Notes: generated by a model not told the origin, from the letters alone. Shown: positions 1 through 64,000, counted from the first letter of the stretch. The stretch is DNA of 64,000 nucleotides from Candidatus Brocadia sp. WS118 (GCA_007618135.1 PHFX01000006.1:1-64000); one strand, 5' to 3'. Made by a program: numbers and translations.

Positions 1-66
1 CGAATATCCTTTGCCTTTTTTGTTCACGAGTCGAATAGGGGGACTCTTTTCCCCATCAATATGCAT
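1..66 (-). CDS. Possible 5' end of a gene running off the window start
   Basis: On the minus strand an ATG at 66 opens a frame that stays open to the window edge (22 codons, beginning MHIDGEKSPP, rich in Lys and Pro). An AAGGGA stretch lies about seven bases upstream and could be a ribosome binding site. The gene would be divergent from the DHH gene. Too little is visible to assign a family, and an open frame this short can occur by chance. Confidence 0.3.
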   Translation of the reverse strand, partial: MHIDGEKSPPIRLVNKKGKGYS

Positions 67-402
67 AAATCCCTTTGTTTAAGCCATATTTTACCCTATC
101 TCGCAAAAATACTCAACACGATTCATTAACTATTTCCACCTGCTTTGTCTTGTTTTACCTGGCTATTTAGTGTTTCCGTTCAGACACTACATAATCCAAT
201 CCCTTGATTTCAAGTTAAAACTCGACGCAAAAAGACACCCATACCACGGCTTATGATGCAATTCCATATATAACTCCTATGTTTGTAAAAGGTTAAAATT
301 AAGACGGAAGCAGTTTTAATGTTGACTTCAAAAAGACAAGATCGTATAATAGGTCGCTTTTCGATTTTCCTTAGAAAGAAATTCTACTTAGAACAGGATG
401 TA
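67..402. other. Upstream non-coding stretch, nothing recognised
   Basis: This AT-rich stretch lies between the possible minus-strand gene start and the preferred DHH start at 403. No tRNA, terminator-like hairpin or clear sigma-70 promoter was recognised. It probably contains divergent promoters, which is inferred from gene orientation only. The part from 319 is in frame with the DHH gene and would be coding if an earlier start is used. Confidence 0.4.
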
Positions 403-1878
403 ATGATGTATATTATTTTGGGATGCGACGAAACTAGCAGCGCGTTGGCCAGGAATTTAAGCCGGTCTGGTGAGGAAACACTGGTAATCGGCAATAATGA
501 AGCGGCTTTTCTTGGTCTAAAAGAACTCAATCTGCGCACAATGACCGCTGATATCCATACCCTTGACTTTAGTTCATTACCAATAAAAAATACCATAGCC
601 TTTATCCTCCTGCAGAAAACGCACACGGATAATTTGGCCCTAGCAAAACGCATAAGGAAGTCATTTCCTGATAAATTTATATTATCACGGGCAACCGATG
701 AGATAGAGGACGCTGAATTATCAGAGAATGGCGCCGACCGCACAGTTCAAACCGTCAGGTTCATTACTAATGCACTCCTGAATGAACTAGAAACAGCAAA
801 TCTTAAAAGATCTGTTTTTCGTTTGGTAAGTGTTATCCAGTCAGCCACAAACAAGGGATTGGCTATTTTTTTACAGGATAATCCTGATCCAGATGCCATT
901 GCCTCCGGACTTGCGCTGAAGAGAATCGCAGAAAAATATAATATTCAATCCAGTATTTATTACGGTGGAAATATAGGTCGCCAGCAAAATAAGACGCTGG
1001 TCAATTTGTTAGAAATCGACCTGATTCGGTTAAAAACTGCAGATGAGGTGTTAAAAATAGTTTCTTCGGTAGATAAGGTGGCATTGATAGAGGCTTCTAT
1101 ACCTTCAAAAAACAATATCTTGCCTATACATACCATTCCTCATATCGTCATCGATCATCACCAGACAGATCTTAGCCTTGTAAAAGGTGAGTTTATTGAA
1201 ATATTACCAAAGATTGGCGCCACTTCTACGATCATGACACGATATCTGAGGCATCTGGATATTGTTCCTGATCCGCCCCTGGCTACAGCGCTCCGTTACG
1301 GAATTAGGGTAGACACGGGAGGATTTACCAGAAATACAACCACAGAAGATCTCGATGCGGCAGCTTACCTCTCGCCGTTGCTGGATACGGGCATCTTAAA
1401 TCAAATCGAAAACCCGCCGATGAGCGCAGAAACCATGGATATCATCGGAAGGACCATAAGAAACCGTGAGATACGCGGTTCGTATCTGATATCTTTTGCT
1501 GAATTCATAACTGACCGGGACGCATTACCACAGGCGGCAGAATTAATGTTACAGATGGAGGGTGTGTCTACGGTTCTCGTTTTTGGTATCGACAAGGATA
1601 AAGTTCAACTATCGGCACGAAGTTTAGATTCAAGAATCAATCTCGCATTCTTATTGCAAAAGGCCTTTGGTTTTATGAATGCGGGAGGACATGCCAATAT
1701 GGCGGCAGGCAGCATCGACTTGGGAATTTTCGGAGACGTAAACGATAAAAAATCGCTTTCGAGAATTACGTTTGACGCTGTAAGAAAAAAGTTTTTCTCT
1801 GCAGCAGGAATAGACCTAGAAAAGCGGGAAATACCCGATGAGTTAGAATTAGTGGTTGGCAATAGTATTAAAAATTAA
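403..1878 (+). CDS. DHH-family phosphoesterase with N-terminal TrkA-N (RCK) domain
   Basis: Predicted cytoplasmic phosphoesterase of the DHH/DHHA1 superfamily (the NrnA, RecJ and c-di-AMP phosphodiesterase group), probably acting on a cyclic dinucleotide, nanoRNA or similar phosphodiester. The N-terminal part of about 110 residues is a Rossmann-like TrkA-N domain beginning YIILGCDETS. It is followed by the DHH domain with DNPDPDA and VIDHHQT, and a DHHA1 end with GGHANMAAGS. The frame is open from 319, but the double ATG at 403/406 puts the Rossmann beta-strand at the N terminus, as in homologues, so that start is preferred. A fused nucleotide-binding domain suggests regulation by NAD(H) or a nucleotide, which is inference. 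The stop is followed after 43 bases by the lipoprotein gene, which has its own strong ribosome binding site. The exact substrate cannot be read from the sequence. Confidence 0.85.
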   Translation: MMYIILGCDETSSALARNLSRSGEETLVIGNNEAAFLGLKELNLRTMTADIHTLDFSSLPIKNTIAFILLQKTHTDNLALAKRIRKSFPDKFILSRATDEIEDAELSENGADRTVQTVRFITNALLNELETANLKRSVFRLVSVIQSATNKGLAIFLQDNPDPDAIASGLALKRIAEKYNIQSSIYYGGNIGRQQNKTLVNLLEIDLIRLKTADEVLKIVSSVDKVALIEASIPSKNNILPIHTIPHIVIDHHQTDLSLVKGEFIEILPKIGATSTIMTRYLRHLDIVPDPPLATALRYGIRVDTGGFTRNTTTEDLDAAAYLSPLLDTGILNQIENPPMSAETMDIIGRTIRNREIRGSYLISFAEFITDRDALPQAAELMLQMEGVSTVLVFGIDKDKVQLSARSLDSRINLAFLLQKAFGFMNAGGHANMAAGSIDLGIFGDVNDKKSLSRITFDAVRKKFFSAAGIDLEKREIPDELELVVGNSIKN

Positions 1879-1921
1879 TCGTAATAACTGTTTGTAAAAT
1901 TAAGGTTTAAGGAGGGAGTTT

Positions 1922-3139
1922 ATGGGAAAAGGGTTTTGGGGAGTAGGAGTAGTAAGTCTTACAATCTTTTTAAGTTCTTGTGTTTCCACTCAGACACAAG
2001 TCAAGGAAACGAGGGCGCCTGAAGTAAAAGCAGCGCCTATGCAAGAGGAAGCAAGGCCGCGGGGAATACCCATTCCTACACCGGTAGAAACGGTTGCTCC
2101 CGAGGGTCAAATAACTGAGCCAGCAGCACCGGAGGCACCGGCAATACCGGAGGTCCCAGCAGTACCGGAAGCTCCTGAAGCACCTAAAGCACCGGAGATG
2201 CCGGAAGTTCCCGCAGAACCGGAGGCTCCTTCAATGCCAGAAGCCCCAGCAGTACCGGAAGTTCCTGAAGCACCTAAAGCGCCGGAGATGCCGGAAGTTC
2301 CCGCAGAACCAGAGGCTCCTTCAATGCCAGAGGCCCCAGCAGTACCGGAAGTTCCTGAAGCACCTAAAGCATCGGAGATGCCGGAAGTTCCCGCAGAACC
2401 AGAGGCTCCAACAATGCCAGAGGTACCAGCAGTACCGGAAATTCCTGAAGCACCAAAAGCGCCGGAGATGCCGGAAGTTCCGCCAGTACCAGAGGTTCCT
2501 GAAGCACCCGAGCCTCCTTCGATGCCAGAGGTCCCGGCAGTACCAGAAATTCCTGAAGCGCCCAAAGCGCCGGAGATACCGGAAGTTCCTGAAGCACCAG
2601 CAATGCCAGAGGCCCCGGCAATGCCAGAAGTTCCGCAAGCCGCTGCCCCAGCAATACCTCCAGTAATACCGCAGGAGGAAAAGGTGGAAGCATTACCTAT
2701 GGAAAAAAAGGAATCCACAGATGAGACACCACATAAATGTGCTACTTGTAATAAAGAAACGGGGGAAGGACACATCTGTGGTCTTACTACGCTTTGTCAG
2801 CAATGCAAAGAAGAAGTTGGCAGTGGTCACATCTGTGATTTGACATTCTTTTGCAAAGATTGCAAAAAAGAGGTGGGAGACGGACATGTTTGCGGAATAA
2901 CTACTTTTTGCACAACCTGTGAAGAAGAAGTTGGTTCCGGTCATATCTGTGATATCACTTACTTCTGTTACGATTGCGAGAAAGAGGTGGGAGATGAGCA
3001 CATTTGTGGTATCACCTCTTTTTGTCTTGCCTGCAAGGCAGAGGTCGGAGAGGGACATGAATGCGGAAAGACCTATTTCTGCTTTGACTGCGAGAAAGAG
3101 GTACCCAAAGATCACCAGCATGAACAGTCGGCAAAGTAA
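1922..3139 (+). CDS. Repeat-built lipoprotein: proline-rich stalk plus tandem CxxC/GHxC modules
   Basis: Predicted lipoprotein of 405 residues; no named family recognised. The N terminus is a lipoprotein signal peptide with lipobox LSSC (Cys about residue 20). Residues about 55-245 are a Pro/Glu/Ala/Val stalk with a 30-residue (90-nt) period built from PEVPEAPKAPEM-type units. The C-terminal part from about residue 265 has seven 19-residue modules of the form CxxC-x4-7-GHxC (for example CKDCKKEVGDGHVC); the last is degenerate and ends DHQHEQ. Six modules each offer three Cys and one His, a zinc-ribbon-like or other metal-binding pattern. They are not CxxCH haem sites. A strong AAGGAGGG site lies at 1909-1916, and a terminator-like hairpin follows the gene. 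Likely anchored in a membrane facing the periplasm, with the stalk as spacer and the Cys/His end binding metal or a partner; this role is inferred. Confidence 0.8.
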   Translation: MGKGFWGVGVVSLTIFLSSCVSTQTQVKETRAPEVKAAPMQEEARPRGIPIPTPVETVAPEGQITEPAAPEAPAIPEVPAVPEAPEAPKAPEMPEVPAEPEAPSMPEAPAVPEVPEAPKAPEMPEVPAEPEAPSMPEAPAVPEVPEAPKASEMPEVPAEPEAPTMPEVPAVPEIPEAPKAPEMPEVPPVPEVPEAPEPPSMPEVPAVPEIPEAPKAPEIPEVPEAPAMPEAPAMPEVPQAAAPAIPPVIPQEEKVEALPMEKKESTDETPHKCATCNKETGEGHICGLTTLCQQCKEEVGSGHICDLTFFCKDCKKEVGDGHVCGITTFCTTCEEEVGSGHICDITYFCYDCEKEVGDEHICGITSFCLACKAEVGEGHECGKTYFCFDCEKEVPKDHQHEQSAK

Positions 3140-3174
3140 TCATGTAATGTAATATTTGTTCAAAGATCACTTAC

Positions 3175-3212
3175 AAAAAGGCATGTTTTGTAAAAAACAT
3201 GCCTTTTTTATT
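3175..3212 (+). terminator. Rho-independent terminator-like hairpin
   Basis: Near-perfect stem AAAAAGGCATGTTTT / AAAACATGCCTTTTT with a 4-nt loop, followed by a T-run on the plus strand and preceded by an A-run, so it could act in both directions. It sits between the lipoprotein gene and the convergent end of the M20 amidohydrolase gene. Confidence 0.8.
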
Positions 3213-3309
3213 TGCCAACAAAGCGTTTTTTATTATAAAGGTTATACTTTGGAATCAACGCGGAATCTGTCAGGAATATTTGTTCACGATGAGTTAGACG
3301 CACATAGCA

Positions 3310-4491
3310 TTATGGACTGCAGGCGATGCGCGTGAACAGGGCTGGACCCATGTAAAGCACGTCTTCATCTAAAAAAAATCGTGAGCTGTGTAAAGGCTGG
3401 CTAGCGCCTTTTTCAATGTTCCCCGAACCTAAAAAAACATATGCCCCCTTTATTTTTTCCAGGTAATAGGAAAAATCCTCTCCGCCCATTTTTGGATCTA
3501 TGTGCTCCACCGATTGATTGCCAAAGAGTTCAACAATTTTATCCTGTATGAAATCCACTTGTTGCTGCGGGTTATTCAGCGGAGGATGACCCTTGAGATA
3601 CTCAAATTGGTATGCGGCATTATTGAGGGAAGTAATCCCCCGAATGGCCTCTTCTATCAGGATCGGCATCTTGTATCTCAGTTCCTTGGCAAGGGTTCTT
3701 ACCGTACCGATAATCCTGACCTTGTCCGGGATAACGTTGAAGGTTGTTCCACCCGAGATTTGGCATAAAGAAACGACGCAGGGGGACAGGGGATTCACCT
3801 TGCGTGACACTATAGTCTGAATTGCTAATATTACCTCGGCTGCGGTAACAATAGGGTCCACACACAAGTGCGGGGTAGAGGCATGCCCGCCCTTCCCTAT
3901 AATGGTAATGACGATGCGGTCTGTGGCTGCCATCGTAGCTCCTGCCCGCAACCCAAAGGTGCCGGATGGGATATTCGGGTCGATATGCACGCCATAAATT
4001 TCGTTTACATCCTTCAGGATTCCCTGCTCAACCATGAGTTTTGCCCCACCCGGATGTTGTTCTTCGCAAGGCTGAAAGATGAATTTCACGTGTCGTTTCA
4101 GTTTATCCTTCAACTGCACCATGAGTTTGGCAGCACCCAGGAGCATTGCCATGTTCGCATCGTGTCCGCAGGCATGGGAGACCCCTTCGTTTTGGGATTT
4201 GAATTCAAGATCGTTTTCCTCCGTTATCGGCAAGGCGTCCATATCGGCCCGGAAGGCAACGGTACTTGAGGCCCCATCAACCGGAAGAGTCCCAAGAACT
4301 CCTGTCTTTGCGATTTCTGTTTGCACCTGGAATCCCAGCCGTTTCAATTCTTCAGCGATAACACCGGAGGTGCGGATTTCACCAAAACCAGTCTCAGGAT
4401 GCTTGTGAAAATCCCTCCGCATCCTGATAACATAATCATGAATTCCTCTGGCATGTGTCAGTATTTCCTGGGTAAGTGTTTTATCTGTCAT
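3310..4491 (-). CDS. M20-family amidohydrolase (N-acyl-amino-acid hydrolase type)
   Basis: Predicted zinc-dependent M20D peptidase/amidohydrolase (hippurate hydrolase, N-acyl-L-amino-acid amidohydrolase, HipO/AmhX group) that removes an acyl group from an amino acid. The full family length of 393 residues is present. Metal-site elements are visible: RADMDALPI about residues 81-89, HACGHDAN with Cys108/His110/Asp111, CEEQHPGG with the Glu pair at about 143-144, YGVHIDP at about 169, and a late LHSSRF His. It is the last gene of a minus-strand operon, 37 bases after the epimerase gene. Next to the DUF1611 acyltransferase-like and epimerase-like genes a natural substrate would be N-acetyl-L-glutamate or an acylated cell-wall dipeptide; that assignment is inference. 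The start has only a short-spaced GAGG upstream. Confidence 0.85.
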   Translation of the reverse strand: MTDKTLTQEILTHARGIHDYVIRMRRDFHKHPETGFGEIRTSGVIAEELKRLGFQVQTEIAKTGVLGTLPVDGASSTVAFRADMDALPITEENDLEFKSQNEGVSHACGHDANMAMLLGAAKLMVQLKDKLKRHVKFIFQPCEEQHPGGAKLMVEQGILKDVNEIYGVHIDPNIPSGTFGLRAGATMAATDRIVITIIGKGGHASTPHLCVDPIVTAAEVILAIQTIVSRKVNPLSPCVVSLCQISGGTTFNVIPDKVRIIGTVRTLAKELRYKMPILIEEAIRGITSLNNAAYQFEYLKGHPPLNNPQQQVDFIQDKIVELFGNQSVEHIDPKMGGEDFSYYLEKIKGAYVFLGSGNIEKGASQPLHSSRFFLDEDVLYMGPALFTRIACSP

Positions 4492-4528
4492 AACCTCGTT
4501 GTTCCTGAACGCTTATTTTGTTCGTTAA

Positions 4529-5599
4529 TTACGGGCAAACGGTTTGTCTGCACCATTCTTGCGAAGACGATAAGTTCTCACCGCTGCGTAACGACACTCC
4601 TAATCCTTCACCCGCCGGTAATGTCAATCTTCCCTTATCGACCGTTACCCCCATGTATGGATCGTTGGCAATGAGGAGGTGTCCGTCAAGATCGATATAG
4701 TCAACCAATGGCGTCAAATGGGCAGCTGCGGTAATACTTACTGAGCTTTCGATATTGCAACCGATCATTATTTTGAGCCCATGGGCACGAGCTGTGTGAA
4801 TCATCCGAATGGCCTCACGAATCCCACCACACTTCATGAGTTTGATATTAATTCCGTCCACTGCACCGGAAAATGCGGGTATATCTTTTGCATCTTTTAT
4901 ATCTTCATCAACAAAGACAGGAATTTTTGCATGACGCCTGACCTTCCTCAGCGCATCAATACTGCCAACGGGAAATGGTTGCTCCACGAGTTCAACCCCA
5001 AGTCCTTCCATAATATCCAGCTTCTTTATTGCCTCGTCCAGACTCCAACCGGTATTGACGTCAACGCGAAAGACGGCCTTAGTGATTTTGCGTAACTCTC
5101 TCAGTGTCTCGATGTCTTCTTTAAAACCTGCCTTGATCTTAAGGATGGGAAAATCCTTTGCCTCATCAACCTTTTTGCACATCTTTTCCAGGGTGTCGAT
5201 TCCTATAGTAAATGACGTTACTTTTGCCGTGTGTTGCTTTAATCCCAGAAGCTGATACAGGGGAATTTTAAGTTTTTTACCAACCATGTCGTAAAGAGCA
5301 ATATCTAGCGCCGCGCGGGCAGCTGCATCTCCGGGAAATCTGTTTTTGAAGAGGAGGGCAGTGTCTTCCAGGTGAAAGGGATTGGCTTGTCTCAAAAGGT
5401 CAATCGACTGATCAAGCACCCTGGTAACACTCTCTACATCCTCTCCGAAAAAGCGGGTTGGCGCCGCTTCTCCAACACCAACAACTCCGTCCGTATCTTT
5501 TAACAGGACTACAACATTCTTTTGAATATCACGGGTTTCTCTGGCAATCTGGAAGGTGTGCTTCAGTTTCAAATCGAGAGGGTAATAAGAGAGATTCAT
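4529..5599 (-). CDS. Enolase-superfamily dipeptide epimerase / N-acetyl-D-glutamate racemase-like (DgcA-like)
   Basis: Member of the muconate-lactonizing/enolase superfamily, close in pattern to L-Ala-D/L-Glu epimerases (YcjG/YkfB) and to DgcA, which racemises N-acetyl-D-glutamate. At 356 residues it is full length. Catalytic features in order: KIKAG (the KxK base), RVDVN and VEQP and VDED (magnesium-binding Asp/Glu/Asp), and INIKLMKCGG (the second catalytic Lys). It overlaps the upstream DUF1611 gene by four bases (ATGA), so the pair is probably translationally coupled. That pairing is diagnostic: DUF1611 (DgcN) with an epimerase-like DgcA is the known D-glutamate catabolic pair. A muropeptide dipeptide epimerase is the main alternative, because the families cannot be separated by eye. 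Confidence 0.85.
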   Translation of the reverse strand: MNLSYYPLDLKLKHTFQIARETRDIQKNVVVLLKDTDGVVGVGEAAPTRFFGEDVESVTRVLDQSIDLLRQANPFHLEDTALLFKNRFPGDAAARAALDIALYDMVGKKLKIPLYQLLGLKQHTAKVTSFTIGIDTLEKMCKKVDEAKDFPILKIKAGFKEDIETLRELRKITKAVFRVDVNTGWSLDEAIKKLDIMEGLGVELVEQPFPVGSIDALRKVRRHAKIPVFVDEDIKDAKDIPAFSGAVDGINIKLMKCGGIREAIRMIHTARAHGLKIMIGCNIESSVSITAAAHLTPLVDYIDLDGHLLIANDPYMGVTVDKGRLTLPAGEGLGVSLRSGENLSSSQEWCRQTVCP

Positions 5600-6642
5600 G
5601 GTAAAAGGGCTTGTATGCTGTCCATAAATTTGCTAACGCCAAACTTAATGGGGTCAGTGACAGGAAGTTTTGTTTCCTTCTCTATCCTTTGAATCTCTTG
5701 TAAGGCATCACGGTCCGTCATGCCGAAGCAATTGAGTGAAATGCCCAGCACCCTGCATGGATAAACGGGCTGTGCCAATTTTTCATAAAGATCGATCAGG
5801 TAAGAAAGAGGTAAAATGGGAAAATCATTGAAATGGCGAAGTGTCTTTCGTGTAGGCTGATGGCACAGGATAAGTCCCTGGGGAGCTGAGCCATGTAACA
5901 GCCCGAGGGTCACGCCAGAATATGCCGGATGGACGATTGTGCCTTGCCCTTCGATGCTTAAGAGTTGATACTGTGCGCGGTCAAGCACCAGTTTTTCCGC
6001 CGCTCCGGAAACGAAGTCGGAAACGACATGGTCTACGGCGATTCCACTGCCATCAATCATAATGCCTGTTTGTCCTGTAGCAATAAAGCAGGCGTTAATA
6101 CCCCGATTTCTGGCGGCGTTGGTAATTTCAATCGAAGTCACCATCTTCCCAATATTACAATCAGAGCCTACGGTAAGGATACGGAGCGTCCTGGTATTTT
6201 TTGCTTTTCCCGTGCCCAAAGGAATATCTTCGGAAGGTTTGCGGACATCCCAGATTTCTACGTGGTGCTCGTTCGCCAGTTGACGAAATTCACGGTCATC
6301 GTTTAAGTGGCAATGGAGTCCGCTGATGATATGGAGTCCGTTTTTTAATGCATCGGTGATATGCTTGCGCCACTCGGCTGGAAGCATGCCGCCGGGTGGG
6401 GCAATGCCTATAAGAAGGGCATTGGGTTTCAGATGAAGGGCATCTCCGATTGTAGCAACGATGGGAATTCCTTTCCCGATACCGATAATCGACTCGGGAT
6501 CCTTCCCTGCGTTAACATGGTCTATGAGCGCAACCACATCTTCCTTGCGGTAACGAATGACGCTGACGGCGGTTTTTGCACTAAAGAGATCGAGCCTACC
6601 TTCAGTTAAAATAACGAGTCTGCGGTTCTGAATGAAATTCAT
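5596..6642 (-). CDS. DUF1611 P-loop protein, DgcN-like (D-glutamate N-acetyltransferase family)
   Basis: Full-length DUF1611 protein (348 residues). An N-terminal Rossmann-like domain (LVILTEGRLD, then IGKGIPIV) precedes a P-loop-like segment VGSDCNIGKMVTSIE at about residue 157 and the conserved FIATGQTGIMIDGSGIAVD stretch. DUF1611 includes DgcN, shown to acetylate D-glutamate using acetyl-CoA. The 4-nt overlap with the epimerase-like gene and the nearby M20 deacylase give an apparent route D-Glu to N-acetyl-D-Glu to N-acetyl-L-Glu to L-Glu. The family assignment is firm; substrate specificity is inferred from context. The start at 6642 lies five bases downstream of the GcvH-like stop codon, so all four genes are probably on one transcript. 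Confidence 0.85.
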   Translation of the reverse strand: MNFIQNRRLVILTEGRLDLFSAKTAVSVIRYRKEDVVALIDHVNAGKDPESIIGIGKGIPIVATIGDALHLKPNALLIGIAPPGGMLPAEWRKHITDALKNGLHIISGLHCHLNDDREFRQLANEHHVEIWDVRKPSEDIPLGTGKAKNTRTLRILTVGSDCNIGKMVTSIEITNAARNRGINACFIATGQTGIMIDGSGIAVDHVVSDFVSGAAEKLVLDRAQYQLLSIEGQGTIVHPAYSGVTLGLLHGSAPQGLILCHQPTRKTLRHFNDFPILPLSYLIDLYEKLAQPVYPCRVLGISLNCFGMTDRDALQEIQRIEKETKLPVTDPIKFGVSKFMDSIQALLP

Positions 6643-6647
6643 AAATA

Positions 6648-7109
6648 TTACTTCCGCCGCTTCTTTTTTATGCTTTTGGCGTATCTCTTTCGTTGGCGTG
6701 GTGCAGCAGTAAATTGCAATTTACTCAGATGTGTTCTGTATTCCTTAGCGTCCAATAAGTCATTCAGGAGATGTGTTTCGGTTGTTACAAACTTTACTAA
6801 CCAACCATGATGGTATGGGTCGCTACTTAAGATGTTCAGATTTTCGTAAAGGCGTTCGTTTACCGCTATAATCTCGCCGGCCATGGGCGATGTAATATCA
6901 ATTAGCTTATTTAATGCCTCTAGTTCTCCAAAGGAAATTCCCGAAAGGATTTCATCTCCTACCTTCGGGAGATCAAGAAATAAGAGGTCATCGAGTTCAT
7001 CAACGATAAATTTTGATAGACCAATAGTGACTGCTTTTTTATCCCACAAGAACCATTCATGGGTTGTCGTGTATTTTAAATGTTCTGGAATCATAACATA
7101 ATACTTCAC
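6648..7109 (-). CDS. Glycine cleavage H-protein-like lipoyl-domain protein with altered lipoylation site
   Basis: A 153-residue protein with the GcvH fold: TTTHEWFLWD near the N terminus, then VTIGLSKFIVDELDDLLFLD, and the hairpin region GELEALNKLIDITSP followed by MAGEIIAVN. In ordinary GcvH the lipoyl lysine sits four residues before the Asp of the DIYxP motif. Here that position is Asn67, and a lysine (Lys68) follows it. A C-terminal basic tail (RQRKRYAKSIKKKRRK) is unusual. It is the first gene of the operon with the DUF1611, epimerase and M20 genes, and no gcvT or gcvP is nearby. It may be a non-canonical lipoyl carrier, a lipoate-relay GcvH-like protein, or a non-lipoylated paralogue. 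An ATG at residue 6 is an alternative start. Confidence 0.8.
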   Translation of the reverse strand: MKYYVMIPEHLKYTTTHEWFLWDKKAVTIGLSKFIVDELDDLLFLDLPKVGDEILSGISFGELEALNKLIDITSPMAGEIIAVNERLYENLNILSSDPYHHGWLVKFVTTETHLLNDLLDAKEYRTHLSKLQFTAAPRQRKRYAKSIKKKRRK

Positions 7110-7355
7110 AAGAAATTATAACTTATTAACCAGCGAATCTTAGCAAAGGATATCATGGTTGTCAAGGATAATTGCTACTTATGCATAATGATTGGTAAGT
7201 CATTTTTAGTTTTTTGTAGAGACATGGAAAATATCCACTTTTCATTTAGCAGAGAATTTTTTATACTGTCCTTGTGAATATTTATACCGAAGCAAAACTG
7301 AAAAGAACTCCGGGGCGGGAATAGTGAACACTATGTTCAAAAGGCATCTGCGGCG
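7110..7355. promoter_or_regulatory. Divergent intergenic region between the GcvH operon and the DUF123 gene
   Basis: The minus-strand operon and the plus-strand DUF123 gene start back to back here, so promoters for both must lie in or near this AT-rich stretch. No operator or riboswitch structure was recognised. Confidence 0.4.
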
Positions 7356-7805
7356 ATGGAAATAGCTCGTGCTTCAAAGAGAGGGGTTTATTGCCTCATT
7401 GTTCAACTCCTCCAAAGGTCTTCTCTCGAGATCGGACGCCTGGGTGCCTTTGATTTCCCGGCAGGTTTTTATGTCTATGTGGGGAGTGCACAAAACAACC
7501 TGGAACGCAGGATTGAAAGGCATATACGGCAAGAAAAGAAGATGCGCTGGCATATCGATTATTTGTTACAATATGGATGTGTAGTCTCTGTTCACACGTA
7601 TGCCGGTGGAAAAAAGAAGGAATGCATACTGAGTCAAGCAATCGGAAAGATGAAAGATGCCTCGGTACCGGTGAAAGGATTTGGTTCATCGGATTGCTCA
7701 TGCAATGCACACCTCTATTATTTTCGGCATGCGCCTGTGATATCCCGGCTCAAATTAGACCTTCGGCGACTTTCCCCCCGTTTACGGGGGGATTATGGGG
7801 GGTAA
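7356..7805 (+). CDS. GIY-YIG-like DUF123 protein whose 3' end lies in a dispersed repeat
   Basis: DUF123-family protein, related to the GIY-YIG nuclease fold. The family pattern runs RGVYCLIVQL, GRLGAFDFPAGFYVYVGSA, NNLERRIERHIR, then MRWHIDYLL and a Cys-rich SSDCSCNAHLYYF. The main domain of about 130 residues appears intact. The last roughly 16 codons (LRRLSPRLRGDYGG) and the stop codon lie inside a dispersed GC-rich repeat that also occurs at 19066-19149 and 43185-43265, so the native C terminus appears to have been replaced or extended. Molecular function is not certain: DUF123 proteins are sometimes fused to endonuclease III, which suggests a nucleic-acid role. Confidence 0.75.
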   Translation: MEIARASKRGVYCLIVQLLQRSSLEIGRLGAFDFPAGFYVYVGSAQNNLERRIERHIRQEKKMRWHIDYLLQYGCVVSVHTYAGGKKKECILSQAIGKMKDASVPVKGFGSSDCSCNAHLYYFRHAPVISRLKLDLRRLSPRLRGDYGG

Positions 7806-7822
7806 TTGAAATTCCTGAACAT
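7753..7822 (+). repeat. Dispersed GC-rich hairpin repeat, copy A
   Basis: First of three copies of a 70-84 nt element that starts around AATTAGGCCTTCGGCGAC, contains a CCCCCCGTTTACGGGGGG hairpin and ends GGTAATTGAAATTCCT. The others are at 19066-19149 and 43185-43265, all on the plus strand. This copy is shorter, lacking one C-tract, and provides the end of the DUF123 reading frame. Confidence 0.85.
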
Positions 7823-7852
7823 CATGATTTGAGCAAAACTATTTTAACAATC

Positions 7853-8099
7853 TCAATCCCCTGCGCCCAATTCTTTAACCATGCGGTATTTGATGTCGTA
7901 GTTGATGCCTGTCCTGAACAAAGCCGAAGGGATGAAATCTAATGTCTCATCGGTGAAACCATGATGCCGAACTAATACCTTGTTGATTTTCTGTAATTGT
8001 CCCTTACACCTTTTATTTTCATTTTGCAGTTTCCTCTATCCTTTTCCCCACTTCTTCCGGTTTTCTGGCAACGGCATATTCCCATATTCCATAACTTCC
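7853..8099 (-). pseudogene. Probable remnants of one or two small genes
   Basis: Two stretches on the minus strand read as protein-like but have no start codon. One (about 8021-8099) encodes GSYGIWEYAVARKPEEVGKR followed by IEETAK and a stop. The other (7853-8035) is an open frame of about 60 codons containing LVRHHGFTDETLDFIPSALF. In the first an ATG overlaps the TGA stop, as in toxin-antitoxin pairs, but the frame starting there ends after 16 codons. This looks like decayed accessory DNA downstream of the helicase gene. No family was recognised, and chance open frames remain possible. Confidence 0.25.
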
Positions 8100-8199
8100 T
8101 TAATACTTGATTAAGGATTTCTGTATTGATTAAAAGTGCTCTAATTTAGTTTATCCATCCGATTGCCTCAGTTGCAGATCAGACGTCCTAATTTTGCAC

Positions 8200-11100
8200 T
8201 TAAGATTTAAGAAATTTGATTACTTCATTACGGTTTAACTCCTCATGATAAGATTGATTACCATAACTTTTCAAGCAGTCGTAACAAGCCTTTTCACAAA
8301 TACATTTTTCACAAACCTCTTGTGCTTCTTTTACAACCTGTTCCCAATTATAGTAACCTTCCTTTACAAACCCTGAACCGCCTGGGGCACGGTCATAAAG
8401 GATGATCTCAGCGCCAGTCCTGTTGTTTTTATTAGCCTGCCAACGCCAAGAGACACCGATATCGGATGGGTCAATATCCAGAGCAAGACACAAACCCCTT
8501 TGCAGAGCAAAAGCTAGCGATTCAACAGATGGAGGAGCCGTAATTGGACGGGCAATGAGACAAAAACTCTGGAATTGATGACCATAGGCTAACGGCTTTG
8601 TCCAAGGTTGCTCGTTTGGACAGTCCATCGATCCCAAGGACTCCCTTAGTCTTTTATGTCTCCTGCCTGCCCTAAACCCATGTTTCGGTTCACTCCAGCC
8701 ACAATCCTTGCAAAGCATGAATCCTTCGTTTCCAGGTCCTTTGTTGTATCGGAATAAATTTCCTTCCTCACTCAACGCCAAACGAAACAGTCCGACACCA
8801 TGGAATCTAGTTTCCTCAACAGAATCAATAAAATGCGTTATGGTTTGTCGTTGCCGAATCAACGTACTTCGCCTATATCTCGCCTCGCCCTCGCTACTTC
8901 TGCTAACTCGCACGCTAAAAGACGAAGGTTCAACAAAGGGATCGATGTATTGTGTTGTAATTGCCCGTTGGCATACAGAACAATTTCCAACAAGGGGATC
9001 CTGTGTGGCAGAAGTGCGTATTTGCTCACAACTGGGACATTTTGAATACCACTTCCGTTCAGGTTTATCCGTCTTACTTGCCACATAAAGTCCTGCACTT
9101 GTGAAAACCTTTTTGTGGGCAATGACTTGGGCACCCGGCGCGAATTCAGCAATTGCGATCCCACGGTCACGACTCAATTCTACATCAGAGTCCCGCGACC
9201 AACGATTCCAGCCAGTTTCCAAGGTCACAACATCCAAAGGAAATGCGTAGCGCGGTAGGAACCCTCGCTTGGCCAATACATCTATAACATCGCTACTGAG
9301 AAGCTTCTTTATAGAATCGGCAATACTTAAGGCCTGGCTGTCAAGTCCTGCGTTTTGGAGTTTTTTACGCTCATCCATGAGTGCAGTCAGTTCCTCGGCA
9401 ATCTCGTCAAGAACCTTTTTATACTTCTCTCGTGTCTCTGCTTTAATGGTATTAGAATCTGGGGTTGCAGAAAGCAGTGAACGTCCTGCCTTAGTTTGAA
9501 AAATATCAGCTTCGCCAACTTGTTCAAGCCATTGCAAGAAGTCCAAAAATAGATTAGTTGGTCGAATCTGAAACCAGTTATCTGGAATATTCGCTCGCGA
9601 ACTCAAAGGCAAAAAAGCCTCTAAGCGAATTTGTTGTTTTACCTCACCAAGGGCACGTTCATCGGCAACTTTGATCCTTAGGAATTTTGCAAAGACAACG
9701 GCGTTGAAATGTTTCTGAGCGATGAATTTGTTTTGCGTAAAGACCGTAGGTGTTCGGACTTCACCAGACATTAGGCGTGGGGGATCATTCCATGCATCGG
9801 CGTCGTATTTCGTTCGGCGGCATAGAGTGACACAAACGGAATTTTTGTCTTTGCCGCGACCCGCACGACCAACCCTTTGAACGTAGTTGGCACTTGTCGG
9901 AGGTGCGTTACGAAGCAGCACCTTTTGGAGATCGCCTATGTTGATACCCATCTCGAAGGTAGTCGTGCTACTAAGTAAGTTAACTCCCTCAGCGCGGAAC
10001 TCATCTTCAATCATTTTGGCTAAATCCTTGCTTATTTGAGCGGTGTGCTCTTCAGATTTCAAAGTGGTGAATTTTGGCTCTACTTTGTCTGCTACCCATC
10101 GGGCGATTATATTTTCCTTAGATGAATTAAATGGCGAAGCCTCCAACTTTCCTTCGCACTCTTTGCGAGGACAGCTTTGACGAGCAGAGTATGCAGTCAC
10201 AATGCCGCAACGGCTGCAAACGTATCGGGATTCAGCCTTGATAACAAATAGCCTCTCGTGGTCGAGTTTCCATTTTCCCTTATTTTCTATTAGCAAAAAC
10301 TTAGAAGTAAGAAAATTCCAGATTTTTTCTGCGAGAATGAGTATTTCATCTGAAGGTAAACCGAGCAGACGTCGTAAATAATTAGTAATGAAATTATCGT
10401 GGTAGCTACCGTCCTTATTGAGATGAGGTAGCCATCCTCGCGCGTTTTTGATTCCCTCGAGACGTAATACGTAACCAATATCAGCAGTAACTCGTCCAAA
10501 TGCGGGAGCATCAGGTTCTACGCGGCCTTTGGGAAGAGTAAATACCTTTCTCTGTCGCATATATCCAAGCAGCACTTGCAAGGCACTGGTGGATTCCTGA
10601 AGTGTAAGTTGTGGTGCATTAAGTAAAGAGTGAAAGGTCTCTTTTTCGCTATCATTGAGACGATACTCTACTGCCACTAATCCCAAGTCCTCTGCGGATT
10701 CACGAGCAGAATCCGGAATGGCAAAATAACTAAATGTCTCTGCAATCCAAAGGTTACGCTTTCCTTTTGCGTCTAATTCTTCATCTGGGAAACGGGATAC
10801 AGGTAAAAAGAAATCTGGTTCGTGCCTATCTGATTGTGGGTCGGCAAAGTCAGCCAAGCGTTCGTCAAGGTTGACTAAATCTACAGGTTTCGTTTCTGGA
10901 TTGATAATTTTTACAATTTTTCGTCCCATGTCATGAGAAAATGTTTCTTCCTCCAACAGAGAAGGAAAAGCCGCTGCGCGTTGACGATGGTCTGTAAAAC
11001 AAAGCAATTTGCGCGGTGGTTTACCGTTTCCCTTGTGCGGACTAACTTGGAAGTGTGAAAGAGGAACAGCCATAGCCAAGCCCGTCTCATCGTCGGATTC

Positions 11101-13101
11101 CTGAAATCGCCGAACAGGTTCGAGACCGGAGGCATTTCGCGCCCCGCAGTTTGGACAATACGTTAGTTGTTTCTTCTGCTGGCTGTATAGGTTTTCCCTG
11201 TCACTCGATCTTCTAGAATGGGGACATTGGCGGTGAAATATTTTTATTTTGCGAATATGAGGTGTCTCGCAAACACAATTGTCGCCCGCGCCTTCGTCTT
11301 TCTTCTTTCCACAAACGACACACCATTCCAGTTCGGCAGGTTTAAGAAACAGGTCTTCCTGATCATCCTCATCTTCATCGGCCTTCGGTTGCGATGGGTA
11401 AGGTAACTCATCTTCAAGGCTGAAATAGGACCAAAAGGAATCGGCTGCCCAACCTAAGTCGGTACTGAATGAGTCAAAATAAGGCTTAGACGAGTTGCTC
11501 CCATTTTCGGGATTTTGGGCACGGCGCGGTCCTAAATCCTGTAATGCTCCATAGAGATAACCGCATTTACGACAGGTAACGACCTCAACAAGTTGCGACC
11601 TGCGACCTGCTCGATAACAATCTGGACAGTCACCCTCAGGTGTTTCGGGGTTGTTTTTACGGGACACAAAGAAAGCAGGTTTTCCACCACGGAGGCCGGG
11701 GCACTGCTTATGCAAACAAATATGCAACCCATCTTGTGTCCTCACGAAGTAATGCAACCGGGTAGGCAACAAGTCTTCGTGTGATTCATCCATCTTTGCA
11801 GCGGCAACGATTTCCAATAAGGCTTGTAAACCGTCCTCAGCTCGCGGCTCGTTTGGCCATAACTGTTTAGCAGCTTCGCTCAGTAGCGTGGGTTTGGTCA
11901 ATATTTCCTTACGAAGATGGTACAGATTTTCATCGTAGTAAAGCAACGAAACAAGAGAACCATCTGAGCTATTATGTAGACGCACATCGGCTTGAGGGTC
12001 ACTACGTAAGGATTCAGCGGCTTTTATGTATTGTAAAGGTTTCGAGCGATATTGGGGTTGCTTCAATATTGGTTCTGCCATCGTTCCATAAATGGGATTA
12101 GATTCCGAAAAATCCTCTCCAAAGAGATCAGATGCGAACTTACGAACTTTCTTCCTGCTTTCTTCATTACCTTGTTTGCCCAATGTTGCCGATGTGGCAA
12201 TGCAGGTCAATGTTTCCAATCCAAGACGATCTTTAAGCCGTCGAATCAGAAATGCAATTTCTGTAGCTTGCACACCACGGTAAGCATGAACCTCGTCAAG
12301 AACTAAGAACTTAAGACGTGCATTCTCAAAAATCGGCGCATCTACAGGACGCTCCAACAGGTATTCCAGCATTGAAAAATTTGTTATGAGTACATGAGGA
12401 GGGTTGGCACGGATGGCATCGCGGTGATTAAGACGATTCGGAACATCACTGCGCAACTGTTTTTCTAAGCGTCGCTCCACCTCTCGTTCTAATTCCTGTT
12501 GAGTAAGGGTTTGATCAGTCAGTTGATCACGGATGGTTTCCCTAAGTCGCTCTTCATATTTAATCTGTGAATTAGGAGTTTGTCCCGTAAAGCGGGCAAA
12601 GGTGATTTGAGGATGATCCTTCAGCATTTGTTCCCACTCAACAAGCTGGTCGTTCACTAAGGCATTAAGTGGATAAATAATGACTGCGCGCAATCCTGGT
12701 GATAAATCACGAATTAAATCGTCAATGATCGGGATTTGATAGCACAATGTTTTACCACTACTTGTGCCTGTGGCGATAATGACATTCTTTCCGTCAAGTA
12801 ATAATTTGAGTGCATCAGTCTGATGTTTCCATAGCTCACGACCATTAAGCCGATTGTAAATCGTCTCAATTGTCTTTTCATGAAGTGGCAGAGCATTTAA
12901 AGGCTCACCTGGAGCGTAAATTTGTGATTTTTCCAAATACGGGCCGTTTACCAACTCTTCCGCAGTAAGCTTTTCTTCCCAAATTTGCCTTGCATTCTTA
13001 AAGACAGGGTGGAACCGATACTCGGCTTTGAGCAAGTCAAGATACGGTAAAAAAACCTCTTTCTGAAAGCGCGCAGTTAATGAATCCATAATTTTTGACA
13101 T
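8200..13101 (-). CDS. Very large DEAD/DEAH-box helicase with DUF1998 C terminus (defence-helicase type)
   Basis: A 1633-residue superfamily-2 helicase. Motif I TGTSSGKT is at about 111-118, the DEVH box at about 269-272, TSATLG at about 305 and motif VI QRVGRAGRG at about 1073. Between the two RecA-like halves lies a long insertion with several CxxC pairs (CRKCGYLYG, CVVCGKKK, CPNCGARN, CSRCGIVT), probably zinc-binding. The C terminus is DUF1998-like with APGGSGF and a CEKCICEKACYDC cluster. This architecture occurs in MrfA repair helicases and in phage-defence helicases such as DruE (Druantia), DrmA (DISARM) and DpdJ. The start overlaps the end of the 705-aa gene by 25 bases and has its own AAGGGGG-type ribosome binding site, so the two genes form a coupled unit. 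No methyltransferase, nuclease or Dpd gene is adjacent. Confidence 0.9.
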   Translation of the reverse strand: MSKIMDSLTARFQKEVFLPYLDLLKAEYRFHPVFKNARQIWEEKLTAEELVNGPYLEKSQIYAPGEPLNALPLHEKTIETIYNRLNGRELWKHQTDALKLLLDGKNVIIATGTSSGKTLCYQIPIIDDLIRDLSPGLRAVIIYPLNALVNDQLVEWEQMLKDHPQITFARFTGQTPNSQIKYEERLRETIRDQLTDQTLTQQELEREVERRLEKQLRSDVPNRLNHRDAIRANPPHVLITNFSMLEYLLERPVDAPIFENARLKFLVLDEVHAYRGVQATEIAFLIRRLKDRLGLETLTCIATSATLGKQGNEESRKKVRKFASDLFGEDFSESNPIYGTMAEPILKQPQYRSKPLQYIKAAESLRSDPQADVRLHNSSDGSLVSLLYYDENLYHLRKEILTKPTLLSEAAKQLWPNEPRAEDGLQALLEIVAAAKMDESHEDLLPTRLHYFVRTQDGLHICLHKQCPGLRGGKPAFFVSRKNNPETPEGDCPDCYRAGRRSQLVEVVTCRKCGYLYGALQDLGPRRAQNPENGSNSSKPYFDSFSTDLGWAADSFWSYFSLEDELPYPSQPKADEDEDDQEDLFLKPAELEWCVVCGKKKDEGAGDNCVCETPHIRKIKIFHRQCPHSRRSSDRENLYSQQKKQLTYCPNCGARNASGLEPVRRFQESDDETGLAMAVPLSHFQVSPHKGNGKPPRKLLCFTDHRQRAAAFPSLLEEETFSHDMGRKIVKIINPETKPVDLVNLDERLADFADPQSDRHEPDFFLPVSRFPDEELDAKGKRNLWIAETFSYFAIPDSARESAEDLGLVAVEYRLNDSEKETFHSLLNAPQLTLQESTSALQVLLGYMRQRKVFTLPKGRVEPDAPAFGRVTADIGYVLRLEGIKNARGWLPHLNKDGSYHDNFITNYLRRLLGLPSDEILILAEKIWNFLTSKFLLIENKGKWKLDHERLFVIKAESRYVCSRCGIVTAYSARQSCPRKECEGKLEASPFNSSKENIIARWVADKVEPKFTTLKSEEHTAQISKDLAKMIEDEFRAEGVNLLSSTTTFEMGINIGDLQKVLLRNAPPTSANYVQRVGRAGRGKDKNSVCVTLCRRTKYDADAWNDPPRLMSGEVRTPTVFTQNKFIAQKHFNAVVFAKFLRIKVADERALGEVKQQIRLEAFLPLSSRANIPDNWFQIRPTNLFLDFLQWLEQVGEADIFQTKAGRSLLSATPDSNTIKAETREKYKKVLDEIAEELTALMDERKKLQNAGLDSQALSIADSIKKLLSSDVIDVLAKRGFLPRYAFPLDVVTLETGWNRWSRDSDVELSRDRGIAIAEFAPGAQVIAHKKVFTSAGLYVASKTDKPERKWYSKCPSCEQIRTSATQDPLVGNCSVCQRAITTQYIDPFVEPSSFSVRVSRSSEGEARYRRSTLIRQRQTITHFIDSVEETRFHGVGLFRLALSEEGNLFRYNKGPGNEGFMLCKDCGWSEPKHGFRAGRRHKRLRESLGSMDCPNEQPWTKPLAYGHQFQSFCLIARPITAPPSVESLAFALQRGLCLALDIDPSDIGVSWRWQANKNNRTGAEIILYDRAPGGSGFVKEGYYNWEQVVKEAQEVCEKCICEKACYDCLKSYGNQSYHEELNRNEVIKFLKS

Positions 13102-15194
13102 ATACGAACCCCCTTCTTTTTCAAATATCTTTCAATTTCACCGCGTAGACTCAAATCCCAAATCATCTGTAGATATGGTGGTACTCCTCTCTTCTCTATA
13201 ATTTCAATGATAGGCAATTGGTTAACTGGTATTTTGTGATACATAAGACGATACAATCCCCAAAGTATCGAAGGATTACCACAATATTCCAATTTGCAGT
13301 TATTCTGTTTGAAAGGGATAAATGTAGCGCGTGATTCTTTAATCATCCATCTGCGTCCTTTCTGTTCGAGTAATCCCTCATTTGCGTATTTACGAAGCAA
13401 ATAGTACGAAATTCTCAGATTAGGTGCTATGACGTCTTTAGCCAGCATCAAATCATCCCATTTCATTCCTTCGCACTTCATTCCTGTAGTGGGTTGACAA
13501 AGAAGGAACCATGGAAGGAATACTCCAGGAAGATTCGCCCAGCATTTTCCCATACCATATTTTGGATCATCCTTATATATTTTAAAGGTATCCTTAAATT
13601 CAGGTGATTCCACAGAGAGAATTCTTTCTCCCTTTAGACTAGGAGTACTATATCTAAGTTCAGTAAAACTTCTCATGCTACCATGTTTAATTTCCACGAC
13701 AGGTCGATTACTGCCCCACTCCCAAAAACAGAATTCTTTGTCATCATTTTCCTGTGGGGGAAGGTATCGCCATTTTCCACTAGCTGATTTGCCATCTATG
13801 AGGACTTTGAATTTCTTATATAATTCTACTTCATTATTTTTGAAATAACCATAAGGTAGTGAGACACATAAAATAGGCAATTCCTCAATTTTGATACTGT
13901 TTTGTAAATGTTCGAAATATGCGGCATGTGATCTTTTCCCAATAAAGAATCGAGCTTCGATTTTGGAATCTGTGCGAAATCGAATTTTGGATATGCTGCC
14001 GTCATACTTCAAAGAGAGTTCAGCGAATTTTTCAACAGGCCAGAGGTGTGTTATAAAACAAGCTGTCCCATCCTGCAGTTCGATTGATTCATTAACTGGA
14101 TTTTCATCCTCCTCAAACCCTTTTCGAGATATTTCCTTAATTTTTTCCCGTGAAATAAGTGCATAATTTCGGAGAGGTAGTATGTCACGACGGCTGCTAA
14201 CCAATCGTCCACCAATCTCTAAATCAAAAAGCCCCCAAGGTTTTAATCCCTTTATTTTTTGTGTTTCACTTTGTTGGCCAGATTCAAGTTTCAAAAACAA
14301 GCTGGTTGCGAAAGCAACTGAATTCAAAACCAATTCATCAGGTGTGGAAGCGGCTTTTTGAGTACGATCACCAATACGCCAGGTTGCAGGCAATTTATCT
14401 GTAGCAATTCCGGGCAAGTGAAGGCTAATACAACTTCGCTGCTCATTCCAAACAAGTCGAGCACGATCTTCGAAGAGAGAATCGGGGGCTTTAGGACGAA
14501 GAAATTCAGCCGTCTCAGGAACTTCGTCAAAATACTCTGAGCGCAGCTTTAAACCATTGATTGTTAGTCTTTCGTCTTCAATGAGTATCTTACGTGCATC
14601 AAGCATTTCCTTAATCAAGGCACTTGCAACTTCCCGATTATCAATTAAAAACTTCTTAAGCCGTTGTCGACTACCTGCACGTTTCCCTACAAATTCAACC
14701 CATTCCTTATCTGGCAGAATTTTCCAATCATCCCGCCATAAAGCCCATTCACAGATTTCGAGGAATCCGTCCCACAACGAAAGCGGAATACCAATATGAT
14801 AAACTGCTGAACCGACAAAATCCGTCCTGTTTTCGCGACGTTGTAGTCTTAATCCGAATCTTTCAGCCACTTTTGAGAAAGCCAAATTAATTTCGGTTTG
14901 TTGACTGGTGGGAAGTGATTCACTTCCAATAGCTTTGGCAAACTGAGGCCAAAACGTATTTTCATCATATTCGTAAAAGGCTAAACCTCCATAAAGCACT
15001 GCCAAGCAGTATGTGTATCGTTCTAAATTGCTCCGCCAAGTTTTCCACTCAGCCTTTACTGCGGCAAGAAAATCGTCCCATTTTACTCGGTCAGGAATAA
15101 CAGGCAACAAAGCACCTGCCTGTTGCCGTTTGGCCATATCAATTCTGAGAAATTCTTTCTCAAAAATGATTTCATAATTTTGTAGCCTGTTCAT
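13077..15194 (-). CDS. Uncharacterised 705-aa partner of the DUF1998 helicase
   Basis: Not recognised as a named family. The protein is soluble-looking, with no signal peptide or membrane segment, and rich in Trp. Visible features are an N-terminal helical region with GGLAFYEYDENTFWPQFAKA, then VGSAVYHIGIPLSLWDGFLE, a central beta-rich region, and near residues 590-650 a winged-helix-like stretch (LRISYYLLRKYANEGLLEQK) with GRRWMI following. Position and coupling to the helicase suggest a dedicated partner that recognises DNA or another target, analogous to the large unknown proteins beside DruE in Druantia-like systems; that comparison rests on organisation, not on detectable similarity. A GGGAAAG sequence precedes the ATG. 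Upstream lies a gene-free 1-kb stretch, so this is probably the first gene of the module. Confidence 0.8.
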   Translation of the reverse strand: MNRLQNYEIIFEKEFLRIDMAKRQQAGALLPVIPDRVKWDDFLAAVKAEWKTWRSNLERYTYCLAVLYGGLAFYEYDENTFWPQFAKAIGSESLPTSQQTEINLAFSKVAERFGLRLQRRENRTDFVGSAVYHIGIPLSLWDGFLEICEWALWRDDWKILPDKEWVEFVGKRAGSRQRLKKFLIDNREVASALIKEMLDARKILIEDERLTINGLKLRSEYFDEVPETAEFLRPKAPDSLFEDRARLVWNEQRSCISLHLPGIATDKLPATWRIGDRTQKAASTPDELVLNSVAFATSLFLKLESGQQSETQKIKGLKPWGLFDLEIGGRLVSSRRDILPLRNYALISREKIKEISRKGFEEDENPVNESIELQDGTACFITHLWPVEKFAELSLKYDGSISKIRFRTDSKIEARFFIGKRSHAAYFEHLQNSIKIEELPILCVSLPYGYFKNNEVELYKKFKVLIDGKSASGKWRYLPPQENDDKEFCFWEWGSNRPVVEIKHGSMRSFTELRYSTPSLKGERILSVESPEFKDTFKIYKDDPKYGMGKCWANLPGVFLPWFLLCQPTTGMKCEGMKWDDLMLAKDVIAPNLRISYYLLRKYANEGLLEQKGRRWMIKESRATFIPFKQNNCKLEYCGNPSILWGLYRLMYHKIPVNQLPIIEIIEKRGVPPYLQMIWDLSLRGEIERYLKKKGVRICQKLWIH

Positions 15195-16247
15195 TAATTC
15201 TTTCCCTATGCCATAACTTCTTTTTTACATAGAAATAAAGGACATCCGATGGAATTAAGCGACAGCCAGAAAAGCTTGTTAATATTATAAAAGCCATCAG
15301 GTTTTTTTGAAGTTTATCTTTATACCTAACTTGCTATTTACGGTCATCTGCTACAAAAGTACCGCTCCACGTTCAATAAAAAAGCGGGACATTAGCACTT
15401 CTTCAGCTATTTTCATTACGGTTATCACAAATGTGTCTTTTTTTATCATGATGCTATTATCTCTCTTGAGGTAGATAAAACTTCCTAAATTTCCACTTTT
15501 TTTCAACCTTTGAAATGTTTCTATCTTTATAGTATTGGTACGAAAATATCCCTCAACCCAACCCTCTCCCACAAAGGGCGAGGGAACTTTTCCTCCCTTA
15601 ATAGGGATGATTTGGTTGAGGCATTGCCGCGCTAAGTAATTCAGTTATCTATTTTACCACGATAACTGTAAATGTGTGATGCAAGAGGTTTGTAATAGAG
15701 ACATGAAATTCCATTTTCATGGAAACTAACCGATTATCATAACAGTTTACAGGAACAAAGCAATACAAAATTACGGTGTTTATCAAGCCACTTTCAGAAA
15801 CATGATACCCTCAAAAACGTTTACTCCTAATAGCTAAAGAGGGTGGCACGGACAAACTCTGTTTGTCCGTGTTGCACTTGCACAACGTTGTTTATGAATT
15901 ATCCATTTTGAAACGTAAATATATAACACCTGTAACTATATACAGGTATAAAATCATACGCAATATCGCAGAATCACGGACAAGCTAAGCTTGTCCGTGC
16001 CACCCCTTCATAGCACACGGGAAAAACATCTTTTCTGTAAGTTTTTCTTCGTGCCCGTCGTGTTCTTCGTGGCAAAAAGAGACAAGAGATAAATTGTCTT
16101 GAAAGCCTTGAAAATACTGATAGAATCAAAGGAATTAAAAAACATAAGAATACGTAAAAACCCCTGAATATTTAAGTAGAACTATTAACGTACAAAAGTA
16201 TTTCTTTCCCTGAATTTGATTGGATGAGCCCATGAGGTTATTTCCCC
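15195..16247. other. Gene-free 1-kb spacer with repeats between the helicase module and mutS
   Basis: No convincing gene was found. A 73-codon minus-strand frame at 15351-15572 is low-complexity and overlaps a repeat-like segment (CCCTCTCCCACAAAGGGCGA at about 15562-15581), so it is not called. The spacer also holds the palindromic doublet at 15841-16006 described separately. Promoters for the helicase operon (minus) and mutS (plus) must lie here. Confidence 0.6.
15841..16006. repeat. Pair of inverted palindromic repeats, REP-doublet or small MITE-like
   Basis: The left end (15841-15877) begins GGGTGGCACGGACAA and folds on itself through GTTTGTCCGTG. The right end (15975-16006) is CACGGACAAGCT / AAGCTTGTCCGTG followed by CCACCCC, the inverted form of the left end. 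The two hairpins are thus terminal inverted repeats around about 100 nt of AT-rich DNA, total length about 166 nt. No coding capacity lies between them. This matches a REP/BIME-type doublet or a tiny non-autonomous mobile element. Confidence 0.75.
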
Positions 16248-18857
16248 ATGATCACTGAAACGCCCATGATGCGGCAATACAATGAGATAAAAAGACAGCA
16301 TAAAGACGCGCTGCTTTTTTTCCGTATGGGTGATTTTTATGAGTTGTTTTTTGAAGATGCAAAGCTCGCCTCAAAGGTGCTGGGGATTACCCTCACCTCC
16401 CGGTCCAAAGGTGAGAGCGCTGTCCCTATGGCGGGTGTGCCACACCATGCAGCCGAGACGTATATCCGGAGATTGATTAAGGCCGGACTTAAGGTGGCTA
16501 TTTGCGATCAATTGCAAGACCCAGACGAAGCAAAAGGCATCGTCGACCGCGGTGTTACCAGGATTATTACTCCCGGCACGGTAACCGAAGACACGCTGCT
16601 AGAGGACAAAAGCAATAACTACCTCATGGCGGTATTCGAGACAAAAAATCTGCTGGGATTGTCCTGGATCGATTTATCTACCGGCCAATTTGAAGTCGAG
16701 GATGTCCCGCGGGAAAGACTTTTTGATGAATTTGCAAGACTGAATCCGTCGGAGGTATTACTGCCTGAAGAAACCGTAAGGAATAATGTCTCCTTTATGG
16801 AGCAGATTCGGGCAGAATGCCACGGAATGATTACCTCACGACCTGATTGGGAGTTTTCCCCTGATACCGCATATAAGACACTGACAGAACACTTTGGAAC
16901 AGCATCCCTGGAGGGGTTTGGTTGTGAAACGATGGGGCCAGCCCTGGGCGCTGCGGGCGCGGTAATCCACTATCTGAGAGAGACACAAAAGACGTCCCTC
17001 AGGCACATAATTAAAATTCACCAATATCAAATAAACAACAGGGTGCTTATGGACAAGGCCACACAGCAGAGCCTGGAGCTAACCCAGACCATAAGGAACG
17101 GAGACCGGGAGGGGTCTTTTCTGGGTGTGATAGACCAGACAAAGACGCCCATGGGTGCACGATTGCTCAGGGACTGGGTCATCAGCCCGCTACGGGCATC
17201 TGCTGATATCAAATACCGACAGCTTGGGGTAAGAGAGTTATTTGAAAATGCTGCACTACGCCGGGAGATCCGCGATATATTAGGCAATATCTATGATATG
17301 GAAAGGATTACAACGAAGATAAGTTGTGGCCGCGCCACTGCCCGTGACCTGGTTAGCCTGAAACAATCCCTCTCAAAACTCCCTGCACTCAAAGAAAAAC
17401 TAGCATTTTGCATTACGGATATTTTGGTTTTTTTAGAGCAACAATTGGACGTCCTTGAAGAAGTTCGAATCCTGATCGGCGCCGCTATCGTACCAGATCC
17501 TCCTCCCACGATTAAAGAAGGGGGGCTTATCAGGGATGGCTATGACGCCTCTCTTGATGAGTTGAGATACATGAGCAAAAACGGAAAGAGCTGGATCGCC
17601 AATTTTCAGGCAGAAGAGATCGCCAGGACGGGAATTAATTCCCTCAAGGTAGGGTATAACAAAGTGTTCGGATATTATATCGAGATCACCCATGTGCACA
17701 AAGACAGCATTCCCCAGACCTATATTCGAAAACAGACTATCAAGAATGCCGAACGTTTTATCACGCCGGAACTCAAGGAGTATGAAACAAAGGTGCTGAC
17801 GGCCGATGAACGCGCACGGGATCTGGAGTACGATCTCTTTCTCCAGATACGTGAGCAGGTGAGCGCCTATACGGCTCGGCTCCAAAAGACATCAGAATCA
17901 ATTGCTGTCATCGATGCGTTATCAACCTTTGCGAATCTTGCAGCAGAAAATCGATACGTCATGCCCGAGATCACCGATGATTTGGAATTAAAAATCCAGG
18001 ACGGGCGTCACCCCGTGCTGGATCGACGGCTGGGGGTGGAAAGCTTTGTCCCCAATGATATCCATCTTGACGGAACGCGGGACACCATTATGGTAATTAC
18101 AGGCCCAAATATGGCAGGGAAAAGCACGTACATCCGCCAGGTAGCGCTCCTTGTCCTGATGGCACAGATGGGAAGTTTTATCCCCGCAAAAGAAGCGATT
18201 ATTGGAACGGTTGACAGAATCTTCACGCGGGTGGGTGCATCGGATGAACTTTCAAAAGGACAGAGTACCTTTATGGTGGAAATGAATGAGACGGCAAACA
18301 TCCTCAATAACGCCACGGAGCGCAGCTTGATTATTCTGGATGAAGTGGGACGGGGCACGAGTACCTTTGATGGTGTCAGCATCGCATGGGCAATCACGGA
18401 ATACATCTACCAGCGCATTCATGCCCGGACGCTCTTCGCTACCCACTACCACGAGCTTACCGAACTGGCATTACTCTTCCCGGGAATCAAGAACTTCAAC
18501 ATCGCCGTCAGAGAGTGGGGTGAAGAGATTGTTTTCCTGAGAAAAATTGTGGAAGGCGGAACGGATAAAAGTTACGGGATACACGTCGCGCGGCTTGCAG
18601 GAATTCCAAAGGAAATTATCCAGCGTGCCCGCATTATCCTCAACAACCTTGAAGCGGCAACCCTGGATGTAAACGGCAAGCCAAAATTTGCGCCGTTGAA
18701 GACCATAAAACAGCCAACACAATTAAAACTCTTTGTATCCAGGCAAGATAAGGTAATTGAAGAGATCCGGAAGCTTGATATATCAGGCATATCGCCCCTC
18801 GATGCCCTTAACAAGCTTGACGAATTACAGAAAAAATTAGAGATTGAAGAGCCGTGA
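16248..18857 (+). CDS. mutS: DNA mismatch repair protein MutS
   Basis: Mismatch-recognition ATPase that binds mispaired bases and recruits MutL. It is full length (869 residues). Domain I has MMRQYNEIKRQHKDALLFF and the GDFYELF segment, where the Phe-x-Glu that wedges into the mismatch resides. The C-terminal ATPase has Walker A GPNMAGKSTYI, Walker B IILDEVGRGTSTFDG and the ATHYHELTEL signature. The ATG at 16248 (MITETPMM) fits homologues. It stands alone on the plus strand with a gene-free upstream region, and mutL is not nearby. Confidence 0.97.
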   Translation: MITETPMMRQYNEIKRQHKDALLFFRMGDFYELFFEDAKLASKVLGITLTSRSKGESAVPMAGVPHHAAETYIRRLIKAGLKVAICDQLQDPDEAKGIVDRGVTRIITPGTVTEDTLLEDKSNNYLMAVFETKNLLGLSWIDLSTGQFEVEDVPRERLFDEFARLNPSEVLLPEETVRNNVSFMEQIRAECHGMITSRPDWEFSPDTAYKTLTEHFGTASLEGFGCETMGPALGAAGAVIHYLRETQKTSLRHIIKIHQYQINNRVLMDKATQQSLELTQTIRNGDREGSFLGVIDQTKTPMGARLLRDWVISPLRASADIKYRQLGVRELFENAALRREIRDILGNIYDMERITTKISCGRATARDLVSLKQSLSKLPALKEKLAFCITDILVFLEQQLDVLEEVRILIGAAIVPDPPPTIKEGGLIRDGYDASLDELRYMSKNGKSWIANFQAEEIARTGINSLKVGYNKVFGYYIEITHVHKDSIPQTYIRKQTIKNAERFITPELKEYETKVLTADERARDLEYDLFLQIREQVSAYTARLQKTSESIAVIDALSTFANLAAENRYVMPEITDDLELKIQDGRHPVLDRRLGVESFVPNDIHLDGTRDTIMVITGPNMAGKSTYIRQVALLVLMAQMGSFIPAKEAIIGTVDRIFTRVGASDELSKGQSTFMVEMNETANILNNATERSLIILDEVGRGTSTFDGVSIAWAITEYIYQRIHARTLFATHYHELTELALLFPGIKNFNIAVREWGEEIVFLRKIVEGGTDKSYGIHVARLAGIPKEIIQRARIILNNLEAATLDVNGKPKFAPLKTIKQPTQLKLFVSRQDKVIEEIRKLDISGISPLDALNKLDELQKKLEIEEP

Positions 18858-19372
18858 CTGTTTCGAGGTACATCTCAATTTTTGTATCATTTGCTCCACA
18901 CGCAATAAACTTTGCAGGAGAGTCATCCTTTTTGCGCGTTACTTATTTTTCGACATTTACGATGATTCCCGGTATCACCGTCTCACACTGATTTACACTC
19001 GCACCGATTTACCGTTGACTTTAGTTTTTAAAATGTTTAGCATATTTGGTAATGTTGTAACTTTGAATCAGGCCTTCGGCAACTTTCCCCCCTGTTTCCC
19101 CCCGTAAACGGGGGGATTATGGGGGGGGGTAATTGAAATTCCTGTACATTGAACCAGGCCTTCGGCAGCAACTTTTTTTGATAATCAGTAAATGTCCGGC
19201 ACAAACAACCCCCTTGCCCCCTTTAGTAAGGGGGATTTTTAAAGTTTTCTCTTTGATTAAAGGGGAGTTTTTCAAGTCCCCATGTGGTAAGGGGGATTAC
19301 ATTCAAAATCAGTTTCTTGCCATCATTCACGTTAGGGTTGTTATACGGTTACTACGGTAAGGAGTTTTTATT
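18858..19372. other. Repeat-rich spacer between mutS and folE
   Basis: The spacer contains no convincing gene. It holds copy B of the hairpin repeat (19066-19149), a short partial second copy of its left end (CCAGGCCTTCGGCAGCAAC at about 19155-19173), and a further C/G-tract repeat at about 19209-19300 in which CCCCCTTGCCCCC and AAGGGGGAT tracts alternate. Small plus-strand frames here are translations of repeats. Confidence 0.6.
19066..19149 (+). repeat. Dispersed GC-rich hairpin repeat, copy B
   Basis: Second copy of the element at 7753-7822 and 43185-43265. It is almost identical to copy C but has a longer G-tract after GGGGGGATTAT, and the TGAATCAGGCCTTCGGCAAC left end differs at a few bases. 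It is intergenic, between mutS and folE. Confidence 0.85.
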
Positions 19373-19936
19373 TTGGTAGATAAAAAAAAGATTATAGAAT
19401 CCATCCGTTTATTTATAGAGGGTATCGGTGACGATCCTCAACGTGAGGGTCTTAGAGAAACGCCGGAAAGAGTTGCCGATATGTGTGAAGAAATTTTTGC
19501 GGGGATTGGACAGGACTCACATACAGAAATCAAGGTGCTAAAATCTGAAAAATACGATGAAATCGTGCTTATCAAGGATATTCCCTTTTATTCAATATGT
19601 GAGCATCACCTCCTCCCCTTCAGCGGGGTAGCGCATGTAGCATATATTCCACAAGGAAACCGGGTAACGGGGATTAGCAAACTGGCAAGGGTTGTGGAAA
19701 TAGAGGCAAAGCGTCTTCAGGTACAGGAAAGGCTTACCACAGACATTGCAGAATCAATCATGAAGGCATTGCATCCCAAAGGGGTGCTTGCCATCATTGA
19801 GGCCGAACATCTCTGTATGACGATGCGGGGCATTAAAAAACCAGGCACCAGAGTGAAAACCTCTGTTGTGCGTGGTGTCTTTCGTGAAAATGCCGCTACC
19901 CGTGCAGAGGCCCTGGCGTTAATCAAAGGGCAGTGA
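19373..19936 (+). CDS. folE: GTP cyclohydrolase I
   Basis: Converts GTP to 7,8-dihydroneopterin triphosphate, the first step of folate synthesis and also the entry to queuosine (7-deazaguanine) synthesis. The protein is full length (187 residues), with the zinc-site and active-site motifs SICEHHLLPFSGVAHVAY, GISKLARVVE and HLCMTMRGI. The start codon is TTG at 19373, supported by AAGGAG at 19359-19364 with eight-base spacing; no in-frame ATG fits the family N terminus. Tgt and QueH genes lie elsewhere in this window, so both folate and queuosine pathways may depend on this enzyme. Confidence 0.95.
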   Translation: MVDKKKIIESIRLFIEGIGDDPQREGLRETPERVADMCEEIFAGIGQDSHTEIKVLKSEKYDEIVLIKDIPFYSICEHHLLPFSGVAHVAYIPQGNRVTGISKLARVVEIEAKRLQVQERLTTDIAESIMKALHPKGVLAIIEAEHLCMTMRGIKKPGTRVKTSVVRGVFRENAATRAEALALIKGQ

Positions 19937-20101
19937 CCAATATATGAGCCTGGTGAATCAGCAGGCATACTTTTCGCAGAGACAAAAAGGTTCTCCGCCG
20001 CACAATAGTTATGAATGCATCTAACCTTGGCGATATTCAATTATCCATCAGTATCCATGTGTATTGTGATATAACGAAAAACGTTTGCCAGAACAATCGT
20101 A

Positions 20102-21697
20102 ATGTCTGAAAAAAAAATCATCCTATTCCTTATTGCTGTGGCCAGTGTCCTCTGGGGGGGAGTAATCTCCTTCGGTAGCGAAAATCCGTCCGGGATGCAG
20201 ACGCCTTCCACAACGCCGCGGGCAGGCATTGAAATTGACTCAAATCTGAAATTTGTGAGTCTGAGTTTGCAGGAGAGTGTCGCCTATGCCTTGCGCAATA
20301 ATTTTGATATCGAAATATCAGAGCTGAATTTAAAAATACAGGATTATGGCATCACGAAAGAAAAATCAAGGTTTGACCCTCTTCTTAAATTAGAAGGCAA
20401 TCTCCAGGATAGTGAAACCCCCAGCAGCAATCTGTTACAGGTTGGTAGTTCTACGGCAACGGTTATTAGCCCGTTTGTTGCGGATGGGCGCACTGCCGAT
20501 GCCGTGTTGCAGTCACTCATTCCTACGGGTGCAACCGTATCTTTGGGATACAGTGTAGTCAGGGGCTTTTTAGACCCTAGTCCATTTCAATTACTCAATC
20601 CATCGTATACAAATTTTATTGAGGCAAGCATTACGCAACCCTTACTAAAGGGCGCCGGGTGGTTTTATAACAGGAGCCCTATCTATATAGCAAGAAACAA
20701 TAAAAAGATTTCTCTGGCTCAATTTAAAAGCAGGGCACTCGAGGTGTCCAATGCCGTTCAGGAGGCATATTGGAATTATGTACAGGCAATGGAGAATTTA
20801 AAGGTGGCCAAAAAATCCCTGGAGCGTGCAGAGGATTTATTGAAGAAGAACAAGGTGCAGGTGGAAGTCGGCACCCTTGCACCTGTTGAAATTATCGATG
20901 CCGAATCTGGTGTGGCATCGAGGGTAGAAGCAGTCATTTTAGCTGAAAATACGATCAGGGACAGGGAAGATGAATTGAAAAGGATCATGAATTTTGCCGG
21001 CAGCGAAATTATCTCTGATGCAACCGTCGTTCCCACCGACAAACCCTATTTTGAGCCCCAAAAAGTCGAAGTAAAGGAAACGATCAAGATCGCCATGGAA
21101 AAGCGCCCCGAATTAACAGAGCTCCATCTGGTGACTGAAAATGCAGGCATACAGACCAGGAGAAGAAAAAATGAATTGTACCCGCAATTGGATTTTGCCG
21201 GTGGTATACGTTATACAGGTCTTGGGAGCGAAGCGTCAGACGCCAACGACTCTGCCTTTTCAGAGGCATATCAGGGGGAATTTCTTGGGCTTACGTTATC
21301 AATTCCTATCGGGAATCGGTCGGCAAGAAGCGAATACCATAAATCGAAGCTCAATGAACGCCAGGCTACGATAAACTTCAAAAAGAAGGAGCTTGATATC
21401 GTTGTAGAGGTGAGGGCGTCTGCACGGCAGGTAATGACGAATATTGAACGGGTAAATGCCACGAAAAAGGCCAGAGAATTGGCGGAAAAACGATTAGAAA
21501 ATGAGGAAAATAAATACCGTGTAGGCAGAACCACAAGCCTGGAAGTCCTGCGCGCACAGGAAAACCTTGCCATTTCTGAGTTTGAAGAGACGAGGGCGAT
21601 TATTGATTATGAGATATCTCTGGGAAATCTGGAGACGGCAAAAGGCACAATCCTCGAAGCTTACGACATCAATCTGGAAGAAGACAAAAAAACGTGA
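20102..21697 (+). CDS. TolC-family outer membrane efflux protein
   Basis: Predicted outer-membrane channel subunit of a tripartite efflux or type I secretion system (531 residues). It has an N-terminal signal peptide (KKIILFLIAVASVLWGG), then two OEP domains rich in amphipathic helices (SLQESVAYALRNNFDIEISE; AVQEAYWNYVQAMENLKVAK; later EKRLENEENKYRVGRTTS). The typical start of each repeat is visible, supporting the family. No periplasmic adaptor or inner-membrane transporter gene is adjacent, so the partner must be elsewhere. A palindrome just after the stop (21717-21741) may terminate transcription. Confidence 0.9.
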   Translation: MSEKKIILFLIAVASVLWGGVISFGSENPSGMQTPSTTPRAGIEIDSNLKFVSLSLQESVAYALRNNFDIEISELNLKIQDYGITKEKSRFDPLLKLEGNLQDSETPSSNLLQVGSSTATVISPFVADGRTADAVLQSLIPTGATVSLGYSVVRGFLDPSPFQLLNPSYTNFIEASITQPLLKGAGWFYNRSPIYIARNNKKISLAQFKSRALEVSNAVQEAYWNYVQAMENLKVAKKSLERAEDLLKKNKVQVEVGTLAPVEIIDAESGVASRVEAVILAENTIRDREDELKRIMNFAGSEIISDATVVPTDKPYFEPQKVEVKETIKIAMEKRPELTELHLVTENAGIQTRRRKNELYPQLDFAGGIRYTGLGSEASDANDSAFSEAYQGEFLGLTLSIPIGNRSARSEYHKSKLNERQATINFKKKELDIVVEVRASARQVMTNIERVNATKKARELAEKRLENEENKYRVGRTTSLEVLRAQENLAISEFEETRAIIDYEISLGNLETAKGTILEAYDINLEEDKKT

Positions 21698-21716
21698 TGC
21701 CTCACAATTTCCAAAA

Positions 21717-21741
21717 CAGGGATACGGTGTGCCGTGTCCCT
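21717..21741. terminator. Palindrome between convergent genes, REP-like or terminator
   Basis: Inverted repeat with arms CAGGGATACGG and CCGTGTCCCTG, one mismatch, short loop, between the convergent TolC-family and thioesterase genes. It lacks a long T-run. It closely resembles the GGGACACGG/CCGTGTCCC palindrome inside mtaB at 30599-30620, so it may be a dispersed REP-type repeat that also ends transcription. Confidence 0.55.
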
Positions 21742-21765
21742 GAGGGTATTTTCCTTTCTTTCCGA

Positions 21766-22746
21766 TTATAACGAGAACCCCTGCAGTCCCTGTGCCTCCA
21801 TCTCCTTCAGTCGCAACATGCGGCGCTGCTTTCTCTGCTCCGCCTCAACCCACCGTCTTTTCCCCACAGCAGTGAGCGGTGTAAATGACGTCAGGGGGGT
21901 GGGTTTGCCGTTTTTATCCACCTTGACGCAGGTGGAATAGGCTGTGCAGGCATGGTGCATGGTGTTGTTGATGGGATCTTCTGCCAACACCTTTACCCCA
22001 ATTTCCATAGAAGACCTGCCCGCATAATTGAGCGAAGTTGCCAGGATGAGCACGTTGCCCACGAAAATGGGATAGTAAAAGTCCAGGGCGTCGAGCGAGG
22101 CCGTCACGATAGTCCCTTTCGCAAACTGCATCGCCATGATGGCCATAATCTCGTCAAGGATGAGGAGTAGGTTCCCCCCATACATGACGTTGCCATAAAT
22201 AGCGTCTTCCGGGAAGACCAGTCGGTGAACGCGCAGGCTCAACTGCCCCACATCTTCTAAATTGGTATCGAACACCTTTTGCTTTCTTTGCGCTATCCGT
22301 GCAAATCTTCCTTCCCGTATCTCCCCGGCATACCGGTACATTTTCATTTCATTATCATCAGCCGGTTCGATACGCTGCCCTATCGGCACGGGCTTCCCCT
22401 GAACATCGCTGGAAACAAAGGACATCCTGGCGCGGGTGCAGAGTTTTTCCTCGTCGTTGAATGCCTTGCAAAATACCACGGCCTCTACCTCCAGGGACGT
22501 GTTTCCTATATATTCAACCATCGCCTTAACAGTAACCACATCACCAATGCGAACGGGCTGGAGGAAAAACAAATCCTCCAGGGAGGCCAGGAGCAGAGGT
22601 CCTTTTGTCAGCCGTAAAGCGGCCAGATTCCCTGCAGTAACAATCCAGTTCATCATCCATCCGCCATACAAAGTGCCCGCGGGATTGGCCTGCTGGGGAA
22701 AGACGTGGTGCAACATTTCTATAAGAGTGGATGCGATACTTATCAT
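21766..22746 (-). CDS. Acyl-CoA thioesterase with two hotdog domains
   Basis: Predicted acyl-CoA hydrolase (326 residues) made of two fused hotdog folds, the layout of BFIT/ACOT-type thioesterases. Hotdog 1 has HHVFPQQANPAGTLYGGWMM and EDLFFLQPVRIGDVV. Hotdog 2 has YGNVMYGGNLLLILDEIMA and LDALDFYYPIFVGNVL. Both keep the Asn/Gly-rich helix start and a following acidic residue. The C terminus is a basic helix (GKRRWVEAEQRKQRRM). The gene is separate from its neighbours. The acyl substrate cannot be inferred from sequence alone. Confidence 0.88.
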   Translation of the reverse strand: MISIASTLIEMLHHVFPQQANPAGTLYGGWMMNWIVTAGNLAALRLTKGPLLLASLEDLFFLQPVRIGDVVTVKAMVEYIGNTSLEVEAVVFCKAFNDEEKLCTRARMSFVSSDVQGKPVPIGQRIEPADDNEMKMYRYAGEIREGRFARIAQRKQKVFDTNLEDVGQLSLRVHRLVFPEDAIYGNVMYGGNLLLILDEIMAIMAMQFAKGTIVTASLDALDFYYPIFVGNVLILATSLNYAGRSSMEIGVKVLAEDPINNTMHHACTAYSTCVKVDKNGKPTPLTSFTPLTAVGKRRWVEAEQRKQRRMLRLKEMEAQGLQGFSL

Positions 22747-22835
22747 ACAAAAATTACCCTGGATAAGAATTTCCTTAATAAATATTCCGCCTTCTTTTTA
22801 AGACGCTGTGTTACCATTTCGGACGGCAGCCCAGA

Positions 22836-23912
22836 TTACCAATATTGAATAACGCGTGCCCTGCCGTATTCCCCTCCATCCCGTTCAACCTTTACTGTCC
22901 CTAACCGTATTGTTGCAACTTTATGGATATCCTGCACAGGGGTAAAGAGGGTTAGTTTGCCGGCAAAAGGGTCTAAATCAATAACAGTCGCAAGTCCCAG
23001 GGTATTGTTGTATTCATCGTTGAGACCCACCAGGAGGTCTTTTAGCCCAGGTTTTTCAATAAGCACAACCAATCCAACATCAAAGGATTCTTTCAACTGA
23101 GAAACCGGTATTGATGCGCCCACATCGTCGGCGATTATCAGGAGTTCGTTGCCACATTTTTCCAGGTATGGGCGGTTCATACCGTGCATGCAGATTTCTT
23201 TTGGCAATGCTGATGGATCGATCCTTTCTCCGGTACCAAGAACGCAGGAGGGAAATACCACCTTATGGACGGAACAATCGGTGATTCGAGCCTGTTTAAA
23301 ATAAGCCTTATATTTTTCATTTCTGTATCTCTGTCGTTCAGCCTGTGAGCGGGTAACCACGTGTTTCGAGCATGCCAATCGTATAATCTGCCAGCCCATT
23401 TTCTCATACCCCTTCAACAGATGCTCTATTTCGTCCTTTGCCTGTAAAGCAAGAATCCATTGTGGACGGAGCATTTCTATCTTGTGGAGCTTGAGGATAC
23501 GTGCAACAGGTCCATCAATAAAACCTGATGTGTCAATGAGAGTGATTTCCGCCCCTTGTTGACGGGATTTGTCGGTCATCATTTTTACTGCATGAAGTGT
23601 CTGCAAGAGAAACCCCTCCGGAGCCGTATTTCCTACAAACTGGAAATGCGAGGGATTTGAATCATTACGGCACTGGGGAGGGGCATCGAAAATTTTTAAA
23701 CTAACGGTAGTTGGGAAGCCTATGGTAGACTGCCCCAGGTCGCTGTCGACATATCCGACCCGTATCCTGGAAGCCGTCCATGCGCGGGCCAGGTACTTGC
23801 ACAGGACGCTCTTGCCACTATCGATCTTGCCAATAATAATACCTACGTTTGTGCCGTGCTTTAGTTTCTCCGCAGTCTGATGCCATTCTTTTGGAACATC
23901 GATCGTGTTCAT
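22836..23912 (-). CDS. Clp1/Grc3-type P-loop polynucleotide kinase-like protein
   Basis: A 358-residue P-loop protein of the Clp1/Grc3/NOL9 family, whose eukaryotic and archaeal members phosphorylate 5'-hydroxyl ends of RNA or DNA. Walker A is GKIDSGKSVL (about residues 27-36), followed by VGYVDSDLGQSTIGFP, a family hallmark, and the Walker-B-like LIDTSGFI. The C-terminal half is a Clp1-like beta-rich region. Its start overlaps the end of recJ by four bases (23909-23912), so the two are probably co-translated; a 5'-phosphate-generating kinase coupled to a 5'-to-3' exonuclease would be a sensible end-processing pair, but this is inference. Confidence 0.8.
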   Translation of the reverse strand: MNTIDVPKEWHQTAEKLKHGTNVGIIIGKIDSGKSVLCKYLARAWTASRIRVGYVDSDLGQSTIGFPTTVSLKIFDAPPQCRNDSNPSHFQFVGNTAPEGFLLQTLHAVKMMTDKSRQQGAEITLIDTSGFIDGPVARILKLHKIEMLRPQWILALQAKDEIEHLLKGYEKMGWQIIRLACSKHVVTRSQAERQRYRNEKYKAYFKQARITDCSVHKVVFPSCVLGTGERIDPSALPKEICMHGMNRPYLEKCGNELLIIADDVGASIPVSQLKESFDVGLVVLIEKPGLKDLLVGLNDEYNNTLGLATVIDLDPFAGKLTLFTPVQDIHKVATIRLGTVKVERDGGEYGRARVIQYW

Positions 23913-25645
23913 TCTTCATTTTCAAATTTTACGTCTTTAACCTCCAGCTCAAGCTGCTCACTGTCCATCCAGGTATTTATTTTTACCGTGAAGGCAAGGG
24001 AGCACGTTCTTCCATTTTGTCTCAGCCTGTCTATCTGTTCTCCCATTCCAAAGGCAACAGCCCTGATAGCAACATCTCCCTGTCTGACATAGAAACTCAG
24101 GTGTTGTCCCTTTGAACCAATACGGCGTGGCTGTCCAACGACCTTTACGTTCGTAGCAGCAAACAGGGGGATGGGATTTCCCTCACCGTGAGGGGATAGG
24201 CGTGCCAGTTCTGCCACGACTGCCTTTGACAACATGGAGAGCGTGATTTCTGCATCAATGTTCAGGACGCGTACCAGGTCCGTCTTACACAGTCTTTGAG
24301 ATGTAGCCCTATTGAGCATATCACGGAATTCGTCAATATTCTCCGGGTGTATCTTTAGCCCTGCCGCTTGTGCATGACCTCCCACAGAAAGCAGCTTGTT
24401 TCTGCAGCTTTCCAACGCCTCCAGGATATGGAATGACGGGATGGAACGCGCGGAACCATGGCCGATATCATCCGCAACGGCAATCATCACCGTGGGACGA
24501 TTGAATTCTTCTACAATTTTCGAGGCGATAATTCCTATAATCCCGGGGTGCCAGGTCTGGTCTGCCAGAACGATAGCGGTAGTTTCATCCAGGTTTAATT
24601 CATGCATTACCTTTTTTCTGGCTGACGCCATAATATCAACCTGCATTTCTTGTCTTCTCTTATTTTCCTGATCCAAAAAATTGGCAATTTCTGCCGCACG
24701 CTCTTTGCAGGTTGTCGTCAGCAGTTCAACAACGATTCCGGCATTCCCGATGCGCCCCGGGGCATTTAACCGGGGACCCAAACGATACCCGACGTGAAAG
24801 GCATCAAGGTTTATCCGGGAAAGATCCGCCACATCAAGAAGCGCGCGCAACCCCGGAATTTCGGTGTGTTGTAATGCACTCAGTCCATATTTCGTAATAA
24901 TACGGTTTTCACCCACAAGTGGCACCACATCAGCAATTGTCCCCAATGCCACCAGGCCTACCGCGCTTAACAGAAAATCCTTGAAGTCAGGAGACACCTT
25001 CTTCTGCGGCGAAAGAAACTGCCCAATGGCCCATGCCAGTTTAAAAGCGATACCAACACCGGAGAGATCGCGAAAAATATGGTGTGATGCATGTAATTTT
25101 GGATTGACTACGGCAAAGGCATTGGGTATTTCCTGTCCGGGGCGATGGTGGTCGGTAATAATCAGATCGATGCCACAGGCGCGTGCAATATCCGCTTCCC
25201 TGCAGGCGTTGATACCACAATCCACCGTCAGAATGACGTCTGCTCCGCCTTCGCTCAGCCTTTGAATTGCATCGGCATTTAAACCGTATCCCTCTTCCAG
25301 ACGTTCCGGAATATAGTAACTCACCTGTGCCCCCAGCAATTTCAAGCACCGGTACATGAGCGCGGTAGCTGACAGACCGTCAACATCATAATCTCCGTAG
25401 ATAACGATGCTTTCTCCCTTACGCACGGCCTCGTTAATACGAATGGATGCCTTTTCGATGCCAGGAAGAAGCGAAGGGTCTCCAAGTGAAGCAATTTGTG
25501 GCTGGAGGAAACTTCTGGCGGATGCAACATCAGCAATCCCGCGACTGACAAGCACCTGGGCTAGCAAGGGCGATATCTTGAGTTTGCTGGCAATCTCTGT
25601 CTGGAGTGGCCTATTCGGAGGGGAAAATACCCACCTCTTTATCAT
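23909..25645 (-). CDS. recJ: Single-stranded-DNA-specific exonuclease RecJ
   Basis: 5'-to-3' ssDNA exonuclease used in mismatch and recombinational repair. It is full length (578 residues). Motifs: GDYDVDGLSATALMY, LTVDCGINA, ITDHHRPGQ (the DHH motif), ALGTIADVVPL, RINLDAFHVGYRLGPRLNAPGR is collinear with the family, and DHHA1 GGHAQAAGL. It is the first gene of a two-gene unit with the Clp1-like kinase on the minus strand. MutS, which cooperates with RecJ in repair, is also in the window but not in this operon. Confidence 0.96.
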   Translation of the reverse strand: MIKRWVFSPPNRPLQTEIASKLKISPLLAQVLVSRGIADVASARSFLQPQIASLGDPSLLPGIEKASIRINEAVRKGESIVIYGDYDVDGLSATALMYRCLKLLGAQVSYYIPERLEEGYGLNADAIQRLSEGGADVILTVDCGINACREADIARACGIDLIITDHHRPGQEIPNAFAVVNPKLHASHHIFRDLSGVGIAFKLAWAIGQFLSPQKKVSPDFKDFLLSAVGLVALGTIADVVPLVGENRIITKYGLSALQHTEIPGLRALLDVADLSRINLDAFHVGYRLGPRLNAPGRIGNAGIVVELLTTTCKERAAEIANFLDQENKRRQEMQVDIMASARKKVMHELNLDETTAIVLADQTWHPGIIGIIASKIVEEFNRPTVMIAVADDIGHGSARSIPSFHILEALESCRNKLLSVGGHAQAAGLKIHPENIDEFRDMLNRATSQRLCKTDLVRVLNIDAEITLSMLSKAVVAELARLSPHGEGNPIPLFAATNVKVVGQPRRIGSKGQHLSFYVRQGDVAIRAVAFGMGEQIDRLRQNGRTCSLAFTVKINTWMDSEQLELEVKDVKFENEE

Positions 25646-26163
25646 GGTGTACTTTGTTGTGAGAAAAATACCATGGTATTCATATTAGGACTCAAGGCGT
25701 TTATTTAAGGAAAGCCTCAAATCCGAAGCGCAAAATCTTTCTGCAGACGCAGGGCGCCCGTGCATCGTAAGCATTTTGCTGAGCTGGCGCCAAACGTCTG
25801 TTAAAAACTTCGCTACAAAATCTGAAACCGGAAACCATTAAAAAATTTCAGACCCGGATATTTGCGTTTTAAGCCACCTCATTTTACTTTGATTTATACG
25901 TCTTTCAAGAAAATTAATTTATTTATTTTTTATCTGTTATTTTCATGTTTTCGTGTTCCGTCCGGTATCTCTTTCCCCAATAAGAGTTCCCATAAAACTT
26001 TTATTGAAAAACGCACGGCAATGTGATACTATTTGTAGACTAATTCAAGAAATTCCGTGCCTGATATCAAAATATAATGCCGATTGTACTCCCCTTGTTT
26101 ATTCCTTACCCTGAAACAAAGTATTTTTTCCAGATTCTCGTTTTATGATCTTCTCAGTAAACC
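25646..26163. other. 518-nt divergent spacer upstream of the ABC exporter gene
   Basis: No reading frame with coding character and no RNA gene were recognised. It separates recJ (minus) from the ABC exporter (plus), so it probably carries both promoters. Confidence 0.4.
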
Positions 26164-28053
26164 ATGAAAAAACATAGCATCTTTCGTGAATGCACCGGGT
26201 TGTTGTCATTTGCAAAACCCTACCGGAAACATTTGGCGCTGGCCATTATCAGCATGGTCATTTATACCTCAGCAAATGGCATCCAGATTTCATTAATCAA
26301 ACCTCTCATAGACAAACTATTGTTGGGGAATACCAGTACGGTTGTTTCATTGCCGAAGATCGATATAGACCAGGACGTACCATCGCCTAAAAGTCCTTCT
26401 CCGGCGAAGCAATTTAAGAAACAGATATTCGGCAAATTCGCGTTTATAGAAAAATTACAAAAATGTGCCACACATTCATTCACAAGCATCGGCGTGGCAA
26501 TGGCAATCTTTGCCCCTATTATTTTCCTTTCTTGTTATTTTCAGCAATACTTCAGGAATCTTGTCATGTGGGCTATTGTTGTGGATATCCGAAACAAGGT
26601 ATGCGACCATATCCTTCCCCAACCACTGAGTTTTTTTGAGAACAGGAAGAGTGGAGACCTCCTCTCCAGACTAACAAACGACATTGCGGTAACACAGTCA
26701 GGGCTCACCGTACTTTTTGATGATATCCTGCTGCAGCCGCTGAAGTTGATTTGCGGGTTGACCCTGGCATTTTATTTTAGCTGGAAACTGTCTCTCCTTA
26801 CCCTGGTTGCCTTTCCCGCAATATTTATTCCTGTGCTTATCATGGGAAAGAAGATCAAGAAGCACGGAAAGGGCAGTTTGCGGCATCTTTCCGACCTCAC
26901 CGACGCACTGCGGGAAATGTTTGTGGGAATTCGAATTGTAAAGGCGTTTAAGATGGAGGCCGAAGAGAGCCGCGAAATCCACGAAATCAGTGACCGATTC
27001 TTCATGAAAAGGATGAAATTGGTCAAAGCAAAGGCAGTCAACACCAGCACCAGCGAATTTGTTTATACCTTGGGCCTTGCGCTCTTGATTATTTTGGGTG
27101 GATATATCATTATGTCAAAGAACATCACGCCCGGAGAACTTGGCGGGTTTATTACCGCCATGGGCTTTATGGTAATCACGACCGTCAAGAAACTGGCCAA
27201 AGGGTATGCAAGTCTCCAGGAGTCTCTGGCTGGTGTCAATAGGGTATTTGAACTATTTACGATCGAACCCACCATAAAAGATCATCCTGAAGCCGTTACC
27301 ATGAAAGACATCCACGAGGGCATCACCTTTAACGATGTCAGTTTTTCCTATGATAACAGCAAAGAATTTATCCTAAAGGATATTAACCTCACGATCCACA
27401 AAGGAGAGGTTGTTGCTATTGTCGGGAAGAGCGGGGCCGGAAAATCGACACTCATAAATCTGATACCGCGTTTCTATGACCCTGTCAAAGGCGGTGTGGA
27501 AATTGACGGAATCGATATACGAAAAATTAAACACGAATCTCTCCTCGCACATATTGCCATCGTTTCTCAACAAACATTTCTGTTTAACCGCAGTCTTCGT
27601 GAAAATATCCTCTACGGAAGGAAGGATGCTTCTGATGAGGATATTTATGCTGCAGCAAAGTCCGCCAATATCCATGAATTTATCATCACTCTCCCCAAAG
27701 GATACGATACCGTTGTGGGTGAATTGGGGGTAAAATTATCCGGCGGGCAACGGCAACGGATTGCCATTGCCCGTGCCATACTGAAAAATGCCTCAATTTT
27801 GCTTTTGGACGAAGCAACTTCATCCCTGGACTATGAATCTGAAAAACTGGTGCAGGAGGCACTCAATAACCTGATTACCGGGAAAACAACCATCATTGTT
27901 GCTCATCGTCTCTCCACCATACTCCATTGCGACCGGATTATTGTGATGAAAAACGGATCCATCGCGGAGACGGGGAGCCATGAATCACTGATGTCAGAGG
28001 AGGGAGAATATAAACGTGTTTACCAATTGCATTTCGATACGCTTCAGACATGA
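26164..28053 (+). CDS. MsbA-like ABC exporter (lipid/lipid A flippase type)
   Basis: Half-transporter of 629 residues with a transmembrane domain followed by a nucleotide-binding domain, the MsbA/type-I exporter layout. Five to six hydrophobic segments are visible in residues 20-330. The ATPase has Walker A GKSGAGKST, the signature LSGGQRQRIAIARAIL, Walker B ILLLDEATSSLD and the H-loop IIVAHRLST. A 60-residue linker between the first two membrane segments (SPKSPSPAKQFKKQ) is longer than in E. coli MsbA. Four-base overlap with rfbD and the presence of LPS-kinase and glycosyltransferase genes elsewhere in the window favour a lipopolysaccharide or polysaccharide-lipid export role. Confidence 0.9.
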   Translation: MKKHSIFRECTGLLSFAKPYRKHLALAIISMVIYTSANGIQISLIKPLIDKLLLGNTSTVVSLPKIDIDQDVPSPKSPSPAKQFKKQIFGKFAFIEKLQKCATHSFTSIGVAMAIFAPIIFLSCYFQQYFRNLVMWAIVVDIRNKVCDHILPQPLSFFENRKSGDLLSRLTNDIAVTQSGLTVLFDDILLQPLKLICGLTLAFYFSWKLSLLTLVAFPAIFIPVLIMGKKIKKHGKGSLRHLSDLTDALREMFVGIRIVKAFKMEAEESREIHEISDRFFMKRMKLVKAKAVNTSTSEFVYTLGLALLIILGGYIIMSKNITPGELGGFITAMGFMVITTVKKLAKGYASLQESLAGVNRVFELFTIEPTIKDHPEAVTMKDIHEGITFNDVSFSYDNSKEFILKDINLTIHKGEVVAIVGKSGAGKSTLINLIPRFYDPVKGGVEIDGIDIRKIKHESLLAHIAIVSQQTFLFNRSLRENILYGRKDASDEDIYAAAKSANIHEFIITLPKGYDTVVGELGVKLSGGQRQRIAIARAILKNASILLLDEATSSLDYESEKLVQEALNNLITGKTTIIVAHRLSTILHCDRIIVMKNGSIAETGSHESLMSEEGEYKRVYQLHFDTLQT

Positions 28054-28910
28054 AAATACTTGTTCTTGGCTCACAGGGCATGCTCGGCAGGAACCTGGTC
28101 AACAGATTACCCGGCTTTGCACATGCCTCATTTCCCTCCCTTGAAGTGATTGCTGCAAATCATGCGCAGTTGGATATCGCACAAGGCCCAAATACCTCAA
28201 GATTCATAGCCCAGACGACTCCCGATATCATCGTCAACTGCGCCGCATTCACGAATGTAGACGCATGCGAAACTCATATATCAGACGCCTTTGCTGTCAA
28301 TGCAACAGGGGCGAAACATGTTGCGCTTGCAGGAAAAGAAACAGGAGTAAAGATTATCCACATCAGTACCGACTATGTATTCGACGGTGCAAAGAACCAA
28401 TCCTATGTCGAAACTGACCATCCAAACCCTATTTCAATTTACGGCAAGTCAAAACTCAGCGGAGAAATCGCCATACAAGAAGTATGCGAGAAGTATGCGA
28501 TTCTCAGGACTGCATGGCTTTACGGCCAGTATAAAAAAAATTTTGTGACCACCATGCTGGACTTGGGAAAGAAGAACGGCTCCGTGTCCGTTGTGACCGA
28601 TCAAATCGGTTCTCCAACCTATACGACCGATTTGTCTTATGCTATCTGGAATGTCATCTCAAAAGACCTTCAGGGCATATATCATGTGGCGAACACCGGA
28701 ACATGTTCGCGCTATGAATGGGCAAGGAAGATTTTTGAACTAACCGGCAACAAGGTATCAGTACATCCTGTGAAAACCAGGGATTATAAACGCGCGGCTA
28801 CCGTACCTCAGAATTCTTCTTTAAACTGCTCAAAATATACCACAGCTAGCGGACATACCATGAGGCCGTGGCAAGAGGCACTGGGAGATTATCTTGGCAC
28901 AACTCTGTGA
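28050..28910 (+). CDS. rfbD: dTDP-4-dehydrorhamnose reductase
   Basis: Last step of dTDP-L-rhamnose synthesis. It is full length (286 residues) with Rossmann motif LGSQGMLGRNLV, VNCAAFTNVDACE, HISTDYVFDGA and the catalytic YGKSKLSGE (YxxxK). C-terminal residues such as VHPVKTRDYKRAA are typical of RfbD. It overlaps the ABC exporter by four bases, tying sugar-nucleotide supply to export of a rhamnose-containing surface polymer. The rfbA, rfbB and rfbC genes are not nearby. Confidence 0.94.
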   Translation: MKILVLGSQGMLGRNLVNRLPGFAHASFPSLEVIAANHAQLDIAQGPNTSRFIAQTTPDIIVNCAAFTNVDACETHISDAFAVNATGAKHVALAGKETGVKIIHISTDYVFDGAKNQSYVETDHPNPISIYGKSKLSGEIAIQEVCEKYAILRTAWLYGQYKKNFVTTMLDLGKKNGSVSVVTDQIGSPTYTTDLSYAIWNVISKDLQGIYHVANTGTCSRYEWARKIFELTGNKVSVHPVKTRDYKRAATVPQNSSLNCSKYTTASGHTMRPWQEALGDYLGTTL

Positions 28911-29022
28911 CGCAATGATCAAATGAGCGTGTTTTTCGAAGCTTAAGAATACCATCAACCCAACAATTTTGCTGGTTGCCTTTCGTTTTTTCTTTTGGGC
29001 ATTGGCAAACACACACTTTTCG

Positions 29023-30126
29023 TTACCCGAATGCGCTGTAAGGCAATCCAAAGACATTGGCAACGGCCTTATTGGCAATCATGCCCTTTACTATATTAAT
29101 ACCCTTCAATATAGCAGGGTTTTCCCGGGCTGCACGTTCATAGCCCTTGTCGGCGATTGCGATGGCGTAAGGCAGCGTTACGTTAGCCAACGCATGGGTT
29201 GATGTGCAGGCCACAGCGCCGGGAATATTGGTCACACAGTAATGAACAACATCATATTCCCGGTAAGTGGGTTTGCTATGGGTTGTGGGTTTACTTGTTT
29301 CCACGCATCCCCCCTGATCAATGGCCACATCAATAATCACGGCACCGGGTTTCATCGTTTGAACCATTTCCTTTGTCACAACACACGGCGCCCGTGCCCC
29401 TTCAATGAGCACGGCACCAATGAGTACGTCGGCTGCTGCGGCCTTTCCCCGGATATTCTGGGTATTCGACATGAGGGTAACTACATTTTTTGGCATGATA
29501 TCATCCAGATACCGTAGCCGATTTACGTTAATATCAAGGATGGAGACTCGCGCCCCAAACCCGGCAGCTACCTTGGCGGCATTGGCGCCTACAACACCAC
29601 CACCAATAATGACCACCTCGGCAGGGGCTACCCCAGGTACTCCCCCTAAAAGTATCCCGCGTCCATGCGTGGGATTCTCTAAACATTTTGCCCCTTCCTG
29701 AATGGACATGCGCCCAGCAATCTCACTCATGGGTGTAAGGATCGGGTGTTGCCCGTATTCATCCCGAATCGTTTCGTAAGCAATGGCTACTATTTTTGAT
29801 TTTATTACCGTATCTGTTAGTTTTTGTGAGGCGGCAAAGTGGAAAAATGTAAAGACAATTTGGCCTTCTTTCAGGAAAGGATATTCATCAGGCAAGGGTT
29901 CTTTAACCTTCATCACAAACTGAGCCTGGTTATAAATCTCTTTAAAAGTATCCACGAGTATTGCACCTGCCCGTTTATATTCCTCGTCCGGGATACTACT
30001 CCCTAAACCAGCGCCCTTTTCTACTAACACGGTATGGCCGTGTTTCAGCATCTCTTCTATACCAGCAGGAATAAGAGCCACCCGGTACTCATCCTGCTTA
30101 ATTTCTTTCGGTACACCAACAATCAT
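29023..30126 (-). CDS. ald: Alanine dehydrogenase
   Basis: NAD-dependent oxidative deamination of L-alanine to pyruvate and ammonia, reversible. It is full length (367 residues): MIVGVPKEIKQDEYRVAL at the N terminus, active-site KVKEPLPDEY, the NAD-binding VVIIGGGVVGANAAK, and the conserved NPTHGRGILLGGVPGV loop. It stands alone on the minus strand, divergent from mtaB, with a 141-nt intergenic region that must carry the promoters. Confidence 0.96.
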   Translation of the reverse strand: MIVGVPKEIKQDEYRVALIPAGIEEMLKHGHTVLVEKGAGLGSSIPDEEYKRAGAILVDTFKEIYNQAQFVMKVKEPLPDEYPFLKEGQIVFTFFHFAASQKLTDTVIKSKIVAIAYETIRDEYGQHPILTPMSEIAGRMSIQEGAKCLENPTHGRGILLGGVPGVAPAEVVIIGGGVVGANAAKVAAGFGARVSILDINVNRLRYLDDIMPKNVVTLMSNTQNIRGKAAAADVLIGAVLIEGARAPCVVTKEMVQTMKPGAVIIDVAIDQGGCVETSKPTTHSKPTYREYDVVHYCVTNIPGAVACTSTHALANVTLPYAIAIADKGYERAARENPAILKGINIVKGMIANKAVANVFGLPYSAFG

Positions 30127-30267
30127 CTGTATTTTCTCTTCAAAAAGGTTGCATCGTCTGATAAAATCACCTTAACTTAGTCCCTTGTGACTTATTTGTC
30201 AACAGTAGTGTACATTGACGGCAATACTTGTCAAGTTTTTTATATTTGACGCTATCCTGTTAAAAAC
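30127..30267. promoter_or_regulatory. Divergent region between ald and mtaB
   Basis: The 141-nt spacer carries the promoters of both genes. An inverted TTGTGACTTATTTGTCAA-like stretch near 30183-30200 may be a regulator site; this is weak and based on visual symmetry only. Confidence 0.35.
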
Positions 30268-31548
30268 ATGAAGACATGCGCCTTTATCACGCTTGGCTGC
30301 AAGGTCAATCAATATGAGACCCAGGCCATCCGGGAAGCCCTTGCCGCGAAAGGATTTGTTGAAACCATCCCTGAACAGGCAGCCGATTTATATGTAATCA
30401 ACACTTGTACCGTTACCTCGGCCAGCGATGAAAAATCACGTCAACACATCAAAAGGGTTAAACGAAAGAACCCTCGTGCAATTGTTGTTGTAACCGGTTG
30501 TTATGCAGAGGCCGATGCCAGAACAATTAAAAACATAGACGGGGTGGATTATGTGATTACCAAGGACGAAGAGGCACAATTAGCGGAGATTGTAAGTAGG
30601 GACACGGTGCCCCGTGTCCCCACGCAAGAATCTATTTACAATCTTAAGATAAGCCACTTTGCAGGTCATACCAGGGCATTTCTGAAGATTGAAGACGGAT
30701 GCGACATGTACTGTTCCTATTGTATCATCCCCTACGTTCGGGGAGGCATCAAGAGCCGAAGACCACAGGATATCCTAGAAGAAGCAAGACGTTTAATTGA
30801 TAATGGCTACAAAGAGATTATACTGACGGGCATTCATCTGGGGGCCTATGGCAAGGACACTCAGGGAGCCTACCGTTTATTGGGTGTTATTCAGATGCTC
30901 AGTAATCTATCAGGCTTAGAGAGACTCCGGCTGAGTTCAATCGAAGTCAATGAAATAACCAACGATTTAATCGACCTTGTTATGCATTTAGGAAAAATAT
31001 GTCCCCACTTCCACATTCCATTACAAAGTGGAGATGATTTTATCCTGAAGAGGATGAATAGAAAGTATACCTCATCGCAATATCTAGAAACGCTGGATAG
31101 CATCCGGTCAAAAATTGATTCGCCATCATTTACCACTGACGTCATCGTTGGCTTTCCGGGAGAAAAAGACGAACACATTGAAAACACCATCAATCTCTGT
31201 AAAAATGCTGGCTTTAGCAGGATGCATATATTTCCTTTTAGTGCACGAGAAGGTACCCCGGCGGCAAAGATGACTGACCATTGTCAACCTCAAATTATTA
31301 AAACAAGAAGGTCAAGGCTGGATGCCGTGTCAAAAACTTTAGCCTATTCCTATAAAAGACGATTTTTAAACACGTGTGTTAAAGTACTTGCAGAGATGGA
31401 GCGAGACCCCAAAACAAACAAATTATGCGGTTACTCTGAGCGGTATATCAAGGTCTTATTTGACGGTCCGGACATGGTTAAAAAGTCGCTTGTTTCGGTC
31501 CGGATAGATGAAATTACCCCTTCCTTTACTATGGGAACTTTGCAATAA
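30268..31548 (+). CDS. mtaB: tRNA t6A37 methylthiotransferase MtaB (with in-frame palindromic repeat)
   Basis: Radical-SAM methylthiotransferase that converts t6A37 to ms2t6A in tRNAs reading ANN codons. It is 426 residues, with the N-terminal UPF0004 domain (FITLGCKVNQYETQ, VINTCTVTSASDEKSRQ, VTGCYAEAD) followed by the radical-SAM core with CDMYCSYCIIPYVRG, and a C-terminal TRAM-like part. The ATG at 30268 fits homologues. Odd feature: a perfect 22-nt palindrome at 30599-30620 is read in frame as part of SRDTVPRVP, between the UPF0004 and radical-SAM domains, in a linker where length variation is tolerated. Confidence 0.95.
   Translation: MKTCAFITLGCKVNQYETQAIREALAAKGFVETIPEQAADLYVINTCTVTSASDEKSRQHIKRVKRKNPRAIVVVTGCYAEADARTIKNIDGVDYVITKDEEAQLAEIVSRDTVPRVPTQESIYNLKISHFAGHTRAFLKIEDGCDMYCSYCIIPYVRGGIKSRRPQDILEEARRLIDNGYKEIILTGIHLGAYGKDTQGAYRLLGVIQMLSNLSGLERLRLSSIEVNEITNDLIDLVMHLGKICPHFHIPLQSGDDFILKRMNRKYTSSQYLETLDSIRSKIDSPSFTTDVIVGFPGEKDEHIENTINLCKNAGFSRMHIFPFSAREGTPAAKMTDHCQPQIIKTRRSRLDAVSKTLAYSYKRRFLNTCVKVLAEMERDPKTNKLCGYSERYIKVLFDGPDMVKKSLVSVRIDEITPSFTMGTLQ
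30599..30620. repeat. REP-like palindrome inside mtaB
   Basis: Perfect inverted repeat, arms GGGACACGG and CCGTGTCCC with a 4-nt loop, inside the mtaB reading frame. Almost the same palindrome occurs at 21717-21741 between tolC-like and thioesterase genes. It encodes a short linker peptide and does not break the frame. Confidence 0.7.
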
Positions 31549-31587
31549 TTCCAAAAGGTAAAACGTTTTTTTCTGGCAATCAAGCAC

Positions 31588-32178
31588 ATGAAATATCTGA
31601 GACACAAAATAAATAAATTTTCCCTCACGGCCATTTTCGTTCTCTGTGTCTTTTACAACCCTTCATCTTTTGGTCTGCCTGCCGACGATGTCATACCCCT
31701 GATGGACGAAGACTATTATCCACAGGTACACCAGGCATTGACCACCGCAAAGAAATCCATCCTGTGTGTTATGTACATGGCCGATATTGATCCAAAATAT
31801 AATCGGGGTTGGGAATATAATTTAGTAAATGACCTTATTAATGCCCACAGGCGCGGCTTAACGGTGAGTGTAATTTTTGATCAAAACACCATGTTTTGGG
31901 AAACGGGGAAAAAAGGGAAAAAGACGGAAAGAAGAAGTGAAAATGCGTACGAACTGCTCAAGAAAAATGGCGTCCCTGTCTATTACGACAGTATCGACCG
32001 TGTTACGCACAGTAAGGTATTAGTCATAGACGACTATATCACTATCGTGGGCAGTACGAACTGGACATATAGCGCACTAAGGAAAAACCACGAGGCCTCC
32101 GTCTTAATAAAATCACGCAGCGTATCAGAGGCATTTCTTGAAAAGCTCAAAACGATTTCAAAATATCAAGCGAAGTAA
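31588..32178 (+). CDS. Secreted phospholipase-D-like protein with a single HKD motif
   Basis: A 196-residue protein with a predicted signal peptide (KINKFSLTAIFVLCVFYN) and one PLD-superfamily HKD motif, HSKVLVIDDYITIVGSTNW (HxKx4Dx6GSxN). The single motif and short length match the bacterial Nuc/endonuclease-like PLD family, which works as a homodimer and hydrolyses phosphodiester bonds in nucleic acid or phospholipid. It is exported, probably to the periplasm. It follows mtaB by 39 bases on the same strand, and the toxin-antitoxin island starts just downstream. Nuclease versus lipase cannot be decided from sequence. Confidence 0.82.
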   Translation: MKYLRHKINKFSLTAIFVLCVFYNPSSFGLPADDVIPLMDEDYYPQVHQALTTAKKSILCVMYMADIDPKYNRGWEYNLVNDLINAHRRGLTVSVIFDQNTMFWETGKKGKKTERRSENAYELLKKNGVPVYYDSIDRVTHSKVLVIDDYITIVGSTNWTYSALRKNHEASVLIKSRSVSEAFLEKLKTISKYQAK

Positions 32179-32210
32179 AATCCTGAAAACATTATAAGGA
32201 GGAGATCAAA

Positions 32211-32435
32211 ATGCAGGTGGATTGGAGGAACTATATAGTAAGCACGCCCGATGTTCTTCGTGGTAGACCTCGAATCAAAGAGACAAGAATTCCGGTTAGC
32301 CTTATACTGGGATACCTGGCGATAGGTAAGACGGCAGACGGAATTATTGAGGAATTTCCAGATATTACAAAAGAGCAAATTGCTGCTTGTCTGGATTACG
32401 CGCGGGCGCTATCAGAATTTGAGGTTGCGATCTGA
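32211..32435 (+). CDS. DUF433 protein, probable antitoxin of a DUF433-DUF5615 pair
   Basis: A 74-residue DUF433 protein with the typical core DVLRGRPRIKETRIPVSLIL and EEFPDITKEQIAACLDYA; the C-terminal half is a small HTH. DUF433 proteins are commonly paired with PIN-like DUF5615 proteins as toxin-antitoxin modules. AAGGAGG precedes the ATG, and the stop overlaps the start of the downstream truncated DUF5615 gene (TGATG). The antitoxin role is inferred from gene pairing. Confidence 0.8.
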   Translation: MQVDWRNYIVSTPDVLRGRPRIKETRIPVSLILGYLAIGKTADGIIEEFPDITKEQIAACLDYARALSEFEVAI

Positions 32436-32605
32436 TGAAGCTGAAATTCTTTGCAGATCACTGCATTTCCAACTTTATAATCAAAACACTTCAGGATGCA
32501 GGTAACGAAGTATCTAGATTAAGAGATTATTTGTGTTCCTATCCCAGTATGAATCATTACAAACGGGGTCATAATTATGGTACAAACAACAAATTCAGGA
32601 ACTAA
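32435..32605 (+). pseudogene. Truncated DUF5615 PIN-like toxin gene
   Basis: A 56-codon frame starting with ATG overlapped by the DUF433 stop. It begins MKLKFFADHCISNFIIKTL and resembles the N terminus of DUF5615 proteins (compare MKIYADENIERSIVEGL in the intact copy at 34076). The second half is replaced by an unrelated tail (NYGTNNKFRN) that is part of the 74-nt direct repeat, so the catalytic THD-type motif is missing. Almost certainly inactive. Confidence 0.7.
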
Positions 32606-32643
32606 TGTTTGATGATTCTGTAATGCGTTAATATCTATGTCAC
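32570..32643 (+). repeat. 74-nt direct repeat, left copy
   Basis: About 89 percent identical (8 mismatches by eye) to 33357-33430. The two copies bracket the HEPN/MNT gene pair. This copy supplies the tail and stop of the truncated DUF5615 gene. Confidence 0.85.
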
Positions 32644-32649
32644 TGATAC

Positions 32650-33042
32650 ATGGGAATAAAAAAGGAAGTTAAAAACTGGATAGATTCTGCCCTTTACGAT
32701 ATGGAAACTGCAGAACATATGTTTAATGCAGGCAGATATATTTATACAATTTTTATGTGCCATCTTGCTATAGAAAAGTTATTAAAGGCAAAAATTGAAG
32801 AAATTACCGGAAAGGTACCGCCAAAAACGCATAGTTTGAGATACTTGCTACAGTTAAGTGGTTTGGAAATATCAGAGGATATGTTTACTTTCATAAGCAA
32901 ATTAAGCGATGTGAGCATTCCGACTCGATATCCAGAAGATTTTAAAGAACTTATAAAAAGTTATGACAGAGAAACGGTCAATACGTACCTGACTGAAACC
33001 AGGGAGGTTTTCAAATGGATAAAAAAATGTCTAAAATTATAG
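32650..33042 (+). CDS. HEPN-domain protein of a HEPN/MNT pair
   Basis: A 130-residue all-helical HEPN protein (PF05168 type) with the family core SALYDMETAEHMFNAGRY and MCHLAIEKLLKAKIEE, and the late segment TRYPEDF. Members pair with minimal nucleotidyltransferases in toxin-antitoxin or defence modules. The RNase motif Rx4-6H of HepT-type toxins is not visible, so this may be the nucleotide- or substrate-binding subclass of HEPN rather than an RNase. It overlaps the MNT gene by 28 bases. Confidence 0.85.
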   Translation: MGIKKEVKNWIDSALYDMETAEHMFNAGRYIYTIFMCHLAIEKLLKAKIEEITGKVPPKTHSLRYLLQLSGLEISEDMFTFISKLSDVSIPTRYPEDFKELIKSYDRETVNTYLTETREVFKWIKKCLKL

Positions 33043-33392
33043 CAGATGTGAAGCTTGCCCTTGAGGCTATGGATATTCAAGTTACGAAAATTATATTATT
33101 TGGTTCACATGCTCAAGGCACTGCTCATGAACACAGCGATATTGATCTAGCCATAATCTCAGAAGATTTTAAAGATATGAATTTATTAAGACGGCTTGAA
33201 CTTATTGGTATTGCCTTAGCCAGGGCAAAAATCATGGACCCTGTTGAAGTCATCGCCTATACAGAGGAGGAGTTTAAATCAAAAAGAGAAGGAACGTTTG
33301 CAGGTGATGAAATCAAAGCCAAAGGTGTGGAAATACAACAAAGAATAACACGGCGGCATAATTTTGATACAGACAACAAATTCAGGCGCTAA
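33015..33392 (+). CDS. Minimal nucleotidyltransferase (MNT) partner of the HEPN protein
   Basis: A 125-residue MNT-family protein with FGSHAQGTAHEHSDIDLA, the GSx10DxD nucleotidyltransferase motif. MntA-type antitoxins add AMP to their HEPN toxins. The start at 33015 has GGAGG seven bases upstream; another ATG is four codons in. The last 12 residues (RHNFDTDNKFRR) lie inside the right copy of the 74-nt direct repeat, so the native end of the gene was probably altered during rearrangement. Confidence 0.85.
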   Translation: MDKKMSKIIADVKLALEAMDIQVTKIILFGSHAQGTAHEHSDIDLAIISEDFKDMNLLRRLELIGIALARAKIMDPVEVIAYTEEEFKSKREGTFAGDEIKAKGVEIQQRITRRHNFDTDNKFRR

Positions 33393-33430
33393 TGTTTAAT
33401 GGTTCTGTAATGCGTTAATATCTATGACAC
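33357..33430 (+). repeat. 74-nt direct repeat, right copy
   Basis: Pairs with 32570-32643 at the same length and orientation. It supplies the C-terminal codons and stop of the MNT gene. Confidence 0.85.
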
Positions 33431-33771
33431 CTGCTTTGTGATGGGTCTGCTCTGCTTGACCCATCCTACTTGACTGGATACACGCTCACCCCATGAATTA
33501 TGATATTTGTATAGAGGTTTGAGCGAGAAGTGAATTAGTGGGGTCTTGCTTCTTGAATTTCTAAGGAAATGCAGGCGACAGCAGATAACATCGGGCTTAA
33601 GACTGCCTTCATAATTCACAAAATTGCTTATAACCAAAAGACGAAAATAGCTTTTGTGAAATGGAAGTTATATGAGATACTTATGAGTAGAAAATATATT
33701 AATTCACCCAAAGACCCAAAGGGCGCAAAGGAAGACTTTAAAAGGGCGAATAAATTAATAAGGAGAAAATT
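33431..33771. other. Spacer between the MNT gene and the second DUF433 gene
   Basis: No supported gene. A 71-codon plus-strand frame (33569-33784) crosses a low-complexity ACCCAAAGGGCGCAAAG-type stretch, shares no family pattern and overlaps the next gene's start; it is not called. Confidence 0.5.
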
Positions 33772-34092
33772 ATGTCGATTGTAAAAAAGATAAAACATCC
33801 CTATGTTTCTATAGATCCAAAAATTGCAGGTGGACAACCTGTTATTCGTAACACCCGTATAAAGGTACTAGATATAGCTATCAGATATGAACTAATGGGG
33901 ATGAGTGCTGATAGTATTATAGATGAATACCCTCATCTGAGACTCGAACAGGTTCATGATGCCTTGTCCTATTACTATGAACATAAGGATATGTTTGATA
34001 GGAAATTTCGACAAGATCAATCGTTTCTAACTCAACTCAAAAAACAGTACCCATCCAAGCTAAAAGCAAAATTGAATGAAGATTTATGCTGA
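33772..34092 (+). CDS. DUF433 protein, probable antitoxin (second, intact pair)
   Basis: A 106-residue DUF433 protein: HPYVSIDPKIAGGQPVIRNT, IKVLDIAIRYELMGMSADSI and DEYPHLRLEQVHDALSYYYE, followed by a charged C-terminal extension (FLTQLKKQYPSKLKAKLNED). That extension is where an antitoxin would touch its toxin. AAGGAGAAAATT precedes the ATG, and the gene overlaps its partner by 17 bases. Antitoxin role inferred from pairing. Confidence 0.85.
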   Translation: MSIVKKIKHPYVSIDPKIAGGQPVIRNTRIKVLDIAIRYELMGMSADSIIDEYPHLRLEQVHDALSYYYEHKDMFDRKFRQDQSFLTQLKKQYPSKLKAKLNEDLC

Positions 34093-34402
34093 TGAAAATA
34101 TAGAACGTTCTATAGTTGAAGGATTACGCAGGCGGAAAATAGAGGTATTTTCAGCAAGAGAACTCGGATATTTAGGCAAACCTGATGAGTTTCATATCAG
34201 AAAGGCATCAGAAATGAAAGCCGTTATTCTCACCCATGACATTGATTTCCTGAGAATAGCGCGCAGTGAAGATGTTGCCCACAATGGAATAATATTTTCG
34301 CATTCAAAGAATGTTTCTATTGGCCAATGCATCAGAATGGTAGAATTAATTGCAAGAGTTTTAACCGATAAAGATATGGAGAATTATGTTGAATTTTTGT
34401 AA
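34076..34402 (+). CDS. DUF5615 PIN-like protein, probable toxin
   Basis: A 108-residue DUF5615 protein with a PIN-like acidic arrangement: MKIYADENIERSIVEGL (Asp6, Glu7) and LTHDIDFLRIA. Intact length for the family. By analogy with PIN-domain toxins it may cleave RNA; no biochemical assignment can be made from sequence. It is translated from an overlapping start within the DUF433 gene. Confidence 0.85.
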   Translation: MKIYADENIERSIVEGLRRRKIEVFSARELGYLGKPDEFHIRKASEMKAVILTHDIDFLRIARSEDVAHNGIIFSHSKNVSIGQCIRMVELIARVLTDKDMENYVEFL

Positions 34403-34478
34403 TTTTTAAAAAGTAAAGGAAGGACGATGCAATGCATGAAGTAAATGGATTATGTCGTTTGGAAAGAAGGTAAATATT

Positions 34479-35279
34479 ATGTTTTATAGTTTCAGTATCT
34501 CTGTGCCTCTGCGGTCTATTATCCGCAGGAATCTCAGATTCTTCATATGTGTTCTCTGTGTAATCTGTGGTTTCAATTTTTTATCCCATACCATTTTTGC
34601 TATGGGTGAGGCCTCGAAAATTACCTTTGCCCAATTGGAATATTCGGGAGGGAACTGGAATCCCAGACCCAACGCAGGAAAGCGTCTTATGTGGGAGCTC
34701 ATCAAGCGAACCAGCGTTGAGGCGCGTATCGACACCGTAATTCTTCGGTCGGATGATGTCACTATCTTTGAATACCCGTTTCTCTATATGTCTGGAGATC
34801 AGGAATTCCCACCTCTTACCGAGAAAGAAATTGCTAATCTAAAATTATATCTGGAATTTGGCGGCACACTCTTGATTGACGACTGCATCGGAAAGAACGA
34901 TTTTGGGTTTGATGCTTCTGTCCGCCGGGAAATTAAACGGCTATTTCCCAATAAATCCCTGGAAAAGCTGCCTGCAAACCATACCCTTTTCAAGTCTTTT
35001 TATTTACTGAATCAGGCCTATGGCAGGATTATGGAAAAATCTTATCTGGAAGGTATAACGATAGAAAACCGAACGGCGATAGTTTATTCACAGAACGACC
35101 TGGGGGGCGCCTGGGCTAAAGACCCGCTTGGTACGTGGGAATACCAAGTAACTCCTGGTGGTGAAACACAAAGGTCTATGGCATTTCGTCTCGGAATAAA
35201 CATCATCATGTATGCACTAACCGGTGACTATAAGCAGGATCAGGTACACCTGCCCTTTATTCTGAAAAGGCAGATGTAA
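34479..35279 (+). CDS. DUF4159-domain exported protein
   Basis: A DUF4159 protein with a hydrophobic signal-like N terminus (FFICVLCVICGFNFLSHTIF). The domain is visible as KITFAQLEYSGGNWNPRPNA, FPFLYMSGD-like EYPFLYMSGDQEFPPLTEKE, LKLYLEFGGTLLIDDCIG and HLPFILKRQM at the end. DUF4159 folds like a class I glutamine amidotransferase-type domain and occurs widely in planctomycetes and Bacteroidetes near MoxR/DUF58 gene sets; no such genes are here. The frame is open from 34452, but 34479 has AAGAAGG eight bases upstream and is preferred. Function unknown. Confidence 0.8.
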   Translation: MFYSFSISVPLRSIIRRNLRFFICVLCVICGFNFLSHTIFAMGEASKITFAQLEYSGGNWNPRPNAGKRLMWELIKRTSVEARIDTVILRSDDVTIFEYPFLYMSGDQEFPPLTEKEIANLKLYLEFGGTLLIDDCIGKNDFGFDASVRREIKRLFPNKSLEKLPANHTLFKSFYLLNQAYGRIMEKSYLEGITIENRTAIVYSQNDLGGAWAKDPLGTWEYQVTPGGETQRSMAFRLGINIIMYALTGDYKQDQVHLPFILKRQM

Positions 35280-35439
35280 TGCTTCTTATAAAATCAAGTC
35301 TTCAGTAATTTTAATAGTGTAGTAGCAATTCATGAATTACTACTCCAGAGCTGTTTTGGAGTTCCTTATCGCCAGGAAAAGCTTACTGCCTGAAAATAAG
35401 TAAGACAACCCAACTTAGCAGGGTGACATTGAAAGTGAA

Positions 35440-36666
35440 TCACGAAACAGCCACCTTTTGTCTTGCCTTTTTGGTTGATACGGACTCAATTCCAATTTCT
35501 TCATCGGTAAGATAACAGGCAGGGTCGTGTTCCCACATGTCGCCATAATAAGCCTCTGCCCGTGCCCTGAAGTTGCCGCCACAAATAGAAAGCCATCTGC
35601 ATGGTGCACACCGCCCTTTGATATAAGGGTTTTTATTCTTCAGTTTAGCCATTAATTCATTCGAAGTATCTTCCCATATCTCGCTAAACTTTCTTTTCCT
35701 GATATTTCCAAATGAGTATTGTCTCCAGAACTGGTCTGCATGCACCTCTCCATCCCAACTTATACAGGCAAGTCCCTTACCCGAGCTATTTCCCTCGTTC
35801 ATCTGGAGGAGTTCAAATACCTCCTTTGCCCTCTTAGGGTCTTCCTTCAAGAGTCGTAAATACACATACGGGCCATCGGCATGATTATCTACGGTAAGCA
35901 CCTCTATTTTTCTGCCCTTATCGTGTGCCTCTTTCGTTTTATTCATAATAAGATCGACAACCTCTCGGGTTTCTTTGTGGGACAGGTCTTCTTCAATCAG
36001 ATTGGAACCTCTTCCTGAGTAAACCAGGTGATAGAAACACACCCGCGGGATACCTTCTTTTTCAATGAGTTTGAAGATGCCGGGAATATCATGAGCATTT
36101 CTTTTGTTAATGGTAAAACGCAGCCCAACCTTAATACCCACGGAAAGACAATTCCGGATTCCCGATAATGCGGCTTCAAATGCACCGGGAATGCCCCTGA
36201 AACGATCATTAGTTTCTTGGAGGCCGTCCAGACTTATACCCACGTAAGAAAGACCAAACTTTTTCAATTCGTTTGCTTTTTCCCGCGTAATCAAGGTGCC
36301 ATTGGTGCTAATTACCGCCCGTAACCCTTTCTCTTTTGCATATCCAATTAACTCAAGCAGATCTGGCCTCATAAGGGGTTCTCCGCCAGAAAACAGGATT
36401 ACCGGAGCACCATAGTCTGCAAGGTCATCTAACATTGCCTTTGCCTCACGGGTAGTCAATTCATTCGGATATTCAATATCTTTTGATTGGGAGTAGCAAT
36501 GGATACATTTCAGATTACAACGCTGCCCTACATTCCATACAACAACTGGCTTTTTGTCCTGAGAAAATTGCAATAAATGGGAGGGAAGTTTCTTGGACTC
36601 TCTTCCGTAGCGCAATGCATCTGATGGTTCTACCGTCCCGCAGTATAATTTTGATATGCCAATCAT
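35440..36666 (-). CDS. ahbC: Radical SAM/SPASM enzyme AhbC-like (12,18-didecarboxysiroheme deacetylase)
   Basis: Radical-SAM enzyme of the alternative haem pathway, in which siroheme is decarboxylated and then loses two acetate side chains. The start at 36666 (MIGISKLYCGTVEPSDALRY) is the conserved N terminus of AhbC/NirJ-type proteins and has AGGAGA upstream; the longer frame to 36756 has no family support. The radical-SAM motif is CNLKCIHCY, followed by SGGEPLMRPD and STNGT. The C-terminal SPASM-type Cys cluster is visible as GRCAPCRWLSICGGNFRARA with a further Cys in HDPACYL. NirJ of haem d1 synthesis is the main alternative. Confidence 0.85.
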   Translation of the reverse strand: MIGISKLYCGTVEPSDALRYGRESKKLPSHLLQFSQDKKPVVVWNVGQRCNLKCIHCYSQSKDIEYPNELTTREAKAMLDDLADYGAPVILFSGGEPLMRPDLLELIGYAKEKGLRAVISTNGTLITREKANELKKFGLSYVGISLDGLQETNDRFRGIPGAFEAALSGIRNCLSVGIKVGLRFTINKRNAHDIPGIFKLIEKEGIPRVCFYHLVYSGRGSNLIEEDLSHKETREVVDLIMNKTKEAHDKGRKIEVLTVDNHADGPYVYLRLLKEDPKRAKEVFELLQMNEGNSSGKGLACISWDGEVHADQFWRQYSFGNIRKRKFSEIWEDTSNELMAKLKNKNPYIKGRCAPCRWLSICGGNFRARAEAYYGDMWEHDPACYLTDEEIGIESVSTKKARQKVAVS

Positions 36667-36732
36667 ATGATAATCTCTCCTGTACAAAGTATATGGGCTA
36701 AAGTATAGTAAGCGCATAAGGAAAGTTGTCAA

Positions 36733-36793
36733 TGCGAGGGTGCCAGACCGGAGCAATCTCTATGGTGGGATTGCTTCGCTATCGCTCGCAATG
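36733..36793. repeat. Dispersed-type repeat, CGCTCGCAATGAC family
   Basis: Segment with GGGATTGCTTCGCTATCGCT followed by CGCAATGACC, containing partial inverted symmetry (GAGCAATC / GGATTGC). This wording recurs in many environmental genomes as an intergenic repeat. Only one copy is in this window, so the repeat call rests on recognition. Confidence 0.4.
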
Positions 36794-36940
36794 ACCAGCA
36801 CATGTCAACTTATTTAATACATTTACTATAGTATGTGGCTAACGGCCCCCCCACATACGATGAGTATTCGTTATAAAAACTAATTAAAATATTATACCTT
36901 ATAACAGTGATTAAGTAAAACCATTTTGTGAATGAAAAAA

Positions 36941-38080
36941 TCATTGCCCTATTGCATAAAGTTTCCAATCCACACAGCCGACATAAAGCATACCACTTGA
37001 ACCGATTGCCGGGGAAGAAAGTAGGGGATCGCCAATTTTTACGCTCCACTTGAGCGTTCCGTCAGTATTTATAGCATATACATTCCCATCCCATGAGCCG
37101 ATATAAATAGTACCATTTGCATCGATGACAGGGGATGCGGTAATAGATTTTTCAGTTTTGAATTTCCACTTCAAGGTACCATCTTTCGCTACTGCATATA
37201 AGTTGCCGTCTTGTGCACCTACATAAATCGTCTCATCCGCACCTACTGCCGGAGAAGAATGTGATCTGCTGCCCAGGTCAAATGCCCACTTTAATGTCCC
37301 GTCAAAATTTACGGAATAGAGTTTTCCGTTCATATCCACAATATAGACAACGGCATCACTAACGGCTGGCGTAGCATCTATTTTCGATTCCGTTTCCAGA
37401 CGCCACTTTAAACTGCCATCCTGGTTCAAGGCATGCAAACGCTTATCCCAGGAACCGATATAAATCGTGTTGTCCTTACCAATGGCAGGGGAGGAAAGCA
37501 TAATTGAGTCATCAGTTTTATAACTCCACAAGAGTTTTCCGTTTGCAGCAACTGCGTAAAGTTTTCCATCGTAAGAACTGCAATACACCGTTTCCTTCTC
37601 ACCAATAGCGGGAGATGAATGAATGGCGCCCGTGGTCTGGAACTTCCATTTTGTTTTTCCATCAGGATTGACCGCATACAGCCTCCCGCTTACAGAAGCA
37701 AAATAAACAACACCGTTTGCGCCAATTGCCGGAGAACCAAATATTTCATCACCACTCTTAAACGCCCACAAAACCTTTCCGTTGGAAGTTATCGATAACA
37801 AATTTCCATCCGTGCTGCCAATGTAAATAACTCCATCTGCGCCCACTACCGGTGACGACCATATTTCTCCTGCACTGGATATACTCCATGTAATATTATT
37901 TTCGGAAGGTCCGGCAAAAGGTACCCGTCCTGTCCTTTCTGAATTATATCGGAACATAGGGAAGGTATTCACCGTTTCCTGAGCATTGACGGAAGAATCG
38001 AGTAACGCACCGTATAGTATGACTACCAGCAGATAAAGGAGGGCGTTTGAAAGATATGGAAAACGACGTTTAAATTTCAT
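36941..38080 (-). CDS. Exported PQQ-type beta-propeller repeat protein
   Basis: A 379-residue exported protein (signal peptide LSNALLYLLVVILYGALL) built from beta-propeller blades of about 40 residues: each has a GxLYAVxxDGxxKWxF pattern, then SSPAIG. At least seven repeats are visible (for example AVNPDGKTKWKFQTTGAIHS). The blades are of the PQQ/BamB-like propeller type, but no PQQ- or quinone-enzyme catalytic domain is present, so a scaffold or substrate-binding role is more likely. It follows the LysM gene by 21 bases, and RBS GAGGAG is upstream. It lies at the end of the secDF-LysM cluster. Confidence 0.88.
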   Translation of the reverse strand: MKFKRRFPYLSNALLYLLVVILYGALLDSSVNAQETVNTFPMFRYNSERTGRVPFAGPSENNITWSISSAGEIWSSPVVGADGVIYIGSTDGNLLSITSNGKVLWAFKSGDEIFGSPAIGANGVVYFASVSGRLYAVNPDGKTKWKFQTTGAIHSSPAIGEKETVYCSSYDGKLYAVAANGKLLWSYKTDDSIMLSSPAIGKDNTIYIGSWDKRLHALNQDGSLKWRLETESKIDATPAVSDAVVYIVDMNGKLYSVNFDGTLKWAFDLGSRSHSSPAVGADETIYVGAQDGNLYAVAKDGTLKWKFKTEKSITASPVIDANGTIYIGSWDGNVYAINTDGTLKWSVKIGDPLLSSPAIGSSGMLYVGCVDWKLYAIGQ

Positions 38081-38101
38081 TATGTTTACTCCTCGAAAGC
38101 A

Positions 38102-38953
38102 TTAGATATCGGGAATGACAAGCTCTTGTCCAATCCTTAAGGCCTTTGTACCCTTAAGGACTCCTTTGTTTGCGTCAAATATTTTATTCCATTTTGCGCC
38201 ATCTTGATAATACTTAATTGCCAATGAGTAAAGTGAATCCCCTTGCATTACCGTGTGCTTTTTAACATCGGATTCGCCTGCTTCCACCTGAATTAACTGA
38301 GAGAGTGACGGGGTCGTTGTCTCTGCTTTTGTTTTTGTCTTCTGTAATACGCTTTTTTCTTCGGGGATAATAAGTTCCGTGCCAATTCTGAGACTGTTCC
38401 GATCATGAATTTTATTTTGATTCGCGGTGAAAATAACTAACCATTTCGATTCGTCACCATAATATTTTTTTGCTATTTTACGAAGACTGTCGTTCGATTT
38501 CACCTTGTATTTTGTAACTTGCGCAGCAGTATTTTTATTATCGTCAGAAGAAATGTCTTTCCAGTCATCAGGGTTTGATTCTGAAGAAAGCTTCTCATCA
38601 TGTCTGGCTATAGGTAATGGATCGGGTTCCTTTGATTTCCTCCATTCTACCTCAATGATTCTGTCGTCTTTTTGCGCTGGTTGTTCATCGGTTTTAGCAG
38701 TATCTGAAACGGACGATCCCTTTTCTTCGGGATGTTGCACTTGTGCCGTCATCCCTTGAAGAGACTCTTGAGATGCATTTTGTGGTTCTGGTGATAATTC
38801 GCTTATCTCTAATGCCTTATCCTGTGTTTGCTCTTCCATTTCCGGAATGGGAATGGCAGGTTCTTTAACCGTAGTTCTTGTGCTTAGAAAGACACCTATA
38901 ATTGCCATAATAATCACTCCTAAAGTTACACCAACTTGTACATCTCTCTTCAT
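38102..38953 (-). CDS. Membrane-anchored protein with two LysM domains
   Basis: A 283-residue protein with one N-terminal membrane segment (VGVTLGVIIMAIIGVFL), a long low-complexity charged linker, and two LysM domains, the first around KYKVKSNDSLRKIAKKYYGD and the second around KHTVMQGDSLYSLAIKYYQD, each ending in ALRIGQELVIP-type sequence. LysM domains bind peptidoglycan or related glycans, so the protein probably tethers the cell wall or periplasmic material to the inner membrane. It lies between secDF and the propeller gene on the minus strand. Confidence 0.88.
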   Translation of the reverse strand: MKRDVQVGVTLGVIIMAIIGVFLSTRTTVKEPAIPIPEMEEQTQDKALEISELSPEPQNASQESLQGMTAQVQHPEEKGSSVSDTAKTDEQPAQKDDRIIEVEWRKSKEPDPLPIARHDEKLSSESNPDDWKDISSDDNKNTAAQVTKYKVKSNDSLRKIAKKYYGDESKWLVIFTANQNKIHDRNSLRIGTELIIPEEKSVLQKTKTKAETTTPSLSQLIQVEAGESDVKKHTVMQGDSLYSLAIKYYQDGAKWNKIFDANKGVLKGTKALRIGQELVIPDI

Positions 38954-39121
38954 TGTTTTTTGTTCCTTTCGTAGGTTTTATAGGAATGAACAACAAAATG
39001 AAAACATCTTTTCAGCCTTTCATGCCCCTCGACGATTTTATACGTACCGTATTATTACAAAAAAAATTCTGCTCATGCTACCAGACACTATTCTGTAAAC
39101 AGATTTATTGATTATGACTCT

Positions 39122-42100
39122 TTATCCCTTTTTACTTGCTACCTCCTTTCCTTGAATCGGGTAATTTTGTCGTGGCAATACCTGGCTTGCAGGAGAAAGT
39201 CCCTTCCATTTAAGCAGCATAGGGCATGCAATAAATATCGTTGAATACGTACCTACAATAATTCCTACGAGCATAACAAAGGCAAATCCATGAATCTCTG
39301 GTCCACCCACGAAGAAGAGGGCACACAATACACCAATCGTAGTGACCCCTGTCAAAAGAGTCCGGCTCAATGTCTGGTTGATACTGTCGTTAACCAGTTG
39401 CGGCGTAAGCAAATTGCCCCGACCTGCCATATTTTCTCTAATCCTGTCAAATATAACGATCGTATCATTCAAGGAATAGCCCACTACGGTGAGAAATGCC
39501 GCTACCATGGCACTGTCAATCTTCATATTTCCAAACAAATGATCCGCTACTGCTACAGCGCCCAAGGTAATCAGGATATCATGAATAACTGCGATAATCG
39601 CTGAAGAACCGAATTTAAAGTCTCCAAACCGAAACCATACATAAAATATGGTTGCAATACAAGAAAAGATTACCGCAAGGATAGCACGGCCCTTCATTTC
39701 ACCGGCAACCGTAGCGCCAATACTTACGATCCGTTTAAGGGGCTGAGGCATTTCAAACGCACTTTGAATAGTCCTTTCTATCGTCTCAGTTTTTTGAGAA
39801 GGAAGATCAATCTTGACCGTTTGATATTCTTTTCCATCTTCCAAACCCTGTTCCAGAATGTCGCGGTATCCTGCAGAGGCAAGCACTTCTTCAATAACCT
39901 CTTTTTTCAAAGGTTTTGACAAGATCATGCGAACGTGTGCCGGATTTGCCTGGCCTGCCTTGTCATCGTTCGTTATCGCACTTCCGGAAACATCTTGAAG
40001 CCGTTCAAAAGAGACATCAACTTTTTCCTTATACAAGTTGTCTTTAAATCTCTTCATGACATCGGTTTTAATTTTCTCTTGAACTTTTCCTGCACTTAAA
40101 GGTTGCATATGAACTGTAAATACTTGCGCGGGCGAGTTCGTCGTTAAAACACTTTTTACGGCATTTCTGATGGGCTTAATTCCATGAAGTAGCGTCACAA
40201 AATTTCCCTTTCCGGTACTTTCTTTTAACTCTACCCGGATAGCTTCATACCCCAGGATAGCAATGCTTGGCACTGCAATGGTTCCCTTCAGCGTTTGTTT
40301 TATATCTTGTAAGTTTGTTCTCGGCCCTTCAATTCTCAGTTTGGTTGTCCGTGCGATTGCAGATTCTTTCGATTGACCCGTTACTGAAATATTACTAAAC
40401 CCCAGTTTGTTAAGCTCAATATTAAGAAGTGCAGGGTCTATAGATTCGCCGGCTTCCACATCCATAAAAGGCTTGGAAGCTTGTCCGCTTGCATCTTGTG
40501 TCAGCAAGGTTTCAACAACATCACCAATCACAATTTTAACGTCACGGAAGATTAGTTTCTCATTCAATCCATCGATAACCGCGCCGACTAATTGTGAGCG
40601 TTTTTTCGTATCTTCCAAACCTAAAATATTCACTACATACTCTTTGGATGATTGATTCACCGGCATTGTGGATATTATATCTTCCTCGCTGTAACCTGCT
40701 GTTTTTAAGCCTTTTTGGACAATCGCCTCCTCCGTTGGTTTTTTAAGCCTTAGATTAAAAACCAGCGGCTCAATAAAATCAATCCCCTCAAATAAATCCT
40801 TTTCATCCAAGACACTTTTGACATCTTCAGTTATTTTTTCTCTTACTTTTTCTTCTCCAAGCTCTTTTATTCTAATGCCAAATTCATTTGCCGTTGATGC
40901 AAACTGCGTCAAATTTTCTCCGGACCAGACGCTCTGTACCTCAGCTTCTTCATATCCGGTTTCAGCCAATGCGGATCTTATGAATCCAGGCGGTGTGGAA
41001 GTATTTAAGTGGAGATGCACAAGGGTTCCACCAGTAAAATCAATGTCATATTTTTTATTACCGCGGAGTGCAAAGATCGTCAGCCCACCAATGATACACG
41101 CACCTGAAACAGCAACCAGAATAAAACGGTAATTAATAAATTTAACATGGGGAATGCCGATGAGCTTAAACATGGAAAATTTTCTGATCCAGCTGAAATC
41201 CATGAATAAATCATATACAACTCTTGTCACAAAAACGGAGGTAAACAGGTTGATGATCAAACCCAGGATTAAAGTCCATGCGAATCCTTTTACAGGACCG
41301 GTACCCACTGCGGCAAGTATCACGCCCGTAATTAACGTAGTAATGTGGGAATCAAAAATCGCGGAAAATGCTTTTTCATATCCTGCCTTCACAGCTGTTC
41401 GCAAAGGCTTCCCTTTGGCCTTTTCTTCACGGATTCTTTCGAAAATCAACACGTTTGAATCAATACCCATACCGATCATGAGCACCAACCCTGCAATACC
41501 CGGAAGGGTCATGGTGGCATTCAGGAGCGCCATGGCTCCAACAATGAGAAAGATATTCAGTGCATTTGCACAATTGGCAATCCATCCGACGCCCAGATAA
41601 TAGATACCAATAAAAATTATGGCAAATGCACCACCAATCGCCCCCGCTATTAATCCTCTGTTGATGGAATCCCTTCCCAAACTTGGTCCGACCATGGTTT
41701 CCATTTCGAGTTCGAGATCTGCAGGGAGGCTTCCTGCACGCATAATGGCGATAAGCTCATTAACTTCGTCCTGGGTAAAATTTCCTTCAATGATGCCTTG
41801 TCCTGGTATGCGATCACGGATAACGGGAGCCGAATACAACGTACCATCCAGGATAATTGCCAGTGGTTTTCCGATGTTGCGTTCTGTTATCTGTCCGAAC
41901 TTGGACTTCCCTGTGGCGTCAAATTCAAACCCAACAACGGGGGTAATTCCTTTACGATCAGCATAGATTCTGGATAAATGCTCCCCGGAAATAGCAATTT
42001 TATTTTGCACCAGAAACCATTTACCAACTTCACCCTCTTCGCCTTTTTTCTTTCGTAACCATTGTTTATAAAAACCCGGGACTTGTTTTCCTTCCTCGGC

Positions 42101-42667
42101 ATCTTTAAATTCCGGGCTGTCACTGCTAGCCGCTAACCGAAATTCAAGCTTGCCAAGCCGCGTAATTCGATTTTTGAGCCCCTCTATTTCCGTTCGTGTC
42201 GCACCGGGAACCTGAATGAGTATCCTATAACTGCCATGTTCTTGTATTCGGTACTCGACAACCCCCTGCGGATCAATCCGCTTTTTCAATACTTCTATAA
42301 TTTCCCCGGTAATTCCAGGGCGCTTTTCCCTTTCATCCACTCTTACTTTATACAGCAGCTCTGAGCCGCCTTTGAGGTCCAATCCTAGTTTAATTTTGCC
42401 CTTTGATACGTGCTCGACTACCTTGTTACGGATATGTTTGCCGTCTTTATCCGTTTCTTCACTAACAATCGTTTCACGAACGACAGGGTTCGTTATGAAA
42501 AACCGTGTCCACGATCTTTCTATTGCTGTCCGTTCGGCTATCTTGCCATCAATCTCTTTAACGTGCTCCTTGATCAAAATCTTTTCTGATGGTGGATACA
42601 AAACCATAATACCGATAGCAATGACTACCGCAATAATAGGTATCCTCCATCGTAAGTTCTTCGTCAT
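39122..42667 (-). CDS. secDF: SecD-SecF fusion with greatly enlarged SecF periplasmic head
   Basis: Proton-driven accessory of the Sec translocon that completes protein export. SecD part: GLDLKGGSELLYKV (about residue 95), TM segments about 335-485 with MGIDSNVLIFERIREE. SecF part: first TM about 513-535, DIDFTGGTLVHLHL at 541-554, then TM segments about 993-1155 with SLNDTIVIFDRIREN. Between residues about 555 and 990 (39698-41005) lies a periplasmic region of roughly 435 residues with repeated alpha/beta stretches, against about 110 in typical SecF. Total length 1181 against 750-850 for most SecDF. It is next to yajC and downstream of tgt, the standard order tgt-yajC-secD-secF, here with secD and secF fused. 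Confidence 0.95.
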   Translation of the reverse strand: MTKNLRWRIPIIAVVIAIGIMVLYPPSEKILIKEHVKEIDGKIAERTAIERSWTRFFITNPVVRETIVSEETDKDGKHIRNKVVEHVSKGKIKLGLDLKGGSELLYKVRVDEREKRPGITGEIIEVLKKRIDPQGVVEYRIQEHGSYRILIQVPGATRTEIEGLKNRITRLGKLEFRLAASSDSPEFKDAEEGKQVPGFYKQWLRKKKGEEGEVGKWFLVQNKIAISGEHLSRIYADRKGITPVVGFEFDATGKSKFGQITERNIGKPLAIILDGTLYSAPVIRDRIPGQGIIEGNFTQDEVNELIAIMRAGSLPADLELEMETMVGPSLGRDSINRGLIAGAIGGAFAIIFIGIYYLGVGWIANCANALNIFLIVGAMALLNATMTLPGIAGLVLMIGMGIDSNVLIFERIREEKAKGKPLRTAVKAGYEKAFSAIFDSHITTLITGVILAAVGTGPVKGFAWTLILGLIINLFTSVFVTRVVYDLFMDFSWIRKFSMFKLIGIPHVKFINYRFILVAVSGACIIGGLTIFALRGNKKYDIDFTGGTLVHLHLNTSTPPGFIRSALAETGYEEAEVQSVWSGENLTQFASTANEFGIRIKELGEEKVREKITEDVKSVLDEKDLFEGIDFIEPLVFNLRLKKPTEEAIVQKGLKTAGYSEEDIISTMPVNQSSKEYVVNILGLEDTKKRSQLVGAVIDGLNEKLIFRDVKIVIGDVVETLLTQDASGQASKPFMDVEAGESIDPALLNIELNKLGFSNISVTGQSKESAIARTTKLRIEGPRTNLQDIKQTLKGTIAVPSIAILGYEAIRVELKESTGKGNFVTLLHGIKPIRNAVKSVLTTNSPAQVFTVHMQPLSAGKVQEKIKTDVMKRFKDNLYKEKVDVSFERLQDVSGSAITNDDKAGQANPAHVRMILSKPLKKEVIEEVLASAGYRDILEQGLEDGKEYQTVKIDLPSQKTETIERTIQSAFEMPQPLKRIVSIGATVAGEMKGRAILAVIFSCIATIFYVWFRFGDFKFGSSAIIAVIHDILITLGAVAVADHLFGNMKIDSAMVAAFLTVVGYSLNDTIVIFDRIRENMAGRGNLLTPQLVNDSINQTLSRTLLTGVTTIGVLCALFFVGGPEIHGFAFVMLVGIIVGTYSTIFIACPMLLKWKGLSPASQVLPRQNYPIQGKEVASKKG

Positions 42668-42739
42668 TTCTTTCTCCTCAACCGGCTCCCTTTCCGTTGT
42701 GTATGGTAAACTGTCAATTTCATAAATAGTGATGTATGC

Positions 42740-43108
42740 TTACTTCGTTTCTTTTCCTTGCAAAGACTCTTTTGCCTCTTCTGTGTCGTCGTCATGAGAA
42801 ACCTCTAATACCGTAACAATTGCACTCCTGTCAACCTTGATCTTTATATCTTTGGCATCGTCTATACGAAGAATAACCTCATGCTCTCTGACAGAGGTAA
42901 CAAGTCCATGGACTCCACCAGCGGTTACGACCCGATCGTTTTTTTTAATCCTGGACAACAATGCCTTCCGCTCTTTTTCCTTTCTTTTTTGCGGTCTCAG
43001 GATCAGAAAATACATTACAACAAACATAAGGATAAACGGAAGTACCATGGACAGCATTCCACCCGGCGATGACTGTTTTCCGGCTGCTTGCAATAGAAAA
43101 AACATCAT
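42740..43108 (-). CDS. yajC: Sec translocon auxiliary subunit YajC
   Basis: Single-span inner-membrane protein associated with SecDF. It is 122 residues long with the membrane segment MLSMVLPFILMFVVMYFLIL followed by the conserved RPQKRKEKE and ILRIDDAKDIKIKVDRSAI. The C-terminal tail (SHDDDTEEAKESLQ) is acidic. It lies 72 bases upstream of secDF on the same strand, with the tgt gene further upstream across the repeat-rich gap. Confidence 0.93.
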   Translation of the reverse strand: MMFFLLQAAGKQSSPGGMLSMVLPFILMFVVMYFLILRPQKRKEKERKALLSRIKKNDRVVTAGGVHGLVTSVREHEVILRIDDAKDIKIKVDRSAIVTVLEVSHDDDTEEAKESLQGKETK

Positions 43109-43412
43109 ATTCCTCCTACTCTTTATTAAAAAGTTTCATTCAAATAACTATTTCCCAATCTGTCTTATACCCCTCATGCTGATTAATTAGGCCTTCGGCG
43201 ACTTTCCCCCCTGTTTCCCCCCGTGAACGGGGGGATTATGGGGGGTAATTGAAATTCCTATACATTAAATTAGGTTGGGTTTTAAAAGACAAAAACCCAA
43301 CGACTTTTTTCTTTGAATTTATCTTTTGAGACGTAGCGCCGATCCCTTGTGGCCGGCCAATTGCTTGGGTTAAACCCCAGCGCTACAATTCACATCGAAA
43401 TTCCTTTACTAT
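43109..43412. other. Repeat-rich gap between tgt and yajC
   Basis: Holds copy C of the hairpin repeat (43185-43265), a separate hairpin GTTGGGTTTT / AAAACCCAAC at 43274-43301 followed by CTTTTTT on the plus strand, and a short inverted repeat GTAGCGC / GCGCTAC at 43333-43386 around a GGCCGGCC core. No gene. The GTTGGGTTTT hairpin could act as a terminator on the plus strand, but no plus-strand gene precedes it. Confidence 0.6.
43185..43265 (+). repeat. Dispersed GC-rich hairpin repeat, copy C
   Basis: Third copy of the element at 7753 and 19066, in the same orientation. It is intergenic between tgt and yajC and contains CCCCCCGTGAACGGGGGG. Confidence 0.85.
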
Positions 43413-44525
<1,113 letters not shown>

Positions 44526-44536
44526 TTACAGAGGCA

Positions 44537-45724
44537 TCAATAGACTCGAACCAATTCTATCTTTGGATAGTAATGTCTCAAAATGGCAGTCCACTGAAAA
44601 CCCTTTTGGGCCATGGCCTGAGCGCCATATTGGCACAGTCCTACGCCATGTCCCCAACCCCTTCCCGAAAAGGTAATGCTTTTTCCATTGCTCTTCGCCT
44701 GAAAGGAGGTGCTTAACAAATTGTTCGGACCAATCAGCAATCGAAAATCATTTGCATTCATTTCTTTCGTTCCGTTAGCAGAGGTAATTTCAACTCGCGA
44801 ACCATGGTTGCCGGCACCTGGATTAACCGTCCTTACGGCACGTATGCTGGAAATGGACACATTGGCCTCCTGTAATTTTTTTTCAATGGCTGATTTACTG
44901 ATATCCTTACTCCAATGGGAATGTTTGGAGTTGTTGCAATAATTACATTCCACTCCGCTGAGGGGTGGTATACTGTCTTTCTCAAATACATGGTGAACAT
45001 CTTCCGTATGTCCTCCACACGTACTATGGAAATAAGCAGGGAAAATATTCCAATTATAAACCATCACGATCCCTTTCGTGTCCTGCACGATTTTGATAAT
45101 CCGACTTGTTTCATTGGCCACACCTCGATATGCGAGTTCTAACATATCCAGATGGTAAACATTATCCCGATTTACCTTTTTTTTATACATCGCATAGGTT
45201 CTTGCCGTTACTGCCTGAGCGCACAGGGCGTCATCATTCCATGTTTGTGGCATTTCACTCCCAAGGACACCGGCAATAAAACTTTCCAAATCTATTTCTT
45301 CAATCACGGAGAATTTGTTATTCAATTGCTGTACTATTCTTATTTCACCGCGATATCGTACATTATTTAATTCAATTCCCCCATCTTGTTGGGTTACAAT
45401 CCTTAATTCACTATAGTTATAATGTTTATTCCCAATATTGATACCGCCGTCACTTATTGATAGGGTGCACTTTCGTAATCCTTGCCCTTGATCTATAACG
45501 TTTGTTAAACTACCGGTAATCTGATAACATCCAGTGATTGCCACCTGTGCCTCACGCTTATCATTTATGAGAAGCACACGTATAACGGGTATTTTATCCA
45601 TAAGGGGTCCGTAATCATGGACTCCATCTTGAACCACCGTCCTGTCTCTGTGGCACGAAAGAGGAATTCCTGCGGAAATGATTGGCAATATTGTGGCAAA
45701 CATCAAAAAAAATACCCTATCCAT
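44537..45724 (-). CDS. SpoIID/LytB-domain exported protein
   Basis: A 395-residue protein with an N-terminal hydrophobic signal segment (FFLMFATILPIISAGIP) and a SpoIID domain in the C-terminal half: LESFIAGVLGSEMP, AQAVTARTYAMY, HSTCGGHTEDV and the end GRGWGHGVGLCQYGAQAMA. In Bacillus, SpoIID is a peptidoglycan lytic transglycosylase; LytB-like members also act outside sporulation, as expected here in a Gram-negative lineage. Located between queH and tgt. Confidence 0.88.
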   Translation of the reverse strand: MDRVFFLMFATILPIISAGIPLSCHRDRTVVQDGVHDYGPLMDKIPVIRVLLINDKREAQVAITGCYQITGSLTNVIDQGQGLRKCTLSISDGGINIGNKHYNYSELRIVTQQDGGIELNNVRYRGEIRIVQQLNNKFSVIEEIDLESFIAGVLGSEMPQTWNDDALCAQAVTARTYAMYKKKVNRDNVYHLDMLELAYRGVANETSRIIKIVQDTKGIVMVYNWNIFPAYFHSTCGGHTEDVHHVFEKDSIPPLSGVECNYCNNSKHSHWSKDISKSAIEKKLQEANVSISSIRAVRTVNPGAGNHGSRVEITSANGTKEMNANDFRLLIGPNNLLSTSFQAKSNGKSITFSGRGWGHGVGLCQYGAQAMAQKGFQWTAILRHYYPKIELVRVY

Positions 45725-45803
45725 TCATCTTATTTCCGTTATAAAAGGTGACATACCTACATCTGTTTTATAACAGCACTGCAGACACCCCCCAAGGTAC
45801 AAA

Positions 45804-46487
45804 TCAATGTGTGGTATCTGACAGAGTAGCAGAAAAAGAATCACCCTCTCCTCTATCAAAACAGTCGCATCGTTGTAACGTATTTTTGATATTGAAAACA
45901 TTTCGGGTGTTTTCTTTCGCCTTTTTATCCAGATTGTTGCCCTTATACAATTCTCTGGTAGTGTCTTTGTATCGCTCATATTCGCTGAAGACACAGCCAC
46001 AATATCCCTGCCGGTAAATCATCTTTTTTTTGGCTATATCATGGCTACACTCAGACAAATAACGGTAATCTCGATAGACAAAATCAATGCCGGATTCATA
46101 TGCTAGATTTTCTGAAAACCTCTTTAACTGTTCGTGATTTTGATAGACACTGAATAACATGGTTGAGGTAAAGGCATCAAATCCGTTTTCCCGTGCATAT
46201 GCCGTTGTAAATCTAAGTCTCATGGTATAACAATCGGCACACCGGTCATTGCCCGCATGATCAACCTGCTTCAAATATTCCCGTAAACCATACTCCTCAC
46301 AGTAAATTACCGGAATAGGATCGCTTTCCTGAAATACGCGCAGCGCCTTTAACCGCCGCCGAAACTCAAGCAATGGATGTATATTTGGATTATAAAAGAG
46401 CCCTGTTACCGTAAAGCCTTCTTTTCTCAGTTCATGCAATGGCGCACAGAGACAGCATGCGCAACAAATATGTAACAAAAGATTCAT
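45804..46487 (-). CDS. queH: Epoxyqueuosine reductase QueH
   Basis: Reduces epoxyqueuosine to queuosine in tRNA, the non-QueG form. It is a DUF208 protein of 227 residues starting MNLLLHICCACCLCAP (the conserved HICCAxC iron-sulfur and metal cysteines) with the second conserved Cys group in CADCYTMRL and SVYQNHEQL. The gene is nine bases downstream of ruvB and the same cluster contains tgt, so the last two queuosine steps are close together. The C-terminal 25 residues (KENTRNVFNIKNTLQ and following) look like a non-conserved extension. Confidence 0.93.
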   Translation of the reverse strand: MNLLLHICCACCLCAPLHELRKEGFTVTGLFYNPNIHPLLEFRRRLKALRVFQESDPIPVIYCEEYGLREYLKQVDHAGNDRCADCYTMRLRFTTAYARENGFDAFTSTMLFSVYQNHEQLKRFSENLAYESGIDFVYRDYRYLSECSHDIAKKKMIYRQGYCGCVFSEYERYKDTTRELYKGNNLDKKAKENTRNVFNIKNTLQRCDCFDRGEGDSFSATLSDTTH

Positions 46488-46496
46488 AAGACTCCT

Positions 46497-47519
46497 TTAA
46501 AATAATCTTTTCTGGAGCCCCGTTTCTGAGTGACATTGAAATCCTAAATGTTCATAGGCCAGTTTGGTGGCAATCCTTCCCCGCGGAGTCTTATCCAGAT
46601 ATCCCCTTTGAATCAAATACGATTCATACACTTCTTCGATGGTGTCTTCTTCTTCACTTACCGAAACCGCGATAGTTTTCAAGCCAACGGGACCACCATA
46701 CCGGATAAGGGTTTCCAGTATCTTACGGTCCATTTCTCCCAAACCATTTTCATCCACCCCTAACATCTGTAAACCCATGTGGGCGACCTCTTCATTAATT
46801 ATGTCGTTCCCGCGAACCTGGGCAACATCCCGAATACGTCGTAAAAACCTGTTTGCTATTCGGGGGGTGCCACGGGACCTTTTTGCAATAATTTCAGCCC
46901 CTTTTTCGTCTATCCGGATAGAGAGAATATGGGCAGAATTCCACACAACTTTATACAGGTCAGCCCACGGATAGAATTCTAATTTTTCCAGTACGCCAAA
47001 GCGGGAACGGAGCGGTGCCGTAAGCAACCCTTCCCGGGTCGTAGAACCGACAAGCGTAAACTTTGGCAAATTGATTTTTACCGATCGTGCCTTAGGTCCC
47101 TGGTCAATAAGAATGTCAATATAGAAATCTTCCATTGCCGAATAGAGGTACTCTTCAACCGTCGTGTTCAACCTATGGATTTCATCAATAAAAAGAATAT
47201 CTCCGTGTTGTAAATTTGTAAGAATACCGGCAAGATCCATGGGTTTATCGAGAATGGGGCCGGAAGTTGTCTTAATCGAGGTATTAATTTCGTTAGCGAT
47301 AATTTGAGACAACGTTGTTTTTCCCAGGCCGGGAGGGCCGGAAAATAATATATGGTCTAATGGCTCTCCTCGTTTCTTTGCGGCTTCAATATAAATGAGC
47401 AGATTTTCCTTTATGCGATCCTGTCCAATGAAATCACTGAACCTCTTTGGCCTGAGCGTAAAGTCCAGATTTTTATCTTCAACCATCGGTGTGGAAGATA
47501 AAATATCTTCTTTTATCAT
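46497..47519 (-). CDS. ruvB: Holliday junction branch-migration ATPase RuvB
   Basis: AAA+ motor of the RuvABC branch-migration complex. Full length (340 residues). Walker A GPPGLGKTTLSQII, Walker B FIDEIHRLN, sensor GSTTREGLLTAPLRSRFG, and the C-terminal winged helix with RGRIATKLAYEHLGF. It follows ruvA by 46 bases. Confidence 0.97.
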   Translation of the reverse strand: MIKEDILSSTPMVEDKNLDFTLRPKRFSDFIGQDRIKENLLIYIEAAKKRGEPLDHILFSGPPGLGKTTLSQIIANEINTSIKTTSGPILDKPMDLAGILTNLQHGDILFIDEIHRLNTTVEEYLYSAMEDFYIDILIDQGPKARSVKINLPKFTLVGSTTREGLLTAPLRSRFGVLEKLEFYPWADLYKVVWNSAHILSIRIDEKGAEIIAKRSRGTPRIANRFLRRIRDVAQVRGNDIINEEVAHMGLQMLGVDENGLGEMDRKILETLIRYGGPVGLKTIAVSVSEEEDTIEEVYESYLIQRGYLDKTPRGRIATKLAYEHLGFQCHSETGLQKRLF

Positions 47520-47565
47520 AACCTATATCCTACCGTGAGATTTTATTCGCACGCTGTGACGACAA

Positions 47566-48156
47566 TCAGGCTTTGTATTTTAGCGCCTCCCTTACAAGCA
47601 CTTCGACATTATCAATGGTCCTCAACTTTCTTATCGCTTCGCTTACGGCATTTTCAGCCACTGGCCGTCCATAACCTAAAGAAACCAGGGCCATAACGGC
47701 ATCAGATACCAGCGCCTTTTGTCCGGTATCTATGCCTGAAGGCATGGCAGGTGTAATTTCCTTTATAATTCCCTTGAGTTCCAGGATGATCCGTTCGGCT
47801 GTTTTCTTACCCACTCCCTTGATTTTTTCCAAGGCCTTTGCATCTTCGCGGGCAACGGCGTCTTTAATATCGTCCACACAGCTGCCGGAGAGTATGGTGA
47901 TTGCCGTAGTAGGCCCTATGCCATTCACCGAAAGCAACAATTGAAATAAATTTCTTTCTTCTCCTGTTGCAAACCCAAAGATTTTTATCTGATCTTCCTT
48001 GATAAATAACTGGGTAAGGATGGTAACCTCTTCGTGACTGGGTATCTTTTCGAAGGTAGATAATGGGATGTGTAATTGATAACCAATGCCAGCTACTTCC
48101 AAGATAAGTCTTGTGGGAGATTTACTAACCACCCGCCCTCGGATGTAATCTAACAT
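47566..48156 (-). CDS. ruvA: Holliday junction-binding protein RuvA
   Basis: Tetrameric junction binder of RuvABC, 196 residues from the start at 48156 (MLDYIRGRVVSKSP), the conserved N terminus; the frame continues upstream to 48255 without family support. The HhH motifs (LLSVNGIGPTTAITIL and IKGVGKKTAERIILEL) and the C-terminal RuvA-III domain are visible. No ruvC lies beside ruvAB. Confidence 0.96.
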   Translation of the reverse strand: MLDYIRGRVVSKSPTRLILEVAGIGYQLHIPLSTFEKIPSHEEVTILTQLFIKEDQIKIFGFATGEERNLFQLLLSVNGIGPTTAITILSGSCVDDIKDAVAREDAKALEKIKGVGKKTAERIILELKGIIKEITPAMPSGIDTGQKALVSDAVMALVSLGYGRPVAENAVSEAIRKLRTIDNVEVLVREALKYKA

Positions 48157-48211
48157 GCACACACATCCCCAGATATCGCAATCATGCCATCCGAAATATT
48201 GTTTAAAGAGG

Positions 48212-49579
48212 CTACTCTGTAAGGCCTCCGTCCAAACCTGAGTTATCGTTGCCAACGGTTTTTAGAATCAGACCAATCTCGGATAACCTGTCGCATATCT
48301 CGTCGATATAATTTTGTTTTATCCCCATTTGATCTAACTCTATTTCTGTCTTTTCTGTAAGGTCTTTGATTGTTTCAATACCGGCCTTACTCAAGGCATT
48401 CCTGCAACGAGTGGAGAGCCCAAGTTCCAAAACAGTTTTCATGGAGTCCGTCTTCTTTTCTGCATTTTTACTCCCAAAAACCTCAGTTTCACGGTCGCTT
48501 TCCAATGCCTGCCCCAAACGTAATCCTTTTTGCGACAAAATAGCCTTAATTTCGTTGAGTGAGGTTTCTCCAAAGTTCTTAAAAGAAAGGAGATCGATCT
48601 CGGTAATTCTTGTAAGGTCCCGCAGCGTGCGAATGTTCATTTTCTCAAGGCAGTTTTTGCTTCTTACCGAGAGTTCAAAATCTGAAATGGGGATATTCAG
48701 CACTTCGCTTTCCTTCCCTTGTTTTTTTGAAATCTCCTCATCATAATACATGTTCATGGAGGCTCTCGCATCCTTTAAAAATAACAAGGCGCGGGGATTG
48801 TTCGGTTCGGCATCTAAAACTGTTTCAAAACAATATACCGCATCATCAAAGTTGCCTTTATCTTCGTACAATATTCCCAGATTGATAAATGCATTCTTAT
48901 GGTTAGGGCATAAATTTATGCACCGCTCGTAGTATTCAATGGCTTTTTCGTCTTCTCCATTGAGATCGTAATTAAAAGCCATACGGAATAGAGATTTTGC
49001 ATAGTTTGGGTCTATTCGAAGTGATTGTTCATAATGATTGAGTGCATCATCGTATTCTCCAAGGACATCCAGACAATGTCCCAATTGATAATGGAATTCT
49101 GGATCCTTCCCGTGTGATTGGGAGAAACTTTTGATGATCTTCAATGCATCTTCGTTCTTGTTAGCCAGCCTTTTGGTTTCTGCGATATCCATGCAAATAT
49201 CAAATTCTTCGGTATCCGTTTTTTTGGCTCGTTCAAAACATTCCAAAGCCTGGTCGTAATCGCCTAATTCCTGATAGCATTTACCCAAATAATAAGCACC
49301 AATTTTCCTTGCTTTGACCTCTTTCAGGAATTCGGAAGCCTCTTTTGCATTTCCGACAATCCATTCTGATATCCCCAATAAAAGGGTTACGTCCTTGGCT
49401 TCGGCCCCGTCATGCCCCTTTTTTGTACTGAGCCTTAGTGAGGCAATCTTTGCATCCAGCTTTTCCCGCACTTCTCTGGAACTATACACCTGTTCCTTGA
49501 TAGAAGAGATGGTTTCCCTTGATAATGTTTCCACTTCTAGCAGTTTATCGATATCTACATCAGCAACTATTGTAGGCAT
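48212..49579 (-). CDS. TPR protein with two RNA-polymerase alpha-CTD-like domains
   Basis: A roughly 455-residue protein with an N-terminal block of tetratricopeptide repeats (GAYYLGKCYQELGDYDQALE, FHYQLGHCLDVLGEYDDALN, KNAFINLGILYEDKGNFDDA) followed by two helix-hairpin-helix domains of the RNA-polymerase alpha-CTD type (ELSVRSKNCLEKMNIRTLRD and LGLSTRCRNALSKAGIETIK). The start is either 49606 or 49579; the second, MPTIVADVDI, reads more naturally. The combination suggests a scaffold that links a protein complex through TPRs and contacts transcription machinery or DNA through the alpha-CTD-like ends. It starts the ruvAB cluster. Function not known. Confidence 0.8.
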   Translation of the reverse strand: MPTIVADVDIDKLLEVETLSRETISSIKEQVYSSREVREKLDAKIASLRLSTKKGHDGAEAKDVTLLLGISEWIVGNAKEASEFLKEVKARKIGAYYLGKCYQELGDYDQALECFERAKKTDTEEFDICMDIAETKRLANKNEDALKIIKSFSQSHGKDPEFHYQLGHCLDVLGEYDDALNHYEQSLRIDPNYAKSLFRMAFNYDLNGEDEKAIEYYERCINLCPNHKNAFINLGILYEDKGNFDDAVYCFETVLDAEPNNPRALLFLKDARASMNMYYDEEISKKQGKESEVLNIPISDFELSVRSKNCLEKMNIRTLRDLTRITEIDLLSFKNFGETSLNEIKAILSQKGLRLGQALESDRETEVFGSKNAEKKTDSMKTVLELGLSTRCRNALSKAGIETIKDLTEKTEIELDQMGIKQNYIDEICDRLSEIGLILKTVGNDNSGLDGGLTE

Positions 49580-49796
49580 TTTATTGTTAAACCTCCGCCA
49601 TTGCATAAAAATACATTCTATTAAACAAACGATATCTTTGGATGCTGGAGTGTAACAAACCCCCAGCAGAAATTCAAATAAATTTTATCACACCAGTTCA
49701 TGATAATTCTATTATTTCTCTTGCTTTAATAATTATTTTTTGCTAATATTTTTTCATGTGGTTGGGTCGTTTTACAAAGCCGTTTCTCATGATAAT

Positions 49797-49836
49797 AAAA
49801 GGCTACAAGGGCTAATACCTCGTAGCCTTTTTGTTT
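49797..49836 (+). terminator. Terminator-like hairpin upstream of cspA
   Basis: Stem AAAAGGCTACAAGG / CCTCGTAGCCTTTT with one mismatch, followed by TTTTGTTTTTT. It lies 25 bases before the cspA ribosome binding site and after any promoter upstream, so it would stop transcription before cspA unless bypassed. It could instead end a small RNA transcribed from the upstream region. Confidence 0.7.
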
Positions 49837-49877
49837 TTTATTGAATTTTTCAAATGTGAGAGGAGGTGATTTTCAGA

Positions 49878-50078
49878 ATGGCAACAGGAACAGTAAAATG
49901 GTTCAATGACAAAAAGGGATTTGGTTTTATTTCCCAGGATAATGGCCAAGATGTGTTTGTACACCAAACCGCTATCCAAGGTGAGGGTTTTAGAACCCTT
50001 GCAGAGGGAGACAAGGTGGAATTCGAAGTCATTAAAGACCAGAAGGGTTACAAAGCTACAAAAGTCGTTAAATTATAA
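49878..50078 (+). CDS. Cold-shock-type single-stranded nucleic-acid-binding protein
   Basis: A CspA-family OB-fold protein, 66 residues ([20 protein letters not shown] with the RNP1 motif KGFGFI and the RNP2 region VFVHQTAI), binding RNA and ssDNA as a chaperone. The upstream GTG at 49866 is in frame but the ATG at 49878 matches the family N terminus and has a perfect AGGAGG at 49861-49866. It is separated from its hairpin leader by 25 bases; a second terminator-like hairpin follows the gene. Confidence 0.95.
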
Positions 50079-50180
50079 AAATTTATTTAAAGAAGCACAC
50101 TCTTATATTATAGCATAATTGTCTTTGGTTGGCTGGAGTTTAAAAATATGGAGTTGTCACTTAATTATAATTGCGACATC

Positions 50181-50218
50181 AAACCCCCAATATCTGTGTA
50201 AGATATTGGGGGTTTTTG
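50181..50218 (+). terminator. Bidirectional Rho-independent terminator
   Basis: Stem AAACCCCCAATATCT / AGATATTGGGGGTTT with a short loop and a T-run, flanked by A on the other side, between cspA (plus) and the small helical-protein gene (minus). Confidence 0.85.
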
Positions 50219-50244
50219 TTTCCGGGCTATTGATATTGTAGAGT

Positions 50245-50448
50245 TTAATAAGTCTTCTTGTTTAAGGTAGCCAATACCTTTTCATATTTCTTATATATTT
50301 TCTTTTCATGTTTTATCGCGTCTTTAACAATTCTGTGTAAAAAAGCCTTTACGAATGGGTCTGTTTCCTCCTCAGCCAACTTGGTGTATTTTTCCTGCAA
50401 ATCTCGTTCGCCTTTTGCTACCATATCAATCGCGTCTGTTAGATTCAT
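50245..50448 (-). CDS. Small helical protein with ferritin-like Glu/His pattern
   Basis: A 67-residue protein that appears to be two amphipathic helices rich in Glu, Lys and His: MVAKGERDLQEKYTKLAEEE and DPFVKAFLHRIVKDAIKHEK. A Glu-x6-His spacing like that of rubrerythrin or ferritin-like helices is present, but the protein is too short for a full four-helix bundle and could only work as a dimer. A good GGAG site precedes the ATG, which supports expression. Function not known. Confidence 0.6.
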   Translation of the reverse strand: MNLTDAIDMVAKGERDLQEKYTKLAEEETDPFVKAFLHRIVKDAIKHEKKIYKKYEKVLATLNKKTY

Positions 50449-50692
50449 TGTTTGCGTCTCCTTTCATGCATTTTTCTCATTCAAAACACAATATGTGGTG
50501 TTCAATTTACCAAATGCAACCACAAATATCAATATTCTTTCAGATAAAGTCGGTTGAACCCGTGGAATACAGTAACAAACATCAACATTTTTTATTGAGA
50601 TCTTGTTCATTCATCAAAATATTTTTTATTGACAACGGGTGAAAAAAATTTTTAAATTGCCGAATCTTATGTGAGAAAAGGAGAATAAAACT

Positions 50693-52378
50693 ATGAAACA
50701 TTGGACAAGAGTAGTAGTACCTTTTGTAATAATTCTTAATTGCATTACTCTTATGGCAGGAGAGTTTCCTGTTGCTGCAACAGAAGATCAAAGAACCGCT
50801 CTTGCAGAGTTACAAAAGATATCTTCGAAAAATTTTAGTATGAAATGGGATGAGCGCCGGGGTGTTGCGAAATTTCTTTCGGGAGAGCTTACAGAACCCC
50901 CAGCGCTGCCTGAAGAAGCATTAGCCGTAGGCTTCATTAAGAAGTACAAGATCCTATTGGGAATACAAGACCTGGAAAAAGACATAGAATTAGAAAGTAT
51001 CAAAGCAGTACCTGAAGGATATTATATCACCGTAAAGCAAAAAAAAGGCGGGCTTGAGGTCATAGGTGGTAAAATTACCGTACGGATAATTAAAGGGGTC
51101 ATCACCACGGTAGCAAACTATTTTGAACCGAATATCCCGGTTAAAACAGCACCGACTCTTTCCCCTGCAGAAGCAGAGGAAAAAGCCAGGGAGGAACTGG
51201 ATATTGATGAAAAGGTCGTCACCGCGAACCTGGCAATTTTTCATTGGGAAGGGAAATTCTATCTTACTTACAGGATAGATTTTTCGTTTAATCCTTATCC
51301 GGAACCATCACGTTATCGTGTTTATATTGACGCACATGACGGCACCATCGTCCTCATGGAAAACAGGGTTATGCATGCTGGTGCTGCTGTTGGATCTGGC
51401 ATTGGTATTGATGGAAAGTTAAAGAGTTTTGACACGTACGAGCAAGGCGGTATTTTTTATCTCGGTAACGCCCCTCTTAGCAACACGACTTCCATAACAA
51501 TAAAGACTTATACTGCGAATAATATCAAAACCCTTCCGGGAAACCTAATGAAGGACTCAAACAACTCTTGGGAAGACCCCGCAGGGGTAGACGCCCATTT
51601 TTACGGAAACTACGTCTTTGATTTCTACAAAAACAACTTCAGTAACTTTTCCTGGTTTGTTGGTAGTGGTTTCGACTCTGTTAACGGCCTGATATCAACC
51701 GTTCATTATGGAACCAATTATGACAATGCATTCTGGAACGGAACTCAGATGGTCTATGGAGATGGCGGCAATGATTTCCTCCCTTTTTCAGGGTCGCTGG
51801 ATGTTGTTGCCCACGAGATCACCCATGGTGTCACGGAGGCAATAAATAACCTCGTTTATAGCCAGGAACCAGGAGCACTGAATGAATCATGGTCAGATGT
51901 TATGGGGATGTTTGCATCGATCGATTACGGAGACGACCTCCCTTACTGGATGGCAGAAAATATTCTGAAGAATAATAAAGGACCATACTATGCCATGAGA
52001 AGACTGGATGACCCCCCCTTCAGAACCGATAGTTATCCCGAAAACAACTATAACCCCCAAGATCCTTTGAATAGTTGGGGTCAGCCTGAGCATACTTCAG
52101 AACAGTATCGTGCAGCCAGCTGGCCATGGACCGACAATGGCGGCGTCCACGAAAACTCTGGCATTCCCAATAAGGCAGCGTATCTGATTACCACACATGC
52201 GAACGTTGGCGCTGAAAAGGCAAAACAAATATATTATTATGCCATGTTTTACCTTTCAGCCAACTCTCAATTTGTTGATGCCAGGGATGCCGTGGAACAG
52301 GCCACGATAGATCTTTATGGCATCGGGAACGAACTTACTACCGTACGAGCTGCCTTCGACGCAGTCGGTATTCAGTAA
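50693..52378 (+). CDS. Thermolysin-family (M4) secreted metalloprotease
   Basis: Zinc endopeptidase with a signal peptide (VVVPFVIILNCITLMAGEFP), an FTP/PepSY-type propeptide in residues about 30-220, and the catalytic M4 domain: VVAHEITHGVTEAINN with the zinc ligands His374, His378 and Glu398 (in NESWSD), and a late HENSGIPNKAAYLI catalytic His region. Full length for the family at 561 residues. A GAGAAAAGGAG ribosome binding site precedes the ATG. Secreted to the periplasm or outside; the target is not predictable. Confidence 0.93.
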   Translation: MKHWTRVVVPFVIILNCITLMAGEFPVAATEDQRTALAELQKISSKNFSMKWDERRGVAKFLSGELTEPPALPEEALAVGFIKKYKILLGIQDLEKDIELESIKAVPEGYYITVKQKKGGLEVIGGKITVRIIKGVITTVANYFEPNIPVKTAPTLSPAEAEEKAREELDIDEKVVTANLAIFHWEGKFYLTYRIDFSFNPYPEPSRYRVYIDAHDGTIVLMENRVMHAGAAVGSGIGIDGKLKSFDTYEQGGIFYLGNAPLSNTTSITIKTYTANNIKTLPGNLMKDSNNSWEDPAGVDAHFYGNYVFDFYKNNFSNFSWFVGSGFDSVNGLISTVHYGTNYDNAFWNGTQMVYGDGGNDFLPFSGSLDVVAHEITHGVTEAINNLVYSQEPGALNESWSDVMGMFASIDYGDDLPYWMAENILKNNKGPYYAMRRLDDPPFRTDSYPENNYNPQDPLNSWGQPEHTSEQYRAASWPWTDNGGVHENSGIPNKAAYLITTHANVGAEKAKQIYYYAMFYLSANSQFVDARDAVEQATIDLYGIGNELTTVRAAFDAVGIQ

Positions 52379-52526
52379 GTTGAAAAACCATTGGGGAATG
52401 GGGTCTCCCTATAGCCCGACCGGCACAAAGCTTGGTGTAATTGGTGTAAAAGGAAAAACAGGGTTTCACTTTGACTTTCAATCATTGAAAGATAATATTT
52501 ATGAATATGATTAACTATGTTTCGAG
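52379..52526. other. Short spacer between the M4 protease and RNase HII-like genes
   Basis: Nothing recognised. Short reading frames here continue from shadow frames of the protease gene. Confidence 0.4.
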
Positions 52527-53492
52527 ATGGCTATAATAGCAGGTATTGATGAATCCGGCTATGGTCCCGTACTTGGACCACTGGTAACTACCATAGCTGC
52601 TTTTTATGTACCGGATGAGAAGATTGATCATTCATTGTGGGAACTATTACAGGATGCTATTTCAAACGATCTCAAGGGCAGAAATCAGCGAATTGCTGTC
52701 CGGGATAGTAAAAAACTCTATCGGACACACCATGACTTAGGCTTACAACCATTGGAAGTAGGCGTTCTTTCGTTCCTTGAATCAAAAGGCTTAAACATCA
52801 CTTCCTTTTATCAACTGCTTGACAGCCTGTCGTACCATAATATCAGAGGTCTCAGCCGCTATCCATGGTACGACGGGAAAGATTATCCGCTGCCTTTAAC
52901 CACAAATCGTGTCGTTCTCTTAAATGGTGCAGATGCTTTAAATCATGCTTTTTGTAAACAAGATGTGCGGTTTTTCCACGTAAGCAGTTGTGTTGTCCCG
53001 GTACAGGAGTTTAACGAACAGGTACTGCTCTTTCGAAATAAATCTATCGTCTTATTTAAAGCATGCGCAGAACTTGTTTCCCGACTGTGGAATTTATCTA
53101 ACGGGCACATACGTTTAATTGTTGACAAGCAAGGGGGCAGAAATACTTATACCAACTTACTGAAAGAGCAATTAGCACTTGCAGATATCCGTGTTTTAAA
53201 GGAGGGAGATAAAATTTCAACATACGAAGTAAATACGGCACGTAAGAAAATGACGATATCCTTTGTGGAAAAAGGCGAAGATATGTGTATGGCAGTAGCC
53301 CTTGCTTCGATGTTCAGTAAGTATATTCGGGAGCTGTTTATGCGATTGGAAAATCAATATTGGGTTCAGCTTCTCCCCGGTTTGAAACCAACGGCTGGGT
53401 ATTATCGTGATGCGCAGCGATTTTTAGCTCAGATTGCGCCGGTTAAACAAAGAGAAAAAATTCAGGATGATATTCTCATACGTATTAGATAG
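52527..53492 (+). CDS. RNase HII-like protein, divergent family
   Basis: A 321-residue protein with the layout of type II RNase H. N-terminal MAIIAGIDESGYGPVLGP corresponds to the RNase HII motif GIDEAGRGPLAGP (Asp8, Glu9). RDSKKL matches the family DSKKLS, and LIVDKQGGRNTY gives a further acidic residue (Asp200). The central and C-terminal parts are enlarged compared with RNase HII of about 200 residues, and the rest is not alignable by eye. Probably a hydrolase of RNA in RNA/DNA hybrids or a related nucleic-acid hydrolase; the expanded version looks lineage-specific. Confidence 0.7.
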   Translation: MAIIAGIDESGYGPVLGPLVTTIAAFYVPDEKIDHSLWELLQDAISNDLKGRNQRIAVRDSKKLYRTHHDLGLQPLEVGVLSFLESKGLNITSFYQLLDSLSYHNIRGLSRYPWYDGKDYPLPLTTNRVVLLNGADALNHAFCKQDVRFFHVSSCVVPVQEFNEQVLLFRNKSIVLFKACAELVSRLWNLSNGHIRLIVDKQGGRNTYTNLLKEQLALADIRVLKEGDKISTYEVNTARKKMTISFVEKGEDMCMAVALASMFSKYIRELFMRLENQYWVQLLPGLKPTAGYYRDAQRFLAQIAPVKQREKIQDDILIRIR

Positions 53493-53581
53493 ATCGCTTT
53501 GAGCGATAACCATCAGCAGCCTCTGTTAGCTGCTGGCAGCTGAAATGATGTTTTTAACGATGAAAGGAGTTTTGGGAAGAG

Positions 53582-54589
53582 ATGACAGTAAATGTGGCAG
53601 TAGTTGGTGCGACAGGAGCCGTAGGCGAGGAATTTCTCAGAATACTGGAAAGTAGAAAATTCCCGGTGAAAGAATTGAAGTTGTTAGCCTCTAAACGTTC
53701 TGCCGGGAAAAAGATGCGGTTTTACGGATGTGACTACACCGTACAGGAACTGACGAAGCATTCATTTCAAGGCATAAAGATTGCCCTTTTTAGTGCTGGA
53801 GGAAGCATCAGCAGGGAATATGTACCGTATGCTATCGAGAGTGGCGCCGTTTGTGTGGATAATTCCAGCGCCTTCAGAATGGATGATGACGTCCCTTTGG
53901 TAGTGCCCGAGGTGAATCCACAGGATATTGCGAAGCATCACGGCGTGATTGCCAACCCGAATTGTTCCACCATTCAGCTGGTGGTTGCCTTGAAACCAAT
54001 CCATGATGCCGTAAGGATAAAGAGGATTGTTGTGTCAACGTACCAGGCAGTATCCGGTGCAGGGCTGAAAGCAATTGATGAACTTCAAAAGGAGACGGCA
54101 AGCATTCTGTCCGGGCATGAAGGTTTTAAAAGAAATCTGTTCCCTTACCAGATTGCCTTTAATGTATTGCCTCAGATTCCCCAGAGCAATGCGTTTCTTC
54201 CTAATGGGTATACATCAGAAGAGATGAAGATGGTGAATGAGACCAAAAAGATCATGGGTGACAATAGCATCAGGGTGACTGCAACTACTGTACGTGTGCC
54301 TGTTATTCGCAGTCATAGCGAGTCGGTAAATATAGAAACAGAGAGAAAAATCACCGCAGCGGCAGTAAAGAAGCTTCTTTCAACGGCGCCGGGCGTTAAA
54401 TTAGTGGATGACACAGCCAATCAGTTGTATCCATTAGCAACCATGGCTGCGGGGAAAGATGAAGTTTTCGTGGGCCGTATTCGTGAAGACGAATCTATTG
54501 ATCATGGAATCAATATGTGGGTTGTAAGCGACAACCTCCGAAAAGGTGCCGCCCTCAACGCCATCCAGATTGCGGAGAAACTGTTGTGA
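53582..54589 (+). CDS. asd: Aspartate-semialdehyde dehydrogenase
   Basis: NADP-dependent reduction of aspartyl phosphate to aspartate semialdehyde, leading to lysine/diaminopimelate, threonine and methionine. Full length (335 residues): NVAVVGATGAVGEEFLRIL, the active-site Cys in NPNCSTIQLVVAL and the late RVPVIRSHSESVNI. A GAAAGGAG ribosome binding site precedes the ATG. Confidence 0.97.
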   Translation: MTVNVAVVGATGAVGEEFLRILESRKFPVKELKLLASKRSAGKKMRFYGCDYTVQELTKHSFQGIKIALFSAGGSISREYVPYAIESGAVCVDNSSAFRMDDDVPLVVPEVNPQDIAKHHGVIANPNCSTIQLVVALKPIHDAVRIKRIVVSTYQAVSGAGLKAIDELQKETASILSGHEGFKRNLFPYQIAFNVLPQIPQSNAFLPNGYTSEEMKMVNETKKIMGDNSIRVTATTVRVPVIRSHSESVNIETERKITAAAVKKLLSTAPGVKLVDDTANQLYPLATMAAGKDEVFVGRIREDESIDHGINMWVVSDNLRKGAALNAIQIAEKLL

Positions 54590-54687
54590 TGAACAGGGTA
54601 TGCAAAATATAGGATGTAGTATTTCGGTTGAGTTTCGCTTACGCACTACCCAACTTACAAAACTGGTAGCCTCAAAGGCAGGCAGGT

Positions 54688-54829
54688 AGCTAACGAAGCC
54701 TGATGCTAAGCTCAGCGAGTCAAACCACTGAATGACTTCACAGAGCCAATAACCGATTTGTAAATCTCAAACTCTGGCCTGTTCAAATAGCACAAAGTGG
54801 TTCGATTTCACTGCAGTGCGCTGTTAGGC
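54688..54829. repeat. Weak attC-like pair of integron core sites
   Basis: On the minus strand, the stop of the small hypothetical frame is directly followed by GCCTAAC (consensus RYYYAAC); about 140 bases further a GTTAGCT resembles the opposite core site GTTRRRY with one mismatch. Partial complementarity between the two flanks (CAGCG and AACC motifs) is visible. No integrase is in the window. Listed as a candidate only. Confidence 0.2.
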
Positions 54830-55099
54830 ATTTTTTTCATGTTTTGTTTCCTCAGCCCACTTCTCTATTACCCTATACCCCAAATACTCACTCACATTGT
54901 CGGCAATATCAAAAGCCGTTACACCCGGTAATTCTTGAAATGACACAGGAAATACCCCGGCTCGTAAATAATAGCCCACTGGGGCTTCGTTTGGATCATA
55001 GTCAGAAACAATAGGAAGTGTGCACCTCATGCGAAAATTCATTGTGCCGCGGTTCAGCGGCGGCTGGGCAAGCAGGCGCTGCCAATAGGTGATCCACAA
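54824..55099 (-). CDS. Small hypothetical protein, weak support
   Basis: A 91-codon frame with a protein-like C-terminal half (SDYDPNEAPVGYYLRAGVF and ITDNVSEYLGY-like FDIADNVSEYLGYRVIEK), but the N-terminal part reads as fragments and a different frame (55002-55190) overlaps it. The start could be an internal ATG giving a protein of about 68 residues (MRCTLPIVSD). No family recognised. It may be the end of a decayed gene. Confidence 0.3.
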   Translation of the reverse strand: MWITYWQRLLAQPPLNRGTMNFRMRCTLPIVSDYDPNEAPVGYYLRAGVFPVSFQELPGVTAFDIADNVSEYLGYRVIEKWAEETKHEKNA

Positions 55100-55546
55100 G
55101 AAACGGAATACGTAGCGCGGGTGGTTTATCCCCCGCCAATATTGCTAACGAATGGGGCAGACCACAAGGGATCGGCTCTACATTTTTCAAAATACTAAAT
55201 TGTTACAAAGAATTTACACCAAGGGAGGAAAAAATTATGTTTGGAAGTTTTCGAAAGCCTGATTAAATTTGGCTATGATTATCTTTATGAAAACGCCTCC
55301 TGGTTGCTGCGTCCCAAAGACGTAATCAAAATGGAATGATAGATCTTTGGGGGAGATTATGAAAGTATTTGACCTGTTTCAGGAATTGTGTTAGAATTCC
55401 TCAATTAAAATTCCAAGGAGAAAGGGCGAAGGGGAGAAGTACAAGGGCATACGGAAGACTTTTCCATTTCTCTCTTTCTCCTTAATCTTTTTCACGGATA
55501 TTGTGCATTTTTAACGTATTCTGTTTTTTGGAGAAAAATAAAACGT

Positions 55547-56737
55547 ATGGCCGATGAATTAACCTATGCATTGATTACTCCTTACAGCCTTTTAAAAAGC
55601 CGTACCGGCGGTATTTTGGGCCGTTTGCTTTCATTGACAAGCCTGGATTTTGTGGGCGTAACCATGTTTGCGCCGAGCGATGCCTTTGTCGATAAATATT
55701 GTGCGACCATCGAGGAACAAGACTGCAAACCGTCCTGGAAAAAGGTCATGAAAGACTATATCAACAGTAATTTCCGGAAGGTGAACAAGTTTGGAATTAC
55801 CAACCGGATGGTATTGCTTTTCTTTAAAGGTCCCCGCGCCCTCGAAAAGCTGAAGGATGACGTGATCGGACCGATTACCAGTTTCCAGGGACACACAATT
55901 CGGGGCAGCTTCGGAGATTTTGTAGAGAGTTCGGATGGCAAAATCGAATATTTTGAACCGGCGGTGGTATCCGCGGCAGACCATCGCACGAACGACAAAC
56001 AATTAGCCTTGTTTGCCGAATATTTGCCAAGTGATGGGGGTGTTTTGGAGGATATTGTAACATTTTCCGAAGGGGTGAAGGCGGAAACAACCCTGGTCAT
56101 TCTCAAGCCCTTTGAGGAACAGAGTCCGTTGCCCGGTAATATGATTGATATGTTTTCAAGAACGGGTTTGTTTATTGTCGGGGTAAAGCTATTAAGGATG
56201 AGCATTGCCCAGGCGGAGGATTTTTATGGCCCGTTAATCAACATCTTCCGGGAAAAATTAAAGCCCAAGCCGGAAAAGATCGCTGAAAAGCTCAAAGAAA
56301 GTTTTAAGCCAGCCTTTGCCTTTGAAGTGCCGAATGCGATCGTTCATGACCATGCGGTGCAATTGTCAGAACAACTCAAGGATATGAATGCCAGGAACGA
56401 ATTTAACAAGATTGTGCAGTACATGACGGGGTTGGATCCTGAAAAATCAAGTCCGGCGGAAAAGAAAAAACCAGGAACCGCCCGATGCCTTGCCCTGTTG
56501 TATCGCGGCCCGGATGCCATTCATAAAATACGAAATATACTCGGCCCCACGGATTCAAAGAAAGGCGAACCAGGCAAGGTCCGCAGGATTTACGGCGAGG
56601 ATATCATGAAAAACGCGGCGCACGCCTCAGATGCCGTTGAAAATGCAGAACGTGAACGAAAGATTATCGGGTTGTGGGATAATAAAGGCCCCTGCGAGCT
56701 GAAAGAGATGATCGAAAATTATTTGCGGTCAAAGTAA
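55547..56737 (+). CDS. Tandem nucleoside-diphosphate-kinase-like protein
   Basis: A 396-residue protein with two NDK-like halves. The first has TYALITPYSLLKSRTGGILG and RGSFGDFVESSDG, but the catalytic NxxH is replaced by a different sequence (SAADHRTND). The second has TTLVILKPFEEQ and, near the end, NAAHASDAVENAERE with the catalytic-type His359 in the N-x2-H-x-SD context. NDKs transfer phosphate between nucleoside di- and triphosphates; here only the second half could be active. The stop is two bases before the MBL-fold gene, which overlaps gyrA, so the three may be one transcript. Planctomycete-type protein with unknown role. Confidence 0.8.
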   Translation: MADELTYALITPYSLLKSRTGGILGRLLSLTSLDFVGVTMFAPSDAFVDKYCATIEEQDCKPSWKKVMKDYINSNFRKVNKFGITNRMVLLFFKGPRALEKLKDDVIGPITSFQGHTIRGSFGDFVESSDGKIEYFEPAVVSAADHRTNDKQLALFAEYLPSDGGVLEDIVTFSEGVKAETTLVILKPFEEQSPLPGNMIDMFSRTGLFIVGVKLLRMSIAQAEDFYGPLINIFREKLKPKPEKIAEKLKESFKPAFAFEVPNAIVHDHAVQLSEQLKDMNARNEFNKIVQYMTGLDPEKSSPAEKKKPGTARCLALLYRGPDAIHKIRNILGPTDSKKGEPGKVRRIYGEDIMKNAAHASDAVENAERERKIIGLWDNKGPCELKEMIENYLRSK

Positions 56738-56739
56738 GT

Positions 56740-57414
56740 ATGCTGATACACAAGATACCGGTAGGACCTTTACACGTGTGTTGTTACATTGTCATGGATA
56801 AGGACGCTGCTGAGGCGATGGTTGTCGATCCCGGCGCAGATGCGGGAACGATTATCGCTTTTCTGAAAAAGAAACGGCTGCTTCTGAAAAATATCGTAAT
56901 TACCCATGGACATGGTGACCATATTGGCGCCAATGCTGAGCTCAAAAAAGCCTTTCCTGATGGGCAAATCTGTGTTCATGAAGCAGACCAGGATATGCTC
57001 CCGTACCCGGCAAAAAACCTTTCCATCCTTGCCGCTTTTTATGGGGGCACAACGGTGAGGTCGCCTATGGCAGACCGATTGCTGAACGATGGAGATACGG
57101 TTACCGTCGGAAAACATGCCTTTGAAATAATTCACACACCCGGACACACGCCGGGTGGAATATGCCTGTACTATAAAAATCCGGATCATGAAAACCCCCC
57201 TGTCCTGTTTTCGGGGGACACCCTTTTCAAAGAAGGGGTTGGCAGGACAGATTTCCCAGGTTGTAATGAAAAAAAACTCATACAAGCCATTAAGGAACGA
57301 TTGTTTGTGCTGGACGAAAAAACCATCGTGTATCCCGGTCACGGGCCGTCAACGACAATAGCAGAAGAGAAGAAAAACAATCCTTTTGTTGCTGAGGTAA
57401 TGCTCCATGGTTGA
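56740..57414 (+). CDS. Metallo-beta-lactamase-fold hydrolase, glyoxalase-II-like
   Basis: A 224-residue MBL-fold enzyme with the HxHxDH motif (THGHGDHIGA), the FSGDTLF metal segment, HTPGHTPGG and a late PGHGPSTTI. The simple length and loops match the hydroxyacylglutathione hydrolase-like (GloB/YcbL) group. The stop overlaps the gyrA start by eight bases, so it is co-expressed with gyrA and perhaps the NDK-like gene. Substrate unknown. Confidence 0.9.
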   Translation: MLIHKIPVGPLHVCCYIVMDKDAAEAMVVDPGADAGTIIAFLKKKRLLLKNIVITHGHGDHIGANAELKKAFPDGQICVHEADQDMLPYPAKNLSILAAFYGGTTVRSPMADRLLNDGDTVTVGKHAFEIIHTPGHTPGGICLYYKNPDHENPPVLFSGDTLFKEGVGRTDFPGCNEKKLIQAIKERLFVLDEKTIVYPGHGPSTTIAEEKKNNPFVAEVMLHG

Positions 57415-59920
57415 AAGAAGAGAAAATATAAAAGAATTATTTATAGAAGAAGAGATGAAGGATTCGTATCTGAGCTATGCCATGAGCGTCATCATGAGCC
57501 GCGCACTTCCGGACGTCAGGGATGGGCTGAAACCATCACAGAGGCGCATCCTGGTGGCCATGAATGATCTCGGTCTCGGCCCCCGTTCTAAATTCAGGAA
57601 ATGCGCCAAGATTGCAGGCGATACAACAGGTAACTATCATCCCCACGGGGAACAGGTGGTGTATCCAACCCTCGTCCGCATGGCGCAGGATTTTAATTAC
57701 CGGTATCCGCTGGTTGAGGGACAGGGGAATTTTGGCTCTATTGATGGTGACCCGCCAGCGGCAATGCGTTACACGGAAGCCCGCATGACCGAAGCAACGA
57801 TGATTATTATGGAAGATTTGGAGAGGGAAACCGTTGATTATGTGCCCAATTATGACGATACCCGGACGGAGCCGGTTGTTCTTCCTTCGAAATTTCCCAA
57901 TTTACTGTGTAACGGATGCTCTGGTATAGCGGTTGGGATGGCCACAAGCATTCCGCCTCATAATGTCAATGAGATCTGCGATGGAGTTATCGCAGTTATT
58001 GATAACGCAGAGATTACCGTTGATGAATTAATGAAGATTATCAAGGGTCCTGATTTTCCCACCGGGGCCTTAATCTGCGGTATGGAAGGGATCAGGGAAG
58101 GATACAGAACCGGGCGCGGAACGATTATCGTCAGGGCACGAGCTCATACAGAAACGTCCAAGAGCGGGAGGAAAAGCATTGTTGTGACGGAGATACCTTA
58201 TCAGCTAAACCGGGACAATATTCTGGAGCGAATTGCTGAATTGGTGAGAGAAGACCAGATTAAGGGCATTTCGGATATCCGCAATGAAAGTGATCGCGAT
58301 GGAAGCCGTCTGGTCATTGATCTGAAGAAAGGGGAGGATGAAGAAGTTGTTTTAAACCAGCTCTATAAACATACCAAACTCCAGGATAGTTTCAGCATCA
58401 TCATGATTGCCCTGATCAACAATCGGCCGGAAACGCTCAACCTGAAGCAGATGCTGGTTTACTATATCGAGCATCGAAAGGTTGTTATCATACGCAGAAC
58501 GAAATATTTGCTGGAAAAGGCACAAGCCCGCGCCCATATCCTGGAAGGGTTGCGGATCGCCCTGCAAAATATTGACAGAATCATCCAGTTGATCAAGACC
58601 TCCGATTCCATTGAAACGGCGCGGCGGGGACTCATGAGTGAATTCTCCCTCTCGGAACTTCAGGCAAACGCCATTCTTGACATGAAACTCCAGAGGTTGA
58701 CGGGGCTTGAACAGGGAAAGATCGAGGAAGAGTATAAAAAGTTATGCGCCGATATTAAGGGGTATCAGGCGATCCTGGCCAATGAGAAGCTGGTGCTGGA
58801 CATTATCAAAAAAGACGTGGAGGAAGTGAAGGAACGCTTCGGAGACAAACGCCGCACGGAGATCGTTGGCGCCGTTACTGATCTGAATATAGAAGACCTC
58901 ATTGCCGAGGAAAATGTTGCCGTCATTATCAGCCACGAAGGGTATATTAAGCGATTGCCCCTGACCGCTTACCGGAAACAACACCGCGGCGGCAAGGGTG
59001 TCTCCGGCGCCGATATGAAGGAAGGGGATTTCATAGAGCATCTCTTTGTGGCTTCAACCCATGATTACATCCTGTTTTTTACCGACCAGGGCAGGGTTTA
59101 CTGGCTCAAGGTTTACGATGTGCCGCAAATGGCCAGAACGGCCAAAGGAAGGGCGCTTATCAATCTGCTTGAGTTAAAGGAAGATGAAAACGTAACTTCT
59201 CTCATTCCCGTAAGGGATTTTGACGAACGGCAGCTGGTGATGGCGACCAGGAATGGGATTGTTAAAAAGACGGTATTACGTGCGTATGGTAATCCGAAAA
59301 AGGGCGGCATTATTGCTATTAACCTGGATGAGGGAGACAAGCTGATCGGCGTTAAATTAACCCATGGGAAACAGGATATCATCCTGGGCACCGAACAGGG
59401 AAAGGCCATGCGTTTCTCCGAAGAAGATGTCAGGACCATGGGGCGCGTAACTCACGGGGTGAAAGGAATCACCCTCAAGGAGGGTGATAAAGTCAGGGAC
59501 ATGGTAATCGTAGACGAGCAGGCAACGCTGCTGACGGTTTGTGAAAAGGGGTTTGGAAAGCGCACCGATTTTGCTGAATATCCCGTTCATCGCAGGGGTG
59601 GACAAGGCGTCATTAATATTAAAACCACCGACAGGAACGGAAAGGTTGTGGCACTGATTGATGTAAGAGACGAAGACGAGCTGATCATGATTACCGCACG
59701 GGGACAGGTAATTCGTACACCGGTAAATACCATTCGCTCCATCGGAAGGAATACCCAGGGGGTTACGCTCTTTTCTATAGAGGAAGGAGACAAGCTGGTT
59801 TCCGTTGCTCGTGTTGTGCCGGAAGAGACAAAAGAAGAACCTGGCACTGAAGAAACGGCAAGAGAAACGGATGAAGGAAAAGGTGACGATGGAGGCATCC
59901 AGGAGGACGCCCCTGAGTAA
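57407..59920 (+). CDS. gyrA: DNA gyrase subunit A
   Basis: DNA-cleaving subunit of gyrase, introducing negative supercoils with GyrB. Full length (837 residues): [20 protein letters not shown], active-site Tyr in [12 protein letters not shown], and the C-terminal beta-pinwheel with a GyrA-box-like [11 protein letters not shown], which identifies gyrase rather than topoisomerase IV. The acidic C-terminal tail ([18 protein letters not shown]) is a normal variation. The start overlaps the MBL gene stop. gyrB is not in the window. Confidence 0.97.
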
Positions 59921-60102
59921 AACACACAAACGCCTGTCATGGTATTTTCTTTGCTTGAATTCAAAAATCATCGCATACTATTTTTCTTTATTGAGGAGGT
60001 GGAAGCTGAGTCCTGCTGGCGATTGTTGGTTACCTTTTCATGGGATTCCTAAAACCTTATCCCACCTTTCCACACAAACATTCCTGAAAAAGCACTGCAC
60101 GA

Positions 60103-60894
60103 ATGACCCGAAAATTCTCCCTATCGGCCTGTATTATTACGTTTAACGAAGAATCACGCATCCGCGATTGCCTTGAGAGTGTAAAGTGGGTCGATGAGAT
60201 TATTGTGGTGGATTCATTGAGCACCGATAAGACGGTGGATATTTGCAGGGAATATACCCATCAGGTATATCAACGGGCATGGCCGGGAAATATCGATCAG
60301 AAGAACTACACCATTGGCCTGGCAAAGAGCGATTGGCTCCTGTGTCTGGATGCCGATGAAAGACTTTCGCCCGGACTTATGGAAGAAATTCAGAAAGCTA
60401 TTCGTGACCCGGAGGATGTTCTGGGGTTCTTTTTCCCCAGGCGCAGTTTTTATTTAGGCCGGTGGATTTGCCATGGAGAGTGGTATCCTGATCACCAATT
60501 GCGGCTCTTCAAGAGGGGCTGCGGACAATGGCAAGGCACAAATCCTCATGGACGGGTTGTCGTGCAGGGGAAGACCAGGTATATGAAACACGATCTGTAT
60601 CACTTCAATTATAAAAACTTTGCCCATCAGTTGAGGACGATAGATACCTATTCCACAATCTTTGCTGATGTTACGGCAGATCGTGGCAAGGGTTTTGGCC
60701 TGTTCAAACTGCTCTTTCAACCCCTGTATAAATTTATCAGAGGATATTTCTTCAAGCGGGGTTTTCTGGATGGTCTACCTGGATTTATTATTGCAACTTC
60801 GAGCGCCTTCTATATTTTTGTAAAACAGGTAAAGCTCTGGGAACGGCTACAGAACCGTGAGATAAAAAAAGCAGGCGAAAAGGGCAAAAGGTAG
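60103..60894 (+). CDS. Family-2 glycosyltransferase, WaaE-like
   Basis: A 263-residue GT2-family protein with the GT-A fold: LSACIITFNEESRIRDCLES, VDEIIVVDSLSTDKTVDI, WPGNIDQKNYTI and the DxD LCLDADERLSPG. The sequence type is that of LPS core glucosyltransferases (WaaE/KdtX) and similar enzymes of bacterial glycoconjugates. The kinase-like LPS gene follows 11 bases downstream, supporting a role in outer-core synthesis. Confidence 0.88.
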   Translation: MTRKFSLSACIITFNEESRIRDCLESVKWVDEIIVVDSLSTDKTVDICREYTHQVYQRAWPGNIDQKNYTIGLAKSDWLLCLDADERLSPGLMEEIQKAIRDPEDVLGFFFPRRSFYLGRWICHGEWYPDHQLRLFKRGCGQWQGTNPHGRVVVQGKTRYMKHDLYHFNYKNFAHQLRTIDTYSTIFADVTADRGKGFGLFKLLFQPLYKFIRGYFFKRGFLDGLPGFIIATSSAFYIFVKQVKLWERLQNREIKKAGEKGKR

Positions 60895-60905
60895 GGTGGC
60901 GTTCG

Positions 60906-62384
60906 ATGCAATTCTTCCGGCAGGTAGTGAGTTTTTTTCGTTTCCCTTTTTCCGTACCGAACCCTTCTGCGTTTGACGGATACCTGTCGAGGACGATCGG
61001 CCGCGTTCACTGGCTTATCCATAGACAGCACTCTTTTCTTGTCCCATTTCTTGAGCAGATCAAAGATGCTACCACGGAGACCCTGCTGGCAACTCCCCTT
61101 TTCAGGCGGCACCAATATAAAAGGATGGGTGAATTTAAAATTACCCATGGAAGCGGGAGCGAGACATATCTCGTGAAGATATATAACTATCCCCGTCTGT
61201 TTCAAAAGATAAAGCAGTGCTTCAAGCACACACGGGGTTTTCACGAGTTTAACACAACCTATCTGGCAGCGATGAGAGGCGTCCCGGTAGAAGTGCCTGT
61301 TGCCTGCGGAGAACGAAAATATCTGTTTACAAAAGAGTCGTATATCATCATGAGAAAAATTGCGCATAGTCAGTCGATACGGGAATATTTTAGAGGCAAT
61401 ACCCTGCTGAAAGAAAGAAGGGATGTTTTGAAGGAATTCGGCAGGCTTGCAAAAAATATTCATGAAACAGGTGTGCAACAGGATGCGTTTTCACTGGATA
61501 ATTTTTTGGTATATGATGAAAACGGAAGCAAACGGATCATCGTAATCGACTTTGAAATGGTTTCAGTTCACACAAAAAGCCTTCCGGAAAAGCTCTGTTT
61601 CTGGTATCTGGCGAAATTGAACCGCGAGAAAGCTAGTTTCACCAATACGGAACGGATCAGATTTCTCCGGTCGTACATTGGCAGCGATTTCAGCCGGTGT
61701 AAGAGAGCAGCACGGCGCATCGAGTCCACAACGGTGCAGATACAAAAGAAGGGAGCCAAAAAGTCATCAAGACTTTGCGTTCGTGAAAACAAGAAATTCG
61801 GCGTCTTCAAAAGCGCCCGGTTCTATGGATTTTACCGGAGGAATTACCCGGCAGAAACCCTGGAAAAGGCATTGCATACTATGGGAGAAACAGACCGTGA
61901 CGACGTTTTGGTAAATCATCTCCGCATCGTACGGGTTTCTCAAAGCAGTCCATCGCGGACTGATTATCGCAGCATGAAACAATTATGGATGAATGCAAAT
62001 GCCTTGTTTGCATTAAAAATTAACGTGCCCATCCCTGTGGGTGTCTTTACAAGACATTTTCCAGGTGGGCGGAACGAAGGATTCTTTATCTCTGAGATGC
62101 CGGATAACTGCATCCCCTTGAGTCGGCGCCCTGATTTGTTTTCTGATCAAAAGCTTTTATTTTCCCTGGCAAGGCTGGGAGAGCAAGTTTCACCCTTTGG
62201 CGTCTTGAATAAGAACTTGCGTTTTCAGGATATCCTTGTTCAGATGCAGGGTGACCGTCTTAAGTGTTATCTGGGAAATTATCATTCCTTTTCGATAAAC
62301 CGGCTTCCGGGAGAAACAAACAAAACGGTCAATGCGCAGATAGTCAAATATCTATTCCAGACGAACCATGCGCCGGTATCGTAG
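60906..62384 (+). CDS. LPS-kinase-like protein with two kinase-type lobes
   Basis: A 492-residue protein in the WaaP/Kdo-kinase superfamily. The first half has a kinase N-lobe (GSGSETYLVKIYNYPRLFQK), GFHEFNTTYLAAMRGVPVEV, then QQDAFSLDNFLVYDEN and VIDFEMV, the HxDxxxxN and DF-type catalytic loop with the usual His/Gln variation. The second half reads like a second, degraded kinase lobe (KQLWMNANALFALKINVPIP). LPS-core kinases phosphorylate sugars of the inner core. It is 11 bases after a GT2 gene. A pseudokinase regulatory second half is an inference. Confidence 0.78.
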   Translation: MQFFRQVVSFFRFPFSVPNPSAFDGYLSRTIGRVHWLIHRQHSFLVPFLEQIKDATTETLLATPLFRRHQYKRMGEFKITHGSGSETYLVKIYNYPRLFQKIKQCFKHTRGFHEFNTTYLAAMRGVPVEVPVACGERKYLFTKESYIIMRKIAHSQSIREYFRGNTLLKERRDVLKEFGRLAKNIHETGVQQDAFSLDNFLVYDENGSKRIIVIDFEMVSVHTKSLPEKLCFWYLAKLNREKASFTNTERIRFLRSYIGSDFSRCKRAARRIESTTVQIQKKGAKKSSRLCVRENKKFGVFKSARFYGFYRRNYPAETLEKALHTMGETDRDDVLVNHLRIVRVSQSSPSRTDYRSMKQLWMNANALFALKINVPIPVGVFTRHFPGGRNEGFFISEMPDNCIPLSRRPDLFSDQKLLFSLARLGEQVSPFGVLNKNLRFQDILVQMQGDRLKCYLGNYHSFSINRLPGETNKTVNAQIVKYLFQTNHAPVS

Positions 62385-62585
62385 TGATGCAAAGGCATTA
62401 AATAACCAAAAAATAAGATGGAGAATTTTAAAAATTGCAAGAAATCATACCCGCGTTAAAAGAATCAAGCCTGTTTTGTTCCATCGATGTTATTGAACTT
62501 ATTAATGCAGATACGATCAAATTGTTGAAATTGAAAGGAAGGGGTAATTTGGATAGGAGTGACAACCCACAATTCCTCGGATGTG

Positions 62586-64000
62586 CTACTTTTCCATGCC
62601 ATTTTTGAATTCCTCTATCTCTTTCCTTACAGGTTGCTGAGAATTTAATCGTAATGTTTCGTTCACGTGGTACAATGCCCTGGTAGAATTATGGAGATGC
62701 TCGCCATAAATAATACCAAGCATTTTATGAGATAACGGGTTATTTGTTTGATAATGAATTGATTGATGAAAGGCGTCTGCTGCTGCCTCATAATCCCCTT
62801 TCCGGTACAGAGCATTTCCCAGATAATAATATATCTCCCCATCGGTGGGATTATATTTTATGGCCTCTTTTAATTCAGAGATACCTTCATTTTCCATGCC
62901 TTTTGAAATATAAGCGTTTCCCAGGTTACAGTGGGCATTACTATCTTTTGAATTATATTGTAACGCTCGCTTGAGTTCTCTGATCGCACGATCGGTTGAT
63001 CCGCGGGTTAAATGTACTCCGGCCAAATTGTTGTGTACGTCCGCATTGTCAAATCCAAGTGCGACAGCTTTGTTTAACTCATCGAGAGCCCTGACATAAT
63101 TTCCTTTTTGTGCGTGGGCAATGCCGAGGTTATTATGTGCATTAGCCAGTTTCGGGTTAAGTCGGAGTGCAGTCTCGAATTCCACCATAGCATCTTCATA
63201 TCTTTCCATACGCATATGAACAATTCCCAAATTATTGTGAGCATCGGCAAAGGCAGGGTCTAGCTCAATTGCTGTCTTGTATTCTGCCAGCGCTCTCTTG
63301 AAATCTCCCGTTTCCTTATAGGTATTACCCAGATTGTTGTGTATAAAGGGGATTACGGAGTTTATTTTTAATGCTTTTTTGAACTCGGCAACAGCCTCGC
63401 TATAATGCCTGTTCTCATAATACACAAGCCCAAGGTTGTCGTAATAATTGGGGTTAAAAGGGTTGCGCTGGATTGCTTTTTTGTAAGAGTTAATAGCTCT
63501 GTCGAAAAGATACCGGTTTTTGTATATGCCCCCGATATTATTATAGGCATCAGCATGACCCGGGTTGTAACGCAATACTTCCAGATATTCTTCGATGGCA
63601 GCCTCTGACTTGCCATTCCTTTCGTAGGCATTTCCCATGTTATAGTGCGCATCTACGTCTCTTGGATTTATTTCCATCGTCTTTTTGTATTCTGATTCGG
63701 CATAGTCATAGAACCCTTTTTTACTATATGAAACGCCAAGATTAATATGGGCTCGGGCACTCTCAGGCTCACGGTTGATCGTTGAATGCCAAAGGGTGAA
63801 ATCTTCAAGCCATATCCCATTCCGGTGAATACTCATGATACCCGCCATAACGATAATTGCACCAAAACCTATCGTGACTAATTTATTTTTCACACGGTAG
63901 TTCTGAACAATGATACCAACAACCCCTGAGAAGCCCATAAGAGGAATGTAGAGATATCGCTCTGCCATAATATTTCCAAGGGGGATGATGTTTGAAACAG
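62586..64000 (-). CDS. Membrane-plus-TPR protein, 5' part outside the window
   Basis: The window contains the C-terminal part: at the edge the sequence reads VSNIIPLGNI then MAERYLYIPLMGFSGVVGIIV, a membrane segment of the TMTC/DUF1736-type family, then one further membrane segment and at least eleven TPRs (for example HINLGVSYSKKGFYDYAESE, AHYNMGNAYERNGKSEAAIE, AHNNLGIAHAQKGNYVRALD). The reading frame is open past the right edge, so the ATG at 63968 is internal and not the start. TMTC-type proteins are O-glycosyltransferase-like in eukaryotes; in bacteria the role is unknown. Confidence 0.75.
   Translation of the reverse strand, partial: VSNIIPLGNIMAERYLYIPLMGFSGVVGIIVQNYRVKNKLVTIGFGAIIVMAGIMSIHRNGIWLEDFTLWHSTINREPESARAHINLGVSYSKKGFYDYAESEYKKTMEINPRDVDAHYNMGNAYERNGKSEAAIEEYLEVLRYNPGHADAYNNIGGIYKNRYLFDRAINSYKKAIQRNPFNPNYYDNLGLVYYENRHYSEAVAEFKKALKINSVIPFIHNNLGNTYKETGDFKRALAEYKTAIELDPAFADAHNNLGIVHMRMERYEDAMVEFETALRLNPKLANAHNNLGIAHAQKGNYVRALDELNKAVALGFDNADVHNNLAGVHLTRGSTDRAIRELKRALQYNSKDSNAHCNLGNAYISKGMENEGISELKEAIKYNPTDGEIYYYLGNALYRKGDYEAAADAFHQSIHYQTNNPLSHKMLGIIYGEHLHNSTRALYHVNETLRLNSQQPVRKEIEEFKNGMEK

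Follow-up and report, generated by a model that had tools for sequence, protein, structure and literature searches.

A rare, mobile gene pair in Candidatus Brocadia sp. WS118 encoding a DruE-family helicase and a 705-aa partner, most likely a shortened form of an established type of anti-phage defence

The DNA analysed here, hereafter the window, is a 64,000-nt stretch of Candidatus Brocadia sp. WS118 (PHFX01000006.1:1-64000), in which a first-pass annotation made from the sequence alone had marked a large helicase gene and the gene of a 705-aa protein as a possible uncharacterised two-gene defence system. Is this pair a new system, a variant of a known one, or a module with a function other than defence? 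The two open reading frames were found at exactly the coordinates claimed for them (Table 1), and homologous open frames were retrieved from three further genomes, with amino acid identities of 67-72% for the helicase and 52-59% for the partner. As chance reading frames would not give homologous frames in three other genomes, both genes are real, and they form a compact two-gene operon with the partner gene first. The orthologous pairs originate from a member of the host's order (G054), a gammaproteobacterial MAG (L003) and a Thermodesulfovibrionia MAG (L004), with the partner directly before DruE. The 25-nt overlap originally assigned to the two genes holds only if the upstream ATG of the helicase is used; the start in all three relatives corresponds to the window's fifth codon, which gives an overlap of 13 nt. 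The partner diverges faster than the helicase, as has also been reported for DruH relative to DruE (PMC13192584).

Table 1. Coordinates of the gene pair, its domains and motifs, and the surrounding insertion in the window
Feature	Position	Strand	Basis
Accessory DNA inserted between DUF123 gene and mutS, containing the module	7738..15638	.	Empty site in congeners; right-flank match
1633-aa DruE-family helicase gene	8200..13101	-	PADLOC DruE3 8.7e-175; Pfam DEAD, Helicase_C, MZB; tree; conserved start probably 13089
MZB/DUF1998 Zn-binding domain	8272..8514	-	Pfam; 23 residues remain to protein end; no PLD nuclease after
Helicase motif VI, QRVGRAGR	9856..9879	-	
Helicase motif II, DEVH (DEAH in three relatives)	12286..12297	-	
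705-aa DruE partner ('mini-DruH') gene	13077..15194	-	First gene of the operon; ORF; relatives 52-59% identical in three genomes
Conserved 13-nt gene overlap, ATGGATTCATTAA	13077..13089	-	Identical overlap in L003, L004 and G054
C-terminal alpha/beta domain, partner residues 609-701, weak eIF1/SUI1-like fold	13092..13370	-	VIA-align Z 7.1 to eIF1
Predicted Ig-like beta-sandwich, partner residues 237-320	14235..14486	-	Low-confidence AlphaFold2 model; many Ig domains matched by VIA-align (Z 5-6)
Partner residues ~50-390, probable homology with DruH and larger DruE partners (their N-terminal halves)	14025..15047	-	hhalign

The domain layout proposed for the helicase was recovered with Pfam, namely DEAD (residues 92-180), Helicase_C (1013-1083) and MZB/DUF1998 (1530-1610) domains along with 10 CxxC motifs, MZB (MrfA Zn-binding) being the equivalent of DUF1998. 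A long Cys-rich insertion separates the two RecA halves, with CxxC at 492, 510, 594, 649 and 962. The top PADLOC models were DruE3 (8.7e-175) and DruE1 (6.2e-166), and the DruE models, at 582 bits, outscored those of the DpdJ, DrmA and BREX helicases by hundreds of bits. Among PDB sequences, the best match was a 2108-aa helicase (9tu7_Y, 304 bits), with YprA/MrfA matched at 90 bits. The PADLOC and Pfam matches support the earlier identification of a defence-type DUF1998 helicase and place the 1633-aa protein in the YprA-like DruE family. The DruE3 profile aligned to it only up to position 1673 of 2055, and since the protein stops just after MZB/DUF1998, the C-terminal PLD nuclease of E. coli DruE, a type III-A feature, is missing.

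The phylogeny of the helicase was inferred from 30 sequences with a quick method, yielding a tree that has several long branches and lacks the III-B reference GIH50614.1. Druantia helicases were split from those of ARMADA, with SH-aLRT values of 99 on both sides, and the window helicase was located on the Druantia side. The four window-type helicases, which are 67-72% identical among themselves, formed one clade (support 100) with a long stem, the order of which was not fixed by this tree relative to the DruH-type, DruA-type and cyanobacterial clades or to a clade of three other DruE proteins from the host's phylum. The host genome also harbours a second DruE/YprA-like helicase frame (G000:C240:20347-21570; a 1745-aa open frame, DruE1 5.2e-39), possibly belonging to another defence system.

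Comparison with related genomes bore out the suggestion that the module resides in accessory DNA. The DUF123 gene and mutS are 45-80 nt apart in five congeners (G003, G004, G005, G008 and G009), and 8.4 kb lies between them in the window. The right flank (15639-16233) is common to congener G002 at 94%, with different genes beyond it in G002. None of the ten congeners searched (0/10) encoded the partner, and occurrence among relatives was patchy (2/59); the pair is a mobile, rare module. In the window, the module is flanked by DUF123 and mutS. As first noted, no methylase, DISARM or Dpd gene is adjacent, nor is any BREX gene. Beside the module, whether in the window, in L003 or in L004, there was neither a PglX-like methylase nor a BrxHII/RapA-like helicase gene, and the operon contains no DruA-D or DruM/F/G genes of Druantia types I and II, only the 705-aa gene preceding DruE. 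Judged by eye from translations, the L003 pair is near rpoD-like and dnaG-like genes, and that of L004 is near secA and a macrodomain gene; the latter, downstream of the pair (L004:15898-16752), encodes a possibly DarG-like protein.

Several other elements were observed in the window. An intergenic repeat of about 50-80 nt is present in three copies that are 80-89% identical (7753-7822, 19095-19149 and 43185-43265), one of which begins just past position 7737, where conservation of the DUF123 gene stops, and seems to have taken the place of that gene's 3' end. Upstream of mutS is a 31-nt inverted repeat (15841-16005) with arms 87% complementary and 103 nt apart; it is kept in G002, where a gene resembling a REP-associated transposase is located about 1 kb away (L065:10928-11944). 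The protein encoded at 1922-3139 has an extended Pro-Glu-Ala repeat region, after which Cys-rich units, each about 18 residues long, recur.

The 705-aa partner had been described as belonging to no recognised family, and searches against PADLOC, Pfam, NCBIfam and PDB sequences indeed returned no model or sequence match; its three orthologues likewise matched no PADLOC model. Neither of the DruH/YjiT models (PADLOC DruH3 and NF038336) matched the window partner, nor did PADLOC DruH3 match any of the three orthologues, and reference DruH proteins, as a positive control, matched both models strongly. Remote relatives were sought with the genes preceding DruE in other genomes as the comparison set. 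In G134 and G203, both genomes from the host's phylum, this gene encodes proteins of 1176 and about 1381 aa that are mutually related (1.5e-40), and the profile of the 705-aa family matched this pair with an hhalign E of 8.4e-6 over residues 56-341 (2.8e-5 in a single-sequence run). A combined profile of the 705-aa family and the larger partners matched a 967-aa DruE partner from a cyanobacterial plasmid (E 9.5e-7, 313 columns) and DruH (E 6.9e-4, 308 columns), the latter collinearly, with 66-387 aligned against 77-438. When 126 other proteins of at least 400 aa were used as a null set, the next score was 27.9 against 43.9 for DruH, and the sole score above that of DruH (47.8) belonged to a true relative, the cyanobacterial partner of L006. 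A test of the N-terminal part against 144 null proteins gave 33.4, compared with a null maximum of 20.2.

The matches to the larger partners, the cyanobacterial partner and DruH were always N-terminal and at the same position. The matched region of the 705-aa protein, residues ~50-390, consists of a helical domain with an FWP...GIP motif, then an Ig-like domain with a PWGLFDxExGG motif. Signatures common to the 705-aa protein and the larger G134 and G203 partners are a Trp block (EYDENTFWP, REGEFW or SQGDFW) with GIP about 55 residues on, and PWGLFDxExGG or PWLAFDxxTG in the Ig-like region. In DruH, the alignment takes in the helical region at the N-terminus and the larger part of the first Ig-like domain (residues 257-464, PMC13192584). 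Because direct comparison of the 705-aa protein with DruH gave an E of 0.13, not significant alone, and the link runs via intermediates, the remote kinship of the partner's N-terminal half with that of DruH is graded likely, not proven. The initial view that the partner was unrelated to known subunits found no support in profile comparison; a match to a known subunit such as DruH, named in the first-pass annotation as the sign of a pair that is not new, was obtained remotely and in the N-terminal part only, with no match to a DruH model and none in the C-terminal part. DruA-type partners (nw955 and pp558) and the partner in L042 were rejected as relatives, their weak matches being below the full-length null or inconsistent. 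The actinobacterial plasmid matches in the DruH search were mostly neighbours of ARMADA or DISARM, and relatives of the 705-aa family were not found in viral, phage or plasmid collections. The only further family members were two fragments, one at a contig end in G379 and the other, very weak, in G1042.

Structural prediction was less informative, in that the AlphaFold2 models of the partner were of low confidence (pLDDT 54). Their outline, with helices at residues 1-206 and an Ig-like sandwich at 237-320, fits the profile result at that low confidence. Since the models stay at this level, the Foldseek listings provide no evidence of fold; the absence of 9tud (DruH) from them excludes nothing. 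The eIF1-like resemblance of the last ~90 residues was not significant in Foldseek and had no sequence match among the other partners. For the C-terminal 280 residues (425-705), no profile match to any part of DruH or other partners was obtained, and no nuclease fold was recognised in the partner, again from models at pLDDT 54. This region is nonetheless well conserved, with invariant Cys551, Cys566, Cys633, Cys638 and His705. Residues 672-1119 of E. coli DruH constitute a C-terminal region with an ATP/Mg site and a dimer nuclease; counterparts of its nucleotide-site residues (672-1067) were not detected in the 705-aa protein. The partner is thus likely to be a 'mini-DruH', with a predicted N-terminal helical domain and Ig-like domain(s), then 280 unmatched residues.

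Of the known systems, Druantia type III (DruH and DruE of E. coli and M. smegmatis) bears the closest comparison. The two arrangements have in common two genes with the partner first and a short overlap, 13 nt in the window and 17 bp in M. smegmatis (PMC13316683), a DruE-family helicase with MZB, a partner that is more divergent than the helicase, and probably the N-terminal half of that partner. They differ in that the window partner has 705 rather than ~1120 aa (1132 aa in M. smegmatis), matches no DruH model and has a C-terminal half unrelated by sequence. E. coli DruE has a PLD nuclease that both the window and M. smegmatis proteins lack, the latter (1667 aa) being functional nonetheless (PMC13316683). 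DruE is also most often without a nuclease domain in the phylogenetically distinct Druantia III-B branch (Bell et al., PMC12458937), though in our tree, which was built without GIH50614.1, the window DruE forms a lineage of its own. ARMADA and DISARM likewise employ a YprA-family helicase, but the window has no adjacent methylase or BrxHII-like gene and its helicase is apart from ARMADA in the tree.

The cyanobacterial plasmid operons (L005:2173-6004, L006:1387-5857 and L007:2286-5917) resemble the window pair in that their 967-aa partner has the N-terminal ~310 columns, but comprise three genes, with a DruE of 2082-2123 aa and an extra 307-aa protein. The two 967-aa-type partners tested matched no PADLOC model, though the DruH-like N-terminal module is present. 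Other DruE operons in the host's phylum encode a coiled-coil, SMC-like partner of at least 1428 aa (L038:483-9441) or a 942-aa partner without a PADLOC model match (L042:724-8854).

Owing to the likely remote relationship of the partner's N-terminal half to DruH, we read the pair as a Druantia type III-like module that is both divergent and shortened. It is not filed as a member of type III, because the DruH models were not matched and GIH50614.1 lies outside the comparison. Of the original proposal of an uncharacterised two-gene defence system, the compact operon, the defence-type helicase and the uncatalogued partner have stood; given the remote DruH link, the pair is most likely not an entirely new system but a shortened, uncatalogued form of an anti-phage defence already known. 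In E. coli, DruH carries Ig-like domains, probably acts as the sensor and has a nuclease that depends on dimerisation; its DruE unwinds DNA with a 3' tail and cuts it through PLD domains (PMC13192584). In M. smegmatis, DruH and a nuclease-less DruE stop phage DNA circularisation and replication (PMC13316683). The sensing role, DNA substrate and defence function that we infer for the window pair would follow a similar course. The 705-aa protein would occupy the place of DruH, and its helical domain and Ig-like region, the part in common with DruH, would most likely detect infection or pass on its signal and regulate the helicase. DruE would load onto 3' single-stranded DNA of the intermediates that arise as phage DNA replicates or circularises, and would unwind these or block them. 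Neither protein has a recognisable nuclease, hence the block could be driven by the helicase, as with the nuclease-less M. smegmatis pair, by host nucleases or by the partner's C-terminal region that matched nothing. On balance, we consider it probable that the pair is a mobile module which defends against phage along these lines, as a kind of Druantia type III. A further proposal, for which our confidence is tentative, is that a mini-DruH and a nuclease-free DruE suffice as a minimal Druantia, in which the N-terminal module (FWP...GIP helical and Ig-like) would be the common DruE-activating element of DruH, cyanobacterial and larger partners, and the C-terminal effector parts would be exchangeable.

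The pair might instead simply represent the already named Druantia III-B branch, and hence nothing new. The helicases of that branch mostly lack a nuclease domain (PMC12458937) and the window DruE likewise ends after MZB, yet it is separate from another nuclease-less DruE (L039) on its long-stemmed lineage in the tree without GIH50614.1, and the partner is far from the 1132 aa of M. smegmatis DruH; we regard this explanation as somewhat unlikely. Less likely again is a reversal of roles, in which DruE is the sensor and the partner's C-terminus the effector, with a new enzymatic or nucleic-acid-binding domain. The missing DruE nuclease, the unique and well-conserved residues 425-705 with their invariant Cys and His, and the toxicity of M. 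smegmatis DruH alone, which is neutralised by DruE (PMC13316683), are all compatible with such a reversal, but a nuclease fold was not recognised in the low-confidence partner models.

That the pair serves DNA repair in the manner of MrfA/YprA appears improbable. It has the MZB domain in common with MrfA, matches YprA at 90 bits and is inserted next to mutS, but the DruE models score far higher, congeners have an empty site instead of the module, and no YprB-type exonuclease partner is encoded. Moreover, YprA helicases of the repair branch are described as having either MrfB/YprB as a partner or no conserved gene neighbourhood (PMC12458937). A decayed or inert relic might be expected among remnants and repeats such as those surrounding the module, yet both frames are intact and of full length in four genomes, with motifs and overlap conserved, making this the least credible of the alternatives and very improbable.

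Druantia type III has been described in E. coli and M. smegmatis, with a large partner of ~1120 aa, and the sensor and nuclease roles within it are still being defined. As a divergent module of this kind, the 705-aa partner and nuclease-free DruE would, to our knowledge, be the smallest such pair. The pair could show directly whether DruE helicase activity alone stops phage, and which part of DruH communicates with DruE. Several of the partner types encountered here escape all PADLOC models, indicating that DruE partners are being missed by current defence catalogues.
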